DNA of 64,000 nucleotides, taken from the NCBI GenBank assembly GCA_028821195.1, contig JAPPHB010000056.1:1-64000 (forward strand), given 5' to 3'. The position numbers and the translations under genes were made by a program. Numbering within the stretch: the first letter of the stretch is position 1; each line of letters begins with the position of its first letter. Below, piece by piece: positions 1-64,000 of the stretch. The notes beneath the pieces are model-generated. The model made no database searches. It was not told the DNA's origin and saw only the letters and a list, made by a program, of their open reading frames with translations. The stretch is from Gammaproteobacteria bacterium. GTDB taxonomy: Bacteria > Gemmatimonadota > Gemmatimonadetes > Longimicrobiales > Gaopeijiaceae.

Positions 1-55
1 GGCTCGGCTCGGCTCGGCTCGGCTCGGCTCGGCTCGGCTCGGCTCGGCTCGGCTC
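1..55. repeat. (GGCTC)11 pentanucleotide tandem repeat
   Basis: The first 55 bases are eleven perfect copies of GGCTC, broken after base 55 by TTAACGG. The left edge is the window boundary, so the true copy number is unknown. The unit is five bases, so any coding use would shift frame with each copy lost or gained. No gene is seen to overlap it here. It could be a real microsatellite or a contig-end assembly artefact. Confidence 0.9.
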
Positions 56-281
56 TTAACGGTCGGCGATAATCAATACTCATGGCCCTGTCAACTCCCT
101 TCCGGCGGCGCGGCTTTCTCGAACCCTCAAAAGATAACCGATGGCTTCCGCCACGGGCAAACGCCATCCCGCTCGGCAAGGCCGTCCCGAGCGGGATCCG
201 GCGGAGCACTTGAGAGCCAGCGCCACGGCCGACAGGATTGCCGTAGTCTGAGTCGTTAGAGACTTGCCCTGGGCTTGAGAG
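56..281. other. no gene seen between the repeat and the vapBC operator
   Basis: This stretch has no reading frame with a plausible start, Shine-Dalgarno site or recognisable product on either strand. The long open frame on the minus strand that crosses it also runs through the vapBC genes and looks like a GC-bias artefact. It may hold the vapBC promoter at its right end, but no convincing -10/-35 pair stands out. Confidence 0.5.
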
Positions 282-298
282 TGTGTAACTGTTACACA
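282..298. promoter_or_regulatory. palindromic operator candidate of vapBC-1
   Basis: TGTGTAACTGTTACACA is a perfect palindrome of 8-bp arms around a single central base, ending 31 bp before the antitoxin start codon. Antitoxins with ribbon-helix-helix folds usually repress their own operon by binding such sites, so this is the likely operator. The same geometry (8 + 1 + 8) occurs upstream of the second VapBC pair at 21142-21158, with different bases. Confidence 0.6.
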
Positions 299-329
299 AG
301 ACATTGAGAACCCCTCGGAGGAGAACAGC

Positions 330-563
330 GTGGCTCGACGTGTCAACATCATGATGGACGAGGAGGCGTGGCGCGTGATCGAGCGGTTGCCACGCGGTAG
401 CCGAAGCCGCGCCGTCAACGCCGCGATCCGGGAGTGGTCCGAAACCTCGAACAGGCGGGAGGCCTCCGCACGGATGGATGCGCTGCGCGCTCGGCTGCCC
501 GCCGTCGAAACCGACCGGATCGTCCGGTGGATACGGGAGGAGCGGGAGCGGCGGCTCCCGTGA
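330..563 (+). CDS. VapB-like ribbon-helix-helix antitoxin
   Basis: A 77-residue protein whose first half has the ribbon-helix-helix pattern: a short strand (RRVNIMMDEE) followed by two helices around RAVNAAIREW. The charged C-terminal half is where such antitoxins wrap their toxin. The start is GTG at 330, with CGGAGGAGAA just upstream as ribosome site. Its stop overlaps the GTG start of the PIN-domain toxin (GTGA, 4 bp), so the two are translationally coupled. As DNA-binding partner of a VapC it should repress the operon through the palindrome at 282-298. Family assignment rests on size, fold pattern and neighbour rather than a specific subfamily. Confidence 0.75.
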   Translation: MARRVNIMMDEEAWRVIERLPRGSRSRAVNAAIREWSETSNRREASARMDALRARLPAVETDRIVRWIREERERRLP

Positions 564-982
564 TCGTCACGCCGGACGCATCGGTTCTTCTCAAGTGGGT
601 TCTGCCGGCCGAAGACGAGCAGGACACCGACGCGGCGCTCGCTCTGCGTGACGAAGCGACGGCCGGGACCCTTGATCTGATCGTTCCCCAACTCTGGATC
701 TACGAGGTGGGAAACACGCTGGCGAGGCGGTTTCCCGAGGACGCCGCCGAATTGCTCGCATCGCTTGCGGACTTCGGCCTGACCGAAGCGAAGCTGGACG
801 CAAGCTGGAGAGGCCGCGCCGTGTCCCTGTCCGTGAGGTACGGTGTCGCGTTCTACGACGCGGCCTACCATGCCGTGGCGCTCGGCCTCCGGGGCGTGTT
901 CGTGACGGCCGACGAACGGTATGTGCGCCGCGCCTCGGGGGCTGGGGGCATCTCGTCCCTTCGGCTCTGGCGGACACCCTGA
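560..982 (+). CDS. vapC: VapC-type PIN-domain ribonuclease toxin
   Basis: A 140-residue PIN-domain protein. The acidic residues of the metal site are visible: Asp in TPDASVLLKW near the N-terminus, Glu in LWIYEVGNTLA, Asp in FYDAAYHAVA and Asp in VTADERYV. VapC toxins cleave RNA, often tRNA, when not held by their antitoxin. An open frame extends upstream inside the antitoxin gene, but the PIN fold begins at the GTG at 560, which overlaps the antitoxin stop by 4 bp; that start is preferred. The gene ends 340 bp before the next gene. Function as a toxin is inferred from family and context. Confidence 0.85.
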   Translation: MIVTPDASVLLKWVLPAEDEQDTDAALALRDEATAGTLDLIVPQLWIYEVGNTLARRFPEDAAELLASLADFGLTEAKLDASWRGRAVSLSVRYGVAFYDAAYHAVALGLRGVFVTADERYVRRASGAGGISSLRLWRTP

Positions 983-1122
983 AAACAGGTCCGAAATAGG
1001 AGCGGGAGTTCCCGCAGTTTGAGGCGATTTCCCCGCCAAATCAGGGAGACGACAGCCGACGCTCTTCAAGGGTAGGAGGCGCAGATCGTGCGGCCCTGTA
1101 TGACTTTAGACGATTCCCTACC

Positions 1123-1269
1123 CTGATTCTGGCTACCTTCAGTCCGCTGGGCGGCCGTCTGACCGTCGGCCCGGGTTTGTCGGCGAACATCGAGGCCGGC
1201 CGCAGCGCGTGGGCTCCCGATTCGGGTCCGGCACATGGCGCCATGGTCAACTTCTCAGTGCACTGGTAG
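1123..1269 (+). pseudogene. possible C-terminal remnant of an outer-membrane beta-barrel protein
   Basis: In plus frame 1 this stretch reads as about 48 residues with alternating hydrophobic pattern (LTVGPGLSANIEAG, then GAMVNFSVHW) and stops at TAG directly after an aromatic residue. That is the typical end of a TonB-receptor-like or other outer-membrane barrel. No start codon or ribosome site precedes it and the frame upstream is not protein-like, so if real it is a decayed 3' fragment. Apart from this, the 983-1321 gap holds nothing recognisable. The call rests only on the pattern of the last residues and is tentative. Confidence 0.3.
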
Positions 1270-1321
1270 CGGGATCCCGGGCGGGTCGGCCGGCGCCAGG
1301 CGGGCCGGCCCCCCGCGTTCC

Positions 1322-2053
1322 TCAATTTTCGATTGATCCGAGCCCGTCCGGGTCGTAGGGCAGCGGCTCGGTCGTGACCCCCGCGTGGTCCACGGCCAGC
1401 GCGGCCTCGGCTCCTGCGGCACAAGGAACCCCTCCGATGTGCCATCGCCGAGGATCCTCCGGCAGATCCTCGACCGCCAGCAGTCCCTGCGCGGCGCCGG
1501 GAGTCGGATCCACGGAGAAAGACCTTAGCGGGTGTGTGAGGCCGAAACCCAGCGCCTTCAGAAACGCCTCCTTGCGGGTCCAGATGCGAAAGAAGAGCCG
1601 CCGCCGCTCTTCCGCCGGGGCCGCGTGCAGGCGAGCCGCCTCGTCTCGTGCGAAGTTCTTGTCGGCGATACCGAGCACGAGGCGCACAGTGCGCCTTTCC
1701 TCGATGTCCACACCCAGCCGGCCCGAAGCCGCCACGGCGATCATGAGCCGGTCCTCGGAGTGCGACTGGTTGAAGGAAGGGCCACCGGGCAGGAAGGGCT
1801 TCCCCTTGTCCTCGTAGTGAAAGCGGACGGTCTCCGGGGGGATGCCGTTCAACTGCCCCAGCACGCGGCGCAGGTGCGCCTGGGCGACGGTGTAGCGACG
1901 GCGGTGCCGATCGTACACGAAGCGGTTGGCGCGCTTGCGTTCGCGCGCGGAGAGGAGCCGGCGGGCAGCGGCCACGATGTCCGCGGGGACATCCAGCCGC
2001 CCCTCCCAGATGTAGACGACGCCTGGCTGGAGGTGTGGGATTCTCGTGGTCAT
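1322..2053 (-). CDS. Sfp-type 4'-phosphopantetheinyl transferase
   Basis: About 243 residues. Transfers 4'-phosphopantetheine from CoA to a serine of acyl or peptidyl carrier domains, making them active. Family motifs are all present: FNQSHSED, the Mg-binding GVDIEE, and FFRIWTRKEAFLKA with the WxxKEA signature. The ATG at 2051-2053 places the start just before the conserved VVYIWEGRL strand. An in-frame start further out (2113) would add an Arg-rich, unlikely leader. No clear Shine-Dalgarno is seen before either. It stands alone on the minus strand, divergent from the acetamidase gene. No polyketide or peptide synthase is in the window, so it may serve fatty acid synthesis ACP or clusters elsewhere. 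Confidence 0.92.
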   Translation of the reverse strand: MTTRIPHLQPGVVYIWEGRLDVPADIVAAARRLLSARERKRANRFVYDRHRRRYTVAQAHLRRVLGQLNGIPPETVRFHYEDKGKPFLPGGPSFNQSHSEDRLMIAVAASGRLGVDIEERRTVRLVLGIADKNFARDEAARLHAAPAEERRRLFFRIWTRKEAFLKALGFGLTHPLRSFSVDPTPGAAQGLLAVEDLPEDPRRWHIGGVPCAAGAEAALAVDHAGVTTEPLPYDPDGLGSIEN

Positions 2054-2201
2054 GTGCCGTCGTCGGGGGCGTGAGGAGCCGCGCATGCGGGCGGCGTATG
2101 GCGCGAAGTCCACGGTCGATCAAGTATAAGATCACAACCGCGGGGAAGATCGGCCAAGCCTGCGGGACCCCGTCGCAACCGTCTTCCGAGGAGCCATCCC
2201 G

Positions 2202-3245
2202 ATGTTCGTCACGCCGACTTCGCGCTCGTTCAGGCGCGCCGCAGCCGTTGCCCCCTGCATCCCCCTCGCCCTGGCTGCCTGCCAGGCCGCGCCTCCTGCG
2301 GAGGAACAGTCCGGCGAGGCGCCGATGGCCGCGGAGACGCTGGCGCCCGAGTACACGCTCGGCCCCGAGAACTCCCACAATCGCTGGAGTTCCACGATCC
2401 CGCCCCAGCTCACGGTTCCCTCCGGAGCGGTCGTCGAGGTGTTCACCAAGGAGGCCTCCGATGGCCAGATCACCGAATCCACGACCGCCGAGGACCTGGC
2501 CAACGTCGACTTCGACCTGATCCATGCCCTCACCGGGCCCATCTACGTGGAAGGGGCAAGCCCGGGCGACATCCTCGCCGTCACCCTGCACGAAATCGAG
2601 GTCCAGGGCTGGGGATGGGCCGGCATCTTTCCCGGCTTCGGGTTCCTGGCCGACGAGATCACCGGGCCGTGGATCCGGGGCTTCCCGATGGAGCCCGGCG
2701 CCACGGAAGTCGCCTTCAACGACGACATCACGATCCCGCTGGCGCCGTTCGCCGGGGTCATGGGGGTCGCGCCCGACACCGACTCGATGCTCGTGACCAT
2801 CCCGCCCCGCACCAACGGCGGCAACATGGACAACCGCCACATGATCGCCGGGACCACGGTCTACTTCCCGGTTCAGGTCGAGGGTGCGCTTTTCTCCATC
2901 GGCGACGCGCACGCCGCCCAGGGAGACGGCGAAGTGTCCGGTTCCGCCATCGAGACGCCCGTGCGCGTCGTCTTCGAAGTCGAGGTCATGGAGAACACGC
3001 GCGGCATGGTCGAGCCCCAGTACGAGAGCGACGACTTCTACGCCGTGACCGCCTTCGCCACCACCATCGACGAGGCGGCCCGCAAGGCCACCCGCTACAT
3101 GATCGACTACCTGGTCGCCGAACACGGGCTCACGCGCGAGGAAGCCTACGTGCTCTGCTCGATCGCCGGCGACATGAAGATCTCGGAGACGGTGGACGTG
3201 CCCCACATGCTGGTCAGCATGCACATGCCGAAGGGGATCTTCTGA
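2202..3245 (+). CDS. acetamidase/formamidase family lipoprotein
   Basis: A 347-residue protein of the FmdA/AmdA family, which hydrolyses short amides such as formamide or acetamide to ammonia and the acid. Family blocks include the strand-rich core with ALTGPIYVEGASPGD, the run GWGWAGIFPGFGFL, FAGVMGVAP, PRTNGGNMDNRH and GDAHAAQGDGEVSG, with Asp/His/Glu typical of the metal-dependent active site. Unlike most family members it has an N-terminal lipoprotein signal (LALAAC, Cys near residue 27), so it is probably exported and lipid-anchored. The start ATG at 2202 has GAGGAG 9 bases upstream. Substrate is not decided by the sequence. Confidence 0.88.
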   Translation: MFVTPTSRSFRRAAAVAPCIPLALAACQAAPPAEEQSGEAPMAAETLAPEYTLGPENSHNRWSSTIPPQLTVPSGAVVEVFTKEASDGQITESTTAEDLANVDFDLIHALTGPIYVEGASPGDILAVTLHEIEVQGWGWAGIFPGFGFLADEITGPWIRGFPMEPGATEVAFNDDITIPLAPFAGVMGVAPDTDSMLVTIPPRTNGGNMDNRHMIAGTTVYFPVQVEGALFSIGDAHAAQGDGEVSGSAIETPVRVVFEVEVMENTRGMVEPQYESDDFYAVTAFATTIDEAARKATRYMIDYLVAEHGLTREEAYVLCSIAGDMKISETVDVPHMLVSMHMPKGIF

Positions 3246-3322
3246 GGTGTGAGGGGCGTCGCGGCATTATGCGCGCCAGAGGCGGCGATGACGATGGAAC
3301 GGATGCCCGAATTCAGGACGCT

Positions 3323-4204
3323 TCAATTCGGCAACGCCCGTCCGACCGTGATGTGATACACCGTCTGCTGCCGCTCGTAGATCACGAGGACCAGCCCCTC
3401 GGACTGCGCCTCCAGGAGCACCCGGCTGAAGATGGCTCCCAGTTCGCGGGACTTGCGGCCCGAGACCGACTCCAGCGCCAGATCGACGAACCGCTCGACG
3501 TGCGGCGCGAACTCAGACGGGACGCCGGCGAGAATCTCCGGTGGCCGCTCGGCCGGGGGTGCGAACGCGGAGTAGGAGAGGTCCACGGTGGTGCCGAACT
3601 CGTGTGAGCTCACGCCGGCGGCTGCGTTCGGGTTCCTGCCCCGCAGCCGTGCCTGCCGCTCCGACGTGCGCAGGGCGCTCGTGACCTCGATGCGGTACGG
3701 CGGAAGCCCGATCTCCGCGAGGCGTTCCTGGAAGCTCCGGCCCAGCTCCTCGAGCAAGGCGGGCACCTCGGGCACCATGTACGTGGGGGAAGTGCCGGGG
3801 CGAACGATCCAGTGGGCGGTGCTGTCCTCGAGCTCAATCAGCCGCCCGGCCGCGACAAGTGAGTCCCGGGCCGCGCGGTCGGCTACCCGCACGCCCAGTT
3901 CGCGGGCGCGGGCCACGTGCGACGCGTTGAGGAAGCGGCGGAGCGCGTTCTCCTGTGCCGTCGTCATTACCGGGAGGGGAGAGAGGATGCCGTTGGCCCG
4001 GTCCGCCTCCCGTTCCGTGAGGGAAAGCGCCTGTGACAGGGCTCGCTCGATCTCCGCGACCGTGGCGGCCCTGGTCGCCTCCACCGCCGCCTCGACCGCC
4101 GCCTCCCTCTCCCGTTCCGCTCTGCCGCACGAGGTGAGGATCAGGGCCAGAAGCGCAATCCAGGCCGCTCTGGAACGAAACGCAGCCGTGCCGCCGGTTG
4201 TCAT
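3323..4204 (-). CDS. DUF5715 family lipoprotein, peptidase M15-like
   Basis: About 293 residues with a lipoprotein signal (ALILTSC), an Ala/Glu-rich helical stretch, and a C-terminal domain resembling D,D-carboxypeptidases of the VanY/M15 fold: SALRTSERQ, then SSHEFGTTVDLSY (HxxGxxxD zinc-ligand pattern), and YHITVG near the end as possible third histidine. DUF5715 proteins share this layout; most are uncharacterised. If active it would cut peptidoglycan stem peptides in the periplasm. The ATG at 4202-4204 has GGAGG six bases upstream, better than the upstream in-frame start. It is transcribed away from the carboxypeptidase-like gene. Confidence 0.78.
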   Translation of the reverse strand: MTTGGTAAFRSRAAWIALLALILTSCGRAEREREAAVEAAVEATRAATVAEIERALSQALSLTEREADRANGILSPLPVMTTAQENALRRFLNASHVARARELGVRVADRAARDSLVAAGRLIELEDSTAHWIVRPGTSPTYMVPEVPALLEELGRSFQERLAEIGLPPYRIEVTSALRTSERQARLRGRNPNAAAGVSSHEFGTTVDLSYSAFAPPAERPPEILAGVPSEFAPHVERFVDLALESVSGRKSRELGAIFSRVLLEAQSEGLVLVIYERQQTVYHITVGRALPN

Positions 4205-4436
4205 CGAATTCCTCCAGTTCAGCGGGTCGCAGGAACCGTCCACAGTGTACGGGTTGCGACGCTAGACGCGTCGATGACCGCAGGCAAGGAGCAGAGAGCA
4301 ATGACGCAAGGCGGATTGCACCCTCGCTCGAGCCTCGTCGGAAGGGCCCCGCTCGCGCGAGCAACCGGAACCTGTGCCCCTCCATCCGATTAGACAGACA
4401 GAGCAAGCACGTGTCTCGATCCCGTCCGAACCGCCG

Positions 4437-5579
4437 ATGGCCATCGACCAGCTCCCACTCGTCCGGCGGCAGCCGCATCGCCGCATACCGCAGATAGACC
4501 ACCGTACCCGGGTCCGAGCCACCCACGCGCTGAGCGCAGTCTTCCTTCTGATATTCGGCTTCGCCGCCGCGTCCCCCGCGCGGGCCCAGATCACGGGCTA
4601 CGTCCTGAACGAGGAGGGCGACCCCGTCGCCGGTGCCGCCATCGAAGCGTGGGCGGCGGACCGCAAGATCGGAGGCCGGCTGGCCAACGAGGACGGCTCG
4701 TTTCGGTTCCCCGCGGAAATGACGGGACGGATTCGCGCCCTGTACGCGGGACAGCTCGGATACCATCCCGAGGTGGTCCAGATCGAGGATGGCGTCGACG
4801 CCTACGAGATCCGCCTCACCCGCGAACCCATTCCGCTTCCCGAGTTGATCGTGGATGCGGAACGGGCCCGTTGCGCCGGCGGGGAGGATCGCGAAGCCCG
4901 CCGCCTGTGGGAGTACGCCGCCGCGCGCTACAACCAGGGTCTGGACACTCTGGGAGTGGCCACCTATCTGGCGTCCGTGGAGTCCATCCTGCCGGAGGGC
5001 GAGGTGGGAACGGTGCAGGCCGCGGGCGAGGCCGTGGCTCAGCGCGGCTCCTCTTCCCTGCTCCGCTTCAGTTGGCGGCGGCGCATCGAGCGCGAGGGGT
5101 ACGCGTACCAGATCCGGAGATCCACGCCCGAGCAGTCGTACACGTCCTGGGTCTATCCTCCGCTGGAGGCGGATTTCGCCCCGCACTTCTCGGGAGAGTT
5201 CTTCGGCGACCGGCATCGCTTCCTGTTCGACAGGTCCGACGAACCCGATGACGACGGGAGCGTGACGCTGGTGTTCTGCGCGCGCGACGACGACCACCCG
5301 TCGATGGAAGGCACGCTGGTCATTGGCCCGGACACGACCATCGCGGTCGCCCAGTGGCTCTTCCGCACCCCGGAGCCGGTGGAGCACGCGGGCGGACGCG
5401 CGGTGTTCGGCCCGCTCGCGGACGATCCCGACGACTCGTATCTGCTTCCCATCGAGGGCGTCTTCTGGCGCAGGTCGCCGCCTGACAGCTACTGGCAGCG
5501 GTACCAGAAGTTCGAGCAGTGGATGGTCGCGCAGGGCGACTCGGTGCCTTTCCTTCCCAAGAGGCCGGGCGGAGATTAG
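4437..5579 (+). CDS. carboxypeptidase-regulatory-like domain protein, exported
   Basis: About 380 residues. A hydrophobic signal (LSAVFLLIFGFAAA, cleavage near PARAQ) precedes a beta-sandwich of the carboxypeptidase-regulatory type: ITGYVLNEEGDPVAGAAI, then DGSFRF and the strand ending IRLTREPIPLPELIV, as found before TonB-receptor plugs. The remaining ~250 residues match nothing I can name. There is no barrel, so it is not a receptor itself. The start is uncertain: ATG at 4437 is used, but about 30 residues precede the signal and no Shine-Dalgarno site is seen; ATG at 4374 is also in frame. It is followed after 54 bp by the PQQ dehydrogenase. Confidence 0.65.
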   Translation: MAIDQLPLVRRQPHRRIPQIDHRTRVRATHALSAVFLLIFGFAAASPARAQITGYVLNEEGDPVAGAAIEAWAADRKIGGRLANEDGSFRFPAEMTGRIRALYAGQLGYHPEVVQIEDGVDAYEIRLTREPIPLPELIVDAERARCAGGEDREARRLWEYAAARYNQGLDTLGVATYLASVESILPEGEVGTVQAAGEAVAQRGSSSLLRFSWRRRIEREGYAYQIRRSTPEQSYTSWVYPPLEADFAPHFSGEFFGDRHRFLFDRSDEPDDDGSVTLVFCARDDDHPSMEGTLVIGPDTTIAVAQWLFRTPEPVEHAGGRAVFGPLADDPDDSYLLPIEGVFWRRSPPDSYWQRYQKFEQWMVAQGDSVPFLPKRPGGD

Positions 5580-5633
5580 GGCGGGCTCCGGGCGCGCCGG
5601 AGCGACAAGCCGCCAACCTCACCGATCACCGCC

Positions 5634-7568
5634 ATGAGACATCTCTCGACGGGATGGCCGCGCCTCCCTTCTCCGTACCCCGTCGTCCTCCTCCTCTTCG
5701 CCTGCGCCGAGGCCGCCCCCCAGCCCCAGCCGCCGGGCGACGGGGACTGGGTCGCCTACGGCCGCGACGCCGGAGGATCCAAGTACTCGCCGCTCGACCA
5801 GATCACGACCGCGAATGTGGCCGACCTCGAGCTGGCGTGGAGCTGGGAGACGGGCGAGCAGCCGATTTCCGGGCCGCTGTCACCGATCCGCGGCCAGGAA
5901 ACGCGCCCGGGCAACTTCGAGACGACGCCGCTGGCCTTCAACGACACGCTCTTCTTCACCACGGCCTACAACCGGGTCATCGCCCTCGAGGGCAGCACGG
6001 GACGCCCGCACTGGGAGTACGACCCGCGCACCGTGGAATGGGGCCAGCCGCCCAACGGCACCGGCTTCGTGCACCGCGGGGTGGCCGTGTGGAGCGGGCC
6101 GGGCGAGCGGCGCATCTTCCTCAACACGCGCTGGCGCCTGATCGCGCTCGACGCCGCCACCGGCGAACCGATCCAGTCGTTCGGGCACCGGGGCGAGATC
6201 GACCTGACCGAACAGCTGCTCTGGCCCACCAACCGACTGCACTACACGCAGACGTCGCCGCCGGTGGTCTTCGAGGACCTCGTGATCGTAGGCAACGGGG
6301 TGTGGGACGGCTTCGTCTATCCGCGTGACCCGCCGGGGAACGTACAGGCCTTCGACGTGCACACGGGCGAACTGGCGTGGTCGTTCAACCTGATCCCGCA
6401 GCCCGGCGAGCCCGGGAACGAGACCTGGGAGGACGGCAGTTGGGACTACACAGGGCACACCAACGCCTGGGCGCCGATGGTGGTGGACGAGGAACGTGGG
6501 CTCCTGTATGCGGGAATCGGCACCCCGTCCAACGACTACTACGGTGGCCACCGCCTGGGCGACAACCTGTACGCGGAGTCGCTGGTCGCCCTGGACGCGC
6601 GCACCGGCGAGCTGGCGTGGCACTTCCAGACCGTGCACCACGGGCTGTGGGATTTCGACCTGCCGGGCGCGCCGGTGCTCCTGACCGCGACGGTCGACGG
6701 CCGCGAGGTCGACGCGGTGGCCGTGGCCGGCAAGACCGGCTTCGTCTACACCTTCGACCGGGAGACCGGCGAGCCTGTGTGGCCCATCGAGGAGCGGCCC
6801 GTCCCGGCGAGCGACGTGCGCGGCGAGGTCGCCGCCGCGACCCAGCCCTTCCCCACCTCCCCGCCCCCGTTCGCCCGCCAGGGGTTCACCCCCGACGACC
6901 TCATCGACCTCACGCCGGAGCTGCGGCGGCGCGCGGAGGAACTCACGGCCGGCTACCGTTTCGGCCCCCTCTACGAGCCGCCTTCCATGGAAGGAACCAT
7001 CGCCATGCCGGGCATCCTCGGCGGGGGCAACTGGGGCGGCGTGGCGGTGGATCCCGCCAGCGCGGTCCTGTTCGTTAAGTCGTCCGAAGAGGCCAGCCTG
7101 CTCAGGATCGCACCCGCCAACCCGGCTACCACGGTGGCTGACTACGCGATCGACCGCACGTCGTCGAGAACCCTGACTGTGGACGGGCTGCCCATCTCCA
7201 ACCCGCCCTACGGCACCATTACGGCCATCGACATGAACGGCGGCGCGATCCTCTGGCAGGAGGCGGTCGGCGAGCGCCCCGAGATCGCGGGCCATCCCGC
7301 GCTGGCAGGGCTCGACCTGCCCGCCCGGCTGGGGGTGGTGGGGGCGCCCGGCCCGTTCGCGACCGCCGGCGGCCTGGTGTTCCTCACCGGCGGCTCGGAC
7401 ATCCTGTACGCCTTCGACGCTCAGAGCGGTGAGGTGCTGTGGGAGGGTCGGCTGCCCGCGCGGGCCTACGCCAACCCGATGACCTTCGAGACACGCGACG
7501 GCCGCCAGCTCGTGGTCATCGCGACGGGTGAGCGGGAGGGAGCGGCGCTGCTGGCGTTCGGGCTCTAG
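5634..7568 (+). CDS. PQQ-dependent dehydrogenase, lipoprotein
   Basis: A 644-residue quinoprotein of the eight-bladed beta-propeller class, which oxidises sugars or alcohols in the periplasm and passes electrons to the respiratory chain. The N-terminus has a lipobox (VLLLFAC), then the family opening WVAYGRDAGGSKYSPLDQI. Typical blade motifs follow: HHGLWDFDLPGAP, AGKTGFVYTFDRETGEPVW and GGNWGGVAVDP. It resembles the glucose/quinate dehydrogenase group without membrane helices and without a C-terminal cytochrome domain. The 3' end overlaps the convergent gene at 7516-8562 by 53 bp. PQQ synthesis genes are not in the window, so cofactor supply is unknown. Confidence 0.9.
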   Translation: MRHLSTGWPRLPSPYPVVLLLFACAEAAPQPQPPGDGDWVAYGRDAGGSKYSPLDQITTANVADLELAWSWETGEQPISGPLSPIRGQETRPGNFETTPLAFNDTLFFTTAYNRVIALEGSTGRPHWEYDPRTVEWGQPPNGTGFVHRGVAVWSGPGERRIFLNTRWRLIALDAATGEPIQSFGHRGEIDLTEQLLWPTNRLHYTQTSPPVVFEDLVIVGNGVWDGFVYPRDPPGNVQAFDVHTGELAWSFNLIPQPGEPGNETWEDGSWDYTGHTNAWAPMVVDEERGLLYAGIGTPSNDYYGGHRLGDNLYAESLVALDARTGELAWHFQTVHHGLWDFDLPGAPVLLTATVDGREVDAVAVAGKTGFVYTFDRETGEPVWPIEERPVPASDVRGEVAAATQPFPTSPPPFARQGFTPDDLIDLTPELRRRAEELTAGYRFGPLYEPPSMEGTIAMPGILGGGNWGGVAVDPASAVLFVKSSEEASLLRIAPANPATTVADYAIDRTSSRTLTVDGLPISNPPYGTITAIDMNGGAILWQEAVGERPEIAGHPALAGLDLPARLGVVGAPGPFATAGGLVFLTGGSDILYAFDAQSGEVLWEGRLPARAYANPMTFETRDGRQLVVIATGEREGAALLAFGL

Positions 7569-8562
7569 GATCAGCCGGACGGCTCTCCCGCAGGAACTCC
7601 TCGGCTCCCTCCGGGAGGAACAGCTTGTCCGAGATGTCCGCGATCTCCTCGGCCTCCCTCCAGGCCTTCTCCAGTAGCCACAATTCGCCTTCCAGGGCGC
7701 GTCGCTCCTGTTCTTCGTGGAGGGCCATCTCGAGGGCGAGCTTGTGGGGCTTGGGCATCTTGTTCACGTAGCCTGGCACGCCCTTCTTGTCTTCGAAGCG
7801 CTGTCCCTCCGCGATTCTCGCCAGAAAACGCTCCGGATGTCCGGTGGTCTCGATGAGCTCCACGGCGTTCTGCACCGCACCGCTGGCTCCGCCGGACGCG
7901 TTCATCCTCGGGAGGATCGCCGCTGCGAACCGGTGCGCTTCGGCGCCGTCGTGCCAGGTCTTCCGTTTTCCTTTGCGGATCTGAAGCCTGAAGCCCTGCT
8001 CGTCGTCGGCGGGCCGGATGCGCGTGCCCAGAAGGTCATGGTTGTTGAGCTTGATGACACGCTCTGCTTCGGGACGCAGTTTCACGACAGTGCGCCGACT
8101 CCGCCAGACGTTGAACCAGTTGGGCACCTGGCTGATGACGCCCGCGCCCACGCCGGCTACGGCTCCGCCGACCACGATGCCTCCGATCACGACGGCCACG
8201 GCCGTCCCATACAGGATCGTACGTTTTCGCCGCCGCCCGAACTGGTCTCCGTAGCGCCAGGCCGCGAACTCGGGCCGCATGGGCTCGCCGATGCGCACCA
8301 GGGTCAGGCCCTCGGGATGACGCGCCAATCCGATGTTGTCCGTGGAGACACGGATGCGGGTGTCGCGGAAGAGCCGCTCGCAGTCTTCAACCGCCTCCCA
8401 GCGCTCCTCGAGCGGCGTCAGGTTCCAGCGCTCGCACTTCGTACAGACCACCCAGAGGCGGCCCCGGACGGCGTCGAAGGCCAGCCTCCGCCCAACCGGG
8501 AACGACTCCACGACCTCGTTGGCGCCCAGAGGCTTCCGGCAGAACATGCATGTGGTGTACAT
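7516..8562 (-). CDS. conserved protein with N-terminal CxxC zinc finger and a membrane segment
   Basis: A 348-residue protein of unknown function. The N-terminus carries two CxxC pairs (TTCMFC and VVCTKC, about 35 residues apart) consistent with a zinc-binding treble clef or ribbon. A conserved block follows (ERWNLTPLEERWEA; EFAAWRYGDQFGRRR), then a Gly/Val-rich hydrophobic segment around residues 120-145, and a C-terminal Glu-rich coiled region (ALHEEQERRALEGELWLLE). The same architecture recurs at 18095-19105, where it is broken by a stop codon. The start ATG at 8562 begins right before the first CxxC. Its 3' end overlaps the PQQ dehydrogenase gene by 53 bp in convergent orientation. Confidence 0.75.
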   Translation of the reverse strand: MYTTCMFCRKPLGANEVVESFPVGRRLAFDAVRGRLWVVCTKCERWNLTPLEERWEAVEDCERLFRDTRIRVSTDNIGLARHPEGLTLVRIGEPMRPEFAAWRYGDQFGRRRKRTILYGTAVAVVIGGIVVGGAVAGVGAGVISQVPNWFNVWRSRRTVVKLRPEAERVIKLNNHDLLGTRIRPADDEQGFRLQIRKGKRKTWHDGAEAHRFAAAILPRMNASGGASGAVQNAVELIETTGHPERFLARIAEGQRFEDKKGVPGYVNKMPKPHKLALEMALHEEQERRALEGELWLLEKAWREAEEIADISDKLFLPEGAEEFLRESRPADPRARTPAAPLPPAHPSR

Positions 8563-8780
8563 GAGTTTTCGACGTGCTCAGGTCACCAGGTCCGAAGGGG
8601 TCCAGAGTAGTTCTGTACGATGTCAATAAGACGACCGAGGCGGCTTCGGGGTTTCCCTGCTCGTGAAGCCGACCACCACGGGACGACTATCCAGGACGTG
8701 GAGCCAAAGACTGCGGATTCATGGCCACCCCGTCAACGTCGGACTCGGCGCGTATCCGGTCGACCGATTGGTCGGCGTTC

Positions 8781-9722
8781 CTAAAGCCCCATCAGCCCGA
8801 AACGCCTCCATAGATCGTCGAGCCACTCGATCTCGTCCGGCGTGAGTGGTCCTGTTGAGCGCGCGTGCCACCACTCCATGACCTCCGTCTCGGCAGCTCG
8901 CAACGCCGGCGCCCAGCCGGCTGCCGGCCCGGAGCCCTGGTCCGCGAACAGCTTCGCTCTACCCATGAAGAACGCGCCTCCGAGCGACGCGAGCGAGATG
9001 GCTCGATCGGCCTGCGGCGTGACCTCCGGTGGTCGGGGCAAGCCCAGCCGCAAGTATGGTAACGTCCAGTTGTTGGGCTCGATCACACCCGCAGGATTCT
9101 CCACGACCACCCACGCGTGCAGGACCGATATCCCGGCTTCCTCCCGCGCTTGAACGGTTGAACGAGCATCGTGCAGGCCATGGTCCTCGTGATCCGTGCG
9201 GTGGCTCTCCATGTCGAGTCTGCCGGAATGGACGTGCCATGCGTCACCCTCGAATGGGTTCGGCGGAGGAACCTTGCCGTTTCCGGAGGCCACCACGTAT
9301 CCGAAACCGATTCCCACCAGCGTCTCGCGCCCGTCCACAACCGCGTACATGAGGATTTCGGGTCTCGCCGCATCGATCTCGCCGTCGAACAGCCGCGCGA
9401 GGCTGACCCAGTGACGCCCCATCGCCGGCGCGTCGGCACCCACTGGCCGGAATCCGTCCGCGACGGCGTTGGTCACGCTGCGGTATGTTTCGGTCGCGTG
9501 GCGAGCCTGGCGGAGGAAGGCGGCCTGCTCCTCCGACAGCCCGCACCATGATGACCGAGATGCGCATGACACCTGATCCTGCGCCCGCACCCCGCCAACG
9601 TCACCAAAGGCCCACAGCAACACAGTCAACGGGACGGTCCAATGCAGCGCCCCAATACGTGCTGTTGGTCCTGTATGGACTTGGTTCCGGATCGGGGCGG
9701 GGTCTTGCGGCCACTCCATCAT
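8781..9722 (-). CDS. exported protein of unknown function, last gene of the LRR operon
   Basis: About 313 residues with a signal peptide (LTVLLWAFGDVGG, cleavage after VRA). The mature part is not a family I recognise. It has an aromatic/His-rich centre (GDAWHVHSGRLD; SHRTDHEDHGLHD) that could bind a metal, and two cysteines close to the mature N-terminus. The ATG at 9720-9722 overlaps the stop of the preceding lipoprotein gene (ATGA, 4 bp), indicating translational coupling; a longer in-frame start would overlap that gene heavily. It is the fifth and last gene of an operon of exported proteins starting with the LRR gene. Confidence 0.7.
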   Translation of the reverse strand: MMEWPQDPAPIRNQVHTGPTARIGALHWTVPLTVLLWAFGDVGGVRAQDQVSCASRSSWCGLSEEQAAFLRQARHATETYRSVTNAVADGFRPVGADAPAMGRHWVSLARLFDGEIDAARPEILMYAVVDGRETLVGIGFGYVVASGNGKVPPPNPFEGDAWHVHSGRLDMESHRTDHEDHGLHDARSTVQAREEAGISVLHAWVVVENPAGVIEPNNWTLPYLRLGLPRPPEVTPQADRAISLASLGGAFFMGRAKLFADQGSGPAAGWAPALRAAETEVMEWWHARSTGPLTPDEIEWLDDLWRRFGLMGL

Positions 9723-10222
9723 GAGCCGACCACGACGAGTTCGGACTGTCCGAACACTTCGAGAAGGCTCTGGAGCTGCGCATCGTCGAGGCCGAGAGGA
9801 TATCGGCTGAACAGGGCCATCGCGCGCTGGCGTACTCCATCTTCCTGCAGCGGTGGAATGGAACCAAACCATGGGCCGCGGGAACGGTCGACGCTGGTCT
9901 TCGCCCCCACGTCGTCCTCGAAGTCCAATTGCGTCATCCGGTCGTAGGGTATCAGCGTCAGCTTCGTTGTCTCGTCAGAGAGGATGAGGAAACCGTCCGT
10001 CCTGACTGCGATCAACTCGCCGGCGACGATGCGCTCTCCGCCACCCGCCTGCACCTTGATCGTGGCTTTGGTCCCCACAGGGGACACGCCGACCTCAGGC
10101 TTGGAAAGAAATCCGATCTTGGTTATCTCACGTGTCCTCGGTTGACAGCCAGCACCCAGCACAAGGATCAAGGCCAGAACGGAGACGCCGCCGGGGGAAG
10201 CCGCACACCTGGTCATCATCAC
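9719..10222 (-). CDS. small lipoprotein, function unknown
   Basis: A 167-residue protein with a lipoprotein signal (VLALILVLGAGC, Cys about residue 26). The mature part looks beta-rich (TKATIKVQAGGGERIVAGEL, then GFLILSDETTKLTLIPYDRM), like a small barrel that carries a property or pseudo-Sm-like strand pattern, followed by a short helical tail. No named family is recognised. The start GTG at 10220-10222 comes immediately after the stop of the preceding gene with no spacer, and the stop overlaps the next start by 4 bp. It is therefore the fourth gene of a tightly coupled operon. Confidence 0.7.
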   Translation of the reverse strand: MMMTRCAASPGGVSVLALILVLGAGCQPRTREITKIGFLSKPEVGVSPVGTKATIKVQAGGGERIVAGELIAVRTDGFLILSDETTKLTLIPYDRMTQLDFEDDVGAKTSVDRSRGPWFGSIPPLQEDGVRQRAMALFSRYPLGLDDAQLQSLLEVFGQSELVVVGS

Positions 10223-11770
10223 TCACCTCACCGGGATGCGGGTTTCGAAGAAGCTCTTCTGGAACTCGTCCTTCTCCTCCAGCCATCGTTCCATCAGGCG
10301 TACGATCGTCTCGCCCGAGGGACGAAACTCTTCGAACCCGTTCGACGATCGAATCCAGTCCGGCTGGATCCATTCCGTGTAGTAGCCCTGGCTGGAGAGG
10401 AAGAAGGTCCTCTCGCTGTCCGCGTAGGCTCCGAGCGGTTCGGATTCGAGCGAAAGGGCCGTCCCGGGACCCGTCACCAGATAGTCCTCGTCGGGCAATG
10501 CCAGTTCGGCTGCGAGTGCAGGATCGTGGTCTCCACCCATGGGCGTAACCCGAGCGAAAGATGCCACGGTTGGCTCTGCGAACTCTACGTCGCCGGCGAG
10601 TCCGGCAAAGTCGATCCGCCATTCGTCAGCAAGGAAGGAGAGGCGTACCCGGAGTCGATCGTCGTCGGGAACCGGCACCTGAATGGCCACCTCGTCCCAG
10701 GCGAGGGGACCCGTGTCCGCCAGACGAGCGACGCGTTCCCAACCTCCGGGGCCCCGGACGCTGATCTCAAGTCCCATCGTCCGTTGGAACCATTGGCCCA
10801 ACTCCGCTGCGTCTCCAAGGTTCGCCATGTCCGTGCCCAGCCAATCCAGGGCCTTTGCGCCCTGCGACGCCAGCATCAGGTCGTAGAAGAGGATCGTGTT
10901 GAGCAGACTGTTGCGCAGCCGCAGGACCAGCGCGGCGGACGGGGTGTCCGGCCGGGGGAACACCAGATCGATGTGGTCGCGGAAGTCCTCGGGCGTCGCG
11001 CGTCGAATCCGCTCGTCGGAGGAAAAGAAGGCCGTACCGTCCCTGGCGCTCAATTCACCAAGGCGATCCGTGCCGTCCCGGTCGATGCCGCTGGTGGCCT
11101 CGGTCATGTCGCCTACGACCAGGATCCGGCCCTCTTCATTCGGATAGGCCGCCCGGTCATTCTCATGACGTACTTCAAGAAGCTCGAGATGATTAATGTA
11201 GTGCGTCTCGAAAGCTTCGTTACGCAGTTCGAGCCTCACCACCCCGTTCGCATCCGCACCGACACCGATCCGGTCCACGTCTCTTCCCTCGAACAGGGGC
11301 GCGATACTGTACGAGAAGGCCTCCGCCTCCAGGACCTCTCCGGATTCGTCGTGCGAGTAGATCGTTGGACATGAGCCAAAGCACTTCGCGCCGGGGGCAC
11401 TGCATACAACGACAAATGCACCCCCAAGAACGATGCCCGCAGCTATGCCCACCGTCGGGAGCATGTCGACATCAGCCCGAGCCGACTCGAGTCCGAGCAG
11501 GTCGTCGAGTGCGAGTGCGGAGATGGAATCGGAGCTGGCGAGATCCAGCGAGTACCGGATCCCCGCGCCGAAGACCGAGTCCGTCGTGATCCGGGCTCCG
11601 TCCGGGAACACCGCGATTCTACCGTCCGTCAGGAAGGCCTTCAGCGACGATTCGACCGTCGTTCCCACCACTTCGCGAGGAGCCAGTAAGTCGACCTGAA
11701 CTGTGGCAAAAACACAGGAGGAACCCAGCACTGCAACCGCCAACCACATGAATACGTTACGATACTTGAT
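10223..11770 (-). CDS. conserved CFGSCPT-motif lipoprotein; probable ATC start
   Basis: About 515 residues. Following the start is a good lipoprotein signal (KYRNVFMWLAVAVLGSSC). Further in are a second hydrophobic stretch (VGIAAGIVLGGAFVVV) and the motif AKCFGSCPTIYS followed by EAEAFSYSIAPLFEGRDVDRIG; I recall similar motifs in uncharacterised proteins of Bacteroidota. The rest is beta-rich and unassigned. Start choice: GGAGG at 11776-11780 lies five bases before an in-frame ATC (11768-11770), giving a complete charged n-region. The nearest ATG (11747-11749) would remove Lys and Arg and lacks a ribosome site; a GTG at 11848 gives an odd leader. Third gene of the LRR operon. Confidence 0.65.
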   Translation of the reverse strand: MKYRNVFMWLAVAVLGSSCVFATVQVDLLAPREVVGTTVESSLKAFLTDGRIAVFPDGARITTDSVFGAGIRYSLDLASSDSISALALDDLLGLESARADVDMLPTVGIAAGIVLGGAFVVVCSAPGAKCFGSCPTIYSHDESGEVLEAEAFSYSIAPLFEGRDVDRIGVGADANGVVRLELRNEAFETHYINHLELLEVRHENDRAAYPNEEGRILVVGDMTEATSGIDRDGTDRLGELSARDGTAFFSSDERIRRATPEDFRDHIDLVFPRPDTPSAALVLRLRNSLLNTILFYDLMLASQGAKALDWLGTDMANLGDAAELGQWFQRTMGLEISVRGPGGWERVARLADTGPLAWDEVAIQVPVPDDDRLRVRLSFLADEWRIDFAGLAGDVEFAEPTVASFARVTPMGGDHDPALAAELALPDEDYLVTGPGTALSLESEPLGAYADSERTFFLSSQGYYTEWIQPDWIRSSNGFEEFRPSGETIVRLMERWLEEKDEFQKSFFETRIPVR

Positions 11771-11854
11771 CGGATCCTCCGTGAGCGCAGCGTTCAGGGT
11801 CGGAAGCTCCAAGCGGACGAGGTCCAATAGCGGGGCACGCGGCGGCACGCCCGG

Positions 11855-12310
11855 TCACCGCAATACTCGTATCGACGAGATTACGTCGTCCCAGTTCCGA
11901 ATTGAGTCTTGTGGGATACCTAATGGCGGTAGTGGGATCCGGCTGAGGTCCGGGATGTCGGACGTGACGGTGAGGCTGTCCCCCCGGAAGGTATCGTGCA
12001 CAAACAGGACCGCCTGCCATCCATCGGCGACTCGGATGGAAGAAACGCAATCGGTCCAATATTCCTGACCGAAGATCTTGGTGGCGCACTCCGACGCAGC
12101 GGGTCGAGGCTCGTCATCCACCAGCGAGAGGTCGCTCACGTCGCGGACAAAACTGCGGTACGGACCGCGGTAGTCCGCGCGCGCGAATACGAGGATGCCG
12201 GCGCTCGGGACGAGTCCGGCCGGATCGGTCGGATCGATCGGACTGCCTTCACAGGCTGCGAGCAGCATCAGCACGAGGAACGAGGCTGTGAGGCGTGTTT
12301 CGTTGAGCAT
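11855..12310 (-). CDS. beta/gamma-crystallin-like lipoprotein
   Basis: A 151-residue lipoprotein (LVLMLLAAC lipobox, Cys about residue 20). The mature part appears to be a pair of Greek-key motifs of the beta/gamma-crystallin type. Each has an aromatic/Gly strand (FARADYRGPYRSF; FVHDTFRGDSLTV) and ends in the calcium-site pattern (YWTDCVSSIRV; NWDDVISSIRV, the D/N-x-x-S-S signature). Microbial members bind calcium and are often secreted. Two cysteines between the motifs could form a disulphide. The gene starts 11 bp after the LRR gene stops and is second in the operon. Assignment comes from motif pattern only. Confidence 0.65.
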   Translation of the reverse strand: MLNETRLTASFLVLMLLAACEGSPIDPTDPAGLVPSAGILVFARADYRGPYRSFVRDVSDLSLVDDEPRPAASECATKIFGQEYWTDCVSSIRVADGWQAVLFVHDTFRGDSLTVTSDIPDLSRIPLPPLGIPQDSIRNWDDVISSIRVLR

Positions 12311-12321
12311 TTCAGAATCCG

Positions 12322-14214
12322 TCAGCGGATGCCGGACCCTCGCTCCGCCATCCCGGCAATCAGCTGGTTTTGCGGCATGCGCTCGATGAGAGCCCTCTGT
12401 CTGGTCTCATCCAGTTGCTCCCGCAGATTTGCCCGCAGCGCGTCGCCGGCCTGCCCGGTGACACCGGTCACACCGGCCGCTCCGTCTCGCCCGATGCACT
12501 CCTTCAGGTTGACGGTGCCGCCCGCGGACGTGCGTTGTGGATTCACTCGCAGCCGCCAGAGGTTTCCCTCGAACCGCCACCATGCCGGGATGCAGCCCGA
12601 GAAATGGTTTCGGCGGACGTCGCCGGCGGGGAGCAGGGGCAGCGAGCCTGTCAACTCGTTGCCTGCAATGGAGATGAAGCTCTCGACCTCGTAGAAGAAA
12701 AGGCTATCGAGCTCGGCCGGCGCCGGCCCTGAGAATCGGTTGTTGTCCGCGAACAGGAAAGCCAGAGGGTATCTGTCACTGTCCCAGTCGTGCAGGAATG
12801 CGGACCGCACGAATTCCCCCGATATCGGACCCGACAGGTCGTTGTCGTCCAGCCACAGGACTTCCAGTGCCTCCAGGTCCCCGAGTTCCGGCGGGATCGA
12901 CCCCGTCAATTGGTTGTCCTGCAGTTCCAGCGCCCTGAGGCTGTAGAGCTGGCCCAACTCCGGCGGAATCGAGCCCGTCAACTGATTGCCGGAAAGGGAC
13001 AGGTCCATAAGGCTGGACAGGTCGCCGAGCCCCGGGGGGATCGACCCCGTGATTTCGTTGTCGTTGAGGAGCAGGAACCTGAGATTGGCGATGTTGGTCA
13101 GCTCCGCCGGGATTTCGGTCAGTTCGTTGTGGGCGAGGCTGAGGACCTGGAGGCTGGCGAGGCCGCCAAGTTCCGATGGGAGGTCAGCCAGGTTGTTTCC
13201 CGACAGGTACAGCACTTCGAGGTTGGCCAGGTTGCCAAGTTCCGACGGGATGCTGGTCAACTTGAGATCTTCGAGGGTCAGTACTTCGAGGTTGTCCAGG
13301 TCGCCAAGTTCCGGTGGGATGGAACCCGTCAGCCGATTCGCGCCTAGCCACAAGGCCACGAGGCCATCCAGTCCGCCGAGTGCCGATGGGATCGATCCTG
13401 TCAACTGATTGTGGCTAAGCGCCAACGCTTCGAGGTTGGCCAGTTCGGCGAGCTCGACCGGGATCGATCCTGTCAACTGATTCCCGGCCAGCATCAACGC
13501 CTCGAGATTGGCCAGCTCGCCGAGTTCGGCGGGGATCGATCCCGTCAGTTGATTCGAGACCAGGTACAACGAAGCGAGATTGCCGAGATCGCCCAGCTCC
13601 GCCGGGATTGAACCCGTGAGCCCGTTCTCATCGAGATCCAGGAACTCGAGGCTGGCAAGGTTGCCGAGTGCCGCCGGGATCGACCCCGTCAGTTGGTTTG
13701 CCCAGAGATTCAGCCGAACGAGGCTGGACAGGTTGCCGAACTCCGCCGGGATCGACCCCGTCAACCGGTTGAAAGAGAGGTCCAGGTCCTCCAGGTTGCC
13801 CAGACCGCCCAGTTCTCCCGGGATTGAACCGGTCAACCGGTTTTCGGGGAGTTGCAGCTCCACCAGTTTGGTCAGGCTCCCGAGTTCCGGCGGAATCGAC
13901 CCGGACAGGTTGTTGTAAGGCAGCCACAAGGCCTGCACCCGGCCGGCCGTGTCCACGCCGACGCCTTCCCAGTCGGCGATCGACGGTTCGGACATCCAGC
14001 CGCCCTGGTAATCCCAGTCCGGACCTCCGGTGGCGTGATAGAAGACCTCGAGGATTTCACGGTCTGTCAGCGTATCGGTCACCGCATTCCGAGCCTGCGC
14101 CTCGGCGTAAGGCGCGGCTTCAGCAATGGGTGCCACTACCTCTGCGGCGTCTGAAGTGCAGGTCCCAGGCACGAGGCACGCCAATGCCACACTGGGCCAG
14201 AAGCGTTTCAACAT
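12322..14214 (-). CDS. exported plant-type leucine-rich-repeat protein
   Basis: A 630-residue protein. After a signal peptide comes the usual LRR cap (EILEVFYHATGGPDWDYQGG with WEGVGVDTAGRV). About fifteen repeats follow, mostly 24 residues with the plant-specific consensus LTGSIPxELGxLxxLxxLxL. Repeats 10-12 (LTSIPSELGNL, LADLPSELGGL, LTEIPAELTNI) are one residue shorter and lack the GS, so the solenoid has a different segment in its middle. The C-terminal ~90 residues form a helical tail. ATG at 14214 has GGAGG seven bases upstream. It heads a five-gene operon of exported proteins. LRR solenoids usually bind proteins or glycans; the ligand is unknown. Confidence 0.88.
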   Translation of the reverse strand: MLKRFWPSVALACLVPGTCTSDAAEVVAPIAEAAPYAEAQARNAVTDTLTDREILEVFYHATGGPDWDYQGGWMSEPSIADWEGVGVDTAGRVQALWLPYNNLSGSIPPELGSLTKLVELQLPENRLTGSIPGELGGLGNLEDLDLSFNRLTGSIPAEFGNLSSLVRLNLWANQLTGSIPAALGNLASLEFLDLDENGLTGSIPAELGDLGNLASLYLVSNQLTGSIPAELGELANLEALMLAGNQLTGSIPVELAELANLEALALSHNQLTGSIPSALGGLDGLVALWLGANRLTGSIPPELGDLDNLEVLTLEDLKLTSIPSELGNLANLEVLYLSGNNLADLPSELGGLASLQVLSLAHNELTEIPAELTNIANLRFLLLNDNEITGSIPPGLGDLSSLMDLSLSGNQLTGSIPPELGQLYSLRALELQDNQLTGSIPPELGDLEALEVLWLDDNDLSGPISGEFVRSAFLHDWDSDRYPLAFLFADNNRFSGPAPAELDSLFFYEVESFISIAGNELTGSLPLLPAGDVRRNHFSGCIPAWWRFEGNLWRLRVNPQRTSAGGTVNLKECIGRDGAAGVTGVTGQAGDALRANLREQLDETRQRALIERMPQNQLIAGMAERGSGIR

Positions 14215-14265
14215 TGGTCAGCCTCCGTCATTCACTTTCGCCCCTGCGGCGACCTGCCTGACGCG

Positions 14266-14294
14266 ATCATAGTATCACGGTGCCCTTGCTTCAA
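14266..14294 (-). promoter_or_regulatory. sigma70-like promoter of the LRR operon
   Basis: Read on the minus strand, TTGAAG (14289-14294) and TATGAT (14266-14271) are separated by exactly 17 bp, a strong match to the housekeeping promoter consensus, and lie about 50 bp before the LRR start codon. Directly upstream of the -35 box is an inverted repeat, CGATCA-ATACA-TGATCG (14295-14311), a position typical for an activator site. Confidence 0.6.
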
Positions 14295-14459
14295 CGATCA
14301 ATACATGATCGACAGGATTCCAACGGTTACCATACAGAGACTTCACCGGGACGCGCCAAGGATGAGGATGTGGAGTTGGCATGCGCACGGGTATCCCCTC
14401 TTCAGGGGACACCCGGGAATGGGAGGGAATGCTGGCGCGTCCGAAACGAGGGTTTCCCG

Positions 14460-15611
14460 TTACCGGGTTGACCCTCGGAGGATTTCCAGCGACATGACCC
14501 TCCGCACCAACTCGGTCTGCTTGCGAATCCCCAGCTTGCGGTAGACCCGCTTGAGGTGGGTCTTGACCGTGCTCTCCGCGCAGCCCAGCGAAGCCGCAAT
14601 GCCGGGTACCGTCCGGCCCGCCGCGACCGCCACCGCCACGCGGCTCTCCATGGGAGTCAATCCGAAGAGCTTTGCCACCAGGCCCGGATCGACCCGGGGT
14701 CGGCGCGCTGGGTCCACGACGAGCACCAGTGCCCCGACCTCGCCCGCACGACGATCCACACCCATGCGCCGTGCGGGATGGATTTCAAGGATCAACGGCG
14801 TTCGATCCTTCCTGCGCGTGATCCCCATGGAACCCCCGACGCCCGGAACACCGGACCGGGGCAGCGCCTGGGCCAGCAGGCGCTGAAGCTCTTCGTTTTC
14901 CCCTCGGTGCCCGCAGCTCAGTACACCTTCCGCATCACGGAGCCCATCGCGCTCGACGAGGATGCCCCTGGCGCGGTCGTTCGCCTCCACGATGCGTCCA
15001 TGGCGATCCAGCTGGATCGATCCCACCCGCCCGTTCTCGAGCAGTCCGGCCAGCGACGCGGCCAACGCCCCGGCATCCGCTATCGCACGGCGAACACGCG
15101 CGGCCTGGCGTATGTGAGGCGCGAGGAGCCGGATGACCCGGACCTGATCGTGCCCCCATCCTTCCCGCTCGGTAGAGTTTCCGCAGGACCAGACGATCGC
15201 CGATCCGTCCAACCCGTGCATTGCGGTGAAGAACCCGTTCTGCGTGCTGTTGGCCACGCGGAACTCATTGTATGCAGCGGATGTCTTCATCTCCTGGTCG
15301 GTGTAGAGATCCGACTTCCAGGCCAGCTCTCCATCGTCCAGTCCGGCGAGCCGTGGAATCGCTTCATCCCGCCAGTAGTAGTCGCGATAATACAGCTGGC
15401 GCAGATCGTCCCGTGATTCCGCCCCCACATAGAACCGGGACAGCAGAAGCTCGGGCTCCCCCCCGGGACCCATGTCCAGGTGCGTAATGCTCTGGCCGGT
15501 TGTCCGGATCAAGTCGTTCATCGCGCCGGCCGCGGAAGCCCAGCTGACGCCTCCAAGCGCCGCCTCGTACAGATGCTCCACGACCCGTCCGAACCTGTCC
15601 GCTCCGACCAT
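14460..15611 (-). CDS. LuxR-family transcriptional regulator
   Basis: A 383-residue protein with a C-terminal LuxR-type helix-turn-helix: FGLTPMESRVAVAVAAG, then IAASLGCAESTVKTHLKRVY and the final RKLGIRKQTELVRR. The N-terminal ~300 residues look like a GAF/PAS-like sensor region (aromatic-rich, for example QLYYRDYYWRDE, and HGRIVEANDRARGILVE as a PAS-type core). There is no receiver aspartate motif, so it is probably not a two-component regulator. The start at 15609-15611 is the best fit to the domain. It diverges from the DUF819 transporter with 425 bp between them, so it may regulate that gene through the repeats at 15979-16019, and its 3' end faces the LRR promoter region. Confidence 0.88.
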   Translation of the reverse strand: MVGADRFGRVVEHLYEAALGGVSWASAAGAMNDLIRTTGQSITHLDMGPGGEPELLLSRFYVGAESRDDLRQLYYRDYYWRDEAIPRLAGLDDGELAWKSDLYTDQEMKTSAAYNEFRVANSTQNGFFTAMHGLDGSAIVWSCGNSTEREGWGHDQVRVIRLLAPHIRQAARVRRAIADAGALAASLAGLLENGRVGSIQLDRHGRIVEANDRARGILVERDGLRDAEGVLSCGHRGENEELQRLLAQALPRSGVPGVGGSMGITRRKDRTPLILEIHPARRMGVDRRAGEVGALVLVVDPARRPRVDPGLVAKLFGLTPMESRVAVAVAAGRTVPGIAASLGCAESTVKTHLKRVYRKLGIRKQTELVRRVMSLEILRGSTR

Positions 15612-15978
15612 GCCCTCTACTCGTTTCGGTTGCTGCAGACCGCCACACCCAAGCCTGCCCGGAGATGACCATGGCCGTCACCGATACGTCGCCGTCCGCC
15701 ACATTCTGCGACTGGCTCGCGATTCCCGGCCTGTGTTCGTGATACTACCGTGATCGCCGAACAACCTGCAAGCGCGACCGACGGGCCCGGACCTCCTGGG
15801 CGCGCCGTTCCGGAGCTGCCATCCTCGGAATCGAGGGACTTGAGCACCACCCATGGTGGATCGGGGCGGGCATTGTGCGTTGGAAGTGACGCCGGCATGG
15901 ACCCGCCGGCTACTTGTGCTTCATGCCGCCGTCGTGGCAAGGTGCTGCACCGGCCTTGCTCGCGGACATCGACAGCAG
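15612..15978. other. long divergent intergenic region, no gene seen
   Basis: Between the LuxR gene and the DUF819 gene this GC-rich stretch has no frame with a credible start or product. Reading frames that cross it on the minus strand continue through the transporter gene in antisense and are artefacts. The right end (from 15979) turns AT-rich and carries a repeat cluster. Confidence 0.5.
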
Positions 15979-16019
15979 ACTGATATCTACTGGTATCATA
16001 ACTGACAACTACTGACATC
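15979..16019. promoter_or_regulatory. four phased ACTGRYATC-like repeats before the DUF819 gene
   Basis: ACTGATATC (15979), ACTGGTATC (15989), ACTGACAAC (16001) and ACTGACATC (16011) start 10, 12 and 10 bp apart, about one DNA turn each. They lie 18 bp or more upstream of the DUF819 start codon, in an AT-rich island. This is what direct-repeat binding sites of a regulator look like. The divergent LuxR protein is the obvious candidate, but nothing in the sequence proves it. Confidence 0.5.
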
Positions 16020-16036
16020 TTCATGGGAGCAGAACC

Positions 16037-17230
16037 ATGGGTCAGGAAACCACGGCACTCATTACCGACCCGATGGGGGTATTCGCCTTCCTGGCCGCCA
16101 TCGTGGCTCTGGTCTTCTGGGTCTCGGAGCTGCCGCGCTTCCGCAAGGTGTTCGAGGTCATTCCGCCGGTCATCTACGTCTACTTCCTGCCTATGCTGAC
16201 CACGACCGCCGGGATCACGCCCGCCGAATCCCCACTCTATGGCTGGACCGTGCCCTACCTGCTCCTGTTCGCGCTCCTGCTGCTGATGGTCTCGGTGGAC
16301 CTGGGCAGCGTCTTGAAGCTCGGAGGGACGGCGCTCTTCATGGTCGCGGCCGGCACGGTTGGCATCATCATCGGGGGCCCGATCTCGCTCATGATCTTCA
16401 GGGACATGCTGCCCCCGGACGCGTGGACCGGCTTCGCGGCGCTCTCCGGAAGCTGGATCGGGGGGACGGCCAACATGGTGGCCATCGCCGAGAGCGTGGG
16501 GACGTCGCCCGACGCCATGGGGCCGGCGATCGTGGTCGACACCGTGGTGGGATACGGCTGGATGGGGGTGCTGATCGCGATGGTCGGGCTGCAGGGCCGC
16601 TTCGACGAGCGCACGCGCGCCCGCACCGGCGCCATCGAGGAGACCAACCGGCGCCTGGAGGCCATCAACCGGGAACGGCGCCCGATGTCGCTGCGCCACG
16701 CGGTGGTCATGATCGGGTTCGGGATGGCGTGCGCGGTGGGCGCCCGGGAGCTCGGCGCGATGCTCCCGGCCGTCGGCGATCCCACCATCATCAGCGGCAC
16801 CACCTGGGCGATCCTGATCGTCGTGACCGGCGGGCTGATCCTGTCGTTCACGCGGCTGAGGGAGCTCGAGACCGTGGGGGCGTCACATCTGGGCTACACG
16901 GCGCTCTACCTGCTGCTGGCGGGGATCGGGGCCCAGGCCGACCTGAGGGCGGTGCTCGACACTCCTGTCTACCTCGCGGCGGGAGCCGTCTGGATCGTGA
17001 TTCACCTGGTTGTCCTGCTGATCGCTGCCCGCATCGTGCGCGCGCCATTGTTCTTCGTGGCCACCGGAAGCATGGCCAACGTCGGGGGGGCGGCGTCCGC
17101 GCCGGTGGTCGCGGGGGTGTATCACCGGGCCATGGCCCCGATCGGGCTGCTCATGGCCGTCGCGGGCTACATCCTGGGGATCTACGGGGCGCTCGCGTGC
17201 GCGTGGCTGCTGGGTCAGGTAGGGGGTTGA
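16037..17230 (+). CDS. DUF819 family membrane transporter
   Basis: A 397-residue membrane protein with about ten to twelve hydrophobic helices and a cytosolic charged loop near residues 190-225 (RFDERTRARTG to RERRPMS). Conserved DUF819 elements are visible: the paired glycine-rich motif GSWIGGTANMVAIAES in the first half and GSMANVGGAASAPVVAGVY in the second, reflecting an inverted-repeat fold. Family members such as YjcL are thought to be carboxylate or ion transporters, but substrates are largely unknown. The start ATG at 16037 has GGGAG about 9 bases upstream. A Sel1 protein gene follows at once and may be co-transcribed. Confidence 0.85.
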   Translation: MGQETTALITDPMGVFAFLAAIVALVFWVSELPRFRKVFEVIPPVIYVYFLPMLTTTAGITPAESPLYGWTVPYLLLFALLLLMVSVDLGSVLKLGGTALFMVAAGTVGIIIGGPISLMIFRDMLPPDAWTGFAALSGSWIGGTANMVAIAESVGTSPDAMGPAIVVDTVVGYGWMGVLIAMVGLQGRFDERTRARTGAIEETNRRLEAINRERRPMSLRHAVVMIGFGMACAVGARELGAMLPAVGDPTIISGTTWAILIVVTGGLILSFTRLRELETVGASHLGYTALYLLLAGIGAQADLRAVLDTPVYLAAGAVWIVIHLVVLLIAARIVRAPLFFVATGSMANVGGAASAPVVAGVYHRAMAPIGLLMAVAGYILGIYGALACAWLLGQVGG

Positions 17231-17331
17231 GGATCGCGGGGCGGCACGCCGGACGTGCGCCTGAGGCGGTCGCGGCCCGGAGGTCGGCGGGCCGGGTTGG
17301 CACACTCCGGCCGCCCGAGCGCTCCCTCGGC

Positions 17332-17982
17332 ATGTGCCTGTTGCTCCTCGCCGCCGCCTGCTCCCCTGCCCCGGCCGACCCTGACCCCGCGCTGGTCGAG
17401 GCCATCGACTGGTATACCGGGGTAGCGGGAACCGTAGACGACGCTCGCGCCCGCGAATTGTTCGAGCAGGCGGTCGACCGCGAGGGCGTGCTCTCCATGA
17501 TGTGGCTTGCACGCGTCCATTCCACCGGGCGGATGGGTTTCCCCCGCGACCAGGAACGGGCGCGCTCGATCGCCGCAGGGGTCATCGCCGACGTGGAGCG
17601 CGCGGCAGAGGCAGGCGTGCTGGAGGCGGTCTTCCTGATGGGCACCGCCTTCGACGAGGGGCTGGGCAAGCCGGTCGATCCGGCGCAGGCCGCAGCCTGG
17701 CACCGCCGGGCCGGCGAGCGGGGGCACGTGCTGGGAGCGCACAACCTGGGGAATCAGTACGCGGCCGGGCGGGGTGTGGAGGAAGACCATGCGCTCGCGG
17801 CGGAATGGTGGCTGCGAGCCGCCGAGCGGGGAGACGCGATCACCCAGCTCCGGCTCGGCGAGGCCTACGAGGCCGGCCGGGGCGTGCCACTCGACCTGGC
17901 TCGGGCCCGGGAGTGGTATGGGCGGGCGGCCGCAGCGGGCAACGCGCAGGCGCGGGAGGCGCTGGAGCGGCTGGGGGGATAG
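17332..17982 (+). CDS. Sel1-repeat lipoprotein
   Basis: About 216 residues with four to five Sel1-like (TPR-related) repeats: ARELFEQAVDREGV, HRRAGERGHVLGAHNLGNQY, WWLRAAERGDAITQLRLGEA and WYGRAAAAGNAQAREAL. Such repeats make solenoids that bind other proteins. A lipobox (LLLLAAAC) is present. The start is uncertain: the ATG at 17332 sits only a few residues before the lipobox and gives almost no charged n-region. A TTG at 17227, overlapping the stop of the DUF819 gene (TTGA) behind a G-rich ribosome site, is also in frame and would add an Arg-rich n-region. Co-transcription with the transporter is likely. Confidence 0.75.
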   Translation: MCLLLLAAACSPAPADPDPALVEAIDWYTGVAGTVDDARARELFEQAVDREGVLSMMWLARVHSTGRMGFPRDQERARSIAAGVIADVERAAEAGVLEAVFLMGTAFDEGLGKPVDPAQAAAWHRRAGERGHVLGAHNLGNQYAAGRGVEEDHALAAEWWLRAAERGDAITQLRLGEAYEAGRGVPLDLARAREWYGRAAAAGNAQAREALERLGG

Positions 17983-18094
17983 GGGCGTATGCCTTTACAT
18001 CCGGGAAGGGGCAATCACGAGATATAACCCCTCTGTGTGGCGCGCCGCCCACCGATCGCGACGCGTGGAGAGCATGCGGGTCCGGTACAGGACG

Positions 18095-19105
18095 CTAGCC
18101 GTCTCGGCCGTACCGGTCAAAGAACGCGTCCGTTCCGGCGGGCAGGAAGAGATTGTCCGAAATCGCAGCGATCTCTTCGGCCTCCTTCCACGCCTGTTCA
18201 AGGATCCACAGTTCCCCTTGGAGGGCCCGGCGTTCCCGCTCTTCGTGAAGCGCCATCTCCAGCGCGAGCGTTGTGTGCTTCTCCAGTGCGCTCAACTGCA
18301 CTCCGGCGGGTGAATATCGATACTGTAGAAGGTGGGCGAGGCTTCGAACGATTCTATCCGGCTGCCCGGCGCGTTCGATCTTTGTCACGGCAGCCTGCAC
18401 CGTTTTCCGGGAACCCCCGTCGGCATTGACCCGCGGCAGGATGGCATGGAGTACCCGGACGGCGTCCTTGCCTTCGAACCTCTCCTACTTTCCGCCAACA
18501 AGCCCCTTGGCCTTCACTTCAACACTGAAGTCGGATTCGCCCCCCGACGGACGCAGGCGAGCCCAAAGAGCGCGGAAGCGGTTCATCCACCGAAGTCGCC
18601 CGTCCTCCGGGCGAAAGAAGACCGACGGGCGGAACATGTTCCATCCGTTGATCGATTGGTAGATGAACCCCCCGAGGCCGATGCCCCCCAGCCCCGCCAG
18701 CGCTCCTCCCAGTACCATGCCGCCGGCTCCCGCAAGGACCGCCGCGGTTCCAAGTGCCACGGCGCGCCGACGCCTCCGCCCGAACTGGTCCCCATACCGC
18801 CAAGCCGCAAACTCCGGCCGCAACGGCTTTCCGATCCGAACCAGTTCCAGCCCTTCCGGATGCCGCGCCAGCCCGATGTTCTCGGTAGAAGTGCGGATCC
18901 TCGTGGCGCGAAAGAGCTTCTCGCACGTTTCCAGCGCCTCCCATCGCTCTTCCAGCGGAGTGAGGTTCCAGCGCTCGCAGCGGCGACACACAACCCATAG
19001 CCTTCCCCTCGCCGCGTCGAAGGCAAGGCGGCGACCGACGGGGAACTCCTCGACGACCTTGTTCGTCCGGAGCGACTTGTTGCAGTACATGCAGGTCGTG
19101 TACAC
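18095..19105 (-). pseudogene. paralogue of the CxxC membrane protein, split by an in-frame TAG
   Basis: The same protein type as at 7516-8562: N-terminus with TTCMYC and VVCRRC, then RWNLTPLEERWEALETCE, EFAAWRYGDQFGRRRRR and a Gly-rich membrane segment. After 206 codons a TAG (18485-18487) stops it. The very same frame continues without a shift for a further 130 codons that match the paralogue (HAILPRVNADGGSRKTVQ; ALHEERERRALQGELWILE). So a single nonsense codon separates an intact pair of halves: 336 sense codons in all against 348. It could be a fresh pseudogene, a sequencing error, or a split gene with a second start at GTG 18398-18400. Confidence 0.75.
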
Positions 19106-19205
19106 GGCGTTCGCGAACGATTGGATTCAGAGGAGCAACTCGGCAGGTATCATATTTGCCCATCGCATTCTGCAACGGCAACGGTCCCACACACTCGAAG
19201 GTTGA

Positions 19206-19232
19206 CAAAATGACGGCTCTCTCGTCATTTTG
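19206..19232. promoter_or_regulatory. perfect inverted repeat before the DUF4143 ATPase gene
   Basis: CAAAATGACG and CGTCATTTTG form a perfect 10-bp inverted repeat around a 7-base spacer, ending 9 bp before the ATG of the ATPase gene. A consensus -35 box TTGACA (19202-19207) overlaps the left arm, so a bound protein would block the promoter. It may equally form a hairpin at the very 5' end of the transcript. Likely an autoregulatory operator. Confidence 0.55.
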
Positions 19233-19241
19233 CCCGCCAAT

Positions 19242-20411
19242 ATGACGACTCTGCCGCGATTTCTCGCCGCACCGCGCGGGAGCTTCTTCCTCTTCGGCCC
19301 ACGCGGAACCGGCAAGACGACCTGGCTGCGCGCACAGTTTCCAGACGCGCTCGTGGTAGATCTCCTGCGCGCCGAGGAGTTCCGCCGATTCGCGGCTCGC
19401 CCGGAGCGACTGCGTGAACTGGTCCGCGCCGTCCCACCCGGCGGAGATATCGTGGTGGACGAGATCCAGCGCGTCCCCGAACTCCTGAACGTGGTGCACG
19501 AACTCATGGAGAGCGGAAAACGGTGGCGGTTCGTCCTGACCGGCTCCAGCGCACGGACGCTACGCCGGGGAGGAGTCAACCTTCTCGCTGGACGCGCGAT
19601 CCTGCGGACGATGCACCCCTTCATGGCGGGGGAACTCGGGGCCGGCTTCAACCTGAGAGCCGCTCTGTCGCTGGGAACCGTGCCCACCGTCCTCTCCTCC
19701 GGCGATCCCGCAGGCGCGTTGTCCGCCTACGCATCTCTCTACGTGGAGCAGGAAGTGCGTGCCGAGGGGCTGACTCGAGACGTGGGCAGCTTCTCGCGGT
19801 TCCTCGAAGCCATCGCGTTCTCCCACGCGGCGACGCTCAACGTCAGCGAAGTTGCACGCGAATGCGCGACGAGCCGGTCCACCGTGTCGGGCTATGTCGA
19901 GTTGGTCGAAGACCTGCTGCTGGCGTTCCGCCTTCCCGTCTTTACCCGGCGCGCCAAGCGACGCCTCGTGGCGCACCCGCGCTTCTTCTACTTCGACTGC
20001 GGGGTCTTCCGCAGCCTGCGTCCCTCGGGTCCGCTCGACCGGCCCGAAGAGGTCGCCGGCCCCGCCCTCGAGGGACTCGTCGCACAACACCTGCGCGCAT
20101 GGCTGGCCTACTCGGAAACGGACGGAGGGCTCTACTACTGGCGCACCCGGGCGGGGGCCGAGGTCGATTTCGTCCTCTATGGAGCCACTGGCATCTGGGG
20201 CATCGACGTCATGAATGCCGACCGTATCCGTCCCGCCGATCTCCGGGGGCTGAGTGCCTTCGGCGACGAGTACCCCGAGGCCCGGCGGCTCCTGCTCTAC
20301 CGCGGCGACCGCAGGCTGGTCAGAAACCGTGTGCTCTGTCTGCCTGTCAGTGAGTTTCTGGCGAAGCTGGATCCAGCCAGGGAACTGGAGGCTGTCGTCG
20401 CGTCAGCATAG
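19242..20411 (+). CDS. AAA-type ATPase with DUF4143 domain
   Basis: About 389 residues. An N-terminal AAA ATPase domain has Walker A (FGPRGTGKTTWL) and Walker B (DIVVDEIQRVPE), plus the sensor FVLTGSSARTLRRGGVNLLAGR typical of this family. The C-terminal DUF4143 part resembles a PD-(D/E)xK nuclease-like fold (YYWRTRAGAEVDFVLYG). These proteins are common accessory genes of unsettled role, sometimes linked to toxin-antitoxin-like behaviour. The ATG at 19242 is used; a TTG 12 bases earlier lies inside the inverted repeat. The gene converges with the VapC gene and overlaps its 3' end by 9 bp. Confidence 0.88.
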   Translation: MTTLPRFLAAPRGSFFLFGPRGTGKTTWLRAQFPDALVVDLLRAEEFRRFAARPERLRELVRAVPPGGDIVVDEIQRVPELLNVVHELMESGKRWRFVLTGSSARTLRRGGVNLLAGRAILRTMHPFMAGELGAGFNLRAALSLGTVPTVLSSGDPAGALSAYASLYVEQEVRAEGLTRDVGSFSRFLEAIAFSHAATLNVSEVARECATSRSTVSGYVELVEDLLLAFRLPVFTRRAKRRLVAHPRFFYFDCGVFRSLRPSGPLDRPEEVAGPALEGLVAQHLRAWLAYSETDGGLYYWRTRAGAEVDFVLYGATGIWGIDVMNADRIRPADLRGLSAFGDEYPEARRLLLYRGDRRLVRNRVLCLPVSEFLAKLDPARELEAVVASA

Positions 20412-20819
20412 GTCCCGGGGCCAGATAGCCGGCTGGCCCTTCAGGTTGACGGGTCCGAAGTCGCGCAGATCCAGGGTCGCGATCGCCTCCGCTTCCAGCC
20501 GCTCCGCTACCGCCATGACGACCCCGTCGACCAGCCCGAGCGAGAGGTCACCGTAGGCGCGGCCGAGCTCCAGCGCCCTACGCACGTCGGCCCACGCACC
20601 CCATTCGACGGCGAAGCACCTCTCCTCCAGGTCGGCCTGGAATGCCCTGTGCACGGCCGCGCCGAGTGTCCGGGGAATCAGGTAGTCCAACTCGGGGAGA
20701 ATCGCCCACGGCAACACCCATCGGTCACCACAGGCGTGGAACACCTCCGCCAAAGCTCCGTGGGAACGACTGCGCCGATCGAGAAGTCCCAGCAGGGCAC
20801 TCGTGTCGGCCACGATCAC
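20403..20819 (-). CDS. vapC: VapC-type PIN-domain ribonuclease toxin
   Basis: A 138-residue PIN-domain protein with the acidic metal site visible: Asp in MIVADTSALLGLLD, Glu in ILPELDYL, Asp pair in GDLSLGLVDGVVMAVAE and Asp in IATLDLRDFG. RNA-cleaving toxin of a VapBC pair. The start ATG overlaps the antitoxin stop by 4 bp (ATGA). Its sequence is only distantly like the PIN protein at 560-982, so the two modules are not recent duplicates. It converges on the DUF4143 ATPase gene. Confidence 0.87.
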   Translation of the reverse strand: MIVADTSALLGLLDRRSRSHGALAEVFHACGDRWVLPWAILPELDYLIPRTLGAAVHRAFQADLEERCFAVEWGAWADVRRALELGRAYGDLSLGLVDGVVMAVAERLEAEAIATLDLRDFGPVNLKGQPAIWPRDLC

Positions 20820-21130
20820 GGGGCCGGATCCCAGGACTCAGGGTCCGGCCGGTGCTCTGCGGCCGGAGCGGCCCCGCTGTGCTCCGCGTCCGCGAGACCC
20901 TCTGCACCGAAGCCGTCCATCATGTCCTCGTACCGCTCGGCCAGGTCGGCAACGCCGCTGTCTCCCATGCCGATGGACCGTGGCCATCGACGCTCGGTTG
21001 CCCGAGCCGCGTACTCGGCCACCGCCTCGCGAACCAGTTCCGCCGCCGAACGCTTCTGATCGGCCGCCAGCGACTTGAGCGTGCGGTAGTCGGCGGCATT
21101 CAGGTACACGGTGGTCTTGATCGTCTTCAT
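20816..21130 (-). CDS. VapB-like ribbon-helix-helix antitoxin
   Basis: About 104 residues. The N-terminal 45 residues fit a ribbon-helix-helix DNA-binding domain (KTTVYLNAADYRTLKSLA, then AAELVREAVAEYAAR). The acidic C-terminus would neutralise the toxin. The ATG at 21128-21130 is chosen because the fold starts there; a longer frame would run through the palindromic operator. A -35-like TTGACC (21180-21185) lies inside the end of nurA, and a TATATA -10 candidate lies in the palindrome at 21142-21158, so the pair seems to have its own promoter independent of the repair genes. Confidence 0.78.
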   Translation of the reverse strand: MKTIKTTVYLNAADYRTLKSLAADQKRSAAELVREAVAEYAARATERRWPRSIGMGDSGVADLAERYEDMMDGFGAEGLADAEHSGAAPAAEHRPDPESWDPAP

Positions 21131-21141
21131 GAAATGTATGG

Positions 21142-21158
21142 TATATGGTAACCATATA
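21142..21158. promoter_or_regulatory. palindromic operator candidate of vapBC-2
   Basis: TATATGGTAACCATATA is a perfect palindrome with 8-bp arms and one central base, 11 bp before the antitoxin start. It overlaps the likely -10 region, so binding of the antitoxin would shut the promoter. Same 8 + 1 + 8 geometry as the site at 282-298. Confidence 0.65.
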
Positions 21159-21181
21159 TATGGCAATTGCGGCGGCCGGGG

Positions 21182-22198
21182 TCAATCAGTCGGCCGGTAC
21201 TTCGCAGCCGCCTGATGGAGCGCCCGGAACACGACTCCGCGATCCCCGAGCCTGTGGTGAAGTTCACGCTCCAGCCCGGCGATCGGGTAGAGGTTCTGGG
21301 GCGCCCGGTCGTCCTTGTGGGGCTCGGAGGCGAAGCGCGGCAACACCGCCGCCGTCGCGTCCGCGATCCTCCGAACCTGCTCCACCTCCGTCTCCGGCCA
21401 AGCCTCGCAGCGGACGATGCCCGCCCAGGGGTGCCCGCGCGCTTCCGTGAGGCGCAGATACCACGAGTATCGCGTCCACTTCGTCTGAATAAGGAACAGG
21501 GGAGTCCGCTCCCGGGCGGCGAGCCGCGCCACCACCGCGCGCGCAGCCCCGGTCAGGTACTGGACGCGGTGGGTCTTCACGTAGCCGATGGCCCCCGGGA
21601 TGCGCTGACCGCCGCGCAGGGGACCGTCCATCAGCATCAGGGCACCGGGATGAAGAGGGGGATGGGCGCCGTTGGAATCCGAGCCGAGGCCGACGCGCGC
21701 CGAACGGCCACGCGATCGCGTGGCGCCCCACCCGCCCGCAACCTTGACCTCCAGTTGGCCCATGCGCTCCTGCAGGCCGTTCACCAGTTGCTGGATGTCG
21801 TCTTCGGCCACGGGGCAAGCGGTGAAGGTCCCCACCCGGGTCACCAGATCCGGCACCCCGGCCCGTCCGAAGAACCCGCGGCGCACCTCGGCCGCCACGA
21901 TCTCGGCCTTGCGACCGCAGCGCACCATCCCGGCAGCGTACGAGGCGCAGATGCCGAGACTCGGGTCACCCGCGGCGCTCATCCAGACGCGCGCCTCCAT
22001 TCGGCGCACGCCGTCGATAAAGTAGACCCTCGCGGGGACGGCCGCGGCTTCTTCGGAAGGGAGCGGGCGCCATTCGCCCTCGGGAAGTTCCACGCCGGCG
22101 TCCACCTGCTCGGCCGGGATCTCCTCCCGCTCCATCTCGACCGGAGAGCCGTACTCCGGGGACCAGCCTTCGATGGCGAGGGTGTCGAAGCGCTTCAC
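21182..22198 (-). CDS. nurA: NurA-like 5'-3' nuclease
   Basis: A 338-residue protein fitting the NurA nuclease family, partner of the HerA translocase in DNA end resection. Asp-Gly motifs expected of the metal site are present (RVYFIDGVRRMEARVW near residue 60; LMLMDGPLRGG near residue 190), followed by GYVKTHRVQYL and a C-terminal strand-helix block (LFLIQTKWTRYSWYLRL). The identification leans on these motifs together with the location: its GTG start overlaps the sbcC stop by 4 bp (GTGA), and sbcD and herA lie just upstream in the same operon. Homology is weaker than for the other three genes. Confidence 0.72.
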   Translation of the reverse strand: MKRFDTLAIEGWSPEYGSPVEMEREEIPAEQVDAGVELPEGEWRPLPSEEAAAVPARVYFIDGVRRMEARVWMSAAGDPSLGICASYAAGMVRCGRKAEIVAAEVRRGFFGRAGVPDLVTRVGTFTACPVAEDDIQQLVNGLQERMGQLEVKVAGGWGATRSRGRSARVGLGSDSNGAHPPLHPGALMLMDGPLRGGQRIPGAIGYVKTHRVQYLTGAARAVVARLAARERTPLFLIQTKWTRYSWYLRLTEARGHPWAGIVRCEAWPETEVEQVRRIADATAAVLPRFASEPHKDDRAPQNLYPIAGLERELHHRLGDRGVVFRALHQAAAKYRPTD

Positions 22199-24975
22199 GT
22201 CTCGACCCGCTCCACCGAGGACGAGTTTCCCGCCTTCTTCACCCGGTACTGGACCGGAACCCGGTCGGCCAGCTCTGACACATGGGTGACGATGCCCACC
22301 ATGCGCTCGGTGCCGAGTTGCTCGATGGTGGCCGCGACGACATCCAGCGTCTCCGAGTCCAGCGTGCCGAAGCCCTCGTCGAGGAAGAGCGCTTCGAGCT
22401 TCGCGCTCCCGCGCGCCGCCAGTTCAGCCACCTGCTCCGCCAGCGAAAGAGCTAGCGCCAGCGAGGCGAGAAAGGTCTCGCCCCCGGACAGCGTTTTCGC
22501 CAGGCGCGGCTCGTCGGCGTTCCTGTGATCGATCACCAGGAATTCGTTCTTTCCGGAGAGATCCAGCGAGTACTGGCCGCTGGAGAGCTCTCGCAGCCGC
22601 GCCGTCGCCCCCTGGACCAGCCAGACCAGGATCTGATTCTGTAGCCAGGCGCCGAAGTGCTTGGCGTTCAGATGGTTGCCGAGGTCCCGAGCGACCAGCG
22701 AGCGCTGGTGCGCCTGTTTCCGCTGCTCCTCGACGCGCTCTCTCTCCCGGGCGGCTTCGCGAAGATGATCGAGACCCTTGCGGGCGGCTCCCAGCTCTTC
22801 CGCGCACTTCTTCGCGGGATCTTCTTCGGGTCCCAGGGGGAGGCCGTCGTGACCGCACCGTTCCCGGAGCCGGGCATCGAGGCCGTCCTTTCCCGAGGAG
22901 GCAGCCCTCCGCGCCGCGTCCGCCCGGGCCATCGCCTCCTGCGTTGCCCCGTACTTCCGGTCGGCCCATTCCGACAGCCTTGTCCAGGAGCCGGCCAGGT
23001 TACCCTCGACCGAAGCAGGCGGCTTCATCTCGGCTACGACATCGCGAACCGCGCGGTACTCCGACCACGCGGCATCCAGGCGCGCCTGCTCCCGCTCCAG
23101 CTCCTTCTTCGCGTGCTCGTGGGCCCGCCGCGCCGGCTCCTCTTCCACGCCCGCCCTCCGCAACGACTCGTCCGCCGAGCCGATAGCCTCCAGGAGGGCG
23201 GCGGTTTCCTCCGGGGTGGGAGCCTCTTGCAGGTCAGCTCTCAGGTTCGCCGCGAAGGCCTTCTGCTGCCTCAGCGTCGCGCTGGCGCTCTTCAGCCGGC
23301 CGTCCAACTCCGCTCGCTCCCCGGCCGCCTCCTCAACGCGGCGCGCCAAGCGCTCGACGCCGGCTTCGCTCGCTGCGATCTCGGCCATCAGCTCGGATAT
23401 CTCTTCGTCCGTGGGAGACCCGGACAAGGACTCTCGCAGGGATTCAGCCGACTGCACGCGGAGCTTCAGGGTGGTCTCACAGGCGGTCCGCGCCGACCTG
23501 CGGCGATCCCTTTCGGCACGGGCCTGGGCTGCTTCGTCTTTCGTCGCCTTCCTCCGCTCTCGAGCGGCGTCCAGGTCCTCGGGAACGTCGTGGTCGGGGA
23601 GATGGGCCACATTCCGGAGACAGACCGGGCACGGCCTGCCCTCCTCCAGGTGGTGAGCCATATCGGCCGCGCTGTGCGCTACGCGGAGCGCTTCAAACGC
23701 CCGCGCGGCGGCCTCCATCGCCCGATCGGCTTCGGATTTTCGGCCGTGCGCCGCGGTGTACGCCTGTTCGGCCAGCCCAAGGTCACGGCCTGCGCGCTCG
23801 ATGTCGTCCTCCGTGCTGGAGAGCTGCTTCCGTTTCTCGCGGACGCCCTCAAGCTGCGATTTCCCGGGGAGCCGCCCTCGCGCATCCCGGGCCTTCGAGA
23901 GCTCCGCTCGGGCCGACTTGTCATTCGCAACAGCTTCGGCAGCGGTCTCGGCCGCCGCATTCAGCTCGGTCCGGGTGCGATCGATCTCCGTGTCCAGGCG
24001 CCCCAGATCCGCCCTCTGTTTCACGACCTTGTCAACGGCTGCCCTCTCCGGCAGCGCGGCTCGCGTCGCCTGGGCGGCGCGCAAGCTCGCGGCTGCGGCT
24101 TCGCGGGCCTCGGAAGCCCGGCGGAGTTCCCGCTCGGCTTCCCTGTGCGTGGTCGCGAGTTCGGCCATGCTCTCCGGAACGCAGACTTCCGCCAGCAGCT
24201 CCACCTGCTCGGCGCCCTTCGACCACCGCTCGTCCGCGGCCTCGATCGCCGCAGTGAACTCCATCAGTTGGCCCGAAACGCCGTCGATGTGCTCTCGGAG
24301 TCCGTCCAGCGTCGCGACGCGGGTCTCGGCGTCGCGAACGGCGTCCGAGGTCGCGTGAGTCAGCGCGGATTCAAGCCGCCACTGAAGATTGGCGACCCGG
24401 TTTTCTTCTTCCTTCCACCGCCGGTTCGCCGCCTTGCGCAGCCTCTCGTACAGACCGAGCCCAAGCAATCGCTCGAGCAGCTGCTTGCGCTCGCCGGGTT
24501 TCGCCCGCAGGAAGGCGGCGAACTCGCCCTGCGGGAGCACGACGCACTTGGTGAAGTGGTCGAGGCCCAGCCCGATTACATCGTTCTGGACGCAGGCCGA
24601 GAGTTCGGACTCGGTCGCCGCCAGGGTCTTCGCCGGACCGCCGTTCGCGCTCTCCTCAAGGCGGGCTTCCTTCGTGGTGGCGCCGGAAGCGGTGCGCTGG
24701 ACGACCCGGACCGCCGAATAGGTCCTGCCCCGCGCCTCGAAGTCGAGGCGAACCCTCGCGCGGACCATGCCCTGGCTGATGACCGGGGCGATCAGGGTGC
24801 GGTTGTCGTAGCGTGGGACCGAGCCGTAAAGGGCGAAGATCATCGCGTCGATGAGGCTCGACTTGCCGGACCCCGTCGCTCCCCTGAAGACAAAAAGGTC
24901 GGTATCCTCGAAGCTCACCTCCGTCCGCTCGCGAAAGGAGGTGAAGCCCTCCAGCTCAAGCCGTAGCGGACGCAT
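22195..24975 (-). CDS. sbcC: SbcC/Rad50-type ATPase subunit of DNA repair exonuclease
   Basis: About 926 residues, an SMC-like ATPase that works with SbcD to open and trim DNA ends and hairpins. Walker A is FRGATGSGKSSLID. Long coiled coils flank a zinc hook CPVC at residues 449-452. The C-terminal head has the signature TLSGGETFLASLALAL and Walker B/D-loop ALFLDEGFGTLDSETLD. The start MRPLRLELEGF at 24973-24975 matches the family N-terminus and overlaps the end of sbcD by 20 bp; the longer frame extends further inside sbcD. Length is shorter than E. coli SbcC (about 1050) but within range. Confidence 0.93.
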   Translation of the reverse strand: MRPLRLELEGFTSFRERTEVSFEDTDLFVFRGATGSGKSSLIDAMIFALYGSVPRYDNRTLIAPVISQGMVRARVRLDFEARGRTYSAVRVVQRTASGATTKEARLEESANGGPAKTLAATESELSACVQNDVIGLGLDHFTKCVVLPQGEFAAFLRAKPGERKQLLERLLGLGLYERLRKAANRRWKEEENRVANLQWRLESALTHATSDAVRDAETRVATLDGLREHIDGVSGQLMEFTAAIEAADERWSKGAEQVELLAEVCVPESMAELATTHREAERELRRASEAREAAAASLRAAQATRAALPERAAVDKVVKQRADLGRLDTEIDRTRTELNAAAETAAEAVANDKSARAELSKARDARGRLPGKSQLEGVREKRKQLSSTEDDIERAGRDLGLAEQAYTAAHGRKSEADRAMEAAARAFEALRVAHSAADMAHHLEEGRPCPVCLRNVAHLPDHDVPEDLDAARERRKATKDEAAQARAERDRRRSARTACETTLKLRVQSAESLRESLSGSPTDEEISELMAEIAASEAGVERLARRVEEAAGERAELDGRLKSASATLRQQKAFAANLRADLQEAPTPEETAALLEAIGSADESLRRAGVEEEPARRAHEHAKKELEREQARLDAAWSEYRAVRDVVAEMKPPASVEGNLAGSWTRLSEWADRKYGATQEAMARADAARRAASSGKDGLDARLRERCGHDGLPLGPEEDPAKKCAEELGAARKGLDHLREAARERERVEEQRKQAHQRSLVARDLGNHLNAKHFGAWLQNQILVWLVQGATARLRELSSGQYSLDLSGKNEFLVIDHRNADEPRLAKTLSGGETFLASLALALSLAEQVAELAARGSAKLEALFLDEGFGTLDSETLDVVAATIEQLGTERMVGIVTHVSELADRVPVQYRVKKAGNSSSVERVET

Positions 24976-26110
24976 ACTCCTCGTCCAGCAGCTCGTCGAA
25001 GAGTCCGGCCAGCTCTTCACCCGCGATGTCGCGCTCCTTCAGATAGCGCCGAAACTGTGTCCGCGGATCGCGCAGCTTGCGGGGATCGACGGGCTCGTGA
25101 CTGTCTCCGGCTCCATTCGGACGCGCCACGATTACGTCCACGGCATGCGGGAACATCCCACGGACCCGTTCGGCGAGGCCGGGTGAAGGCGCCTCCTCGA
25201 CGATGACGCGGAGGAAGTCGTCGCCGGTCGTGCCCTCCAGGGCGTCCAGGTCGAGACTGCTGCCGCGCAGGGTGCGAAGGGCCCGCCCCGACGTCAGAGG
25301 GATCTCTCGCACGCGCGCCGGGCGATTCGCCGCCGCCTCGACAATGAGCACGCAATGCTCCCCATGGGTCTCTCCAAAGTCCAAGGCGAACGGCGATCCA
25401 GCGTACCTGATGTACTTGTGGGAGATCTTCTGGGGCTTGTGGATGTGGCCGAGGGCCACGTAGTGGGCGCTGGTGGGGAAGATGTCCGCGGAGACGTAGT
25501 AGTCGAAGATGTGAGCTTCCCGTTCGCCGCCTCCCATCGCCGCGCCCACCACCGTCAGGTGGGCCACGACCAGGTTGACGGTGTCGGCGGAGAAGCTCCC
25601 GCACAGCGCCCGCGCGATCTTGCGGCAGCGGTCGCTGTATTCCTTCTGGTGATCGTCGGGGTCACCGCCCATGAGCGCTTCCGCCGTCACGATCCCGCGC
25701 TTCGACTGGAAGGGGAAGAGCGCGATGCAGGCGGTCTCGCCGGATTTCGTGGGGACACGGACCACGCCACCATCGTCCGGGCGCGCGACCCTGGACGCGG
25801 CCGTGACGTTTGTGAGTTCCAGGAGTGGCTTGACCGCGGCCAGCCGCCGCGGGTTGTCGTGGTTGCCGGCGATGACGACCACATGGGCGTCAGTGCGGGC
25901 CAGCCGCAGCAGAGCGTCGTAGACGATTTGCTCCGACTCGGGGCTGGGCACGGCGCGGTCGAACTGGTCGCCGGCGACCAGCACGATATCGACGGCCTCC
26001 CGCTCGGCGATGGCGACAATCTCGTCGAGGACGGCCCGGTGCTCGTCGGCCCGACTGCGCCCGCGGAGCGTCTTGCCGACATGCCAGTCCGCGGTGTGGA
26101 GGATCTTCAC
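24956..26110 (-). CDS. sbcD: SbcD/Mre11-type nuclease subunit
   Basis: About 384 residues, a calcineurin-type metallo-phosphoesterase and nuclease partner of SbcC. All five phosphoesterase motifs are visible: TADWHVGKTLRG, AGDQFDRAVPS, AGNHDNPRRL, VAHLTVVGAAMGGG and LGHIHKPQKI. The C-terminal part holds the capping and SbcC-binding region. The GTG at 26108-26110 is used because the family begins right there (VKILHTADWH). It lies 7 bp after the herA stop, with GGAG inside the end of herA as ribosome site. An in-frame upstream start would overlap herA by about 80 bp. Confidence 0.94.
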   Translation of the reverse strand: MKILHTADWHVGKTLRGRSRADEHRAVLDEIVAIAEREAVDIVLVAGDQFDRAVPSPESEQIVYDALLRLARTDAHVVVIAGNHDNPRRLAAVKPLLELTNVTAASRVARPDDGGVVRVPTKSGETACIALFPFQSKRGIVTAEALMGGDPDDHQKEYSDRCRKIARALCGSFSADTVNLVVAHLTVVGAAMGGGEREAHIFDYYVSADIFPTSAHYVALGHIHKPQKISHKYIRYAGSPFALDFGETHGEHCVLIVEAAANRPARVREIPLTSGRALRTLRGSSLDLDALEGTTGDDFLRVIVEEAPSPGLAERVRGMFPHAVDVIVARPNGAGDSHEPVDPRKLRDPRTQFRRYLKERDIAGEELAGLFDELLDEEYASATA

Positions 26111-26117
26111 CTCACCT

Positions 26118-27815
26118 TCACTCCAGCCCCTCGAAGGGATCAGGGCCGCCAACGCCGCCGTCATCTCCTCCATCGGCATCTCCCGCCTCATCCGGCCGCG
26201 TGGCCCACGCCGGGAACGGGAACTCGAGCACCAGCGGGACCGGCAGCTCGGGCTGCGACAGGATCATCGTGCCCGGCTTCAGAATGGTCGCGCGCTGGCG
26301 CTGGGCCGTGGGCAGGAAGGCGTACTCGGGACGCCCGGCTTCGGCGCTGTCCAGCCGCCCCGCCACCCGGATCGAGGAGTTGGCGATCACGCGACGCTCC
26401 ACTTCGCTGGCGGTCTGCTGGGCGCCGATGAGGATCACGCCGAGCGAGCGGCCGCGTTCGGCCATGTCGAGCAGGATCTCCTTGATGGGGCTACGGCCGT
26501 CCCGGGGCGCGTACTTGTTCAGTTCGTCCAGCACCACGAAGAGCAGCGGCCTTCGCGAGCCGGTCTCCTCCTTGTCCTGGAAGGTCTTGCGCAGCACGAC
26601 GCCGACCACGAAGCGCTGGGCGCGCCGCGACAGTTTGGCGATGTCGACCACGGTCACCTGCTCCTGCATGCCGATGCGGTGCTTTGCCGGGTTGGGCACA
26701 TCGCCCCTGATCAGGTGCTCGGCGTCCCGGCGGGCCGCGTAGAGCCGCCGCACGAAGGCGTTGATGGTGCCGCCGCCGATGGAGCGCCCCGCCCAGTCGG
26801 GCTGATCGGCAGGATCCTCCACGCGTTCGCGGATGGCTTCGATCAGGCCGCCGAAGGTGCGGCAGGTGGTCCCTACGATCCGCACCCCGCCGTCGTCGAG
26901 AGGCGTGGCGTCCCGCCGCAGCCGCGCCGTCACGTTGTGCACGACGATGGTGTACTGCTGGCGCTCGTCCTCGGCGTCGGCGAACAGGAAGGGGAGCAGT
27001 TCGTCCCGGCAGAAATCCGCCAGCGTCCAGAAGAACGAGGTGACCCCGTGGGCGCGGCTTCCGGTGCGGGGCGCGGCGGAAGGATCCCGGGGACGCGGAG
27101 GCGCCCACAGCTCCACGCTCCGGAAGGGTTCGGCGGGGAGCTCCAGCGCAGCGTAGCGTCCCGCCTGCTCGGGATCGAGGTTGCGGTTGGACTTGTCCAG
27201 GAAGAGCAGATCCTCGCCCTTCACGTTGAAGATCAGCGCCTTGGTGTTGTGGGCGCCGCCGCCCAGCTGACCCGACGTGAAGAGGCTGTGCAGGAGGAAG
27301 ACCGCATAGCTGGTCTTGGTCGCCACCCCGGAGACCCCGCTGATGTTGACGTGGGCGCCCCGGGTGCCGTCCAGGAACTCCACGTTGGCGTACACCACCT
27401 CGTCGTCGCGCGAGAGACCCACCGGGACCTTGCGTTCCATGCCATCGAAAAAAAGCGCCTCGTCGCGCTCCTTCCCGACGGCCTTGCGCACCATCTGGCC
27501 GGGCACCGGCGGCACGAACACCTCGGGCTCGAAGCGGGTGGCCAGCACCTTGGCCGCCTCGGTCACCTGCGCCGGGAGCACACCGTCTTCAATCAGGAAG
27601 ACGTCGCTGTCGAAGCGTGCCCCTTCGTGCCGGACGCGCAGGTCGGCCACCATGCCGTAGATGCGGATCGGATCGTCCCTGCCGGGGAGGCTCCGCTCGA
27701 CCACAACCACGTCGTCGAGCTGAAGGAAGGTCCCCTCGGCCACGGCCACCCAGAACTCGAGCGGCGTCGCCGGATCCGTGCCGATCACCCGGCCGACCGG
27801 GATCGATTCGCTCAC
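26118..27815 (-). CDS. herA: HerA-type DNA translocase/helicase
   Basis: A 565-residue ATPase. The N-terminal ~100 residues look like the HAS barrel (GRVIGTDPATPLEFWVAV). Walker A is GVSGVATKTS (160-169), Walker B LLFVVLDELNKYAP, and an arginine-finger region follows (ANSSIRVAGRLDSAEAG). HerA forms hexameric rings that pump DNA and feeds the NurA nuclease; with Mre11-Rad50 this makes the archaeal end-resection machine. Here all four partners sit in one operon, herA first, after a 98-bp gap behind aroF. The Asp/Gly-rich tail is not conserved. Confidence 0.88.
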   Translation of the reverse strand: MSESIPVGRVIGTDPATPLEFWVAVAEGTFLQLDDVVVVERSLPGRDDPIRIYGMVADLRVRHEGARFDSDVFLIEDGVLPAQVTEAAKVLATRFEPEVFVPPVPGQMVRKAVGKERDEALFFDGMERKVPVGLSRDDEVVYANVEFLDGTRGAHVNISGVSGVATKTSYAVFLLHSLFTSGQLGGGAHNTKALIFNVKGEDLLFLDKSNRNLDPEQAGRYAALELPAEPFRSVELWAPPRPRDPSAAPRTGSRAHGVTSFFWTLADFCRDELLPFLFADAEDERQQYTIVVHNVTARLRRDATPLDDGGVRIVGTTCRTFGGLIEAIRERVEDPADQPDWAGRSIGGGTINAFVRRLYAARRDAEHLIRGDVPNPAKHRIGMQEQVTVVDIAKLSRRAQRFVVGVVLRKTFQDKEETGSRRPLLFVVLDELNKYAPRDGRSPIKEILLDMAERGRSLGVILIGAQQTASEVERRVIANSSIRVAGRLDSAEAGRPEYAFLPTAQRQRATILKPGTMILSQPELPVPLVLEFPFPAWATRPDEAGDADGGDDGGVGGPDPFEGLE

Positions 27816-27913
27816 GCGGGAACCTCGCTCCGGTCAATTGTCATCCATGGCACTCCGTGCGGGCACGCCGCTCGCGCCGGACCTGCCGGCCGGCGCACCT
27901 GGCTCCCTTCCCT

Positions 27914-28963
27914 TCACACCGTCTGCCGCGCCCCCGCGAGCGGCCCCACCAGCGGCCGGCCGATGTGGTCGGCGATCCCGCGCACCTGGGCCATCATCTC
28001 GACGAATTCCTCCGGATGAAGGGACTGGGCTCCGTCCGACAGCGCCTTCGAAGGATCGGGATGAACCTCCACGATGAGGCCGTCCGCCCCTGCGGCGACC
28101 GCGGCGCGCGCCATGGGCGTCACCTTGTCGCGAATGCCGGTGCCGTGACTGGGATCGGCAATGATGGGCAGGTGTGAGAGCGACTGCACGACCGGGATCG
28201 CGGCAAGGTCGAACAGGTTGCGCGTCTCTGTGTCGAAGCTGCGCACCCCCCGCTCGCACAGGATGATGTTGGGGTTGCCCTCGGAGAGGATGTACTCCGC
28301 CGCGAGCAGCAGCTCCTTGATGGTGGCGGCGAGTCCGCGCTTCAGCAGGACGGGCCGCGGTGACCGCCCCGCGCGCCGCAGCAGCGGGTAGTTCTGCATG
28401 TTGCGGGCGCCGATCTGAACGATGTCGGCGTACTCTTCCACCGAATCCAGGCTCTCCGGGTCGACGGCCTCGGTCACGATCGCGAGACCGGTCGCCTCGC
28501 GGGCGCGGGCCAGGAGCCTGAGGCCCTCGACCCCCAGTCCCTGGAAGGAGTACGGGGAGGTACGCGGCTTGTAGGCGCCCCCGCGCAGGATGGTGGCGCC
28601 AGCCGCCGCCACCCGCTCGGCGGCCTCCATGATCTGCCCCTCCGACTCCACCGAGCAGGGGCCGGCCATCACGGCGACCTCGCGCCCGCCGATGACGGTG
28701 CCGTTGGCGAGCGGCACCACGGTGTCTTCCTCGCGCCACTCACGCGAGACCTGCTTGTAGGGGCGGCTGACCGGGATGATCTCCAGAACCCCCGGGAGTC
28801 CCACCAGCCGGGCCTTGTCGACCCGCCCGTCATTGCCGACCAGGCCGATCGCGGTGCGCTGGCTCCCGGGCATGGGACGCGCCTGGTACCCCATCGCGTG
28901 GATGGTGCTCACGGCCCCCTGGACCTCCTGGGACGTGGCATTGTGCTTCATGACGATGAGCAT
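27914..28963 (-). CDS. aroF: 3-deoxy-7-phosphoheptulonate synthase (DAHP synthase)
   Basis: A 349-residue type I-beta DAHP synthase, which condenses phosphoenolpyruvate with erythrose 4-phosphate in the first step of aromatic amino acid synthesis. An N-terminal ferredoxin-like regulatory domain (LIVMKHNATSQEVQGAV) of about 70 residues precedes the TIM barrel. The barrel shows VMAGPCSVES, GGAYKPRTSPYSFQGLG, QIGARNMQNY, PVLLKRG and IADPSHGTG, which carry the substrate and metal ligands. The gene starts 24 bp after the smc stop, so it is likely co-transcribed with it. Confidence 0.96.
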   Translation of the reverse strand: MLIVMKHNATSQEVQGAVSTIHAMGYQARPMPGSQRTAIGLVGNDGRVDKARLVGLPGVLEIIPVSRPYKQVSREWREEDTVVPLANGTVIGGREVAVMAGPCSVESEGQIMEAAERVAAAGATILRGGAYKPRTSPYSFQGLGVEGLRLLARAREATGLAIVTEAVDPESLDSVEEYADIVQIGARNMQNYPLLRRAGRSPRPVLLKRGLAATIKELLLAAEYILSEGNPNIILCERGVRSFDTETRNLFDLAAIPVVQSLSHLPIIADPSHGTGIRDKVTPMARAAVAAGADGLIVEVHPDPSKALSDGAQSLHPEEFVEMMAQVRGIADHIGRPLVGPLAGARQTV

Positions 28964-28987
28964 GTGGGTCTCGTGGTTTTGATATGG

Positions 28988-31900
28988 CTACGCGGACGCC
29001 CCCGCTTCGAGACGAACCCCTACAACGGAACTCACCCCCGGTTCCTCCATGGTGAGCCCATAGATCCAGTCGGCCGCTTCGATGGTGCGCGGATTGTGGG
29101 TGATCACCACGAACTGGCTCTGCTGCTTGAACTCGCGCAGCAGCTGAACGAAGCGGTCGATGTTGTTCTCGTCAAGCGGGGCATCCACTTCATCGAGCAC
29201 GCAGAACGGACTGGGCTTCACGAGGTAGATGCCGAAGAGGAGCGCGAGCGCGGTCAGCGCCCTCTCTCCCCCCGACAGCAGATCGATGCGCCGGGTTCTC
29301 TTGCCCATTGGAGAGGCGTGGATGTCGACCGGCCCGCTCAATGGATCGTCGGGATCGCCCAGGCGCAGATCGCACTCTCCACCCTCGAACAGGCGCTGGT
29401 GGATCCTGCGGAAGTTCTGGCGCGCCGCCTCGAAGGTCTCGAGGAACAGCCTGGTGGCGGTCTGGTCGATCTCGCGGATGGCGGCGCGCAGGTCGTTGCG
29501 CGCACGCTCGAGGTCATCGCGCTGCCCGGTAAGGAATGTCAGGCGCTCGTGCTGTTCGGCGTGCTCCTCGATGGCGAGCATGTTGACGGGGCCGAGGCGT
29601 TCGATGCGCTGCACGAGCCCGGCCAGCTCCTCCTTCAGCTCGGCGGGGTCTCCCTCCACCGGCTCCGACATTTCGACCAGCTTCTCGAAGGGTCGCGCCC
29701 ACTCCGTCTCCACGCGCTCGCGGATGAGGACGATCTTCCCGCCGAGTTCCCGCTCCTCCAGGCTCAGATCGTGGTGCCGGTCGGAGGCGGCCCGCTCGGC
29801 CGCGCGCGCGACTTCGACCCGCCGGTCCACCCGCTTCTCCTCCTCCTTCGCCCGCTCGAGCGCCGCGTCGTCCTCCCCGAGCCTCTCCTTCGCCCGGTCA
29901 CGCCGCTGGAAGAGCCGCTCGACCGCCTTGCCGCCCCGCGCGAGCAGCGCGCGGGCTTCGGACAGTTCGCGACCGAGCTGCGCTTCCTCCTTCTCCAGGC
30001 GCGCGAGCTGCGAGGAGGCCTGTGACTCCGCCCTGCCGAGATCGTTCAGACGGTCGTCGGCGCGCGCCAGTTCGCCCTTGTGCTGGTTGGATTGGATGGC
30101 CAGCCGGGCCTCTTCCACGCGCGCCCGTTCCCAGTCTCCCTCCGCCACCTCGAGCACCTCGGCCGAGCGCTCTCCGTCACGGCGCAGGGCGGCGGCCTCC
30201 CCGGTCAGTTCGTTGAGTTCTTCCTGCTGCGCGCGCTCCCGGGCGGTCGCGGCGGCGATGGCCTCCCGGGTGTCGCGGACACGCTGCGCCAGATCGTCGC
30301 TGTCGCGCGCGAGACGGGTGTGGCGCTCGTCGTGCGTGCTCCGGTCGGCCCGGACGGCGCGGAGGTCGTCTTCCGCGCGGGTCAGGGCCGCGCGCCGCTC
30401 TTCGAGCACCTTCTCGGCCCGCGCGACGCGCACCTGCGCCGCCTCGCGCGCTTCCCGGGCCCGGGAGGCTTCCCGGGCGGCGGGGACGGCGGCCTCCTCG
30501 AGAGCCGCGAGCTTGCCGCGGCGTTCGAGGAGGCCGGCGGTCCCGGCGGGGTTGCCGACAACCAGAACGCCGCGCGCGTCCACCGAGGCGGGCGGGGCAG
30601 CCTTCACGGCCTCGCGGGCCCGGGTCGCGGAATGGCTGTCCTGCCCGGCCGTCCCGGCCCCGCCAGCCGAGTCCACTGCCTCGGCGCGGTCCACGCCGGC
30701 CAGCAACACCCTCACCCAGGAGGCGCCGGGGCCTTCGGGGCGGAGCTCGCCGAGCAGCGACCCCGGCGGACCCGGTTCGCCGGCCTCATCGAGCCGGAGC
30801 AGCACGATCCCCCCGCCCTCCGTCCACTCGCCCGCAAACCATCGCCGCAGACGCGAGGCGGCTTCGCCGTCCGCCACCAGCAGCGCCTGCGCCAGATGAC
30901 CCAGATACGATTCGGCAACGGCCAGCGCCCCTGCCGGACCTGCCATGCACTGCGACAGCGTCCCCAGAACCAGGTCCGGATGCGCCTTGCGGGCCGCCCG
31001 CACCACGGGCTCGTAGCCAGCCCCATCCCGTTCCATGGCCGCGAGGGCCGTCCGGCGGGCCTCGAGGGCGGAAGCCTGGTCCGCTGCCTCTACCTCCGCG
31101 GCTCGCACCCGCGTCTGTGCGGTGCGCGCCTCCTCGAAGTCCTGCAGCCCCTCGTTCACCCCTTCGCGCGTCCGCGCAACGGAGGCCTCCAGCCGGACCA
31201 TCCGGTCGTCCGACTCCCCGCCCTCCCGGCGCATCCCGGTCAGTTCGAGCTCGGTCTGGGAGGCCCGCTCCTCAAGCCGGACCAGACGGCGGCGCAATTC
31301 GTCCAGCCGGGTACGTGAGGCGGCGACGGTCCCTTCCATGCCGGCCACCCGGCGCAGCAGTCTCCGTTCCGCGCCGCGCGCCTCCGCGAGCGCCGCGCGC
31401 GCGCGCCGGAGCCGTTCCCTGGTGCCCGCCGTAGCTTGCCGCGCCTGTCGCGATTCCACGCCCACTTCGGCCAGTTCGGCCGCGATGCGGGCGCGCGATC
31501 TCTGCAGCTCGGCCAGTTCGCTCGCCAGTTCATCTGCGCGCGTGCGCGCCGCGGCCTGATCCTCGCCGATCTGCCCGAGTCGCCGCTCCGCGTAGACGAT
31601 GCGCTCACGCGCGACGGCCAGGTCCCGCTCCCAGCGCACCAGATCCTTCTGGATGCTGTCCAGCACCACGGCGGCGTCCGCGCGCGACTTCTCGGCCTCC
31701 AGGCTTCGCACCCGCGAGGCCTCGCGCTCGGTTTCCGCGGTCCGCAACTCGATAAGCGTCGTCTGTTGCGCCTCGTCCTCGCGCGCGAGGAGCTCCCGAA
31801 CTCTCGTCAGCCGATCCTCGAATTCCAGGAGGTCCACCGAAACCACCGCGACTTCGACCGACAGGCGCCGCTTCCTCAGATCCTCGTAGCGCTGCGCCTT

Positions 31901-32530
31901 CCCCTTCTGCCGTGCCAGGGAGCGGACCTTGGTCGCTACCTCGGCAATCACGTCCTCCAGCCGCTCCAGGTCCAGTTCGGCGCGGGCCAGCCGCCGTCCC
32001 GCGATCCGGCTCCGGTCCTTGTATTTGCCTATGCCCGCGGCTTCCTCGAACAACCCCCGGCGCTCCTCCGCCCGTTCCGAGAGGATTGCGTCGATCATTC
32101 GGCTCTCGATGATCGCGTAGGCGTTGGCGCCGAGTCCGGTGTCCCGGCAAAGCTCCTGGACGTCGCGCAGACGACATGTCGTGCGGTTGATCGAGTACTC
32201 GCTTCCCCCATCGCGATAGACGGTGCGTCCGATCTCGACCTCGCCGAAGGGAACCGGGAGCACGCCGTCCTCGTTGGTGACCCGGAGGACGACCGATCCG
32301 CGGTTGACGGGCCGCCGATTGACCGTGCCCTGGAAGATCACCTCTTCCATGCGTGAGCCGCGCACAACCGTGGGCCGCTGTTCGCCCAACACCCAGCGAA
32401 CCGCGTCGCTGATGTTGGATTTTCCGCATCCGTTGGGGCCCACGATCGCGGTGATACCCTCGTGGAACACGATGTCCGTGCGCTCGGGAAACGACTTGAA
32501 CCCGTGCAGTCTCAGCGAGGCGAGCTTCAT
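28988..32530 (-). CDS. smc: chromosome segregation protein SMC
   Basis: An 1180-residue SMC ATPase, core of condensin, which folds and separates chromosomes. The N-terminal head has Walker A (IVGPNGCGKSNISDAV) and RWVLGEQ. Two long coiled coils flank a hinge near residues 480-670. The C-terminal head has LLSGGERALTALALLF and FCVLDEVDAPLDENN. The hinge region contains an Ala/Gly-rich low-complexity stretch (around AVDSAGGAGTAGQDS) that looks like an insertion. The start is the canonical MKLASLRLHGFKSF, overlapping the preceding gene stop by 4 bp. ScpA and ScpB are not in the window. Confidence 0.97.
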   Translation of the reverse strand: MKLASLRLHGFKSFPERTDIVFHEGITAIVGPNGCGKSNISDAVRWVLGEQRPTVVRGSRMEEVIFQGTVNRRPVNRGSVVLRVTNEDGVLPVPFGEVEIGRTVYRDGGSEYSINRTTCRLRDVQELCRDTGLGANAYAIIESRMIDAILSERAEERRGLFEEAAGIGKYKDRSRIAGRRLARAELDLERLEDVIAEVATKVRSLARQKGKAQRYEDLRKRRLSVEVAVVSVDLLEFEDRLTRVRELLAREDEAQQTTLIELRTAETEREASRVRSLEAEKSRADAAVVLDSIQKDLVRWERDLAVARERIVYAERRLGQIGEDQAAARTRADELASELAELQRSRARIAAELAEVGVESRQARQATAGTRERLRRARAALAEARGAERRLLRRVAGMEGTVAASRTRLDELRRRLVRLEERASQTELELTGMRREGGESDDRMVRLEASVARTREGVNEGLQDFEEARTAQTRVRAAEVEAADQASALEARRTALAAMERDGAGYEPVVRAARKAHPDLVLGTLSQCMAGPAGALAVAESYLGHLAQALLVADGEAASRLRRWFAGEWTEGGGIVLLRLDEAGEPGPPGSLLGELRPEGPGASWVRVLLAGVDRAEAVDSAGGAGTAGQDSHSATRAREAVKAAPPASVDARGVLVVGNPAGTAGLLERRGKLAALEEAAVPAAREASRAREAREAAQVRVARAEKVLEERRAALTRAEDDLRAVRADRSTHDERHTRLARDSDDLAQRVRDTREAIAAATARERAQQEELNELTGEAAALRRDGERSAEVLEVAEGDWERARVEEARLAIQSNQHKGELARADDRLNDLGRAESQASSQLARLEKEEAQLGRELSEARALLARGGKAVERLFQRRDRAKERLGEDDAALERAKEEEKRVDRRVEVARAAERAASDRHHDLSLEERELGGKIVLIRERVETEWARPFEKLVEMSEPVEGDPAELKEELAGLVQRIERLGPVNMLAIEEHAEQHERLTFLTGQRDDLERARNDLRAAIREIDQTATRLFLETFEAARQNFRRIHQRLFEGGECDLRLGDPDDPLSGPVDIHASPMGKRTRRIDLLSGGERALTALALLFGIYLVKPSPFCVLDEVDAPLDENNIDRFVQLLREFKQQSQFVVITHNPRTIEAADWIYGLTMEEPGVSSVVGVRLEAGASA

Positions 32531-33573
32531 CGGGCGAAGAACCCGCTCACCCAGGCCAGGAGGTTCTCGAAGAGCTCCCGGAGCCGATCGGCCCCGGGCA
32601 CCTCGGCGATCCCGGCATTGTCGACCCCCATCAGGATCATCGCCGCCGCGAACAGGACGAGCACTGCGAACGCCGAGATGCTGAGGCCCCGACCCCGGCT
32701 TCGGGAGCCGGTCCCGGGCCCCGCGTCGTCCGCGGGCTGCTCGTGGGCGGAAGCCGGAGCTGCCGGAGCCGACTCCGCTTCGGCCTTGGTGGGTTGCTCT
32801 GCTTCGGCTCTGGCGGGTTCCGGCGCTTCGGCTTCGGTGGGTTCCTCCGCCTCAGCGTCGTCCTCGAATCCATCCCACAGCGAATCCCGATAGGTCTGGC
32901 TCCCGAGGCGGTTCTCTTTCTTTCCGGTCACCATCGTGACCGTAGTACCGTTGGGTGCCGGACCCAGCAGAGCGACGGCATCCCTGAGTCCCACCTTCCC
33001 CAGCGCGGCCATGGGCTCGCCTTTGCACGCCAGCACGATCGAAGGTGTGCCGCGCGGATGGTAGGGCGACTCGGCAACCTGATAGGTGACGACCGTGACA
33101 CCGCCCTCGACCAGGGTAGCAAGGAGACGATGCCACGCCGTCCGGTCGAGCAAACTGTCCGAACTCGCCACAAGCGTCCCCGCCGTTGCCACCCAGAACT
33201 TCTCTTCGTTGGCGGGGCGAGCGATTCGCCTCAGGGAAGCGCCGTACTCGATGGCGTCGGTGATGCCCTCGAGATTCGCGGCGTCGAACGCCCGGTGCAG
33301 ACGGGGCTCGTCGAAACACAGGTCGACAAGCAGCACGCGTGCGCCCCGGGAGGCCCAGTTCCCCGCGATCGCCACAGCGGCGTGGGCGGCCCAATCCTGG
33401 TGCCGTGCCCCGGGCGTGGCCCGAACCGCGACGACGCGCCCTTGCTCGGACCCGACGGGAAGATCGAGTTCCGAGAAGCCGGCGGGGATGTCCCGGGAAA
33501 AATCGAAGGGTTGCAGTTGCAGCGCGGAACGGCCGCGTCCGGCTCGAGCGGATGGGGCGGCACGGGGGTTCAT
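32527..33573 (-). CDS. MinD/BY-kinase-like protein with degenerate P-loop and C-terminal membrane segment
   Basis: A 348-residue protein. Residues ~45-130 follow the layout of bacterial tyrosine-kinase or MinD-type NTPases: a strand VVAVRAT, a loop, the long helix AHAAVAIAGNWASRGARV, then VLLVDLCFDEPRLHRAF in place of the usual LLVDxDxRxPxLH. The loop that should read GKST reads PGARHQD, so the ATP-binding lysine is missing and it is probably not an ATPase. An acidic Ala/Glu/Pro-rich linker follows, then one transmembrane helix (AFAVLVLFAAAMILMGV). It is coupled by 4-bp overlaps to rsfS and smc, which hints at a role in chromosome or cell-cycle organisation, but this is only inference. Confidence 0.7.
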   Translation of the reverse strand: MNPRAAPSARAGRGRSALQLQPFDFSRDIPAGFSELDLPVGSEQGRVVAVRATPGARHQDWAAHAAVAIAGNWASRGARVLLVDLCFDEPRLHRAFDAANLEGITDAIEYGASLRRIARPANEEKFWVATAGTLVASSDSLLDRTAWHRLLATLVEGGVTVVTYQVAESPYHPRGTPSIVLACKGEPMAALGKVGLRDAVALLGPAPNGTTVTMVTGKKENRLGSQTYRDSLWDGFEDDAEAEEPTEAEAPEPARAEAEQPTKAEAESAPAAPASAHEQPADDAGPGTGSRSRGRGLSISAFAVLVLFAAAMILMGVDNAGIAEVPGADRLRELFENLLAWVSGFFAR

Positions 33574-33962
33574 GGCGGGCCGAGCTCCGCGTCTGCCGCA
33601 AGCTCGTGCCTGGGCGCATCCCCCCAGAGCGCCTCCAGCTGATAGAACGACCGCACCTCGGGGTGAAAGACGTGGACCACGAAATCGATGTAGTCGATCA
33701 ACACCCAGCGGGCTTCCCGGCCCCCCTCGGTGTGCGCGGGGCGGGTACCCTCGTTGCGCAGCTCCTTCGTGACGTGGTCCGAGATCGAACGGACCTGGGT
33801 ATCGGAGGTTCCGGTGGCGAGCAGGAAGTAGTCGGTGGCCGAGGAGATGCCGCGCAGGTCGAGCACGACCACGTCGCTGGCCTTGCGTTCGAGCGTCAGT
33901 TGGGCCGCCCGACGGACCGCGGACGGCAGACGGAAATCACCGGAGGAGGCGGCGTCGACCAT
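33570..33962 (-). CDS. rsfS: ribosomal silencing factor RsfS
   Basis: About 130 residues. RsfS binds ribosomal protein L14 on the large subunit and blocks subunit joining when nutrients are low. Family blocks: KASDVVVLDLRGISSATDYF, LLATGTSDTQVRSISDHV and WVLIDYIDFVVHVFHPEVR with YQLEALWGDA. A much longer open frame continues upstream across rplI in another frame and is not real; the ATG at 33960-33962 fits the family start. Only 20 bp separate it from rplI. The stop overlaps the next start by 4 bp. Confidence 0.93.
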   Translation of the reverse strand: MVDAASSGDFRLPSAVRRAAQLTLERKASDVVVLDLRGISSATDYFLLATGTSDTQVRSISDHVTKELRNEGTRPAHTEGGREARWVLIDYIDFVVHVFHPEVRSFYQLEALWGDAPRHELAADAELGPP

Positions 33963-33982
33963 GCGAAAGGCGCCCGGCGGGC

Positions 33983-34438
33983 TCAGCTCGTCCTTTCCAC
34001 GTGCACGGTCACATTGACTTCCACTTCCGCGTGGAGCCTGATCGGGACTTCGAAATCGCCAAGCATCTTGATCGGTTCGGAAAGCAGGACGTGCCGCTTG
34101 TCGAGAACGAAGTCCAGCCCCGAACCGACCGCGCGGTCGGCGATGTCCGCCGCCGTGACCGAGCCGAACAGCTTGTCGGACTCGCCGGCGCGTGCCCGGA
34201 AAACGAGGTGCATGCCCTCCAGCCTGGAGGCGCGCCGCCGTGCTTCCAGGTAATCCTTGCGAGCCCGCTCCTCCGCTCTGCGCTGCTCCTGCTCCAGGCG
34301 TCGGACGTTGGCCGTGGAAGCTTCGTAGGCGAGGCCGCGGGGCAGGAGAAAGTTGCGGGCGTACCCGGGCTTCACGTTCACGACATCGCCCGGTTCCCCG
34401 AGGCGGTCCACGGATTCCTTGAGGATCAGTTTCACCAT
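33983..34438 (-). CDS. rplI: 50S ribosomal protein L9
   Basis: About 151 residues. L9 binds 23S rRNA near the L1 stalk and reaches toward the next ribosome. The N-terminal domain is typical (VKLILKESVDRLGEPGDVV, then VKPGYARNFLLPRGLA), followed by the long connecting helix (RRLEQEQRRAEERARKDY) and the C-terminal domain with LFGSVTAADIAD. The ATG at 34436-34438 has CAGGAG four bases upstream. Order with the upstream genes (S6-S18 fusion, DUF2232 protein, L9) matches the common rpsF-rpsR-rplI arrangement. Confidence 0.97.
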   Translation of the reverse strand: MVKLILKESVDRLGEPGDVVNVKPGYARNFLLPRGLAYEASTANVRRLEQEQRRAEERARKDYLEARRRASRLEGMHLVFRARAGESDKLFGSVTAADIADRAVGSGLDFVLDKRHVLLSEPIKMLGDFEVPIRLHAEVEVNVTVHVERTS

Positions 34439-34505
34439 CCACTCCTGTTTTGTCGAAACATGCGGGCCCGCGCCGGGAGGCGCCACGCGGGCCGGTGGTT
34501 GTCGG

Positions 34506-35429
34506 TCAGGTTCGTCGGGCCCGTGCGCGGATGTCCATCCAGGTGTCGCTCAGCCCGATCAGAAGCGCCACCGCAAAAAGGAAGGGTGCCAGCAGCAGGA
34601 AAGCGAGCGCAAGCAGGACCCATCCGAGAGCCGAGACGCCGCGAGTCAGCGTGACCGCCACGCCGGCGCCGCGCAACGCGTAGAGCGCGCCCATGAAGGC
34701 AAGCAGGTTCAGTCCCACCCGGCCCGCGGCGCCGTCGGGCTGCACGATGAACAGTGCCGCGCCCGCGACCAGCAGCCACACCAGCTGGTCGTCGAACCGG
34801 AAGTCGCGCAGCTCGCCGAGGCCTTCCCCGCTCCCGCGCACGATGCGGACGTAGATCCACCAGGCGGTGCCCAACGCGGCCAGGGAGGACAGTCCGAGCA
34901 TGGCCGGGAACAGGTTGCTCTGCCACTCCGCCGCCTTGAAAACCGTGGTGATCACGGTCCCGGGGAGCGGAGTTCCGTCCCGGAGGATGCGCAGCGCTTC
35001 GAGGGACGTGCTCACTCCGTCGCGCAACCTGGTCGCCACCATCCCGTCGATAATCGCCCAGCGCCGGGGGCTCAGCCCCAGTGCGGCCCATGCGCCGGCA
35101 CCGGAAATCGCGAGAGCCAGCAGGGCACGGGGCAGAAACTTTCGTTCCGGCCAGCGCAATGTCACCGCGGCAAAGCAGCCGCCCAGTATGATCGTCCATC
35201 CACGCTCCACGTACCACAATCCGGATCGCGTGGCGCCGGCCAGGGCGACCACCATCCCCAGGGCGCCGGCCATCACGGGCAAGGCCCGTTTTGCGGGCGA
35301 ACTGAATACGAGACAGGCGAACGGGATCAACACCAGGACGAGGGGGCCGAAGACGGAGAATATCAGCGTGGCGACAAAGAGCGCTCCCGCTCGTCCCCAG
35401 CCCCGCAACGGGGTCCTCGCCCGGACCAC
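34506..35429 (-). CDS. DUF2232 (YybS-like) membrane protein
   Basis: A 307-residue membrane protein with about eight hydrophobic segments, for example GALFVATLIFSVFGPLVLVL and LGWVLLALAFLLLAPFLFAV, and a soluble loop after residue 120. DUF2232 proteins are commonly found next to rplI and rpsR, as here, but their job is unknown; the context suggests a link with translation or cell growth. The gene lies 8 bp after the ribosomal protein gene and about 67 bp before rplI. Confidence 0.75.
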   Translation of the reverse strand: MVRARTPLRGWGRAGALFVATLIFSVFGPLVLVLIPFACLVFSSPAKRALPVMAGALGMVVALAGATRSGLWYVERGWTIILGGCFAAVTLRWPERKFLPRALLALAISGAGAWAALGLSPRRWAIIDGMVATRLRDGVSTSLEALRILRDGTPLPGTVITTVFKAAEWQSNLFPAMLGLSSLAALGTAWWIYVRIVRGSGEGLGELRDFRFDDQLVWLLVAGAALFIVQPDGAAGRVGLNLLAFMGALYALRGAGVAVTLTRGVSALGWVLLALAFLLLAPFLFAVALLIGLSDTWMDIRARARRT

Positions 35430-35437
35430 GGGCGATG

Positions 35438-36094
35438 CTATCCCTCGTGACGGCGCACGTAGGGAAGCAGGGCCAGGTAGCGCGCCCGCTTCACCGCCCG
35501 CCCGAGCTTGCGCTGAAATCCGGCGGCCACGCGGGTCGTGCGCCGGGGCAGCAGCTTGCCCTGCTCGGTGACGAAGCGCGACAAGGTGGCTACATCCTTG
35601 TAGTTCAGGATGGTGATCGGGGGGCCTTCGATGCGCCGGCGGTGACCGCGCCCCCCGGAGAACTCGGGCGGGCTCGTTCGCGACCGGGCGTCATCTTCCG
35701 GTTCCCCGTCCTTTTGCGGGTCGTCGGCATCGTCCTCCTTGCGGGACTCCTCGGAAGCACTGGAAGCCGCGGGGGGCTCGGCCACGACGGACATGCCCGT
35801 GGATGGCTGGCCCTCGTTGAGGACAATGAGATACCGGAGCACGCCCTCGTCGAGCTTCATGATGCGCTCCAGCTCGGGCAGGCTCGTGGGATCGCCGAAG
35901 AACTGCGTCACGACGTAGTAGCCGGAGGTCTGCTTCTGGATGGGGTAGGCGAGCCGCCGGCCGCCCCAGTGGTCCACCACCCCGATTTCGGCGTCCCCGC
36001 CGGATACCAGGCCATGGAATCGCTCCAGCTTCTGCTGGATGGCGTCCTCGCCCAGGGCGGGGTGGAAAATCAAAACGAGTTCGTAGTCGCGCAT
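35438..36094 (-). CDS. fused 30S ribosomal proteins S6 and S18
   Basis: One 218-codon frame encodes both S6 and S18, normally separate genes. Residues 1-96 are S6 ([47 protein letters not shown]). Residues 97-147 are an acidic Ser/Pro/Glu linker ([20 protein letters not shown]). Residues 148-218 are S18 ([47 protein letters not shown]). No stop lies between, and no in-frame ATG, GTG or TTG occurs from residue 105 to the S18 core, so S18 has no start of its own. S6 and S18 are neighbours on the 30S platform, so a tether is structurally sensible. ATG at 36092-36094 has GGGAGAG upstream. The ssb gene usual between them is absent. Confidence 0.88.
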
Positions 36095-36258
36095 GGTCTC
36101 TCCCATGGTCCGCGTGTTGACGGGCCTCGCTCCCTGGAGCGCTGTTCGCGGAAGGATTCGCTCCGGGTCCGAGGCGGGATCGGCACGGGAATATACCCAA
36201 CTCGACCTGAGCTTCAACCCGGGGGCCTCCGCGAGGCGCGGGTCGGGCCGGGACGACG

Positions 36259-37467
36259 TCAGCTCTTCTTCGCCGCCGCCTCCTGCACGGCGAGAATGAG
36301 CGACGGGTAGCGGCTGAACGCCCAGCGCGCCTCCTCGACGTCGAGCCGTTCGCGGTTGGTGTGCGCGTAGCGTTCCTCCCCGGGGGCGAAGCCGATGGTC
36401 GGAATGCCGAACACGCCGCAGGTCCAGCCTCCGTCGGTTGCGAAGGTCCAGGGACGGCAGCGGGCGGCCGTGTCAGGGGCGCCGCGGCGCCCCACCGCGC
36501 CCGCGGCCGCGGTCACCACCGCGTGATCGGGTTCCATGAGAAAGCCCGGCGTAAGCAGGTTGCGGTCGGCGGAGCGGCCGGTGTAGGAGGTCTGGCGCTC
36601 CGAGGCGAGGCGGCATTCGATGGCGTAGCCCGCGGGCACATCCGGGAGCACCTCGGCGATCGCGTCCTTGACGCGCCCGATGAGGCTCGCCTCGGTATCG
36701 GTGGGCAGGATGCGCCAGTCGAGCACCACGATCACTTCGTCGGGGATGACGTTCGGGCTCTCGGGGCGCACCCGGACGTCGGTGGGCGCGAGGCTCGCGG
36801 GCCCCAGAACGGGATCGGACTCCTGCCGCCGCGCGAGAGCGGTGACCCCGGTCAGCACGCCGGGCAGCAGGTCGAGCGCGTTCCGGGCCCGGTCGGGGGC
36901 GCTGGCGTGGCTGGCGAGACCGCGGATCACGACCTCGAGCTGCGCCCGCCCGCGGTGACCCAGAGCGATGTCGCCATAGGTCGACTCGCCGATGATCACC
37001 GCCGCGGGGTTCACCAGGCCCGACCGCACCAGGTGCTCCATGCCCCAGCCGCCCCGCTCCTCGTACACCACCTGCCCCACGATCACGTCGCCGGGCGCGC
37101 GGTTCGCGAGGGCGGCGGCGGCGTAGACCTGGAGCGCCATGGGCCCCTTGATATCCATCGCCCCACGGCCGTGCAGGTGGCCGTCCACGACATCGCCGCA
37201 GAAGGGCGGATGCTCCCATTCCTCGTGCGCCCCCTCGGCGACCACGTCGAGGTGGCAGGAGAGCATCACCGGCGGTGCGTCGCCCCTTCCCTTCACGACG
37301 CCGGCGACGCTGCCCAGCCCGTCGACCTCCACCCGGTCGAATCCCAGCACGCGCATCTCCTCACGGAGGCGGGCGGCGACTTCGCCCTCTTCCCCGCTCA
37401 TGGAGGGGATGCGGATCAGATCCCCGGCAAAGGCCAGGGCGTTTTCGAAGGTCGGCTCGCGGCTCAT
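36259..37467 (-). CDS. M20 family metallopeptidase (ArgE/DapE-like)
   Basis: A 402-residue zinc hydrolase of the M20 family, which cleaves acyl or peptide bonds of small substrates. The metal ligands and catalytic residues stand in [22 protein letters not shown] and [13 protein letters not shown]. The dimerisation insert is present ([20 protein letters not shown]), and a C-terminal His lies in [11 protein letters not shown]. The N-terminus ([16 protein letters not shown]) resembles YgeY and related deacetylase-like members; the exact substrate cannot be told. It lies between hppA and the S6-S18 gene on the same strand. Confidence 0.88.
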
Positions 37468-37498
37468 CGGCTCAGACTCCGGAGGGCAGGCGCGGGGA

Positions 37499-39616
<2,118 letters not shown>

Positions 39617-39671
39617 CGGGTCCGTTTCCGGTTGGGGTTGGCGGTTCGGGTCCCCGCGTAGCGCGGGCGGG

Positions 39672-40235
39672 TCATCGGTTGTAGGCGTTCATCACGGGCT
39701 CGATGCCCTCGCACATCCACAGTCGGGCCGCGGCCGCCAGCTCGCCCAGCAGGGCGACCACCTCGCCCTCGTCGTCTTCCGGCATGGGGGAGAGCACCCA
39801 GTCCGCCAGATCCATGTCTTTCGGACGGGCGCCCACGCCGATGCGCAGCCGGGGGTAATCCGTGGTGCCGAGCACACCGGCCACCGACCGGAGGCCCTTG
39901 TGTCCGCCGGCGCCGCCGCCGGGCCGCAGGCGCAGCCGCCCGACGTCGAGGTTGACGTCGTCGGCCACGACCAGAAGGTCCTCCGCGAGGCGGAACTCCC
40001 CGGCATCGAGATACGGCGCCAGCGCGGCCCCGCTTCGGTTCACCCAGGTGACCGGTTTCACCAGGTGCACGAGGTAGTCATCGACGAACCCGTCGGCCAG
40101 CAACGAGGCCGCGGTTCTCTCGAAGGGCCCGAGATTCCAGTCGTACGCCAGGCGGTCGATGGCCCACCATCCGACGTTGTGGCGCGTGGCGTCATAACGG
40201 GCTCCCGGGTTTCCGAGACCCACGATGACCTTCAA
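39672..40235 (-). CDS. pth: peptidyl-tRNA hydrolase
   Basis: A 187-residue enzyme that frees tRNA from stalled peptidyl-tRNA. Active-site motifs: [20 protein letters not shown] with the catalytic His, the Asp in [12 protein letters not shown], and [17 protein letters not shown]. The usual YMNLSG is WVNRSG here, which keeps the Asn. The start is TTG at 40233-40235, with GAGGAG about 7 bases upstream inside the end of rplY; the stop of rplY directly precedes it. An rplY-pth pair is a common operon. Confidence 0.96.
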
Positions 40236-40871
40236 CTAGGACTCCTCGACATCCTCGCCGGCTTCTTCGACTTCGCCGACCTCCAGAGCATCCTCCTCTT
40301 CCTCAGGCGCCCAGGCTGTCGCGATGTGACAAACGAGGGTATCCCGGCTGGAGAGCAGCTCGACGTCGTCGGGAAGGGCGATGTCACCGAGCCGAAGCGA
40401 CTCTCCGATGCCCAGTTGCGAGATGTCGGCCTCTATCGACTCCGGTATCCTTGCGGGCGTGCAGCGCACATGCGCTTCGTGCGCGGCGATGTCCAGGCGA
40501 CCGCCGGTGCGGGTCCCTTCCGGAGTGCCGGAGAGCGTGATCGGGACGTTCAACTCCACGGCGACGCCGTGACGCAGACGCATGAAGTCGACGTGGATGA
40601 TGTCGGGGCGGAACGGATGGGTCTGGATCTCGCGCACCAGCGTCCGCAACGTCTCTTCACCTCCGATGTACAGTTGAAGAACCGTGTTGGCCACCGGTAT
40701 GGACTGGAACAGGTTGACTGCCTCCTGTTCGTCCAGCGAGAGCGGGATGGGGTCCATGTCCTTGCCGTACACGACCGCCGGGATACGCCCCGCTCGCCGC
40801 AGGCGGCGTGCGACGCCCTTGCCGGTCTTGTTCCTGCGGCTCGCCTGGAGGGATGCTTCTGCTACGCTCAT
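40236..40871 (-). CDS. rplY: 50S ribosomal protein L25/Ctc
   Basis: About 211 residues, the long TL5/Ctc form of L25, which binds 5S rRNA. The N-terminal L25 domain has GKGVARRLRRAGRIPAVVYG and IQTHPFRPDIIHVDFMRL. The C-terminal TL5 domain has VPITLSGTPEGTRTGG and RIPESIEADISQLGIGESL. It ends in a very acidic tail rich in Glu. The ATG at 40869-40871 is the family start; an upstream ATG would overlap prs. No strong ribosome site is seen, and it lies 19 bp behind prs, so it may be read by coupling. Confidence 0.93.
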   Translation of the reverse strand: MSVAEASLQASRRNKTGKGVARRLRRAGRIPAVVYGKDMDPIPLSLDEQEAVNLFQSIPVANTVLQLYIGGEETLRTLVREIQTHPFRPDIIHVDFMRLRHGVAVELNVPITLSGTPEGTRTGGRLDIAAHEAHVRCTPARIPESIEADISQLGIGESLRLGDIALPDDVELLSSRDTLVCHIATAWAPEEEEDALEVGEVEEAGEDVEES

Positions 40872-40890
40872 TTCGGGCTCGTCGTCGGTT

Positions 40891-41946
40891 TCAGGAAGCT
40901 GTAAGGGGAGATTGGCTGTGCGCATCGATCCACGCGCCTGCCGACGCGGGATCGCCGTCACCGGCCTCAACCACGATCGGCGCCTCGCGGGCCGGCATCC
41001 TGAACAGCTGGCTCACCGAGGCGTTGGAGTGAATGTAGCGGATGGCATCGGAGAGAAGCCCGGCCACGGACAGCACCTTGAGCTTGGGGAAGCGCAACTC
41101 CGGGGCGATGCCGATGGTGTTGGTGACCACGACTTCCTCGACCGGCGCTCCCTGCAGCCGCTCGGACGCCCTTCCCGACAGGAGGGCATGGGTTGCACAG
41201 GCATAGACGGCGGCCGCCCCGCGTTCCTTGAGGGCGTAGATGCCGTTGGTGAGGGTGCCCGCGGTGTCGACCATGTCGTCGACGATCAGGCAGGTCCTGC
41301 CCTCCACCTCGCCCACCACGTTGACCACTTCCGCCACGTTCGCGGTGCGCCGGCGCTTGTCGATGACCGCCAGGGACGCCCCGAGGCGGCGCGCGAAGCC
41401 GCGCGCCATCTTCGTGGACCCCGCATCCGGCGCGACGACGGCCAGATCATCCAGGTTCATGTCGCTGAAGTACCGGGTCAGCACGGGCGCGGCGTACAGG
41501 TGATCCACGGGGATGTCGAAGAATCCCTGGATCTGATGCTGATGGAAATCGACGCCCAGCAGCCGGTCGGCCCCGGCCGCGACGATCAGGTTGGCGACCA
41601 GCTTGGCGCCGATCGAAACCCGCGGCTGGTCCTTGCGGTCCTGGCGTCCGTAGCCGAAATAGGGCACCACGGCAGTGACCCGGGCGGCCGAGGCGCGGAC
41701 GGCGGCGTCGACGAGGAGCAGGAGCTCCATGATGTTGTCGGCCGGCGTCGTCGTCGGCTGGATGATGAACACGTCGCGGCCGCGCGCGTTGCGGTCCAGC
41801 CGGACGAAGATCTCGCCATCGGCGAAATCCCGCACCGTGGCGCCGAAGGCCGACTCGCCCAGCCTCTCCCCGATCTCCGCGGCCAGGGGCCGGTTGGCCC
41901 GGCCAGCCAGGAGCAACAGCGGACCGCGGCGGTATTGGTCGTCCAT
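40891..41946 (-). CDS. prs: ribose-phosphate pyrophosphokinase
   Basis: A 351-residue enzyme making PRPP from ribose 5-phosphate and ATP for nucleotide, histidine and tryptophan synthesis. The family motifs are complete: VPYFGYGRQDRKD, GVDFHQHQIQGFFDIPVDHL, VVAPDAGSTKMA and the PRPP loop IVDDMVDTAGTL. The C-terminus is about 30 residues longer than usual (after SQLF) with no known role. The order prs-rplY-pth is common in bacteria. Confidence 0.96.
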   Translation of the reverse strand: MDDQYRRGPLLLLAGRANRPLAAEIGERLGESAFGATVRDFADGEIFVRLDRNARGRDVFIIQPTTTPADNIMELLLLVDAAVRASAARVTAVVPYFGYGRQDRKDQPRVSIGAKLVANLIVAAGADRLLGVDFHQHQIQGFFDIPVDHLYAAPVLTRYFSDMNLDDLAVVAPDAGSTKMARGFARRLGASLAVIDKRRRTANVAEVVNVVGEVEGRTCLIVDDMVDTAGTLTNGIYALKERGAAAVYACATHALLSGRASERLQGAPVEEVVVTNTIGIAPELRFPKLKVLSVAGLLSDAIRYIHSNASVSQLFRMPAREAPIVVEAGDGDPASAGAWIDAHSQSPLTAS

Positions 41947-42064
41947 GGGGGCGTCACCGTAAGCTGGCGTTCAGGGGGCGTTCGACGTGACGGTAGCCGT
42001 TAAGTGTAGACACCCCGGAGAGAAGCGTCAACGCGCGCTTTGCTCGGGCGCAAGCGCGCCCGCG

Positions 42065-43888
42065 CTACCCGACAATCTGCACGCGCCGGCGTCGTATCAC
42101 GGGAGCCCAGTCGTCGACGCGGAGTTCCAGCCGGAGCTCGTAGATCCCGGGTTCCAGGTTTCTGAAATCGAGATCGACGGAGCGGAAGTGCGCACCCGGT
42201 TGCGCCGGGCTCGGCTCGATCCACTCCAGCGTCAGGGGATCCCCTCTCCCCACCAGCCTCAGGAACTCTCCCAGCCGGCGGAAGAACGACCGGTCGAGCG
42301 GCTCGACTCCGAGGCTGTAGGCGATCCGGCTTTCACCCGTTCCGAGCCCGTAGGCCTCCCACGCGACCGCCAGCTCCTGCAGCCCGCCGAGCGCCAGGGA
42401 AGGCAGCGCATGTTCCACGACGTCATCGACCGACTCGGGCATCCGGTCCGGAGCTTTGATGATCAGGAAATCGGAGAGATCCGGGATGTCATCCGGATGC
42501 GGACCCAGCGCGAGGTCTCCCCGAAAGCGCGCTCCATGGCCGGCCCGGCGGTCGAGGGCTTCCACGCTGTACACGTAGCTGCCGAGCGGCACCACGAGCG
42601 AAAGCGTGCCCCTGTCCGAAAGCATCCGCTGCGTCGGCGGACGCGCCTCCCCGGTCGTCTCCGCCCAGGGCACCAGGAACAGTCCCGCCTGAACATCGCG
42701 CCGATGCTCACTCCCTGCTTCCGGGCTGCCCGGGCCGGGCACTGCTCCGGACGTGTCCCGCGGTTCGAACCGGAATGGCGCCACAACCAGCAGCGAGTCG
42801 CCGCGCCGGAAGCGGGCGAGCACGGTGTACATCGTCCCCAGTTCGGGGGCATAGGATGGCGCATACGCGCTGCGAGGCCGTTCGACCGGGTCGCCCCAGA
42901 CCATGCCCGGAGGCAGGCTGGCAACGCCGGTCAGCACGCCGTCCGGGGGCATGTACCGCTCGGAGTGGGGAGGATGGCGCCCGGTCACCCGCGGAGTCAT
43001 GCTCGATCCGCTGGTGGGCACGTATCGGGTCCAGCTGGTTTCCTGCCCGTAGCGAATGGCCAGTTCATCCAGGCCGGATGTCCACGGCAGCCCGTGGGGA
43101 TTGCGCGCGCGCCGCTGAATGCGGCTCACGGAGTGCCGGCTCATATGTTCGGTCCAGCGGTCGTTGCCGCGCACCAGGTAGTAGGGATCGGCGAGCGCCC
43201 ACAGCCTGCGGGTCGCAGCCTCGCGCGCTTCCGGACCGAGCCGGTCCAGGCCGGATTCATCCGTCCTCTCCAGCAGGAGAGCCAGTGACAGCCACTCTCC
43301 GGCGTCGCGCGGATCCATCGCTGCCAGCGCCAGGCGGAAGCTACGCTCCGCGTCCTCGAACCGCTCCAGCCGATGGAGCGCGAGACCGTGCAGCAGGTGG
43401 CACAGGTCGAGCTCCGGAGCGGCGCAGTCGCGGGCAACCTCGAGCGCTTCGTGCGCCCGACCCGCTTCCACCAGGTAGAAGACGCGCTGGCCCGCGATCC
43501 AGCCGTCGCCGGGCAGCTGCCGCGCGGCGTGCGCGAGGGTATCGAGAAGTTCCTCGCGCGCCACGGTGATCTCCACGGCCTCCGGATCCGGCTCGTGGTG
43601 ATTGTCTCCGTGCCAGTAGCACATGCGGCCGATGAGTTCGTCGCACGGGGAGGAACCGGGCTCCATGGACCGGGGCAAATGCTGCACGCGCACACGCTCG
43701 AAGCGCCGCTGCGCGTCGCGGGCCCGGTCGTGGATCGCGGAGGAATCGGGTTGAACCGACGCCTCCTGCGGAGATGGATCCGAGGGCAGGTTGCGTTCCT
43801 CCCGCGGAGGAACCGCGGCCGCAACGGACGACACTGCAAGGGTCGCGGCCAGCGCGAGCGTGGCGGGGGCGAGAACCGGACTCGCGAT
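42065..43888 (-). CDS. exported GWxTD-like protein; start uncertain, possibly ATC
   Basis: About 607 residues. A weak signal peptide (TLALAATLAVSSVAAA) is followed by helical repeats of TPR type (HALALHRLERF area: LHGLALHRLERFEDAERSF), then a region with ADPYYLVRGNDRWTEHMSRH and WTSGLDELAIRYGQETSW. This matches the GWxTD pattern of proteins common in Gemmatimonadota and Acidobacteria. The C-terminal half is beta-rich. No ATG, GTG or TTG fits the signal peptide: the only upstream conventional starts lie beyond the tRNA-Gln gene, and a GTG at 43834 would cut the signal. GAAGGAGGAG (43895-43904) precedes an in-frame ATC at 43886-43888, taken here as start. Confidence 0.65.
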   Translation of the reverse strand: MASPVLAPATLALAATLAVSSVAAAVPPREERNLPSDPSPQEASVQPDSSAIHDRARDAQRRFERVRVQHLPRSMEPGSSPCDELIGRMCYWHGDNHHEPDPEAVEITVAREELLDTLAHAARQLPGDGWIAGQRVFYLVEAGRAHEALEVARDCAAPELDLCHLLHGLALHRLERFEDAERSFRLALAAMDPRDAGEWLSLALLLERTDESGLDRLGPEAREAATRRLWALADPYYLVRGNDRWTEHMSRHSVSRIQRRARNPHGLPWTSGLDELAIRYGQETSWTRYVPTSGSSMTPRVTGRHPPHSERYMPPDGVLTGVASLPPGMVWGDPVERPRSAYAPSYAPELGTMYTVLARFRRGDSLLVVAPFRFEPRDTSGAVPGPGSPEAGSEHRRDVQAGLFLVPWAETTGEARPPTQRMLSDRGTLSLVVPLGSYVYSVEALDRRAGHGARFRGDLALGPHPDDIPDLSDFLIIKAPDRMPESVDDVVEHALPSLALGGLQELAVAWEAYGLGTGESRIAYSLGVEPLDRSFFRRLGEFLRLVGRGDPLTLEWIEPSPAQPGAHFRSVDLDFRNLEPGIYELRLELRVDDWAPVIRRRRVQIVG

Positions 43889-43917
43889 GAGGGCTCCTCC
43901 TTCGAGGCGGGAGCGGA

Positions 43918-43988
43918 TTGGCCCGGGTGGATTCGAACCACCACCGCCGGTTCCAAAGACCGGTGTCCTGCCATTAGACGACGGGCCA
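43918..43988 (-). tRNA. tRNA-Gln (anticodon TTG)
   Basis: Read on the minus strand, 71 bases fold as a complete cloverleaf. The 7-bp acceptor stem is TGGCCCG with CGGGCCA, and the D arm is GTC/GAC with a TAATGGCAG loop. The anticodon stem is CCGGT/ACCGG with loop CTTTGGA giving anticodon TTG, and the T arm is GGTGG-TTCGAAT-CCACC. The discriminator is A and no CCA is encoded, in keeping with the cca gene nearby. It lies between ispE and the GWxTD-like gene on the same strand. Confidence 0.95.
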
Positions 43989-44052
43989 CCCACGATGGCT
44001 CTCGGAATCCTACTCGTGCGCCGCTGCGGTCTCAAGAGTGAACCGGCGCGCG

Positions 44053-44955
44053 CTACGTCGGTTGCAGCGCGGGAAACCTCGAAAGGGTGGTCGTCAGATG
44101 GACGTGTCCGTCTCCGTGCAGCGGCTGGATCTGGCGGTGAGCTCGCGCGGCCGACTCCTCGTGCGGGTAGACCGCGAAGATCGTGCTGCCGCTGCCCGAC
44201 ATGAGCGCCAGCAGGGGCGAGGTGTCGCGCAGCGAGAGCGTCGTGTCGCGGAGGTCGGGGCGGACGGCGAAGATGGGCGCCTCGAAGTCGTTGTGGGCCA
44301 TCCCGGCCACGGTCGGCCAGTCCCGGCAGCGGGCCGGGGTGAGGGGGACCGGCTGAACGGCGGACGGCAACTCCACGCCCCGACGCCGCCCGCGCGCGAG
44401 CAGGCTGTACGCCCAGGCCGTCCCGACCCCCTCCGGCGATCCCACCAGAAGCACAGGGCGGGGCGGCAGCGGGGGCAGCGGCGTGAGGTGGTCGCCTCGG
44501 CCGCCACCCAGTGCGAGCGGCGACGGCGACAGGAAGAAGGGGACGTCGGCGCCCAGGCCGCGCGCCATCGCGGTGAGCGCGGCCCCGCCGACGGGCGGTC
44601 CGAACAGCTCATCCAGGCAGCGGAGCGTCGCCGCCGCGTCCGAGGAACCTCCTCCCAGCCCGCCACCGACCGGAATGCGCTTCTCCAGCCGGATGGCCAC
44701 CCCGCCCCGCTCGCCGCGCGCGTCGAGGTACGCCCGTGCCGCCCGGTACACCAGGTTGTCGCGCGGGTCGCCCAGGTCGGCGCCTGTGACCTCCACGGTG
44801 ATGCCCGCCCGAGCGCGCTCCACCCGCAGGCGGTCGCACAGTCCGACCGCCGCGAAGAGGGTGTCCACGTTGTGGTACCCGTCGGCGCGCCGCCCGCGAA
44901 CGCGCAGCACGAGGTTGACCTTGGCCGGAGCCTCGACCACGACCGCGCGCTTCAC
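44053..44955 (-). CDS. ispE: 4-diphosphocytidyl-2-C-methyl-D-erythritol kinase
   Basis: About 300 residues. This GHMP kinase phosphorylates CDP-methylerythritol in the non-mevalonate isoprenoid pathway. Motifs: VEAPAKVNLVLRVRGRRADGYH at the N-terminus (substrate Lys and His), the ATP loop PVGGGLGGGSSDAAA and the C-terminal LMSGSGSTIFAVY. The GTG at 44953-44955 overlaps the flippase stop (GTGA) and matches the family start; the much longer open frame beyond it is in antisense-like shadow of the flippase. tRNA-Gln follows. Confidence 0.95.
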   Translation of the reverse strand: MKRAVVVEAPAKVNLVLRVRGRRADGYHNVDTLFAAVGLCDRLRVERARAGITVEVTGADLGDPRDNLVYRAARAYLDARGERGGVAIRLEKRIPVGGGLGGGSSDAAATLRCLDELFGPPVGGAALTAMARGLGADVPFFLSPSPLALGGGRGDHLTPLPPLPPRPVLLVGSPEGVGTAWAYSLLARGRRRGVELPSAVQPVPLTPARCRDWPTVAGMAHNDFEAPIFAVRPDLRDTTLSLRDTSPLLALMSGSGSTIFAVYPHEESAARAHRQIQPLHGDGHVHLTTTLSRFPALQPT

Positions 44956-45983
44956 AGCGCCGGGACCGCCTCTTCGCCGCCCTTCCGCGCCAGCCCGATC
45001 TGCCGGAACGAAAACCCCATGCGCCAGAAGTACCAGAGCCCGATCGCGGTCACGGGAATGAACGTCGTGACGTGGTACCCCGCGGCGAACGCGAGCGCCG
45101 GGTTCTCGCCAACCCCGAGGACACCGACGAGTGCGACCCGCACCGCGGCCTCGAACGGACCGAAGAATCCCGGCGCCGAGGGCAGCGCGACCGCCAGCGC
45201 GGTGATCCCGTTCAGGAAGAGCGCTTCCGCATATCCGGCATCGATGCCGAAGGCGCGGAAGCCAAGCCAGAACGACGCCGAATGCCAGAGCCAGAAGGCC
45301 AGGCTCCACACCGCCGCGCGCGCCACCAGCATTGGACTTCGGAGCGCACCCAGCCCCTCGACGAGCCCGTCCAGAATGGACAGCGCCCTGTCCCCGGCGG
45401 TGTCCGGCAGCCGGGAAGCCAGCGCGCGAGCGGCGGCCAGCACCACGTTCGGACGCGCCAGCACCAGCGTGACAACCAGGATGACGATCGCAAGCACGGC
45501 CAGGAACCCGGCAACCGCGCCCCCGACAAGCTCGCCGGCGAGCTCCGAGTCCGCGCGGAACCCCGGCAGCGACAGCGACACCAGCAGCAGCGCCACAACC
45601 GTGATGCCATCGAAGAGGCGTTCGACGACGAGGGAGGACAGGCACGCGGAGGTCCGCATCTTCGCCACGCGCGCCAGCGACCAGGCGCGGGCGAATTCGC
45701 CGGCACGGGCGGGCAGCAGGTTGTTGACCATGAAGCCGATGGCGGTGGCGGCAAAGCGGGCCCGCAGACCGGTCCGCGACCGGAGCGGGGTGAGCAGCAC
45801 CTGCCATCGCATGGCGCGCAACAGGTAGCCGGCGGTCGCGACGAACACCGACGCCAGCAGCCACCACGGGTCGGCGGCCGCCACCTCGGCGGCAATGGCG
45901 CCCAGGTCCTCGCCGCGGAATACCCACCAGAGCAGCAGGGCGCTGACGGAAAGCCCCAAGAGGGGCTTCCAGGACGATGTCAC
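44952..45983 (-). CDS. flippase-like membrane protein (UPF0104/YbhN, LPG synthase TM family)
   Basis: A 343-residue membrane protein with about eight helices of the lysylphosphatidylglycerol synthase transmembrane family, lacking the catalytic domain. Typical blocks: WWLLASVFVATAGYLLRAMRW, then ATAIGFMVNNLLPARAGEFARAW with the conserved NNLLPxRxGE, VVERLFDGITVV, and the late ALPSAPGFFGPFEAA. Relatives are proposed to move lipids or isoprenoid-linked sugars. Its stop overlaps the ispE start, which fits an isoprenoid-lipid link but does not prove it. Confidence 0.85.
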   Translation of the reverse strand: MTSSWKPLLGLSVSALLLWWVFRGEDLGAIAAEVAAADPWWLLASVFVATAGYLLRAMRWQVLLTPLRSRTGLRARFAATAIGFMVNNLLPARAGEFARAWSLARVAKMRTSACLSSLVVERLFDGITVVALLLVSLSLPGFRADSELAGELVGGAVAGFLAVLAIVILVVTLVLARPNVVLAAARALASRLPDTAGDRALSILDGLVEGLGALRSPMLVARAAVWSLAFWLWHSASFWLGFRAFGIDAGYAEALFLNGITALAVALPSAPGFFGPFEAAVRVALVGVLGVGENPALAFAAGYHVTTFIPVTAIGLWYFWRMGFSFRQIGLARKGGEEAVPAL

Positions 45984-45993
45984 GGGCGCGGCC

Positions 45994-46758
45994 TCAGAAG
46001 CCGATGGGAGGCAGCCAGCCCTCGGCGCTCATCATCCCGGGAGCGCGCCGGATGATCTCCTTCATCTCCCGCACCGCCCGCTCGAGCCCCACCAGCACCG
46101 CGCGCGAGACGATGCTGTGACCGATGTTGAGCTCCTCGATCTCGCCGACCGCGGCCACCGGGACGACGTTCTCGTAGGTCAGCCCGTGCCCGGCGTGCAC
46201 CGCCAGTCCCGCGGCCCGCCCGGCGCGCGCCGCCGACACCAGGCGATCGAGCTGCGCGGGACGGCCTTCCATGTCCGCCAGCGCGTACTCTCCGGTGTGC
46301 AATTCCACGGCATCGGCGCCCAGCTCGGCGCTGGCTTCGATCGCATCCTCGTCCGGGTCGATGAAGAGCGACGTCCGGACCCCGGCGTCCGCGAGCCGGC
46401 CGAGCGCGTCCCGCATGGCGGTGCGCACCTCCGCCGAACCGAGCGCCAGTCCGCCCTCGGTGGTGACCTCCTCGCGGCGCTCGGGCACGAGCGTGGCCTG
46501 CATCGGCGCCAACTCGCACGCCAGACCGAGGATGTCCGGGGCCGTCGCCAGCTCCAGATTGATCCCCGTGCGCGCCGTCTCCATGAGCAGCCGCACGTCA
46601 CGGTCGCTGATGTGGCGGCGGTCCTCGCGCAGGTGCACGGTGATCCCGTCGCAACCTCCCAGTTCGGCCAGCACCGCCGCACGCACGGGATCGGGTTCGT
46701 CCGTCCGGCGCGCCTGCCGGACGGTGGCCACGTGATCGATGTTTACGTAGAAGCGCAT
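45994..46758 (-). CDS. pdxJ: pyridoxine 5'-phosphate synthase
   Basis: About 254 residues. PdxJ closes the pyridoxine ring from 1-deoxyxylulose 5-phosphate and aminoacetone phosphate in vitamin B6 synthesis. TIM-barrel motifs: [74 protein letters not shown] and [12 protein letters not shown]. The ATG at 46756-46758 has GAGG six bases upstream and overlaps nothing critical; a TTG at 46770 would overlap the hflX stop. It lies 10 bp from the flippase gene. Confidence 0.97.
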
Positions 46759-46766
46759 GGCGTGCC

Positions 46767-48191
46767 TCAACCGGATGAAGGGACGATGTCCTCGGACGCC
46801 GCTCCAGAGGCGACCTCCAGGATATCGATGTCCCCGCGGGCCTGGAGGCGGCCCAGGGCCGGCGCGGGAAGTCGGGCCGTGACCATCAGGGCGGAACCGT
46901 TTCGCGTCGTCCTCACAACCTCACCCTCGCGATAAAGCGCTGCAAGCGTCCCCCCGTCGGTCACCTTGAGCACCACCTGCACGCTCTGAAGGGCTGCCCG
47001 GATGCGCGCCAGCAGCACGCTGCGCAGCCGCTCGAGCGTCTCCGGCCGGTAAGCCGACAGGAAGACCGAGGGAGTATGCTCTCGTCCCCGAACGCGTTCC
47101 CTCAGCACCTCCTCTTCGCCGTGGGTGATGAGGTCGGTCTTGTTGAACACGAGCACGCGGGGCGCGTCCAGGAGGTCGAGCTCCTCCAGCACCTCGTGCA
47201 CGGCGGAGAGCCGGCCTTCCCAGTCGGGAGCCGCGGCATCCACCACATGCAGGATCAGATCCGCTTCACGCGCCTCCTCGAGCGTCGACCGGAAAGAGGC
47301 GATGAGATCATGCGGGAGCTTGCGGATGAAGCCCACCGTGTCCGTCAGCAACGCCTGGTGCCCCTCTCCCACAGGCACGACCCGGGTGGCGGAATCGAGA
47401 GTGGCGAAGAGCCGGTCCTCCACCAGCAGGTCGGCGCCCGAGAGCGCCTTGAGCAGCGACGACTTGCCGGCGTTGGTGTACCCGACCAGCGCCGCTCGGA
47501 AGGAGTTCGCGCGTCCCTTGCGCTGGGTGGCGCGCGACCGGGCGACCGCCTCCAGCTTGTGCTTCAGTTCCGAAATCCGGGTGCCGATGAGGCGCCGGTC
47601 GGTCTCGAGCTGGGTCTCGCCAGGCCCTCTGAGCCCGATTCCGCCGCGGATGCGCGAGAGGTGGCTCCACATGCGCTTGAGGCGCGGCAGCAGGTATTCG
47701 AGCTGCGCCAGCTCCACCTGCATGCGCGCTTCGCGGGTGCGCGCGCGGGTGGCGAAGATATCCAGGATGAGCTCGGCACGGTCCATCACCCGGATCCCCA
47801 GGAAGTCCTCCAGGTGGCGAGCCTGATCCGGCTTCAACTCGTCGTCGAAGATGACCAGGTCGGCCTCCGCCGCCCGCGCCGTCGCGCGCAGCTCGCCAGC
47901 CTTGCCCTTGCCGATATAGAAGTGGGGATGGGGGCTGCGGATGCGCTGCTGCACCGTCCCCACGACATCCGCGCCGGCGGTATCCGCCAGACGGGCGAGT
48001 TCCTCGAGGTGCTCGCGCGCGGTGACCTGGCGCATGCGCCCGCGGGGCGCCCCGACCAGAATCGCGCGATCGGTCGTGGGGCGATTGTCAATGAATCGAT
48101 CAGGTATGGCAGCGCCTCCGTGGGTGGCGGGCTTCCCCGGGATCGTTCCGCCTGCGCCTGCAAGCCTCGGGACCGGGACCGCCTGTGGCAA
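46767..48191 (-). CDS. hflX: GTPase HflX
   Basis: Up to 474 residues. HflX is a ribosome-associated GTPase that splits stalled ribosomes. The N-terminal domain has [21 protein letters not shown] and [17 protein letters not shown]; the glycine-rich linker is [21 protein letters not shown]. The G domain has G1 [15 protein letters not shown]3 [20 protein letters not shown] and G4 NKTDL. A coiled arm and C-terminal domain complete it. The start is unclear: TTG at 48189-48191 is given, but it has no ribosome site and adds about 28 residues unlike the family. GGAGG seven bases before an ATA at 48105-48107 would fit the family better. Confidence 0.92.
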
Positions 48192-48212
48192 GTTCAGGCG
48201 TCCGGCCCTCGC

Positions 48213-49658
48213 CTACGTGCCGGAGACCGGCGGCGGTTTCGAACCGCGCTCTTCCCCATGCGATGAAGCCCGGGCACGCAGGGATCTGAAACGCTCGAGT
48301 CTCGCCCCGATACTCCGTTCCTCGCCCGCGGTCCCGGGGGCATAGAAGCGCCGGCCATCGAGCTCGCCGGGGAGGTAGCTCTGCGCGGCGACGCCCTGCG
48401 AAGCATCGGGATCGTACTGATACCCGGCACCGTACCCAAGCTGTTTCATCATGTCGGTGGGCGCGTTGCGCAGATGAAGGGGCACCGGCGCCCCGGGCGT
48501 CTGCCGCGCCGCCTGTCCGGCATCGAGCCACGCCCGATAGAGGCGGTTCGACTTTGGCGCCGACGCCAGATACACGACGACTTCGGCCAGGGCCAGCTCC
48601 CCCTCGGGTGAGCCCAGGAAGTGGAAGGTGTCGCGTCCGGCGAGGGCGACCGCCAGCGCCCGGGGATCCGCGAGGCCGATGTCTTCGGAGGCCATGCGCA
48701 CCAGTCGACGCGCGATGTAGCGCGGGTCCTGCCCGCCCTGAAGCATGCGCGCAAGCCAGTAGAGGGCGGCGTCGGGGTCGCTGCCGCGCACCGCCTTGTG
48801 CAGGGCGGAGATGGTGTTGTAGTGCTCCTCGCCCGCCTTGTCGAAGTGCGAGAAGCGGTGCTGGGCCGCCTGCCGTGCGTGCTCCAGGGTGATGGCGCAC
48901 CCGGCACCGGCCAGGTCGCCAGCCCGTTCGAGCACCCCGAGCGCGCGCCGCGCGTCCCCGTCGGCGCGTTCGGCGATCCAGTCCAGCACGCCCGCGCAGG
49001 CGTTTTCCGGCACCCGCCCCAGACCCCGCTCGTCATCCTCCAGCGCGCGCCTCAGAATGTCCGTCAGTTCCTCCGCCGAGAGCGGTTCCAGCACGAACAC
49101 CGGGGCCCGCGACAAAAGCGGACGGATGACCTCGAAGCTCGGATTCTCGGTGGTCGCGCCGACCAGGCAGACCACCCCCTCCTCGACAAAGGGGAGGAAG
49201 GCGTCCTGCTGCGCCTTGTTGAAGCGGTGAATCTCGTCGCAGAAGAGGATCGTTCCGCGGCCGGTCGCGGCGATGCGCTCTCGGGCCTCGGCGATGATCG
49301 CGCGGACGCGCGCCACTCCTTCGGTCACCGCCGAGAACGCGACGAAGGCGGCATCGCCGCGGCGGGCCAGGAGCCGCGCCAGCGTGGTCTTGCCGCTGCC
49401 GGGCGGGCCCCAGAGGATCAGGCTCGAGAGAGCCCCCCCCTCGAGCATGCGCCTGAGCGGGCTTCCATCCTCCAGAAGACGCGCCTGTCCCGCGAACTCG
49501 GCGAGTGTGCGCGGGCGCATGCGGGCTGCGAGCGGGGCCCCGGCTCCGGCCGTGGATGCCCGTCCTGGACGTGTGTCACGGCCGGCCGGACCCGCTCCCC
49601 GCGATCCACCGGAGCCCACCCCGGTGCCGACATCGCCGAAGAGCGTGGGCTCGTTCAC
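48213..49658 (-). CDS. rarA: replication-associated recombination ATPase RarA/MgsA
   Basis: A 481-residue AAA ATPase related to clamp loader subunits that acts at stalled replication forks. Motifs: [15 protein letters not shown], Walker [20 protein letters not shown], Walker [17 protein letters not shown], sensor [13 protein letters not shown]. The C-terminal tetramerisation part has [40 protein letters not shown] and [19 protein letters not shown] low-complexity Gly-rich N-terminus of about 40 residues precedes the ATPase. The start overlaps the cca stop by 4 bp (GTGA). Confidence 0.95.
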
Positions 49659-51022
49659 GCGGGCCTCTCGGAGGTGCGCGACGCCCTGGCCCGGGCGTCG
49701 ACGAAGCGCCGGGCGCGAAGTGCCAGAATCGGACCACGATTCAACGCCGGATTATCCAGGACCAGATCGAGCAGATGAGCGAGCACGGCGCCGAAACCGG
49801 GACCGGGCCGCATGCCCATCTCGATGAGATCCCGTCCGCTCAGCGCCAGATCCGCGAGCGCGAGCGGAGGATCCATGGCCAGCTCCGTCCGGACCGCCCT
49901 CCAGCGGGCGAGCACGGCGCGCTCCGGGTCCCGGGCTCCCAGAGCGGTCTCCAGTCGGGCACGGGCGGTCCAGATGCGAAACAGGTGGCGGCGGTCCACT
50001 TGCCGGGTGTGGTGCAGCCAGCGGCGCAACGCCGGTCCGGCGCCGATTTCAGGGCTGGCCGCGACCGCGCGCACCAACGCGCTCACGGCCTCGGTGTCGG
50101 CGCGGGAGTAGCGCAGGCGCTCCATCAGTTCAGCCGCGCGCATCCCTGCGCGCTCCTCCGGAGGCAGTTCTCCGCCCAGATCCCCCGAGGGCACGTCGAT
50201 CCCGCCCAGGAGGCATGCCAGACGTGCGAGCGGGTATCTCCGGGAGACGATGTCCACCATCTGAAGGGCGGCGCTCCACGAGTCGAGCCGGCCGTCCTCG
50301 CGCCGGTTCAGGCATCGCGCCAGCTCCGGGTAGAGGATGGGGAGGACGCCGGACGCGGCGTACAGAGAGAGTGCGCGCGATGGATGCGCGGAGCGGAGGG
50401 TCTTCGTCAACTCCTCCCGCACCCGCTCGGGCGACAGGTCCGCGAGATGCTGCCGGTGCTCACAGAGGGCGGACCACGTTTCCGGCTCAACGGCCAGGGC
50501 GAAGCGTCCGGCGAAACGCAGCGCACGCAGGATGCGCAGGAAGTCCTCCGCGAACCGCGTACTGGCGTCTCCGACCGTGCGCAGGATCCCGGCGGCAAGA
50601 TCGTCGGCGCCGCCGAAGGGATCGCGCATCTCGCGGCGCAGAGGGTGCCAGGCGATCGCGTTGATGGTAAAATCCCGCCGCGCCAGGTCCTCGTCGATGT
50701 TGTCGGCAAACTCGACCGTGGCTCTCCGGCCGAAGGTCTCCACGTCGCGCCGGAAGGTGGTGACCTCGTACATCTCCCCTCGAGTGAGGACCCCCACGGT
50801 TCCGTGCTCCAAACCGATGGGCACGACCCTCCGGAACACCCCCCGCACCTGCTCTGGCCGGGCGCGCGTGGCCAGATCCCAGTCGGCGTCCGCGCGACGC
50901 CCCGCGAGCGCGTCCCGTACGACGCCTCCTACCGCCCACGTCTCGAAGCCGGCCTGCTCGAGTTTTCGAATCACCCACCGGACCGGGTCCGGGGCGGCCG
51001 GCTGCTCCCTCCCCTCCGTCAC
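49655..51022 (-). CDS. cca: CCA tRNA nucleotidyltransferase / poly(A) polymerase family
   Basis: A 455-residue class II nucleotidyltransferase that adds or repairs the 3' CCA of tRNAs. The head has [24 protein letters not shown] with the DxD metal site. The neck has [42 protein letters not shown] and the AxD/R helix [13 protein letters not shown]. An HD-type C-terminal metal motif is not evident. Since tRNA-Gln here lacks an encoded CCA, the cell needs this enzyme. Both ends overlap neighbours by 4 bp (51019-51022 and 49655-49658). CCA-adding versus poly(A) activity cannot be told with certainty. Confidence 0.92.
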
Positions 51023-51312
51023 TGCCAGGCAGCCGCGCAGCGATCCAGAATGAGGTGCAGCCCCGAGGCGACCTCCGGCTCATCGACGGCGGCTTCGCAG
51101 GCGTACGTGAGAAGCGCGTCCGCCGCGAGGAGCTGAAAGGCCGCGTGGCGGTCGAGCTGCTGCGCCACGTCGGCGCGGTCGAGCGCGGCGATGCCCAGGT
51201 CGGCGAGGCCGGCGACCGAGACGGAAACCTCGCCCTCGACCGCGAGCCACTGCTTCAGCCCGCCCGGTGTGGCCGGACGGCGGGCGTCGAGCCAGTCCCG
51301 GAGCACGGTCAC
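51019..51312 (-). CDS. 97-residue protein of unknown function between alaS and cca
   Basis: A small acidic, mostly helical protein (LKQWLAVEGEVSVSVAGLAD; FQLLAADALLTYACEAAV) with no family I recognise, no signal and no membrane segment. Its start overlaps the alaS stop and its stop overlaps the cca start, 4 bp each, so it is firmly held in a translational chain of tRNA-related genes. That position suggests a role tied to tRNA charging or maturation, which is inference only. Confidence 0.7.
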   Translation of the reverse strand: MTVLRDWLDARRPATPGGLKQWLAVEGEVSVSVAGLADLGIAALDRADVAQQLDRHAAFQLLAADALLTYACEAAVDEPEVASGLHLILDRCAAAWQ

Positions 51313-53975
51313 GGCCGGCCGCCGCGGCCGGAGAGTTCGCGCACCACCGACTCACCCGCCGCCAGCGCCTCGTCAAGCCGGCTGGGATCCGCGACACCCG
51401 CCTGCGCCATGTGCGGCCGCCCGCCGCCGCGCCCCCCCACCACCGCCGCCACCCCCCGCACCACCTCGTCCGCCTTGATCCCCCGGCGGATGAGAGCGGC
51501 GCCGACGAAGCTGAACAGGGTCTGCTTCCCGCCGGGGAGTTCGGCGGCGACCACCGCCACCCCACTCGGCTCGGCGGCCAGGAACTCGTCCCCGTAGCTG
51601 CGCACCTCGTCCGCGCGGCGCGCCCGCATCCTCACCGCCCGGTAGGCTGCCCGGAAGGGGTCGCCGTCGCCGAGGGTGAGCTCGCTGGCCACCACCACGG
51701 TTTCGCGCCCACCTCCCGCCTTGCTCATCTCGTCCAGCAGCCGCTCGAGCTCCTTCTTCTCGTCGATGAGCTGGCGGGTCCGCCGAACGGCGTTGCGCAC
51801 CGGCGTCCGCAGAAGGCCGGATACCTCCTCGAGCTCCGCCTCGATGGACTGATAGTGCTTGAGGGCGCCCGGCCCGGTGACCGCCTCGATGCGGCGCACG
51901 CCCGCCGCCACGCCGCCCTCGCTCACGACCTTGAAGAGCCCCACTTCGCCGGTATGGCGCAGGTGGGTTCCGCCGCACAGCTCGATGCTGATGCCGGGAA
52001 TCGTGATCGTGCGCACGCGGTCGCCGTACTTCTCGCCGAAGAGCGCCATCGCGCCCGCCGCGATCGCCTCGTCGTAGGTCGATTCGCCCACCTCGACCGG
52101 ATAGTCTCGCCACACCGCCTCGTTGACGAAGGACTCCGCCTGCTCGACCTCCGTGGCCGTCATCGGCCCGGAGTGGGCGAAGTCGAAGCGCAGCCGGTCC
52201 GGGGCCACCAGCGACCCCTGCTGGGTCGCGTACTCCCCCAGCACCGACCGAAGCGCCGCGTGCAGAAGGTGAGTCGCGGTGTGGTTTCTCTCGGTGTCGT
52301 GCCGGACGGCTTCCGGGACCTGGGCATGCACGGCCAGCGGCCCCGAATCCAGCGGCGGCGGATCCCCGTCCAGCGGCCCGATCAGCGCCGTTCGGCCCTC
52401 CACCCGTTCGACCCGCTCGACGGTGAGGCGCCACCCATCACCGGTGACCGTGCCCCGATCGGAGATCTGGCCGCCGGCCTCCACGTAGAACGGGTTCTCG
52501 CGAAGCTGCATGCCCCATTCAGCGTCGCCCTGGCGCACCGCGATGACGTCTGTGGCCACCCCCCGATGGTCGTACCCTACGAAGGTCTGCTCGGCGTTCG
52601 AGTCGACTTGCCGCCAAGGTCCGATCTGGCCCAGGCCGCCCTCGAACTCCGGGACGCCGATCGGGACAGTCCGACTCCGCTCCCGCTGTCTCTCCAGCGC
52701 CCCCTCGAACCCCTCCACATCCACCGAATACCCCCGCTCGCGGGCCATCACCTGGGTGAGATCGAGCGGAAAACCGAAGGTGTCGTACAGGCGGAAGGCT
52801 TCTTCGCCACCGATCACGTCGTCGTGGGCGTTGGACGCGGCAACCTCGAAGCGCTCCATCCCCCCTTCGATGGTCGTCAGGAAGCGCTCCTCCTCCCCCC
52901 GCGTGATCGACAGAATGTGCCCCGCCCGCTCGACCAGCTCCGGGTAGGTCTCGCCCATGGCCGCGATGACCGCGTCCACAACCTCCACCAGGGTGGGCTC
53001 GCGGCGCCCCAACAGCCAGGCGTGCCGCACCCCCCGCCGCAGGATCCGGCGCAACACGTAGCCCCGCCCCTCGTTGGACGGATAGACCCCGTCGCCGAGA
53101 AGGAAAGCCACGGCGCGGCTGTGGTCGGCAAGCACCCGGTAGCTCACCCCCTCCGGCGCATCCGGGTCGTATGGCCTCCCCACGACCTCGGCCGCGCGCT
53201 CCAGAAGCGGCCGGAAGAGATCGATGTGGTAGTTGGAGTCCACCCCCTGCAGTACCGTGGCCAGGCGCTCGAGCCCCGCGCCGGTGTCGATGGAGGGCGC
53301 CGGCAGCGGGTGCTGCACACCCTCCTCGTCGCGGTTGAACTGCATGAACACGAGGTTCCACAACTCGAGGAACTCGCCTCGCTCCCCCTTCTCCTCGAAC
53401 TCGTCGACGGGCACATCCACGCCCCGCTCCGCCCTCGGCCGCAAGTCGTAGTGCACCTCCGAACACGGCCCGCAGGGCCCCGTGTCGGCCATCTGCCAGA
53501 AGTTGTCCTTGTCGCCCAGCCGGTAGATGCGCGACCGCTCGAGCCCCGCCACCTCGTGCCACAGCTCGGCAGCCTCGTCGTCGGTGTAGTGCACCGTCGC
53601 GTACAGCCGGTCGGGATCCATGCCCAGCTCGACGGTCAGGAAGTCCCAGGCGTAGCGGATGGCCTCGCGCTTGAAATAGTCCCCGAACGAGAAGTTCCCC
53701 AACATCTCGAAGAAGGTGTGGTGGCGCGCGGTGCGCCCGACCTCTTCCAGATCGTTGTGCTTTCCGCCGGCGCGGAGGCACTTCTGGGAGGTGACCGCGG
53801 TGCGGTGCGGCGCAGGCTCTTCGCCCAGGAACACGCTCTTGAACTGGACCATGCCCGCGTTGGTGAACAGCAGGCTGGGATCGTTCCCGGGAACCAGGGA
53901 AGAACTCGATACTACGCCGTGTCCGCGCTCTGCGAAGAAGCTCAGAAAGCGCTGGCGGATTTCAGCAGTTTCCAT
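51309..53975 (-). CDS. alaS: alanyl-tRNA synthetase
   Basis: About 888 residues. Charges tRNA-Ala with alanine and edits mischarged serine or glycine. Motifs in order: class II motif 1-2 region (FTNAGMVQFKSVFLG, RHHTFFEMLGNFSFGDYFK), the aminoacylation core with DTGAGLERLATVLQG, the editing site HTATHLLHAALR and ELCGGTHLRHTGEVG, then the C-terminal coiled coil (KKELERLLDEM) and oligomerisation domain with GGRGGGRPHMAQAG. The ATG at 53973-53975 matches the family (METAEIRQRFLSFF); a TTG two codons earlier is possible. It follows recA by about 110 bp. Confidence 0.97.
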   Translation of the reverse strand: METAEIRQRFLSFFAERGHGVVSSSSLVPGNDPSLLFTNAGMVQFKSVFLGEEPAPHRTAVTSQKCLRAGGKHNDLEEVGRTARHHTFFEMLGNFSFGDYFKREAIRYAWDFLTVELGMDPDRLYATVHYTDDEAAELWHEVAGLERSRIYRLGDKDNFWQMADTGPCGPCSEVHYDLRPRAERGVDVPVDEFEEKGERGEFLELWNLVFMQFNRDEEGVQHPLPAPSIDTGAGLERLATVLQGVDSNYHIDLFRPLLERAAEVVGRPYDPDAPEGVSYRVLADHSRAVAFLLGDGVYPSNEGRGYVLRRILRRGVRHAWLLGRREPTLVEVVDAVIAAMGETYPELVERAGHILSITRGEEERFLTTIEGGMERFEVAASNAHDDVIGGEEAFRLYDTFGFPLDLTQVMARERGYSVDVEGFEGALERQRERSRTVPIGVPEFEGGLGQIGPWRQVDSNAEQTFVGYDHRGVATDVIAVRQGDAEWGMQLRENPFYVEAGGQISDRGTVTGDGWRLTVERVERVEGRTALIGPLDGDPPPLDSGPLAVHAQVPEAVRHDTERNHTATHLLHAALRSVLGEYATQQGSLVAPDRLRFDFAHSGPMTATEVEQAESFVNEAVWRDYPVEVGESTYDEAIAAGAMALFGEKYGDRVRTITIPGISIELCGGTHLRHTGEVGLFKVVSEGGVAAGVRRIEAVTGPGALKHYQSIEAELEEVSGLLRTPVRNAVRRTRQLIDEKKELERLLDEMSKAGGGRETVVVASELTLGDGDPFRAAYRAVRMRARRADEVRSYGDEFLAAEPSGVAVVAAELPGGKQTLFSFVGAALIRRGIKADEVVRGVAAVVGGRGGGRPHMAQAGVADPSRLDEALAAGESVVRELSGRGGRP

Positions 53976-54088
53976 CTGCAAAGGGCCAGGTGCGGGAAGG
54001 CGCCGCCGCCCGATACGGGACGCCAGCCCCTAGAATAACCGCGCCCCGCAGCCGGGCTCAATACACCCCACCCGCTTCCATCGTCGTC

Positions 54089-55243
54089 TTACGCGACCAC
54101 GCGCGCTCTGCCGGCCTTGCCGACCGGGCTCCGGCGCGGACCCGCGGAGGGTGCTTTCCCGGTATTGGTGCGAGGAGCCTTCCCGGAAGGCGCGGCGCCC
54201 TTCCCGTCCTCCGCCGGCACGACCTCCTCATCGGGCCGATCCAGACCGAGCGCGATGCGCACCTTGGCCTCGATCTCGCCGGCGATGTCCTCGTTTTCCT
54301 CCAGGAACTTGCGGGAGTTGTCCTTGCCCTGGCCCAGGCGCAGGTCGCCGAAGGAGAACCAGGAACCGGAGCGGGAGACGACCCCCTTGTCCACCCCGAG
54401 GTCGATCAGCAGCGACGAGTGGCTGATGCCCAGATCGTACAGAATGTCGAACTCCGCCTGGCGGAAGGGCGGCGCGCACTTGTTCTTCACCACCTTGACG
54501 CGAATCCGGTTGCCCAGGAACTCCTGGCCGTCCTTGATGGCGCCGATGCGCCGGATGTCGAGCCTGAGCGAGGCGTAGAACTTGAGGGCCCGGCCGCCGG
54601 AGGTGGTCTCCGGGCTTCCGAACATGACCCCCACCTTCTCGCGAATCTGGTTGGTAAAGATCACCGACGTGTGCGAGCGGTTCACCGCCCCCGTCAGCTT
54701 GCGCAGGGCCTGGCTCATCAGGCGCGCCTGCAGCCCGACGTGCGAGTCGCCCATCTCGCCTTCGATCTCCGCGCGCGGCACGAGCGCCGCCACCGAGTCG
54801 ATGACGATGACGTCGATGGCGTTGGAGCGGATCAGCACCTCGGCGATCTCCAGAGCCTGCTCGCCGGTATCGGGCTGCGCCACCAGCAGCTCGTCGATAT
54901 CGACCCCGAGCTTGCGGGCGTAGCCGATGTCCAGGGCGTGCTCCGCGTCGATGAACGCCGCGATGCCGCCCGCGCGCTGCGCGTTCGCGATGACGTGCAG
55001 GCAGAGGGTGGTCTTGCCGCTCGACTCAGGCCCGTAGACCTCGCTGATCCGTCCCCGCGGCACGCCGCCGATTCCGGTCGCCGCATCCAGATTCAACGAA
55101 CCGGTGGAGATGGATTCGATCTGAATTCGGGATGAGTCCGACCCCATCTTCATGATCGCCCCCCTGCCGTGGGCCCTCTCGATCTGCGTGAGAGCGGTCT
55201 TGAGCGCCTTGTCCTTCGAGTTGGTCTGGATCTTGCGAGCCAT
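54089..55243 (-). CDS. recA: recombinase RecA
   Basis: About 384 residues. RecA pairs homologous DNA and triggers the SOS response. Motifs: Walker [49 protein letters not shown], loop L2 region [19 protein letters not shown] and [20 protein letters not shown] Lys/Ala/Pro-rich tail of about 40 residues ends the protein instead of the usual acidic tail. The ATG at 55241-55243 has GGAG about ten bases upstream; the frame remains open far upstream but without homology. recX is not seen between recA and alaS. Confidence 0.98.
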
Positions 55244-55262
55244 CGCTGTATGTCTCCGTCGG

Positions 55263-55274
55263 GTTCGCGTGAAC
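55263..55274. promoter_or_regulatory. GTTC-N4-GAAC palindrome upstream of recA, possible LexA box
   Basis: GTTCGCGTGAAC lies 19 bp before the recA start codon. A TATCTT -10 candidate (55290-55295, minus strand) would place this palindrome just downstream of the transcription start, a repressor position. LexA of Verrucomicrobia is known to use TGTTC-N4-GAACA, which shares the core. Only one copy is seen and lexA is not in the window. Confidence 0.4.
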
Positions 55275-55491
55275 GAAGAGGTGCAATCCAAGATACGAGA
55301 CCCGAACAGAAAGCGAAAGGGCTCGCGCGGGATGGAACATAACGGGTCTCCTTTGACACCTGGAATGTCAGTTCGGGACGATCTCGGGACCCCGTTGCGG
55401 ATCCACGGCAACTGCTGTTCTCTTTTTGCCAGGAGCCGCCCCGACCGGCCCGCGCTGATTGGTGCAAAACACTCGCTGGAGCTGCCAGAAA

Positions 55492-56304
55492 ATGACCACA
55501 GGAAAAGCTCTTCTTGCGTCCCTGCTCGCCTGCGTGCTCGCGGCGTCACCGGTCGCCGCGCAGGACATTACCGACCACGCGGACTTCACCCGGATCCTCC
55601 AGGACGTCGTCCAGGCGCCCCGGGTGGACTACGCCGCCCTTCAGGACCGCCGGGCGGACCTGGCCGCCTACCTGGATCAGCTCGCGGGCACGGACCTGGC
55701 CGCGCTCGAGTCGGCGCCCGACCAAGTCCAGCTCGCGTTCTGGATCAACGCGTACAACGCCTGCATGCTGGACCGGGTGTCGGCGAACTATCCGATCCGG
55801 AAGAACGCCGGCCTGGTCGGTTCGATCCGCAACGCGTTCGCGGACCGCCCCGACAACTCCGTCTGGCAGATCCGCGACGTCTTCACCGGAGCTTTCTGCG
55901 ACGTCGCAGGAGCAACCCGCTCCCTCGACGAGATCGAGCACGAGATCATCCGGCCCACGTGGGGTGAGCCGCGCATCCACTTCGCGGTCAACTGCGCCGC
56001 ACTCAGCTGCCCTCCGCTGGCGGCCGAGGCCTACGTGCCGGAACGCCTCGACGACCAGCTCGATCGAGCCGTGCGCGGGCTGGTGGAGAATCCCGAGCAC
56101 TTCCTGATCGACCGCTCGGGCGCCGGATCCCTCACCCTGAACCGGGTGCTTGACTGGTACGGCGGCGACTTCGGAGGAACAGACGGCCTGCTCGACTTCT
56201 TCGCCCGGTACGTGTCCGAGGAAGATGCCGAATACCTCCGGAACCCGGGTCTGGACGTGCGCTTCTTCGAGTACGACTGGACGCTGAACGACCTCGACCC
56301 GTGA
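55492..56304 (+). CDS. DUF547 domain exported protein
   Basis: About 270 residues. A signal peptide ([18 protein letters not shown]) is followed by the DUF547 domain: [34 protein letters not shown], then [19 protein letters not shown] with paired Cys, and [15 protein letters not shown]547 proteins are widespread and periplasmic, and their biochemical role is unsettled. The ATG at 55492 is used; it has GGAG about 12 bases upstream. The stop overlaps the GTG start of the glycosyltransferase (GTGA), forming an operon that diverges from recA. Confidence 0.85.
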
Positions 56305-57020
56305 CCGGCGCCACCCTGGGGGTGGTGATCCCGACGATCGACGAAGCGGGTCATCTGCCCCGACTGCTGGCCGACCTGGCGGAAGTTCAACTGCCGCTTC
56401 GTGTCGTCGTTTCGGACGGCGGTTCGGCCGACGACACCCTCGACCTGGCTCGCGCAGGAGGCGCTGTGTGCGTGTCCGGGCCCCGGGGACGGGCCGCTCA
56501 GATGAACGCCGGCGCGCGCGCGCTCGACACTCCCTGGCTCCTCTTCCTGCACGCCGACTCCCGGCTCCCGTCTGCCTCCCGCTCGGCGCTCGTCTCCGCG
56601 CTCCAGTCCGACAACGGCCCGGCGGCCGCGTATTTCCCGTTCCGCCTGAGCGGGCCTGGCTGGTTCTGGCGCCTGGTCGAGACCGGACAGCGCGTGCGTG
56701 AGCGCCTGACCGGCCTGGTGTACGGCGACCAGGGCCTGCTGGTACGGCGCGAGGCCTTCGAAGCAGTCGGCGGCTATCCCGAACTGCCCCTCATGGAAGA
56801 TGTGGAGATGGTTCGCCGACTGCGTCGCTCCGGCAGGATCGCGCGCCTGCGCGGGCCTCTGCTGACCAGCCCCAGAACCTACCAGCGCCTCGGAAGATGG
56901 AAGGTCTGGCTGCGCAACGGGGCGGCCACCTCCCTGTATCTGGCCGGCGTCGCGCCCGAACGCCTGGCGCGTTGGTATCCCGAGCGCGTCCCGGCATCGG
57001 AGAATGGGCACAACCGGTGA
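56301..57020 (+). CDS. TIGR04283-type family 2 glycosyltransferase
   Basis: A 239-residue GT-A glycosyltransferase. Motifs: VVIPTIDEAGHLPRLLADL, VVVSDGGSADDTLDLA and the nucleotide-sugar DxD-like HADSRLP, then YGDQGLLVRREAFEAVGGYP and LMEDVEMVRRLRRSG. This fits the TIGR04283 group, named for arsenosugar synthesis because some members sit beside arsenic genes. No arsenic gene is near here, so the acceptor is open. Start and stop both overlap neighbours by 4 bp, coupling it to the DUF547 gene and the next glycosyltransferase-like gene. Confidence 0.87.
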   Translation: MTGATLGVVIPTIDEAGHLPRLLADLAEVQLPLRVVVSDGGSADDTLDLARAGGAVCVSGPRGRAAQMNAGARALDTPWLLFLHADSRLPSASRSALVSALQSDNGPAAAYFPFRLSGPGWFWRLVETGQRVRERLTGLVYGDQGLLVRREAFEAVGGYPELPLMEDVEMVRRLRRSGRIARLRGPLLTSPRTYQRLGRWKVWLRNGAATSLYLAGVAPERLARWYPERVPASENGHNR

Positions 57021-57661
57021 CCCGCGACGTGGAGCGCACCCTGATCGTCTTCGCGAAAGTGCCCCGTCCGGGGCGCGTCAAGACGCGGCTGGCCGCCGCC
57101 ATCGGGGACGTCGAGGCCGCATCGCTGTACGGCATCATGGGACGCCGGGTGCTGGATGGCGTTCGCGCCGGGCGCTATCGCCTGGTCGTCTACATCGATC
57201 CTGCGAATGAACTGGCCGCGGCGCGTGAGTGGCTGGGAGCTGCGGACGTCGGTTTCAGACCTCAGGAAGGCGATGACCTGGGCGAGCGCCTGGCCGAAGC
57301 CTTCCGGCGCGAGTTCCAGCGGTCGCGGCAGGTGTGCGCGATCGGCACCGACGCCCCGGCGGTGGATCGTCGCGTCGTCGAGCGCGCCTTCGATGAACTC
57401 TCGGCGAACGACCTCGTGCTGGGTCCCGCGCTGGACGGTGGGTACTACCTGATCGGCGCGACCGCGTGGCGGCCCGAACTCTTCCGCGACGTGCCCTGGA
57501 GCACCGAGGGAGTCATGACGGCGACGCTGGCTCGGGCCCGAGCCCTGGAGCTGCGCACGGCCACGCTCGAGCCCTTGCCGGACATCGACACCGTCGAAGA
57601 CCTGGAACGGGCGAACGCTCCCGCGAGCCCTCAGCCGCGCACCCGCGCCGGCAACTCGTAA
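57017..57661 (+). CDS. TIGR04282/DUF2064-type glycosyltransferase-like protein
   Basis: About 214 residues of the DUF2064 family, which resembles nucleotidyl or glycosyl transferases: LIVFAKVPRPGRVKTRLAAAIG, QEGDDLGERLAEAFRREF, AIGTDAPAVDRRVVERAFD and LGPALDGGYYLIGA. It regularly pairs with TIGR04283 proteins as seen here. The GTG at 57017 overlaps the preceding stop (GTGA) and fits the family start. The 3' end runs into the convergent outer-membrane protein gene with a 31-bp overlap. Last gene of the DUF547 operon. Confidence 0.87.
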   Translation: MTRDVERTLIVFAKVPRPGRVKTRLAAAIGDVEAASLYGIMGRRVLDGVRAGRYRLVVYIDPANELAAAREWLGAADVGFRPQEGDDLGERLAEAFRREFQRSRQVCAIGTDAPAVDRRVVERAFDELSANDLVLGPALDGGYYLIGATAWRPELFRDVPWSTEGVMTATLARARALELRTATLEPLPDIDTVEDLERANAPASPQPRTRAGNS

Positions 57662-59034
57662 GGCTGCCAGCGTCCCGGGGTCACGGGCACGTAGATCATC
57701 GGAATCGGGTCTTCGCCCGCCGCGGCGGACTCCGCGAAGAGCGGGACGCCCAGCCACTCGCCGACCCGGGTGATCGTGGTGCAGTTCGGGCTGATCTGCT
57801 CGCCGACCTTCTCGTACGGGTAGTCCCCGTGCTCGATCTCGCTGTCGTTGTTGAACCACTCGGCGTCCGCCGCGTAGACGCCGCCCAGCGCATCCAGCGA
57901 AATCACTTCCGCGCCTTCGGGCGTGGCCATCACCGTGCCGTTCTCACCCGTCGCCAGGCACAGGGTCCGCTCCATGCTGAGCTCGATCGGGATCTCGGTG
58001 GTGCGCTCGATGACGACGGTATCCGGCGGCGGAGCCGGGAGCTGAATCGGCTCGGGACGCGGCATCAGATCGGGGCTGCACAGCAGGCCGCCGCCGCCGG
58101 GACAGAGCGCCAGCGAAGCCATCACCCCGAAACGGGAGCTGCGGTATATGGTGGAGGTCTCGACGTGCTGGATTCCGAGCACGTAGGCGCCCGCCCGAAT
58201 CCCGCCGACATCCAGTTGCAGCCCGGTGTTGAAGTCCCATCCGTCGTATTCGCCCATGAGGTTCAGGAGGACCCCCTGGGAGAGCTGGACATGCAGCGCG
58301 GTGGCCGCGAGCCAGCCGTGCGAATAGCGCCTTCCGTACCAGCCGAGATCGCTTCCGCTCCCGCCGAACATCCCCGTTCCGTACCCCAGCCCGAAGGTCA
58401 GGTCGTGCTCCGGAAGGGCGTCGCTGTCGAGGCCGGCGAGCTGGAAGGACCCCATCACGTAGGGCGAGAACGAGGTCGACATGTCGTCAACCAGGCCTCC
58501 CTCGTATTGGTCGTAGAACCGGATGTCGGGGAATCCGAGGCGCGGAGGAATGTGATCGCGCCCATCTCCGAAGGAAGGTCCGCTTACGAAGCGCGTGCCC
58601 ACCGCCAGCCCGAACCCGGACGACTCGGGCTTCACCAGCGCGACCCGGCCGAACGCGCCGATCATGTTCCCGCCGTTCTCGGCATCTGCGAAATTCTGGA
58701 AGGAGGCGCCGAGTTCGACGCGGTCGAAGAGGCCGACCGCAACCGATGCGTCCTGCAGCCACTGGCTCCACTCGCCCGAGAGACGACCCTTTTCGATCCC
58801 TCTCTGCGATATGAACACGCGCTCGTCGACGCTGATCCCGAACCCCGAATAGGTGCCCGTGATCGCGAGATGCGGGAGCGTGGAAGCAGCCGGAACGTTG
58901 AAGAATCCGGAACCGTACCGCAGCGTGCTGCCCATCTTTGTGCTCTGGGCGTCGAGCGGCTGAACCTGGGAAGCCCCGGCCAGCGCCACGAGGAACAGCA
59001 CCATCCAACGTCCCCGATTCTCACGTCGTCTCAT
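57631..59034 (-). CDS. exported outer-membrane-type protein, function unknown
   Basis: About 467 residues. A signal peptide (WMVLFLVALAGASQVQPLDAQ) precedes about 280 residues with alternating strands and Gly/aromatic turns (YGSGFFNVPAASTLPHLAIT; GLAVGTRFVSGPSFGDG; FGLGYGTGMFGGSG) typical of an outer-membrane barrel. Then come a Pro-rich linker (PEPIQLPAPPPDTVVIER) and a C-terminal beta domain of about 130 residues. I do not recognise the family. The ATG at 59032-59034 has GGGAG nine bases upstream. It lies 109 bp after the ccmD-like gene and may be read from the Ccm operon or its own promoter. Confidence 0.7.
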   Translation of the reverse strand: MRRRENRGRWMVLFLVALAGASQVQPLDAQSTKMGSTLRYGSGFFNVPAASTLPHLAITGTYSGFGISVDERVFISQRGIEKGRLSGEWSQWLQDASVAVGLFDRVELGASFQNFADAENGGNMIGAFGRVALVKPESSGFGLAVGTRFVSGPSFGDGRDHIPPRLGFPDIRFYDQYEGGLVDDMSTSFSPYVMGSFQLAGLDSDALPEHDLTFGLGYGTGMFGGSGSDLGWYGRRYSHGWLAATALHVQLSQGVLLNLMGEYDGWDFNTGLQLDVGGIRAGAYVLGIQHVETSTIYRSSRFGVMASLALCPGGGGLLCSPDLMPRPEPIQLPAPPPDTVVIERTTEIPIELSMERTLCLATGENGTVMATPEGAEVISLDALGGVYAADAEWFNNDSEIEHGDYPYEKVGEQISPNCTTITRVGEWLGVPLFAESAAAGEDPIPMIYVPVTPGRWQPYELPARVRG

Positions 59035-59143
59035 CCTGTCACTCCCTGGGTTTGCGCTCCGGAGCTCTGCCGCCCCATCGGATCTTCGGATTGCAAAAAA
59101 GCTAGCCCCGGCCAGTTCGGAAGGCCAGCGAGCGGGAGGCGAT

Positions 59144-59386
59144 TCAAGCATCGCGTTCCCCGGTGCCCCCGTCCTCCAGTCCCCGCATCCGCCGACCGAT
59201 GGAGAACATCCAGCCCAGGAGCAGCAGCCACGCCAGCGCGTAGGCGATGAACACATACCAGTAGGGACGAAGTGATTGCTGTGCCAGGACTTCGGTGCCC
59301 ACCTGGGCGACCAGAGGAGCCGAGGATGCCAGCGACGCAGCCAGCGCGCCAAGGACGATTCCGGGTCGGGAACGGAAGATGTGCAT
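59144..59386 (-). CDS. CcmD-like small membrane protein
   Basis: An 80-residue protein with an N-terminal hydrophobic (signal-like) segment and one membrane helix YWYVFIAYALAWLLLLGWMF, followed by a basic stretch (SIGRRMRGLE). This is the pattern of CcmD, the small partner that holds the CcmABC haem exporter together. The first segment is longer than in standard CcmD. It sits 12 bp after ccmC, where ccmD belongs. Confidence 0.75.
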   Translation of the reverse strand: MHIFRSRPGIVLGALAASLASSAPLVAQVGTEVLAQQSLRPYWYVFIAYALAWLLLLGWMFSIGRRMRGLEDGGTGERDA

Positions 59387-59398
59387 GGTCGATTTCCC

Positions 59399-60103
59399 TT
59401 AGGCTGCCCGAGTCTGTTCGCGCAAGGCGAGGGCGCGCTGATAGCGCATGTGCTCGAGGCCGTATCTGAGGCAGAAGACGGAGAAGAAGATGAGGGTGAA
59501 GGCCAGCAGCCCGGTCATGAGGGTGATCAGCATATCCCCGTCCAGCGTCGGCCCTTCCTCGACATTGAGCACCACCGGCTGGGGATGGAGCGACGGGAAC
59601 CAGAGCACGCTCACGTGGACAAGCGGAATCAGCAGCGCCCCCAGCACGCCGATCACCGCCGCCATGCGCTTGCCCGCCTGCCGGTCCTCGGCCGAAGCGC
59701 GTACGAGGAAGTAGCCGACGAAGACGAACCACATGAGCAGCGTCAGGGTCAGGCGCGGCTCCCAGGTCCAGGGCGTTCCCCAGGCGTACGCCGCCCAGAG
59801 CGGTCCCGAAGTGAGCATGATCGCCCCGAAGATCAGCCCGCCTTCGGCCGCCGACTGCGCCGCCCAGTCCAGCCGCTCGTCGCGCAGCCAGAGATATGCG
59901 GCTCCGCACAGCGCCGTGATGCCGAAGGCGAGGAAGGTCACCCAGGCGGAGGGGACGTGCACGTAGAAGATCCGCTGCACGATCCCCATGGTGCGCTCCG
60001 TCCCCACCCAGAAGAAGACCAGCCAGTGGAGAACCAGTACTCCGGCGACGCCCAGAACCCCCAGAACCGTCGCCATCCATCGGATGCGCGCGAGTGACAT
60101 CAT
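59399..60103 (-). CDS. ccmC: cytochrome c maturation haem-handling protein CcmC
   Basis: About 234 residues with six membrane helices. CcmC takes haem to the chaperone CcmE in the periplasm. The tryptophan-rich WWD-type motif is visible as SGPLWAAYAWGTPWTWEPRL, with conserved His in RIFYVHVPSAWVTF and the later LVHVSVLWFPSLHP. ATG ATG at 60098-60103 overlaps the ccmB stop (ATGA), with GGAGG just upstream. A longer open frame across ccmB is not used. Confidence 0.95.
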   Translation of the reverse strand: MMSLARIRWMATVLGVLGVAGVLVLHWLVFFWVGTERTMGIVQRIFYVHVPSAWVTFLAFGITALCGAAYLWLRDERLDWAAQSAAEGGLIFGAIMLTSGPLWAAYAWGTPWTWEPRLTLTLLMWFVFVGYFLVRASAEDRQAGKRMAAVIGVLGALLIPLVHVSVLWFPSLHPQPVVLNVEEGPTLDGDMLITLMTGLLAFTLIFFSVFCLRYGLEHMRYQRALALREQTRAA

Positions 60104-60780
60104 TCCTCCACCACGTATCGAAACAGAATCGTTCCCGCCGTCAGCGCCACCACCGTGAAGGCCGCCAGCAGATAGAGGCTGCCCTCGACCTCCTGTACGG
60201 GACGCGAAGCGAAGATGCGGCCCGTGGCCGTGACACCGAAGATGACCACAGGAACCAGGAGTGGAAAGATCAGGATGGGAAGAAGGGTCTGTCCCATGTT
60301 CGTCTGCGCCGATATGGCGCTGAACAGCGTGGTGACGGCCACGAACCCGAGGGTAGCCACACCCAGCACGCCGGCCAGCAGGAGGGGGGCGTTTCCGTAG
60401 TTGAACCCGAAGAACAGCCAGTAGGCCCCCAGCGCGACGACCTCGATCAGGGTCACCAGGATGAAATTGGAGACCACCTTGGCCAGGTATATTCCATCCA
60501 GCGGGACCGGGCTGGTGAGCAGGCCCTGAATCGCGCCCTGCTCCCGCTCCATTTCGAAGGTCCTGCCCATGCCCAGCATGCCTCCGAACAGGATCGTCAT
60601 CCAGATCAGGCCGGCGGCCAGCAACTGCATCCGCACCAGCCCCTGATCGATCGCGAAATGAAAGAGGACGGCTACCAGGACGGTCAGCGCGCCCATCGCC
60701 GCGAGCCGTTCTCCGGTGCGCACCTCCAGCAGGAGGTCCTTGCGCACGATCGCCGCCACCTGCCGCAGGTAGACGGTCAC
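60100..60780 (-). CDS. ccmB: haem exporter membrane subunit CcmB
   Basis: A 226-residue protein with six membrane helices, the permease of the CcmAB ABC transporter that releases holo-CcmE. Family features: the cytosolic N-terminus VAAIVRKDLLLEVRTGERL, the coupling region GRTFEMEREQGAIQGLLTSP and FPLLVPVVIFGV. Both ends overlap neighbours by 4 bp (ccmA and ccmC), so the trio is translationally coupled. Confidence 0.95.
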   Translation of the reverse strand: MTVYLRQVAAIVRKDLLLEVRTGERLAAMGALTVLVAVLFHFAIDQGLVRMQLLAAGLIWMTILFGGMLGMGRTFEMEREQGAIQGLLTSPVPLDGIYLAKVVSNFILVTLIEVVALGAYWLFFGFNYGNAPLLLAGVLGVATLGFVAVTTLFSAISAQTNMGQTLLPILIFPLLVPVVIFGVTATGRIFASRPVQEVEGSLYLLAAFTVVALTAGTILFRYVVEE

Positions 60781-61520
60781 GCCCTTCCCTCCACCGCGCG
60801 CCGATAGGACCGTTCCAGGCCAGCGGCATCCAGATCGGCCCGCTCGGCTTCGAACACGAAGCTGCCGCGAACCTGGATCGCCACGCGGTCGGCCAGCTCG
60901 AGCCCCCGCCCCAGATTGTGCGTGACCATGACGACCGTGCGGCCCCCTTCCTTCAGCGCCGAGAGCAGCTCCTGCAGCATCGCGCCGGCGTAGGCGTCGA
61001 GACCGGTGTAGGGCTCGTCGAGCAGGACGATCCCGGGGTCGTGAAGCAGCGCGCGCGCCACCGCGAGCCGCTGCACCGTGCCCCGGGACAGCGTGTCCAC
61101 CGGGCTGTCGGCGTAGCGCTCGAGGCCGACGTCGGCCAGACGGTCCGGCACCCGCGAGTCCAGGTCGCCGAGGCCGTGCAGGCGGCCGTAGAAGCGGAGA
61201 TTCTCGCGGGCCGTCAGGCGGCCGTACAGAAAGCTCAGGTGCGACAGGATGCCGATCCGGGCGCGCGCCGCCCGGTCTCCGACCGTAAGGGGAATCCCGG
61301 ACACGCGGACCTCCCCGGACGTCGGGCGGAGCCCTCCGGCGAGCAGCCGCAGGAGGGAGGTCTTGCCCGCTCCGTTGGGGCCGAACACCGACAGAAACTC
61401 ACCGGCGCCAAGGCGGAAGGAGACGTGATTCACGGCGCGCACCGGCCCGTAGTCCCGCACCAGCGACGCGGCCTCGAGGACCGGGAGGCCGGCGCGGGAG
61501 GCGGCAGCGGTGGCGGGCAT
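60777..61520 (-). CDS. ccmA: haem exporter ATP-binding subunit CcmA
   Basis: About 247 residues, the ABC ATPase partner of CcmB. Walker A FGPNGAGKTSLLRLLAG, Q-loop LSHLSFLYGRLTARENL, signature TLSRGTVQRLAVARALLHDP, Walker B IVLLDEPYTGLD and H-loop VMVTHNLGRGL. The signature has LSRG rather than LSGG, which is common in CcmA. The ATG at 61518-61520 is used; it lies just behind the stop of the zinc-ribbon gene. Another in-frame start 18 codons earlier overlaps that gene. Confidence 0.94.
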   Translation of the reverse strand: MPATAAASRAGLPVLEAASLVRDYGPVRAVNHVSFRLGAGEFLSVFGPNGAGKTSLLRLLAGGLRPTSGEVRVSGIPLTVGDRAARARIGILSHLSFLYGRLTARENLRFYGRLHGLGDLDSRVPDRLADVGLERYADSPVDTLSRGTVQRLAVARALLHDPGIVLLDEPYTGLDAYAGAMLQELLSALKEGGRTVVMVTHNLGRGLELADRVAIQVRGSFVFEAERADLDAAGLERSYRRAVEGRA

Positions 61521-61527
61521 CAGCTCA

Positions 61528-62010
61528 TCAGCCCCGCGCGGCCGGCGCGGCCTCCTCCCCGCGCTCCGACTCAAGGCGTCGGCCGCAGGCCGCGCAGAAG
61601 AGCGCCACCTCCGGGTTGGCGCTGCCGCAGCGGTCGCACAGCGTGCCCGCTCTCAGGGCGGCCCGATACGCCGCGATTTCCTGTTCGAGGTCGTCGGCCA
61701 CGGTGTCCTGCGCGGGCGGAGGGCGACCCTCTGCCTGCTCCCGGCTTTGCCGCACCTCCTGCAACGCATCCAGTGCCTCGCGCGCCAACTCGTCGCGCAA
61801 GCGGCGATAGTCGCGTTCGTCGATCTTTCCGGTCGCGAAGTCGTACTCGACGTCGCGCAGCGCCACCAGGCTCAGGTGCCTGCGCGCCTCCGCCTCGGTG
61901 AACTCCTCGTCCAGGCTCACGAGAGGCGCCTTCTCTCCACTGAACACGGGCTGCACGACGTAGAGGACCACCGCGGCCGCGACCAGAACTGCCCCCAGAA
62001 CGATCATCAT
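61528..62010 (-). CDS. CcmI-like membrane protein with C-terminal zinc ribbon
   Basis: A 160-residue protein. An N-terminal membrane helix (IVLGAVLVAAAVVLYVV) and the following helix pair (ALRDVEYDFATGKIDERDYRRL) resemble the N-terminal half of CcmI, the cytochrome c maturation chaperone. Instead of the periplasmic TPR part it ends in a zinc ribbon (CDRCG and CAACGRRL, two CxxC pairs). It is placed between ccmF and ccmA. It may scaffold the haem ligation complex or carry a redox/metal function; this is inference. Confidence 0.75.
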   Translation of the reverse strand: MMIVLGAVLVAAAVVLYVVQPVFSGEKAPLVSLDEEFTEAEARRHLSLVALRDVEYDFATGKIDERDYRRLRDELAREALDALQEVRQSREQAEGRPPPAQDTVADDLEQEIAAYRAALRAGTLCDRCGSANPEVALFCAACGRRLESERGEEAAPAARG

Positions 62011-62064
62011 GCGCTATGCGGCGGCGGAGCCAGCGGCAGGAACCGGACGGAACGCCAGCCCGGG

Positions 62065-64000
<1,936 letters not shown>

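Follow-up and report, generated by a model that had tools for sequence, protein, structure and literature searches.

The ribosomal proteins bS6 and bS18 are widespread and are known from separate genes, rpsF and rpsR. In E. coli both carry a modified terminus: the C-terminus of S6 receives glutamates from RimK, whereas the N-terminus of S18 is acetylated by RimI. As described in part in a study on E. coli, S6 and S18 form a heterodimer before they meet the rRNA, and together they repress through the rpsF leader, in which two conserved cytosines are contacted by Lys60 and Arg63 of S18; mutation of these residues (K60/R63) weakens binding to the leader (PMC4647458). In Bacteroidia, according to part of a second study, a pocket made up of bS6, bS18 and bS21 lies close to the 3′ tail of 16S rRNA (PMC9976891). 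At the level of genes, the rule that S6 and S18 are encoded separately is broken in the Gemmatimonadota family to which the present DNA belongs, where 109 of 121 genomes encode both in one frame. The product of this frame probably is a tethered S6-S18 heterodimer, a single chain that, judged from its sequence, would enter the 30S platform as one protein and stay joined.

The window (the whole stretch of 64,000 nucleotides that was analysed) contains on its minus strand a single frame of 218 codons, at 35438-36094, which encodes a complete bS6, an acidic linker and a bS18. A preliminary description had proposed one such frame with no stop separating S6 from S18. Its coordinates are right, and the translation from 36094 to 35438 indeed runs through both domains without a stop, up to the stop codon at 35438..35440. 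Both domains score well above all cut-offs. Pfam places Ribosomal_S6 (PF01250) at residues 4-91 (E-value 1.8e-26, 92.6 bits against a cut-off of 27) and Ribosomal_S18 (PF01084) at residues 161-210 (2.4e-19, 69.6 bits against 21), and the NCBIfam equivalog models for S6 (TIGR00166, 80.2 against 42.9) and S18 (TIGR00165, 72.3 against 38.75, aligned from profile position 15) are matched as well; taken together, the extents are 1-92 for S6 and about 160-214 for S18. The linker, previously drawn as residues 97-147, is present, but is better split. The bS6 domain (residues 1-96; 35807..36094) is followed by an acidic low-complexity linker (residues 97-138; 35681..35806), a conserved 20-residue motif in place of the S18 N-terminal tail (residues 139-158; 35621..35680) and the bS18 core (residues 159-218; 35441..35620), all on the minus strand.

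The same-strand gene order is ribose-phosphate pyrophosphokinase, L25, peptidyl-tRNA hydrolase (pth), H+-pyrophosphatase, M20 peptidase, the fusion, a DUF2232 membrane protein (34506..35429), L9 (33983-34486) and RsfS (span searched, 33570-34010), the last three being identified by Pfam on the minus strand. The M20 peptidase and the H+-translocating pyrophosphatase lie between pth and the fused gene, at 36259-39616. Since the presence of Pth and L9 near rpsF-rpsR is a common bacterial arrangement, the fused locus looks native. A search of the complete window genome (99.57% complete, 5.89% contamination, 140 contigs) for another rpsR or rpsF found none: there is one S6 match and one S18 match, both in the fused gene. 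The two SSB-domain matches in this genome are both on other contigs. The earlier suggestion that ssb is gone from between the two genes stands, but its loss was not the last step before fusion, because unfused relatives already lack it at this position.

With the fused protein as query, 116 of the 121 family genomes gave a match and five did not. Among the 109 with the fusion, 95 show one alignment from S6 into S18 with no stop, including two that are cut by contig ends yet span the linker (G026 and G106); the other 14 give two matches in the same frame that form one open frame by coordinates, as was also confirmed in the DNA for seven of them. DNA was taken for 69 of the 109 fused genomes, and in 68 of them the whole fused frame was read, a number far beyond chance; the stretch that leads from residue 96 to the S18 core measures 50-189 codons. 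In two unfused members (G095 and G096), the S6 part is separated from the S18 part by an in-frame TAG. For three genomes the linker is interrupted by the assembly itself, with a run of N in G117 and a contig end in G120 and G123. In G097, S6 and an acidic tandem repeat are encoded in one frame, and the motif and S18 in another; this exception lies inside the fused clade and is either an assembly error or a real break. A contig of G141 (contig 9, from a 60%-complete bin) encodes S6, an SSB recognised by eye, and S18, in sequence unlike that of the family, and is probably foreign.

Five of the fused genomes are single contigs (G014, G031, G034, G080 and G086), of which G014 is a closed contig of 4,224,903 bases. 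Gaopeijia maritima DH-78T, which very probably carries the fusion, is a cultured marine isolate that has been placed in the BD2-11 group, according to part of its description (PMC11651109). Nine related public bins, which overlap with the family genomes, are all fused; five are labelled Gemmatimonadetes, three Gammaproteobacteria and one BD2-11 clade. Three contigs labelled Gammaproteobacteria (JAPPJO010000088.1, VYDD01000233.1 and VXNP01000035.1) contain the fused gene at 94-99% identity; they probably belong to this Gemmatimonadota family and would thus be mislabelled.

Outside the fused clade the two genes are separate at all loci read. In two sister families, 24 genomes were searched and all 14 loci taken for reading are unfused; eight more genomes have S6 and S18 in different frames by coordinates, one (G055) has them on different contigs and one (G058) gave no match. 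Among 395 genomes searched across the phylum, the 72 full-length matches listed outside the family each contain exactly one in-frame stop, these figures covering the matches listed; genes in different frames appear as two shorter matches that are mostly unlisted. In the 14 sister-family loci, and in the two genera of the window's family that are unfused, the S18 core starts 38-43 bases past the S6 stop, which leaves no ssb in that space. The S6 of all these loci has an acidic C-terminal tail. The same succession of acidic S6 tail and S18 recurs in 20 unfused loci that belong to other families of the class and were picked, not at random, from the listed matches with one in-frame stop. Both the acidic tail and the absence of ssb from this space are therefore older than the fusion. 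In unfused relatives the D/E-rich S6 tail stops just ahead of the rpsR start, and in two loci (L062 and L063) it is encoded by GAGGAGG-like DNA. This DNA could double as the Shine-Dalgarno region of rpsR, which may explain both the acidic tail and the lasting adjacency of the genes.

A tree of the S6 and S18 cores (84 rows and 154 columns, without the linker and the motif) places the fused genes, together with those of G097 and G117, in one clade (support 100/96, the bootstrap not quite settled). Its sister consists of two unfused genera with one genome each (100/96), and all rows of the family group together with 98/87. One change of state suffices if G097 and G117 are not counted. The tree of S6 only (97 columns) is badly resolved and needs three changes, but a single fused clade is not rejected (p-AU 0.457). 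One fused member (L026, from G020) has a long-branched S6 half that, in the tree of S6 only, lies closest to an S6 of a sister family; this half was possibly replaced.

In the unfused sister genera, TAG closes the S6 gene, and either AAC ATG or GCC ATG comes next in the frame of S18. With a stop and only two codons in the S18 frame, loss of one stop would have joined the genes. Most likely, the fusion arose once, by loss of the in-frame stop between rpsF and rpsR. In the ancestor, rpsR would have followed rpsF in the same orientation and frame, only a stop and two codons setting S18 apart from the S6 tail. When the stop was lost, the acidic tail of S6 would have become the tether, from which the present linker probably derives; the cysteines of S18 would have been lost and a new basic motif fixed before the S18 core. 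Within the family the fusion looks like a single-event marker.

The connecting segments differ strongly in their evolution. When 11 genomes of the window's genus are compared in all pairs, dN/dS is highest in the linker (0.617), lower in S6 (0.215) and S18 (0.033), and 0 in the motif, where dS is 0.27. Both domains are intact and evolve under purifying selection. The linker evolves as coding sequence, as had been claimed from the window, and its frame is open in 68 genomes. Over the 68 fused proteins, the linker (counted from residue 97 up to a point 20 residues ahead of the S18 core) is 30-169 residues long, with an acidic fraction of 0.19-0.61 and a net charge of -7 to -38 (median -15). In an alignment of the fused proteins, seen in part, the motif reads about PPEFSGxRGRRRRxEGP, and it shows no amino-acid change among the 11 congeners. 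A loose P[PA][EVQP][FY] pattern is absent in three of the 68 proteins, two of which are without the PPEF part (L045 and L097) and one of which has only a variant (L069). The motif lies immediately before the S18 core and has the basic character of the ordinary N-terminal tail of S18 (FRRRK in E. coli).

The S18 part contains no cysteine in any of the 68 fused proteins, whereas the CxxC and CxxH patterns, the cysteines of which presumably bind zinc, are present in 16 of 16 unfused loci of the same order. Cysteine loss as a sufficient cause of the fusion was rejected. Both patterns are also absent in seven of the 20 unfused loci of other families (L112, L113, L117, L118, L120, L123 and L126; a non-random pick, in which some keep one cysteine), and loss of the cysteines thus does not need a fusion. 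The RNA-contact residues of S18 are kept: Lys60 and Arg63 of E. coli S18 align with Lys202 and Arg205 of the fused protein.

Several explanations of what becomes of the fused frame can be compared. It is a negligible possibility that the two genes were joined by mistake when the metagenome bins were sequenced or assembled. The window genome is in 140 contigs with 5.89% contamination, but the fusion recurs in 109 of the 121 family genomes, five of which are single contigs, and an assembly fault is thereby excluded. It is only slightly less far-fetched that S18 is made separately from an internal start and the fusion is a side product. In favour of this, the codon at position -4 from the S18 core is ATG in 20 and GTG in five of the 68 fused members, and the window has an ATG at residue 101 and a GTG at residue 104. 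These two are the sole in-frame starts from residue 97 to the S18 core, the absence of ATG, GTG and TTG between residue 105 and the core being as first described, and a scripted test found no Shine-Dalgarno match at either. Moreover, the -4 codon is no start codon in 43 of the 68 members, including the window; among the -4 starts the scripted test found a Shine-Dalgarno match in L097 only, and initiation at this position would remove the conserved motif. A start codon within 25 codons before the S18 core occurs in 27 of the 68 fused genes, or in six if the variable -4 position is excluded, and no internal start before the core is conserved in the 68 genes. Separate synthesis of S18 from inside the fused frame is, on these sequence features, unlikely.

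A more serious, though still doubtful, rival is that the chain is made whole and is then cut, perhaps near the PPEFSG/RGRRRR motif, to give an acidic-tailed S6 and a basic-tailed S18. Cleavage would fit the sharp conservation of the motif between the fast-evolving linker and S18, and its products would look like the proteins of the relatives, in which S6 has an acidic tail and S18 is separate. However, contact with the ribosome would account just as well for the conservation of a basic motif placed right next to S18, and fused members exist without the PPEF part. The tethered form is judged likelier than cleavage after synthesis. In the tethered form, the ribosome would translate the whole frame, and the S6 and S18 domains would fold and pair within the chain as a normal S6:S18 heterodimer with a flexible acidic tether. 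This pre-paired unit would bind 16S rRNA on the 30S platform as a single protein, its halves remaining covalently joined. In all 68 fused proteins the S18 core begins at least 50 residues beyond residue 96 of S6, and an extended chain spans ∼3.4 Å per residue. The reach of the tether would thus probably be ample if it is extended. An AlphaFold2 model of the fused protein (window protein and nine related sequences) is too poor for docking, with a mean pLDDT of 37.8 and a pTM of 0.26.

More tentatively, with somewhat less than an even chance, the ribosomes of this family may have one protein fewer, with bS6 and bS18 present only as the intact tethered chain in a fixed 1:1 ratio. The PPEFSGxRGRRRRxEGP motif replacing the cysteine site of S18 would then form, with the acidic tether, a new 30S surface element near the 3′ tail of 16S rRNA. 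Loss of the platform neighbour bS21 is ruled out as an explanation of the fusion, bS21 being present in 56 of 59 relatives. No simple link to RimK, the enzyme that modifies the S6 C-terminus, was found either: Rimk_N is absent from all 11 genomes of the genus, and present in nine of 24 other family genomes (all nine fused) and in three of 24 genomes of the sister families.

Directly upstream of the start codon, the mRNA of the fused gene has a conserved leader core, GCCCGU...CGGACC..GGGA, which includes a Shine-Dalgarno-like GGGAG (36101..36125, minus strand). The pattern GCCCG...CGGnCC..GGG, with 13 invariant columns, is common to all 66 aligned family leaders (62 fused and four other loci; identical rows, the near-identical congeners L004, L005, L006, L010 and L011, and L014 with its short upstream region were left out). 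RNAalifold predicts four pairs on these leaders; three are invariant CCG/CGG pairs, so that the pairs are silent on covariation. Just 5′ of the core a possible hairpin is seen by eye in the window (36128..36141, minus strand). In 61 family leaders, with one member of the window's genus and at least two rows (L089 and L099) anchored at a wrong GCCCG, complementarity to the arm before GCCCG gives a mean helix of 5.95 against 5.30 in 300 permutations (highest 5.67); the window's own leader scored only 4 in this test.

This leader resembles the E. coli RpsF leader, as described in part in PMC4647458, in having a conserved CC-bearing element and a Shine-Dalgarno region just before rpsF, but differs in that the Rfam model RpsF_leader (RF02893) does not recognise it. 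The model gave no match in the window at 33400-36900 (E-values up to 5) or in three relatives, L029, L042 and L062 (E-values up to 3), and none of 59 relatives exceeded the cut-off with stricter filters; an E. coli control scored 110.1 bits. These searches do not support homology of the family leader to RpsF_leader. By analogy with E. coli, the fused protein may bind the conserved leader before its start codon and thereby regulate its own production. In view of the failure of the model, shared autoregulation is a proposal and not a result.

The fused gene is the only source of S6 and S18 found in the window genome, and the two proteins thus need not be encoded as separate genes. As S6 and S18 assemble as a heterodimer, the fusion amounts to a tethering experiment done by nature. 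An intact fusion is without the free S6 C-terminus and S18 N-terminus that modification by RimK and RimI needs. With a cultured species that very probably has the fusion, the assembly, platform structure and autoregulation of a tethered pair are open to direct study. The fusion also bears on phylogenomic pipelines that count S6 and S18 as two independent markers.

In the S6-S18 fusion, two known protein families are combined in a new architecture, the genomes searched being those of Gemmatimonadota. Among the papers listed in searches of the open-access literature none is on such a fusion, judged by title and abstract start and with most of the subscription literature outside this scope, in agreement with the preliminary description; among the 60 listed of 138 matching PDB sequences, each matches one domain only. 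Like the loci of separate rpsF and rpsR, the fused locus is preceded by pth and followed by L9, all on one strand, and both domains, including the RNA-contact residues of S18, are retained. Unlike separate bS6 and bS18, the fused protein has no free S6 C-terminus and S18 N-terminus, its S18 has lost the cysteines and it contains a new motif. The closest arrangement is rpsF-stop-rpsR in one frame, which occurs in some members of four other families of Gemmatimonadota (f2, f3, f5 and f7) and in two genera of the window's family. It shares with the fusion the gene order, the acidic S6 tail, the frame and the position of S18 a few codons past the stop, but a stop and a start codon separate S6 and S18. 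A more distant parallel is provided by the eukaryotic ubiquitin-ribosomal protein fusions UBA52 and RPS27A, described, in the sources as far as consulted, as fusion precursors that contain a ribosomal protein. In these precursors the partner is ubiquitin, which is cut off, whereas the S6-S18 fusion joins two ribosomal proteins that are each other's binding partners.
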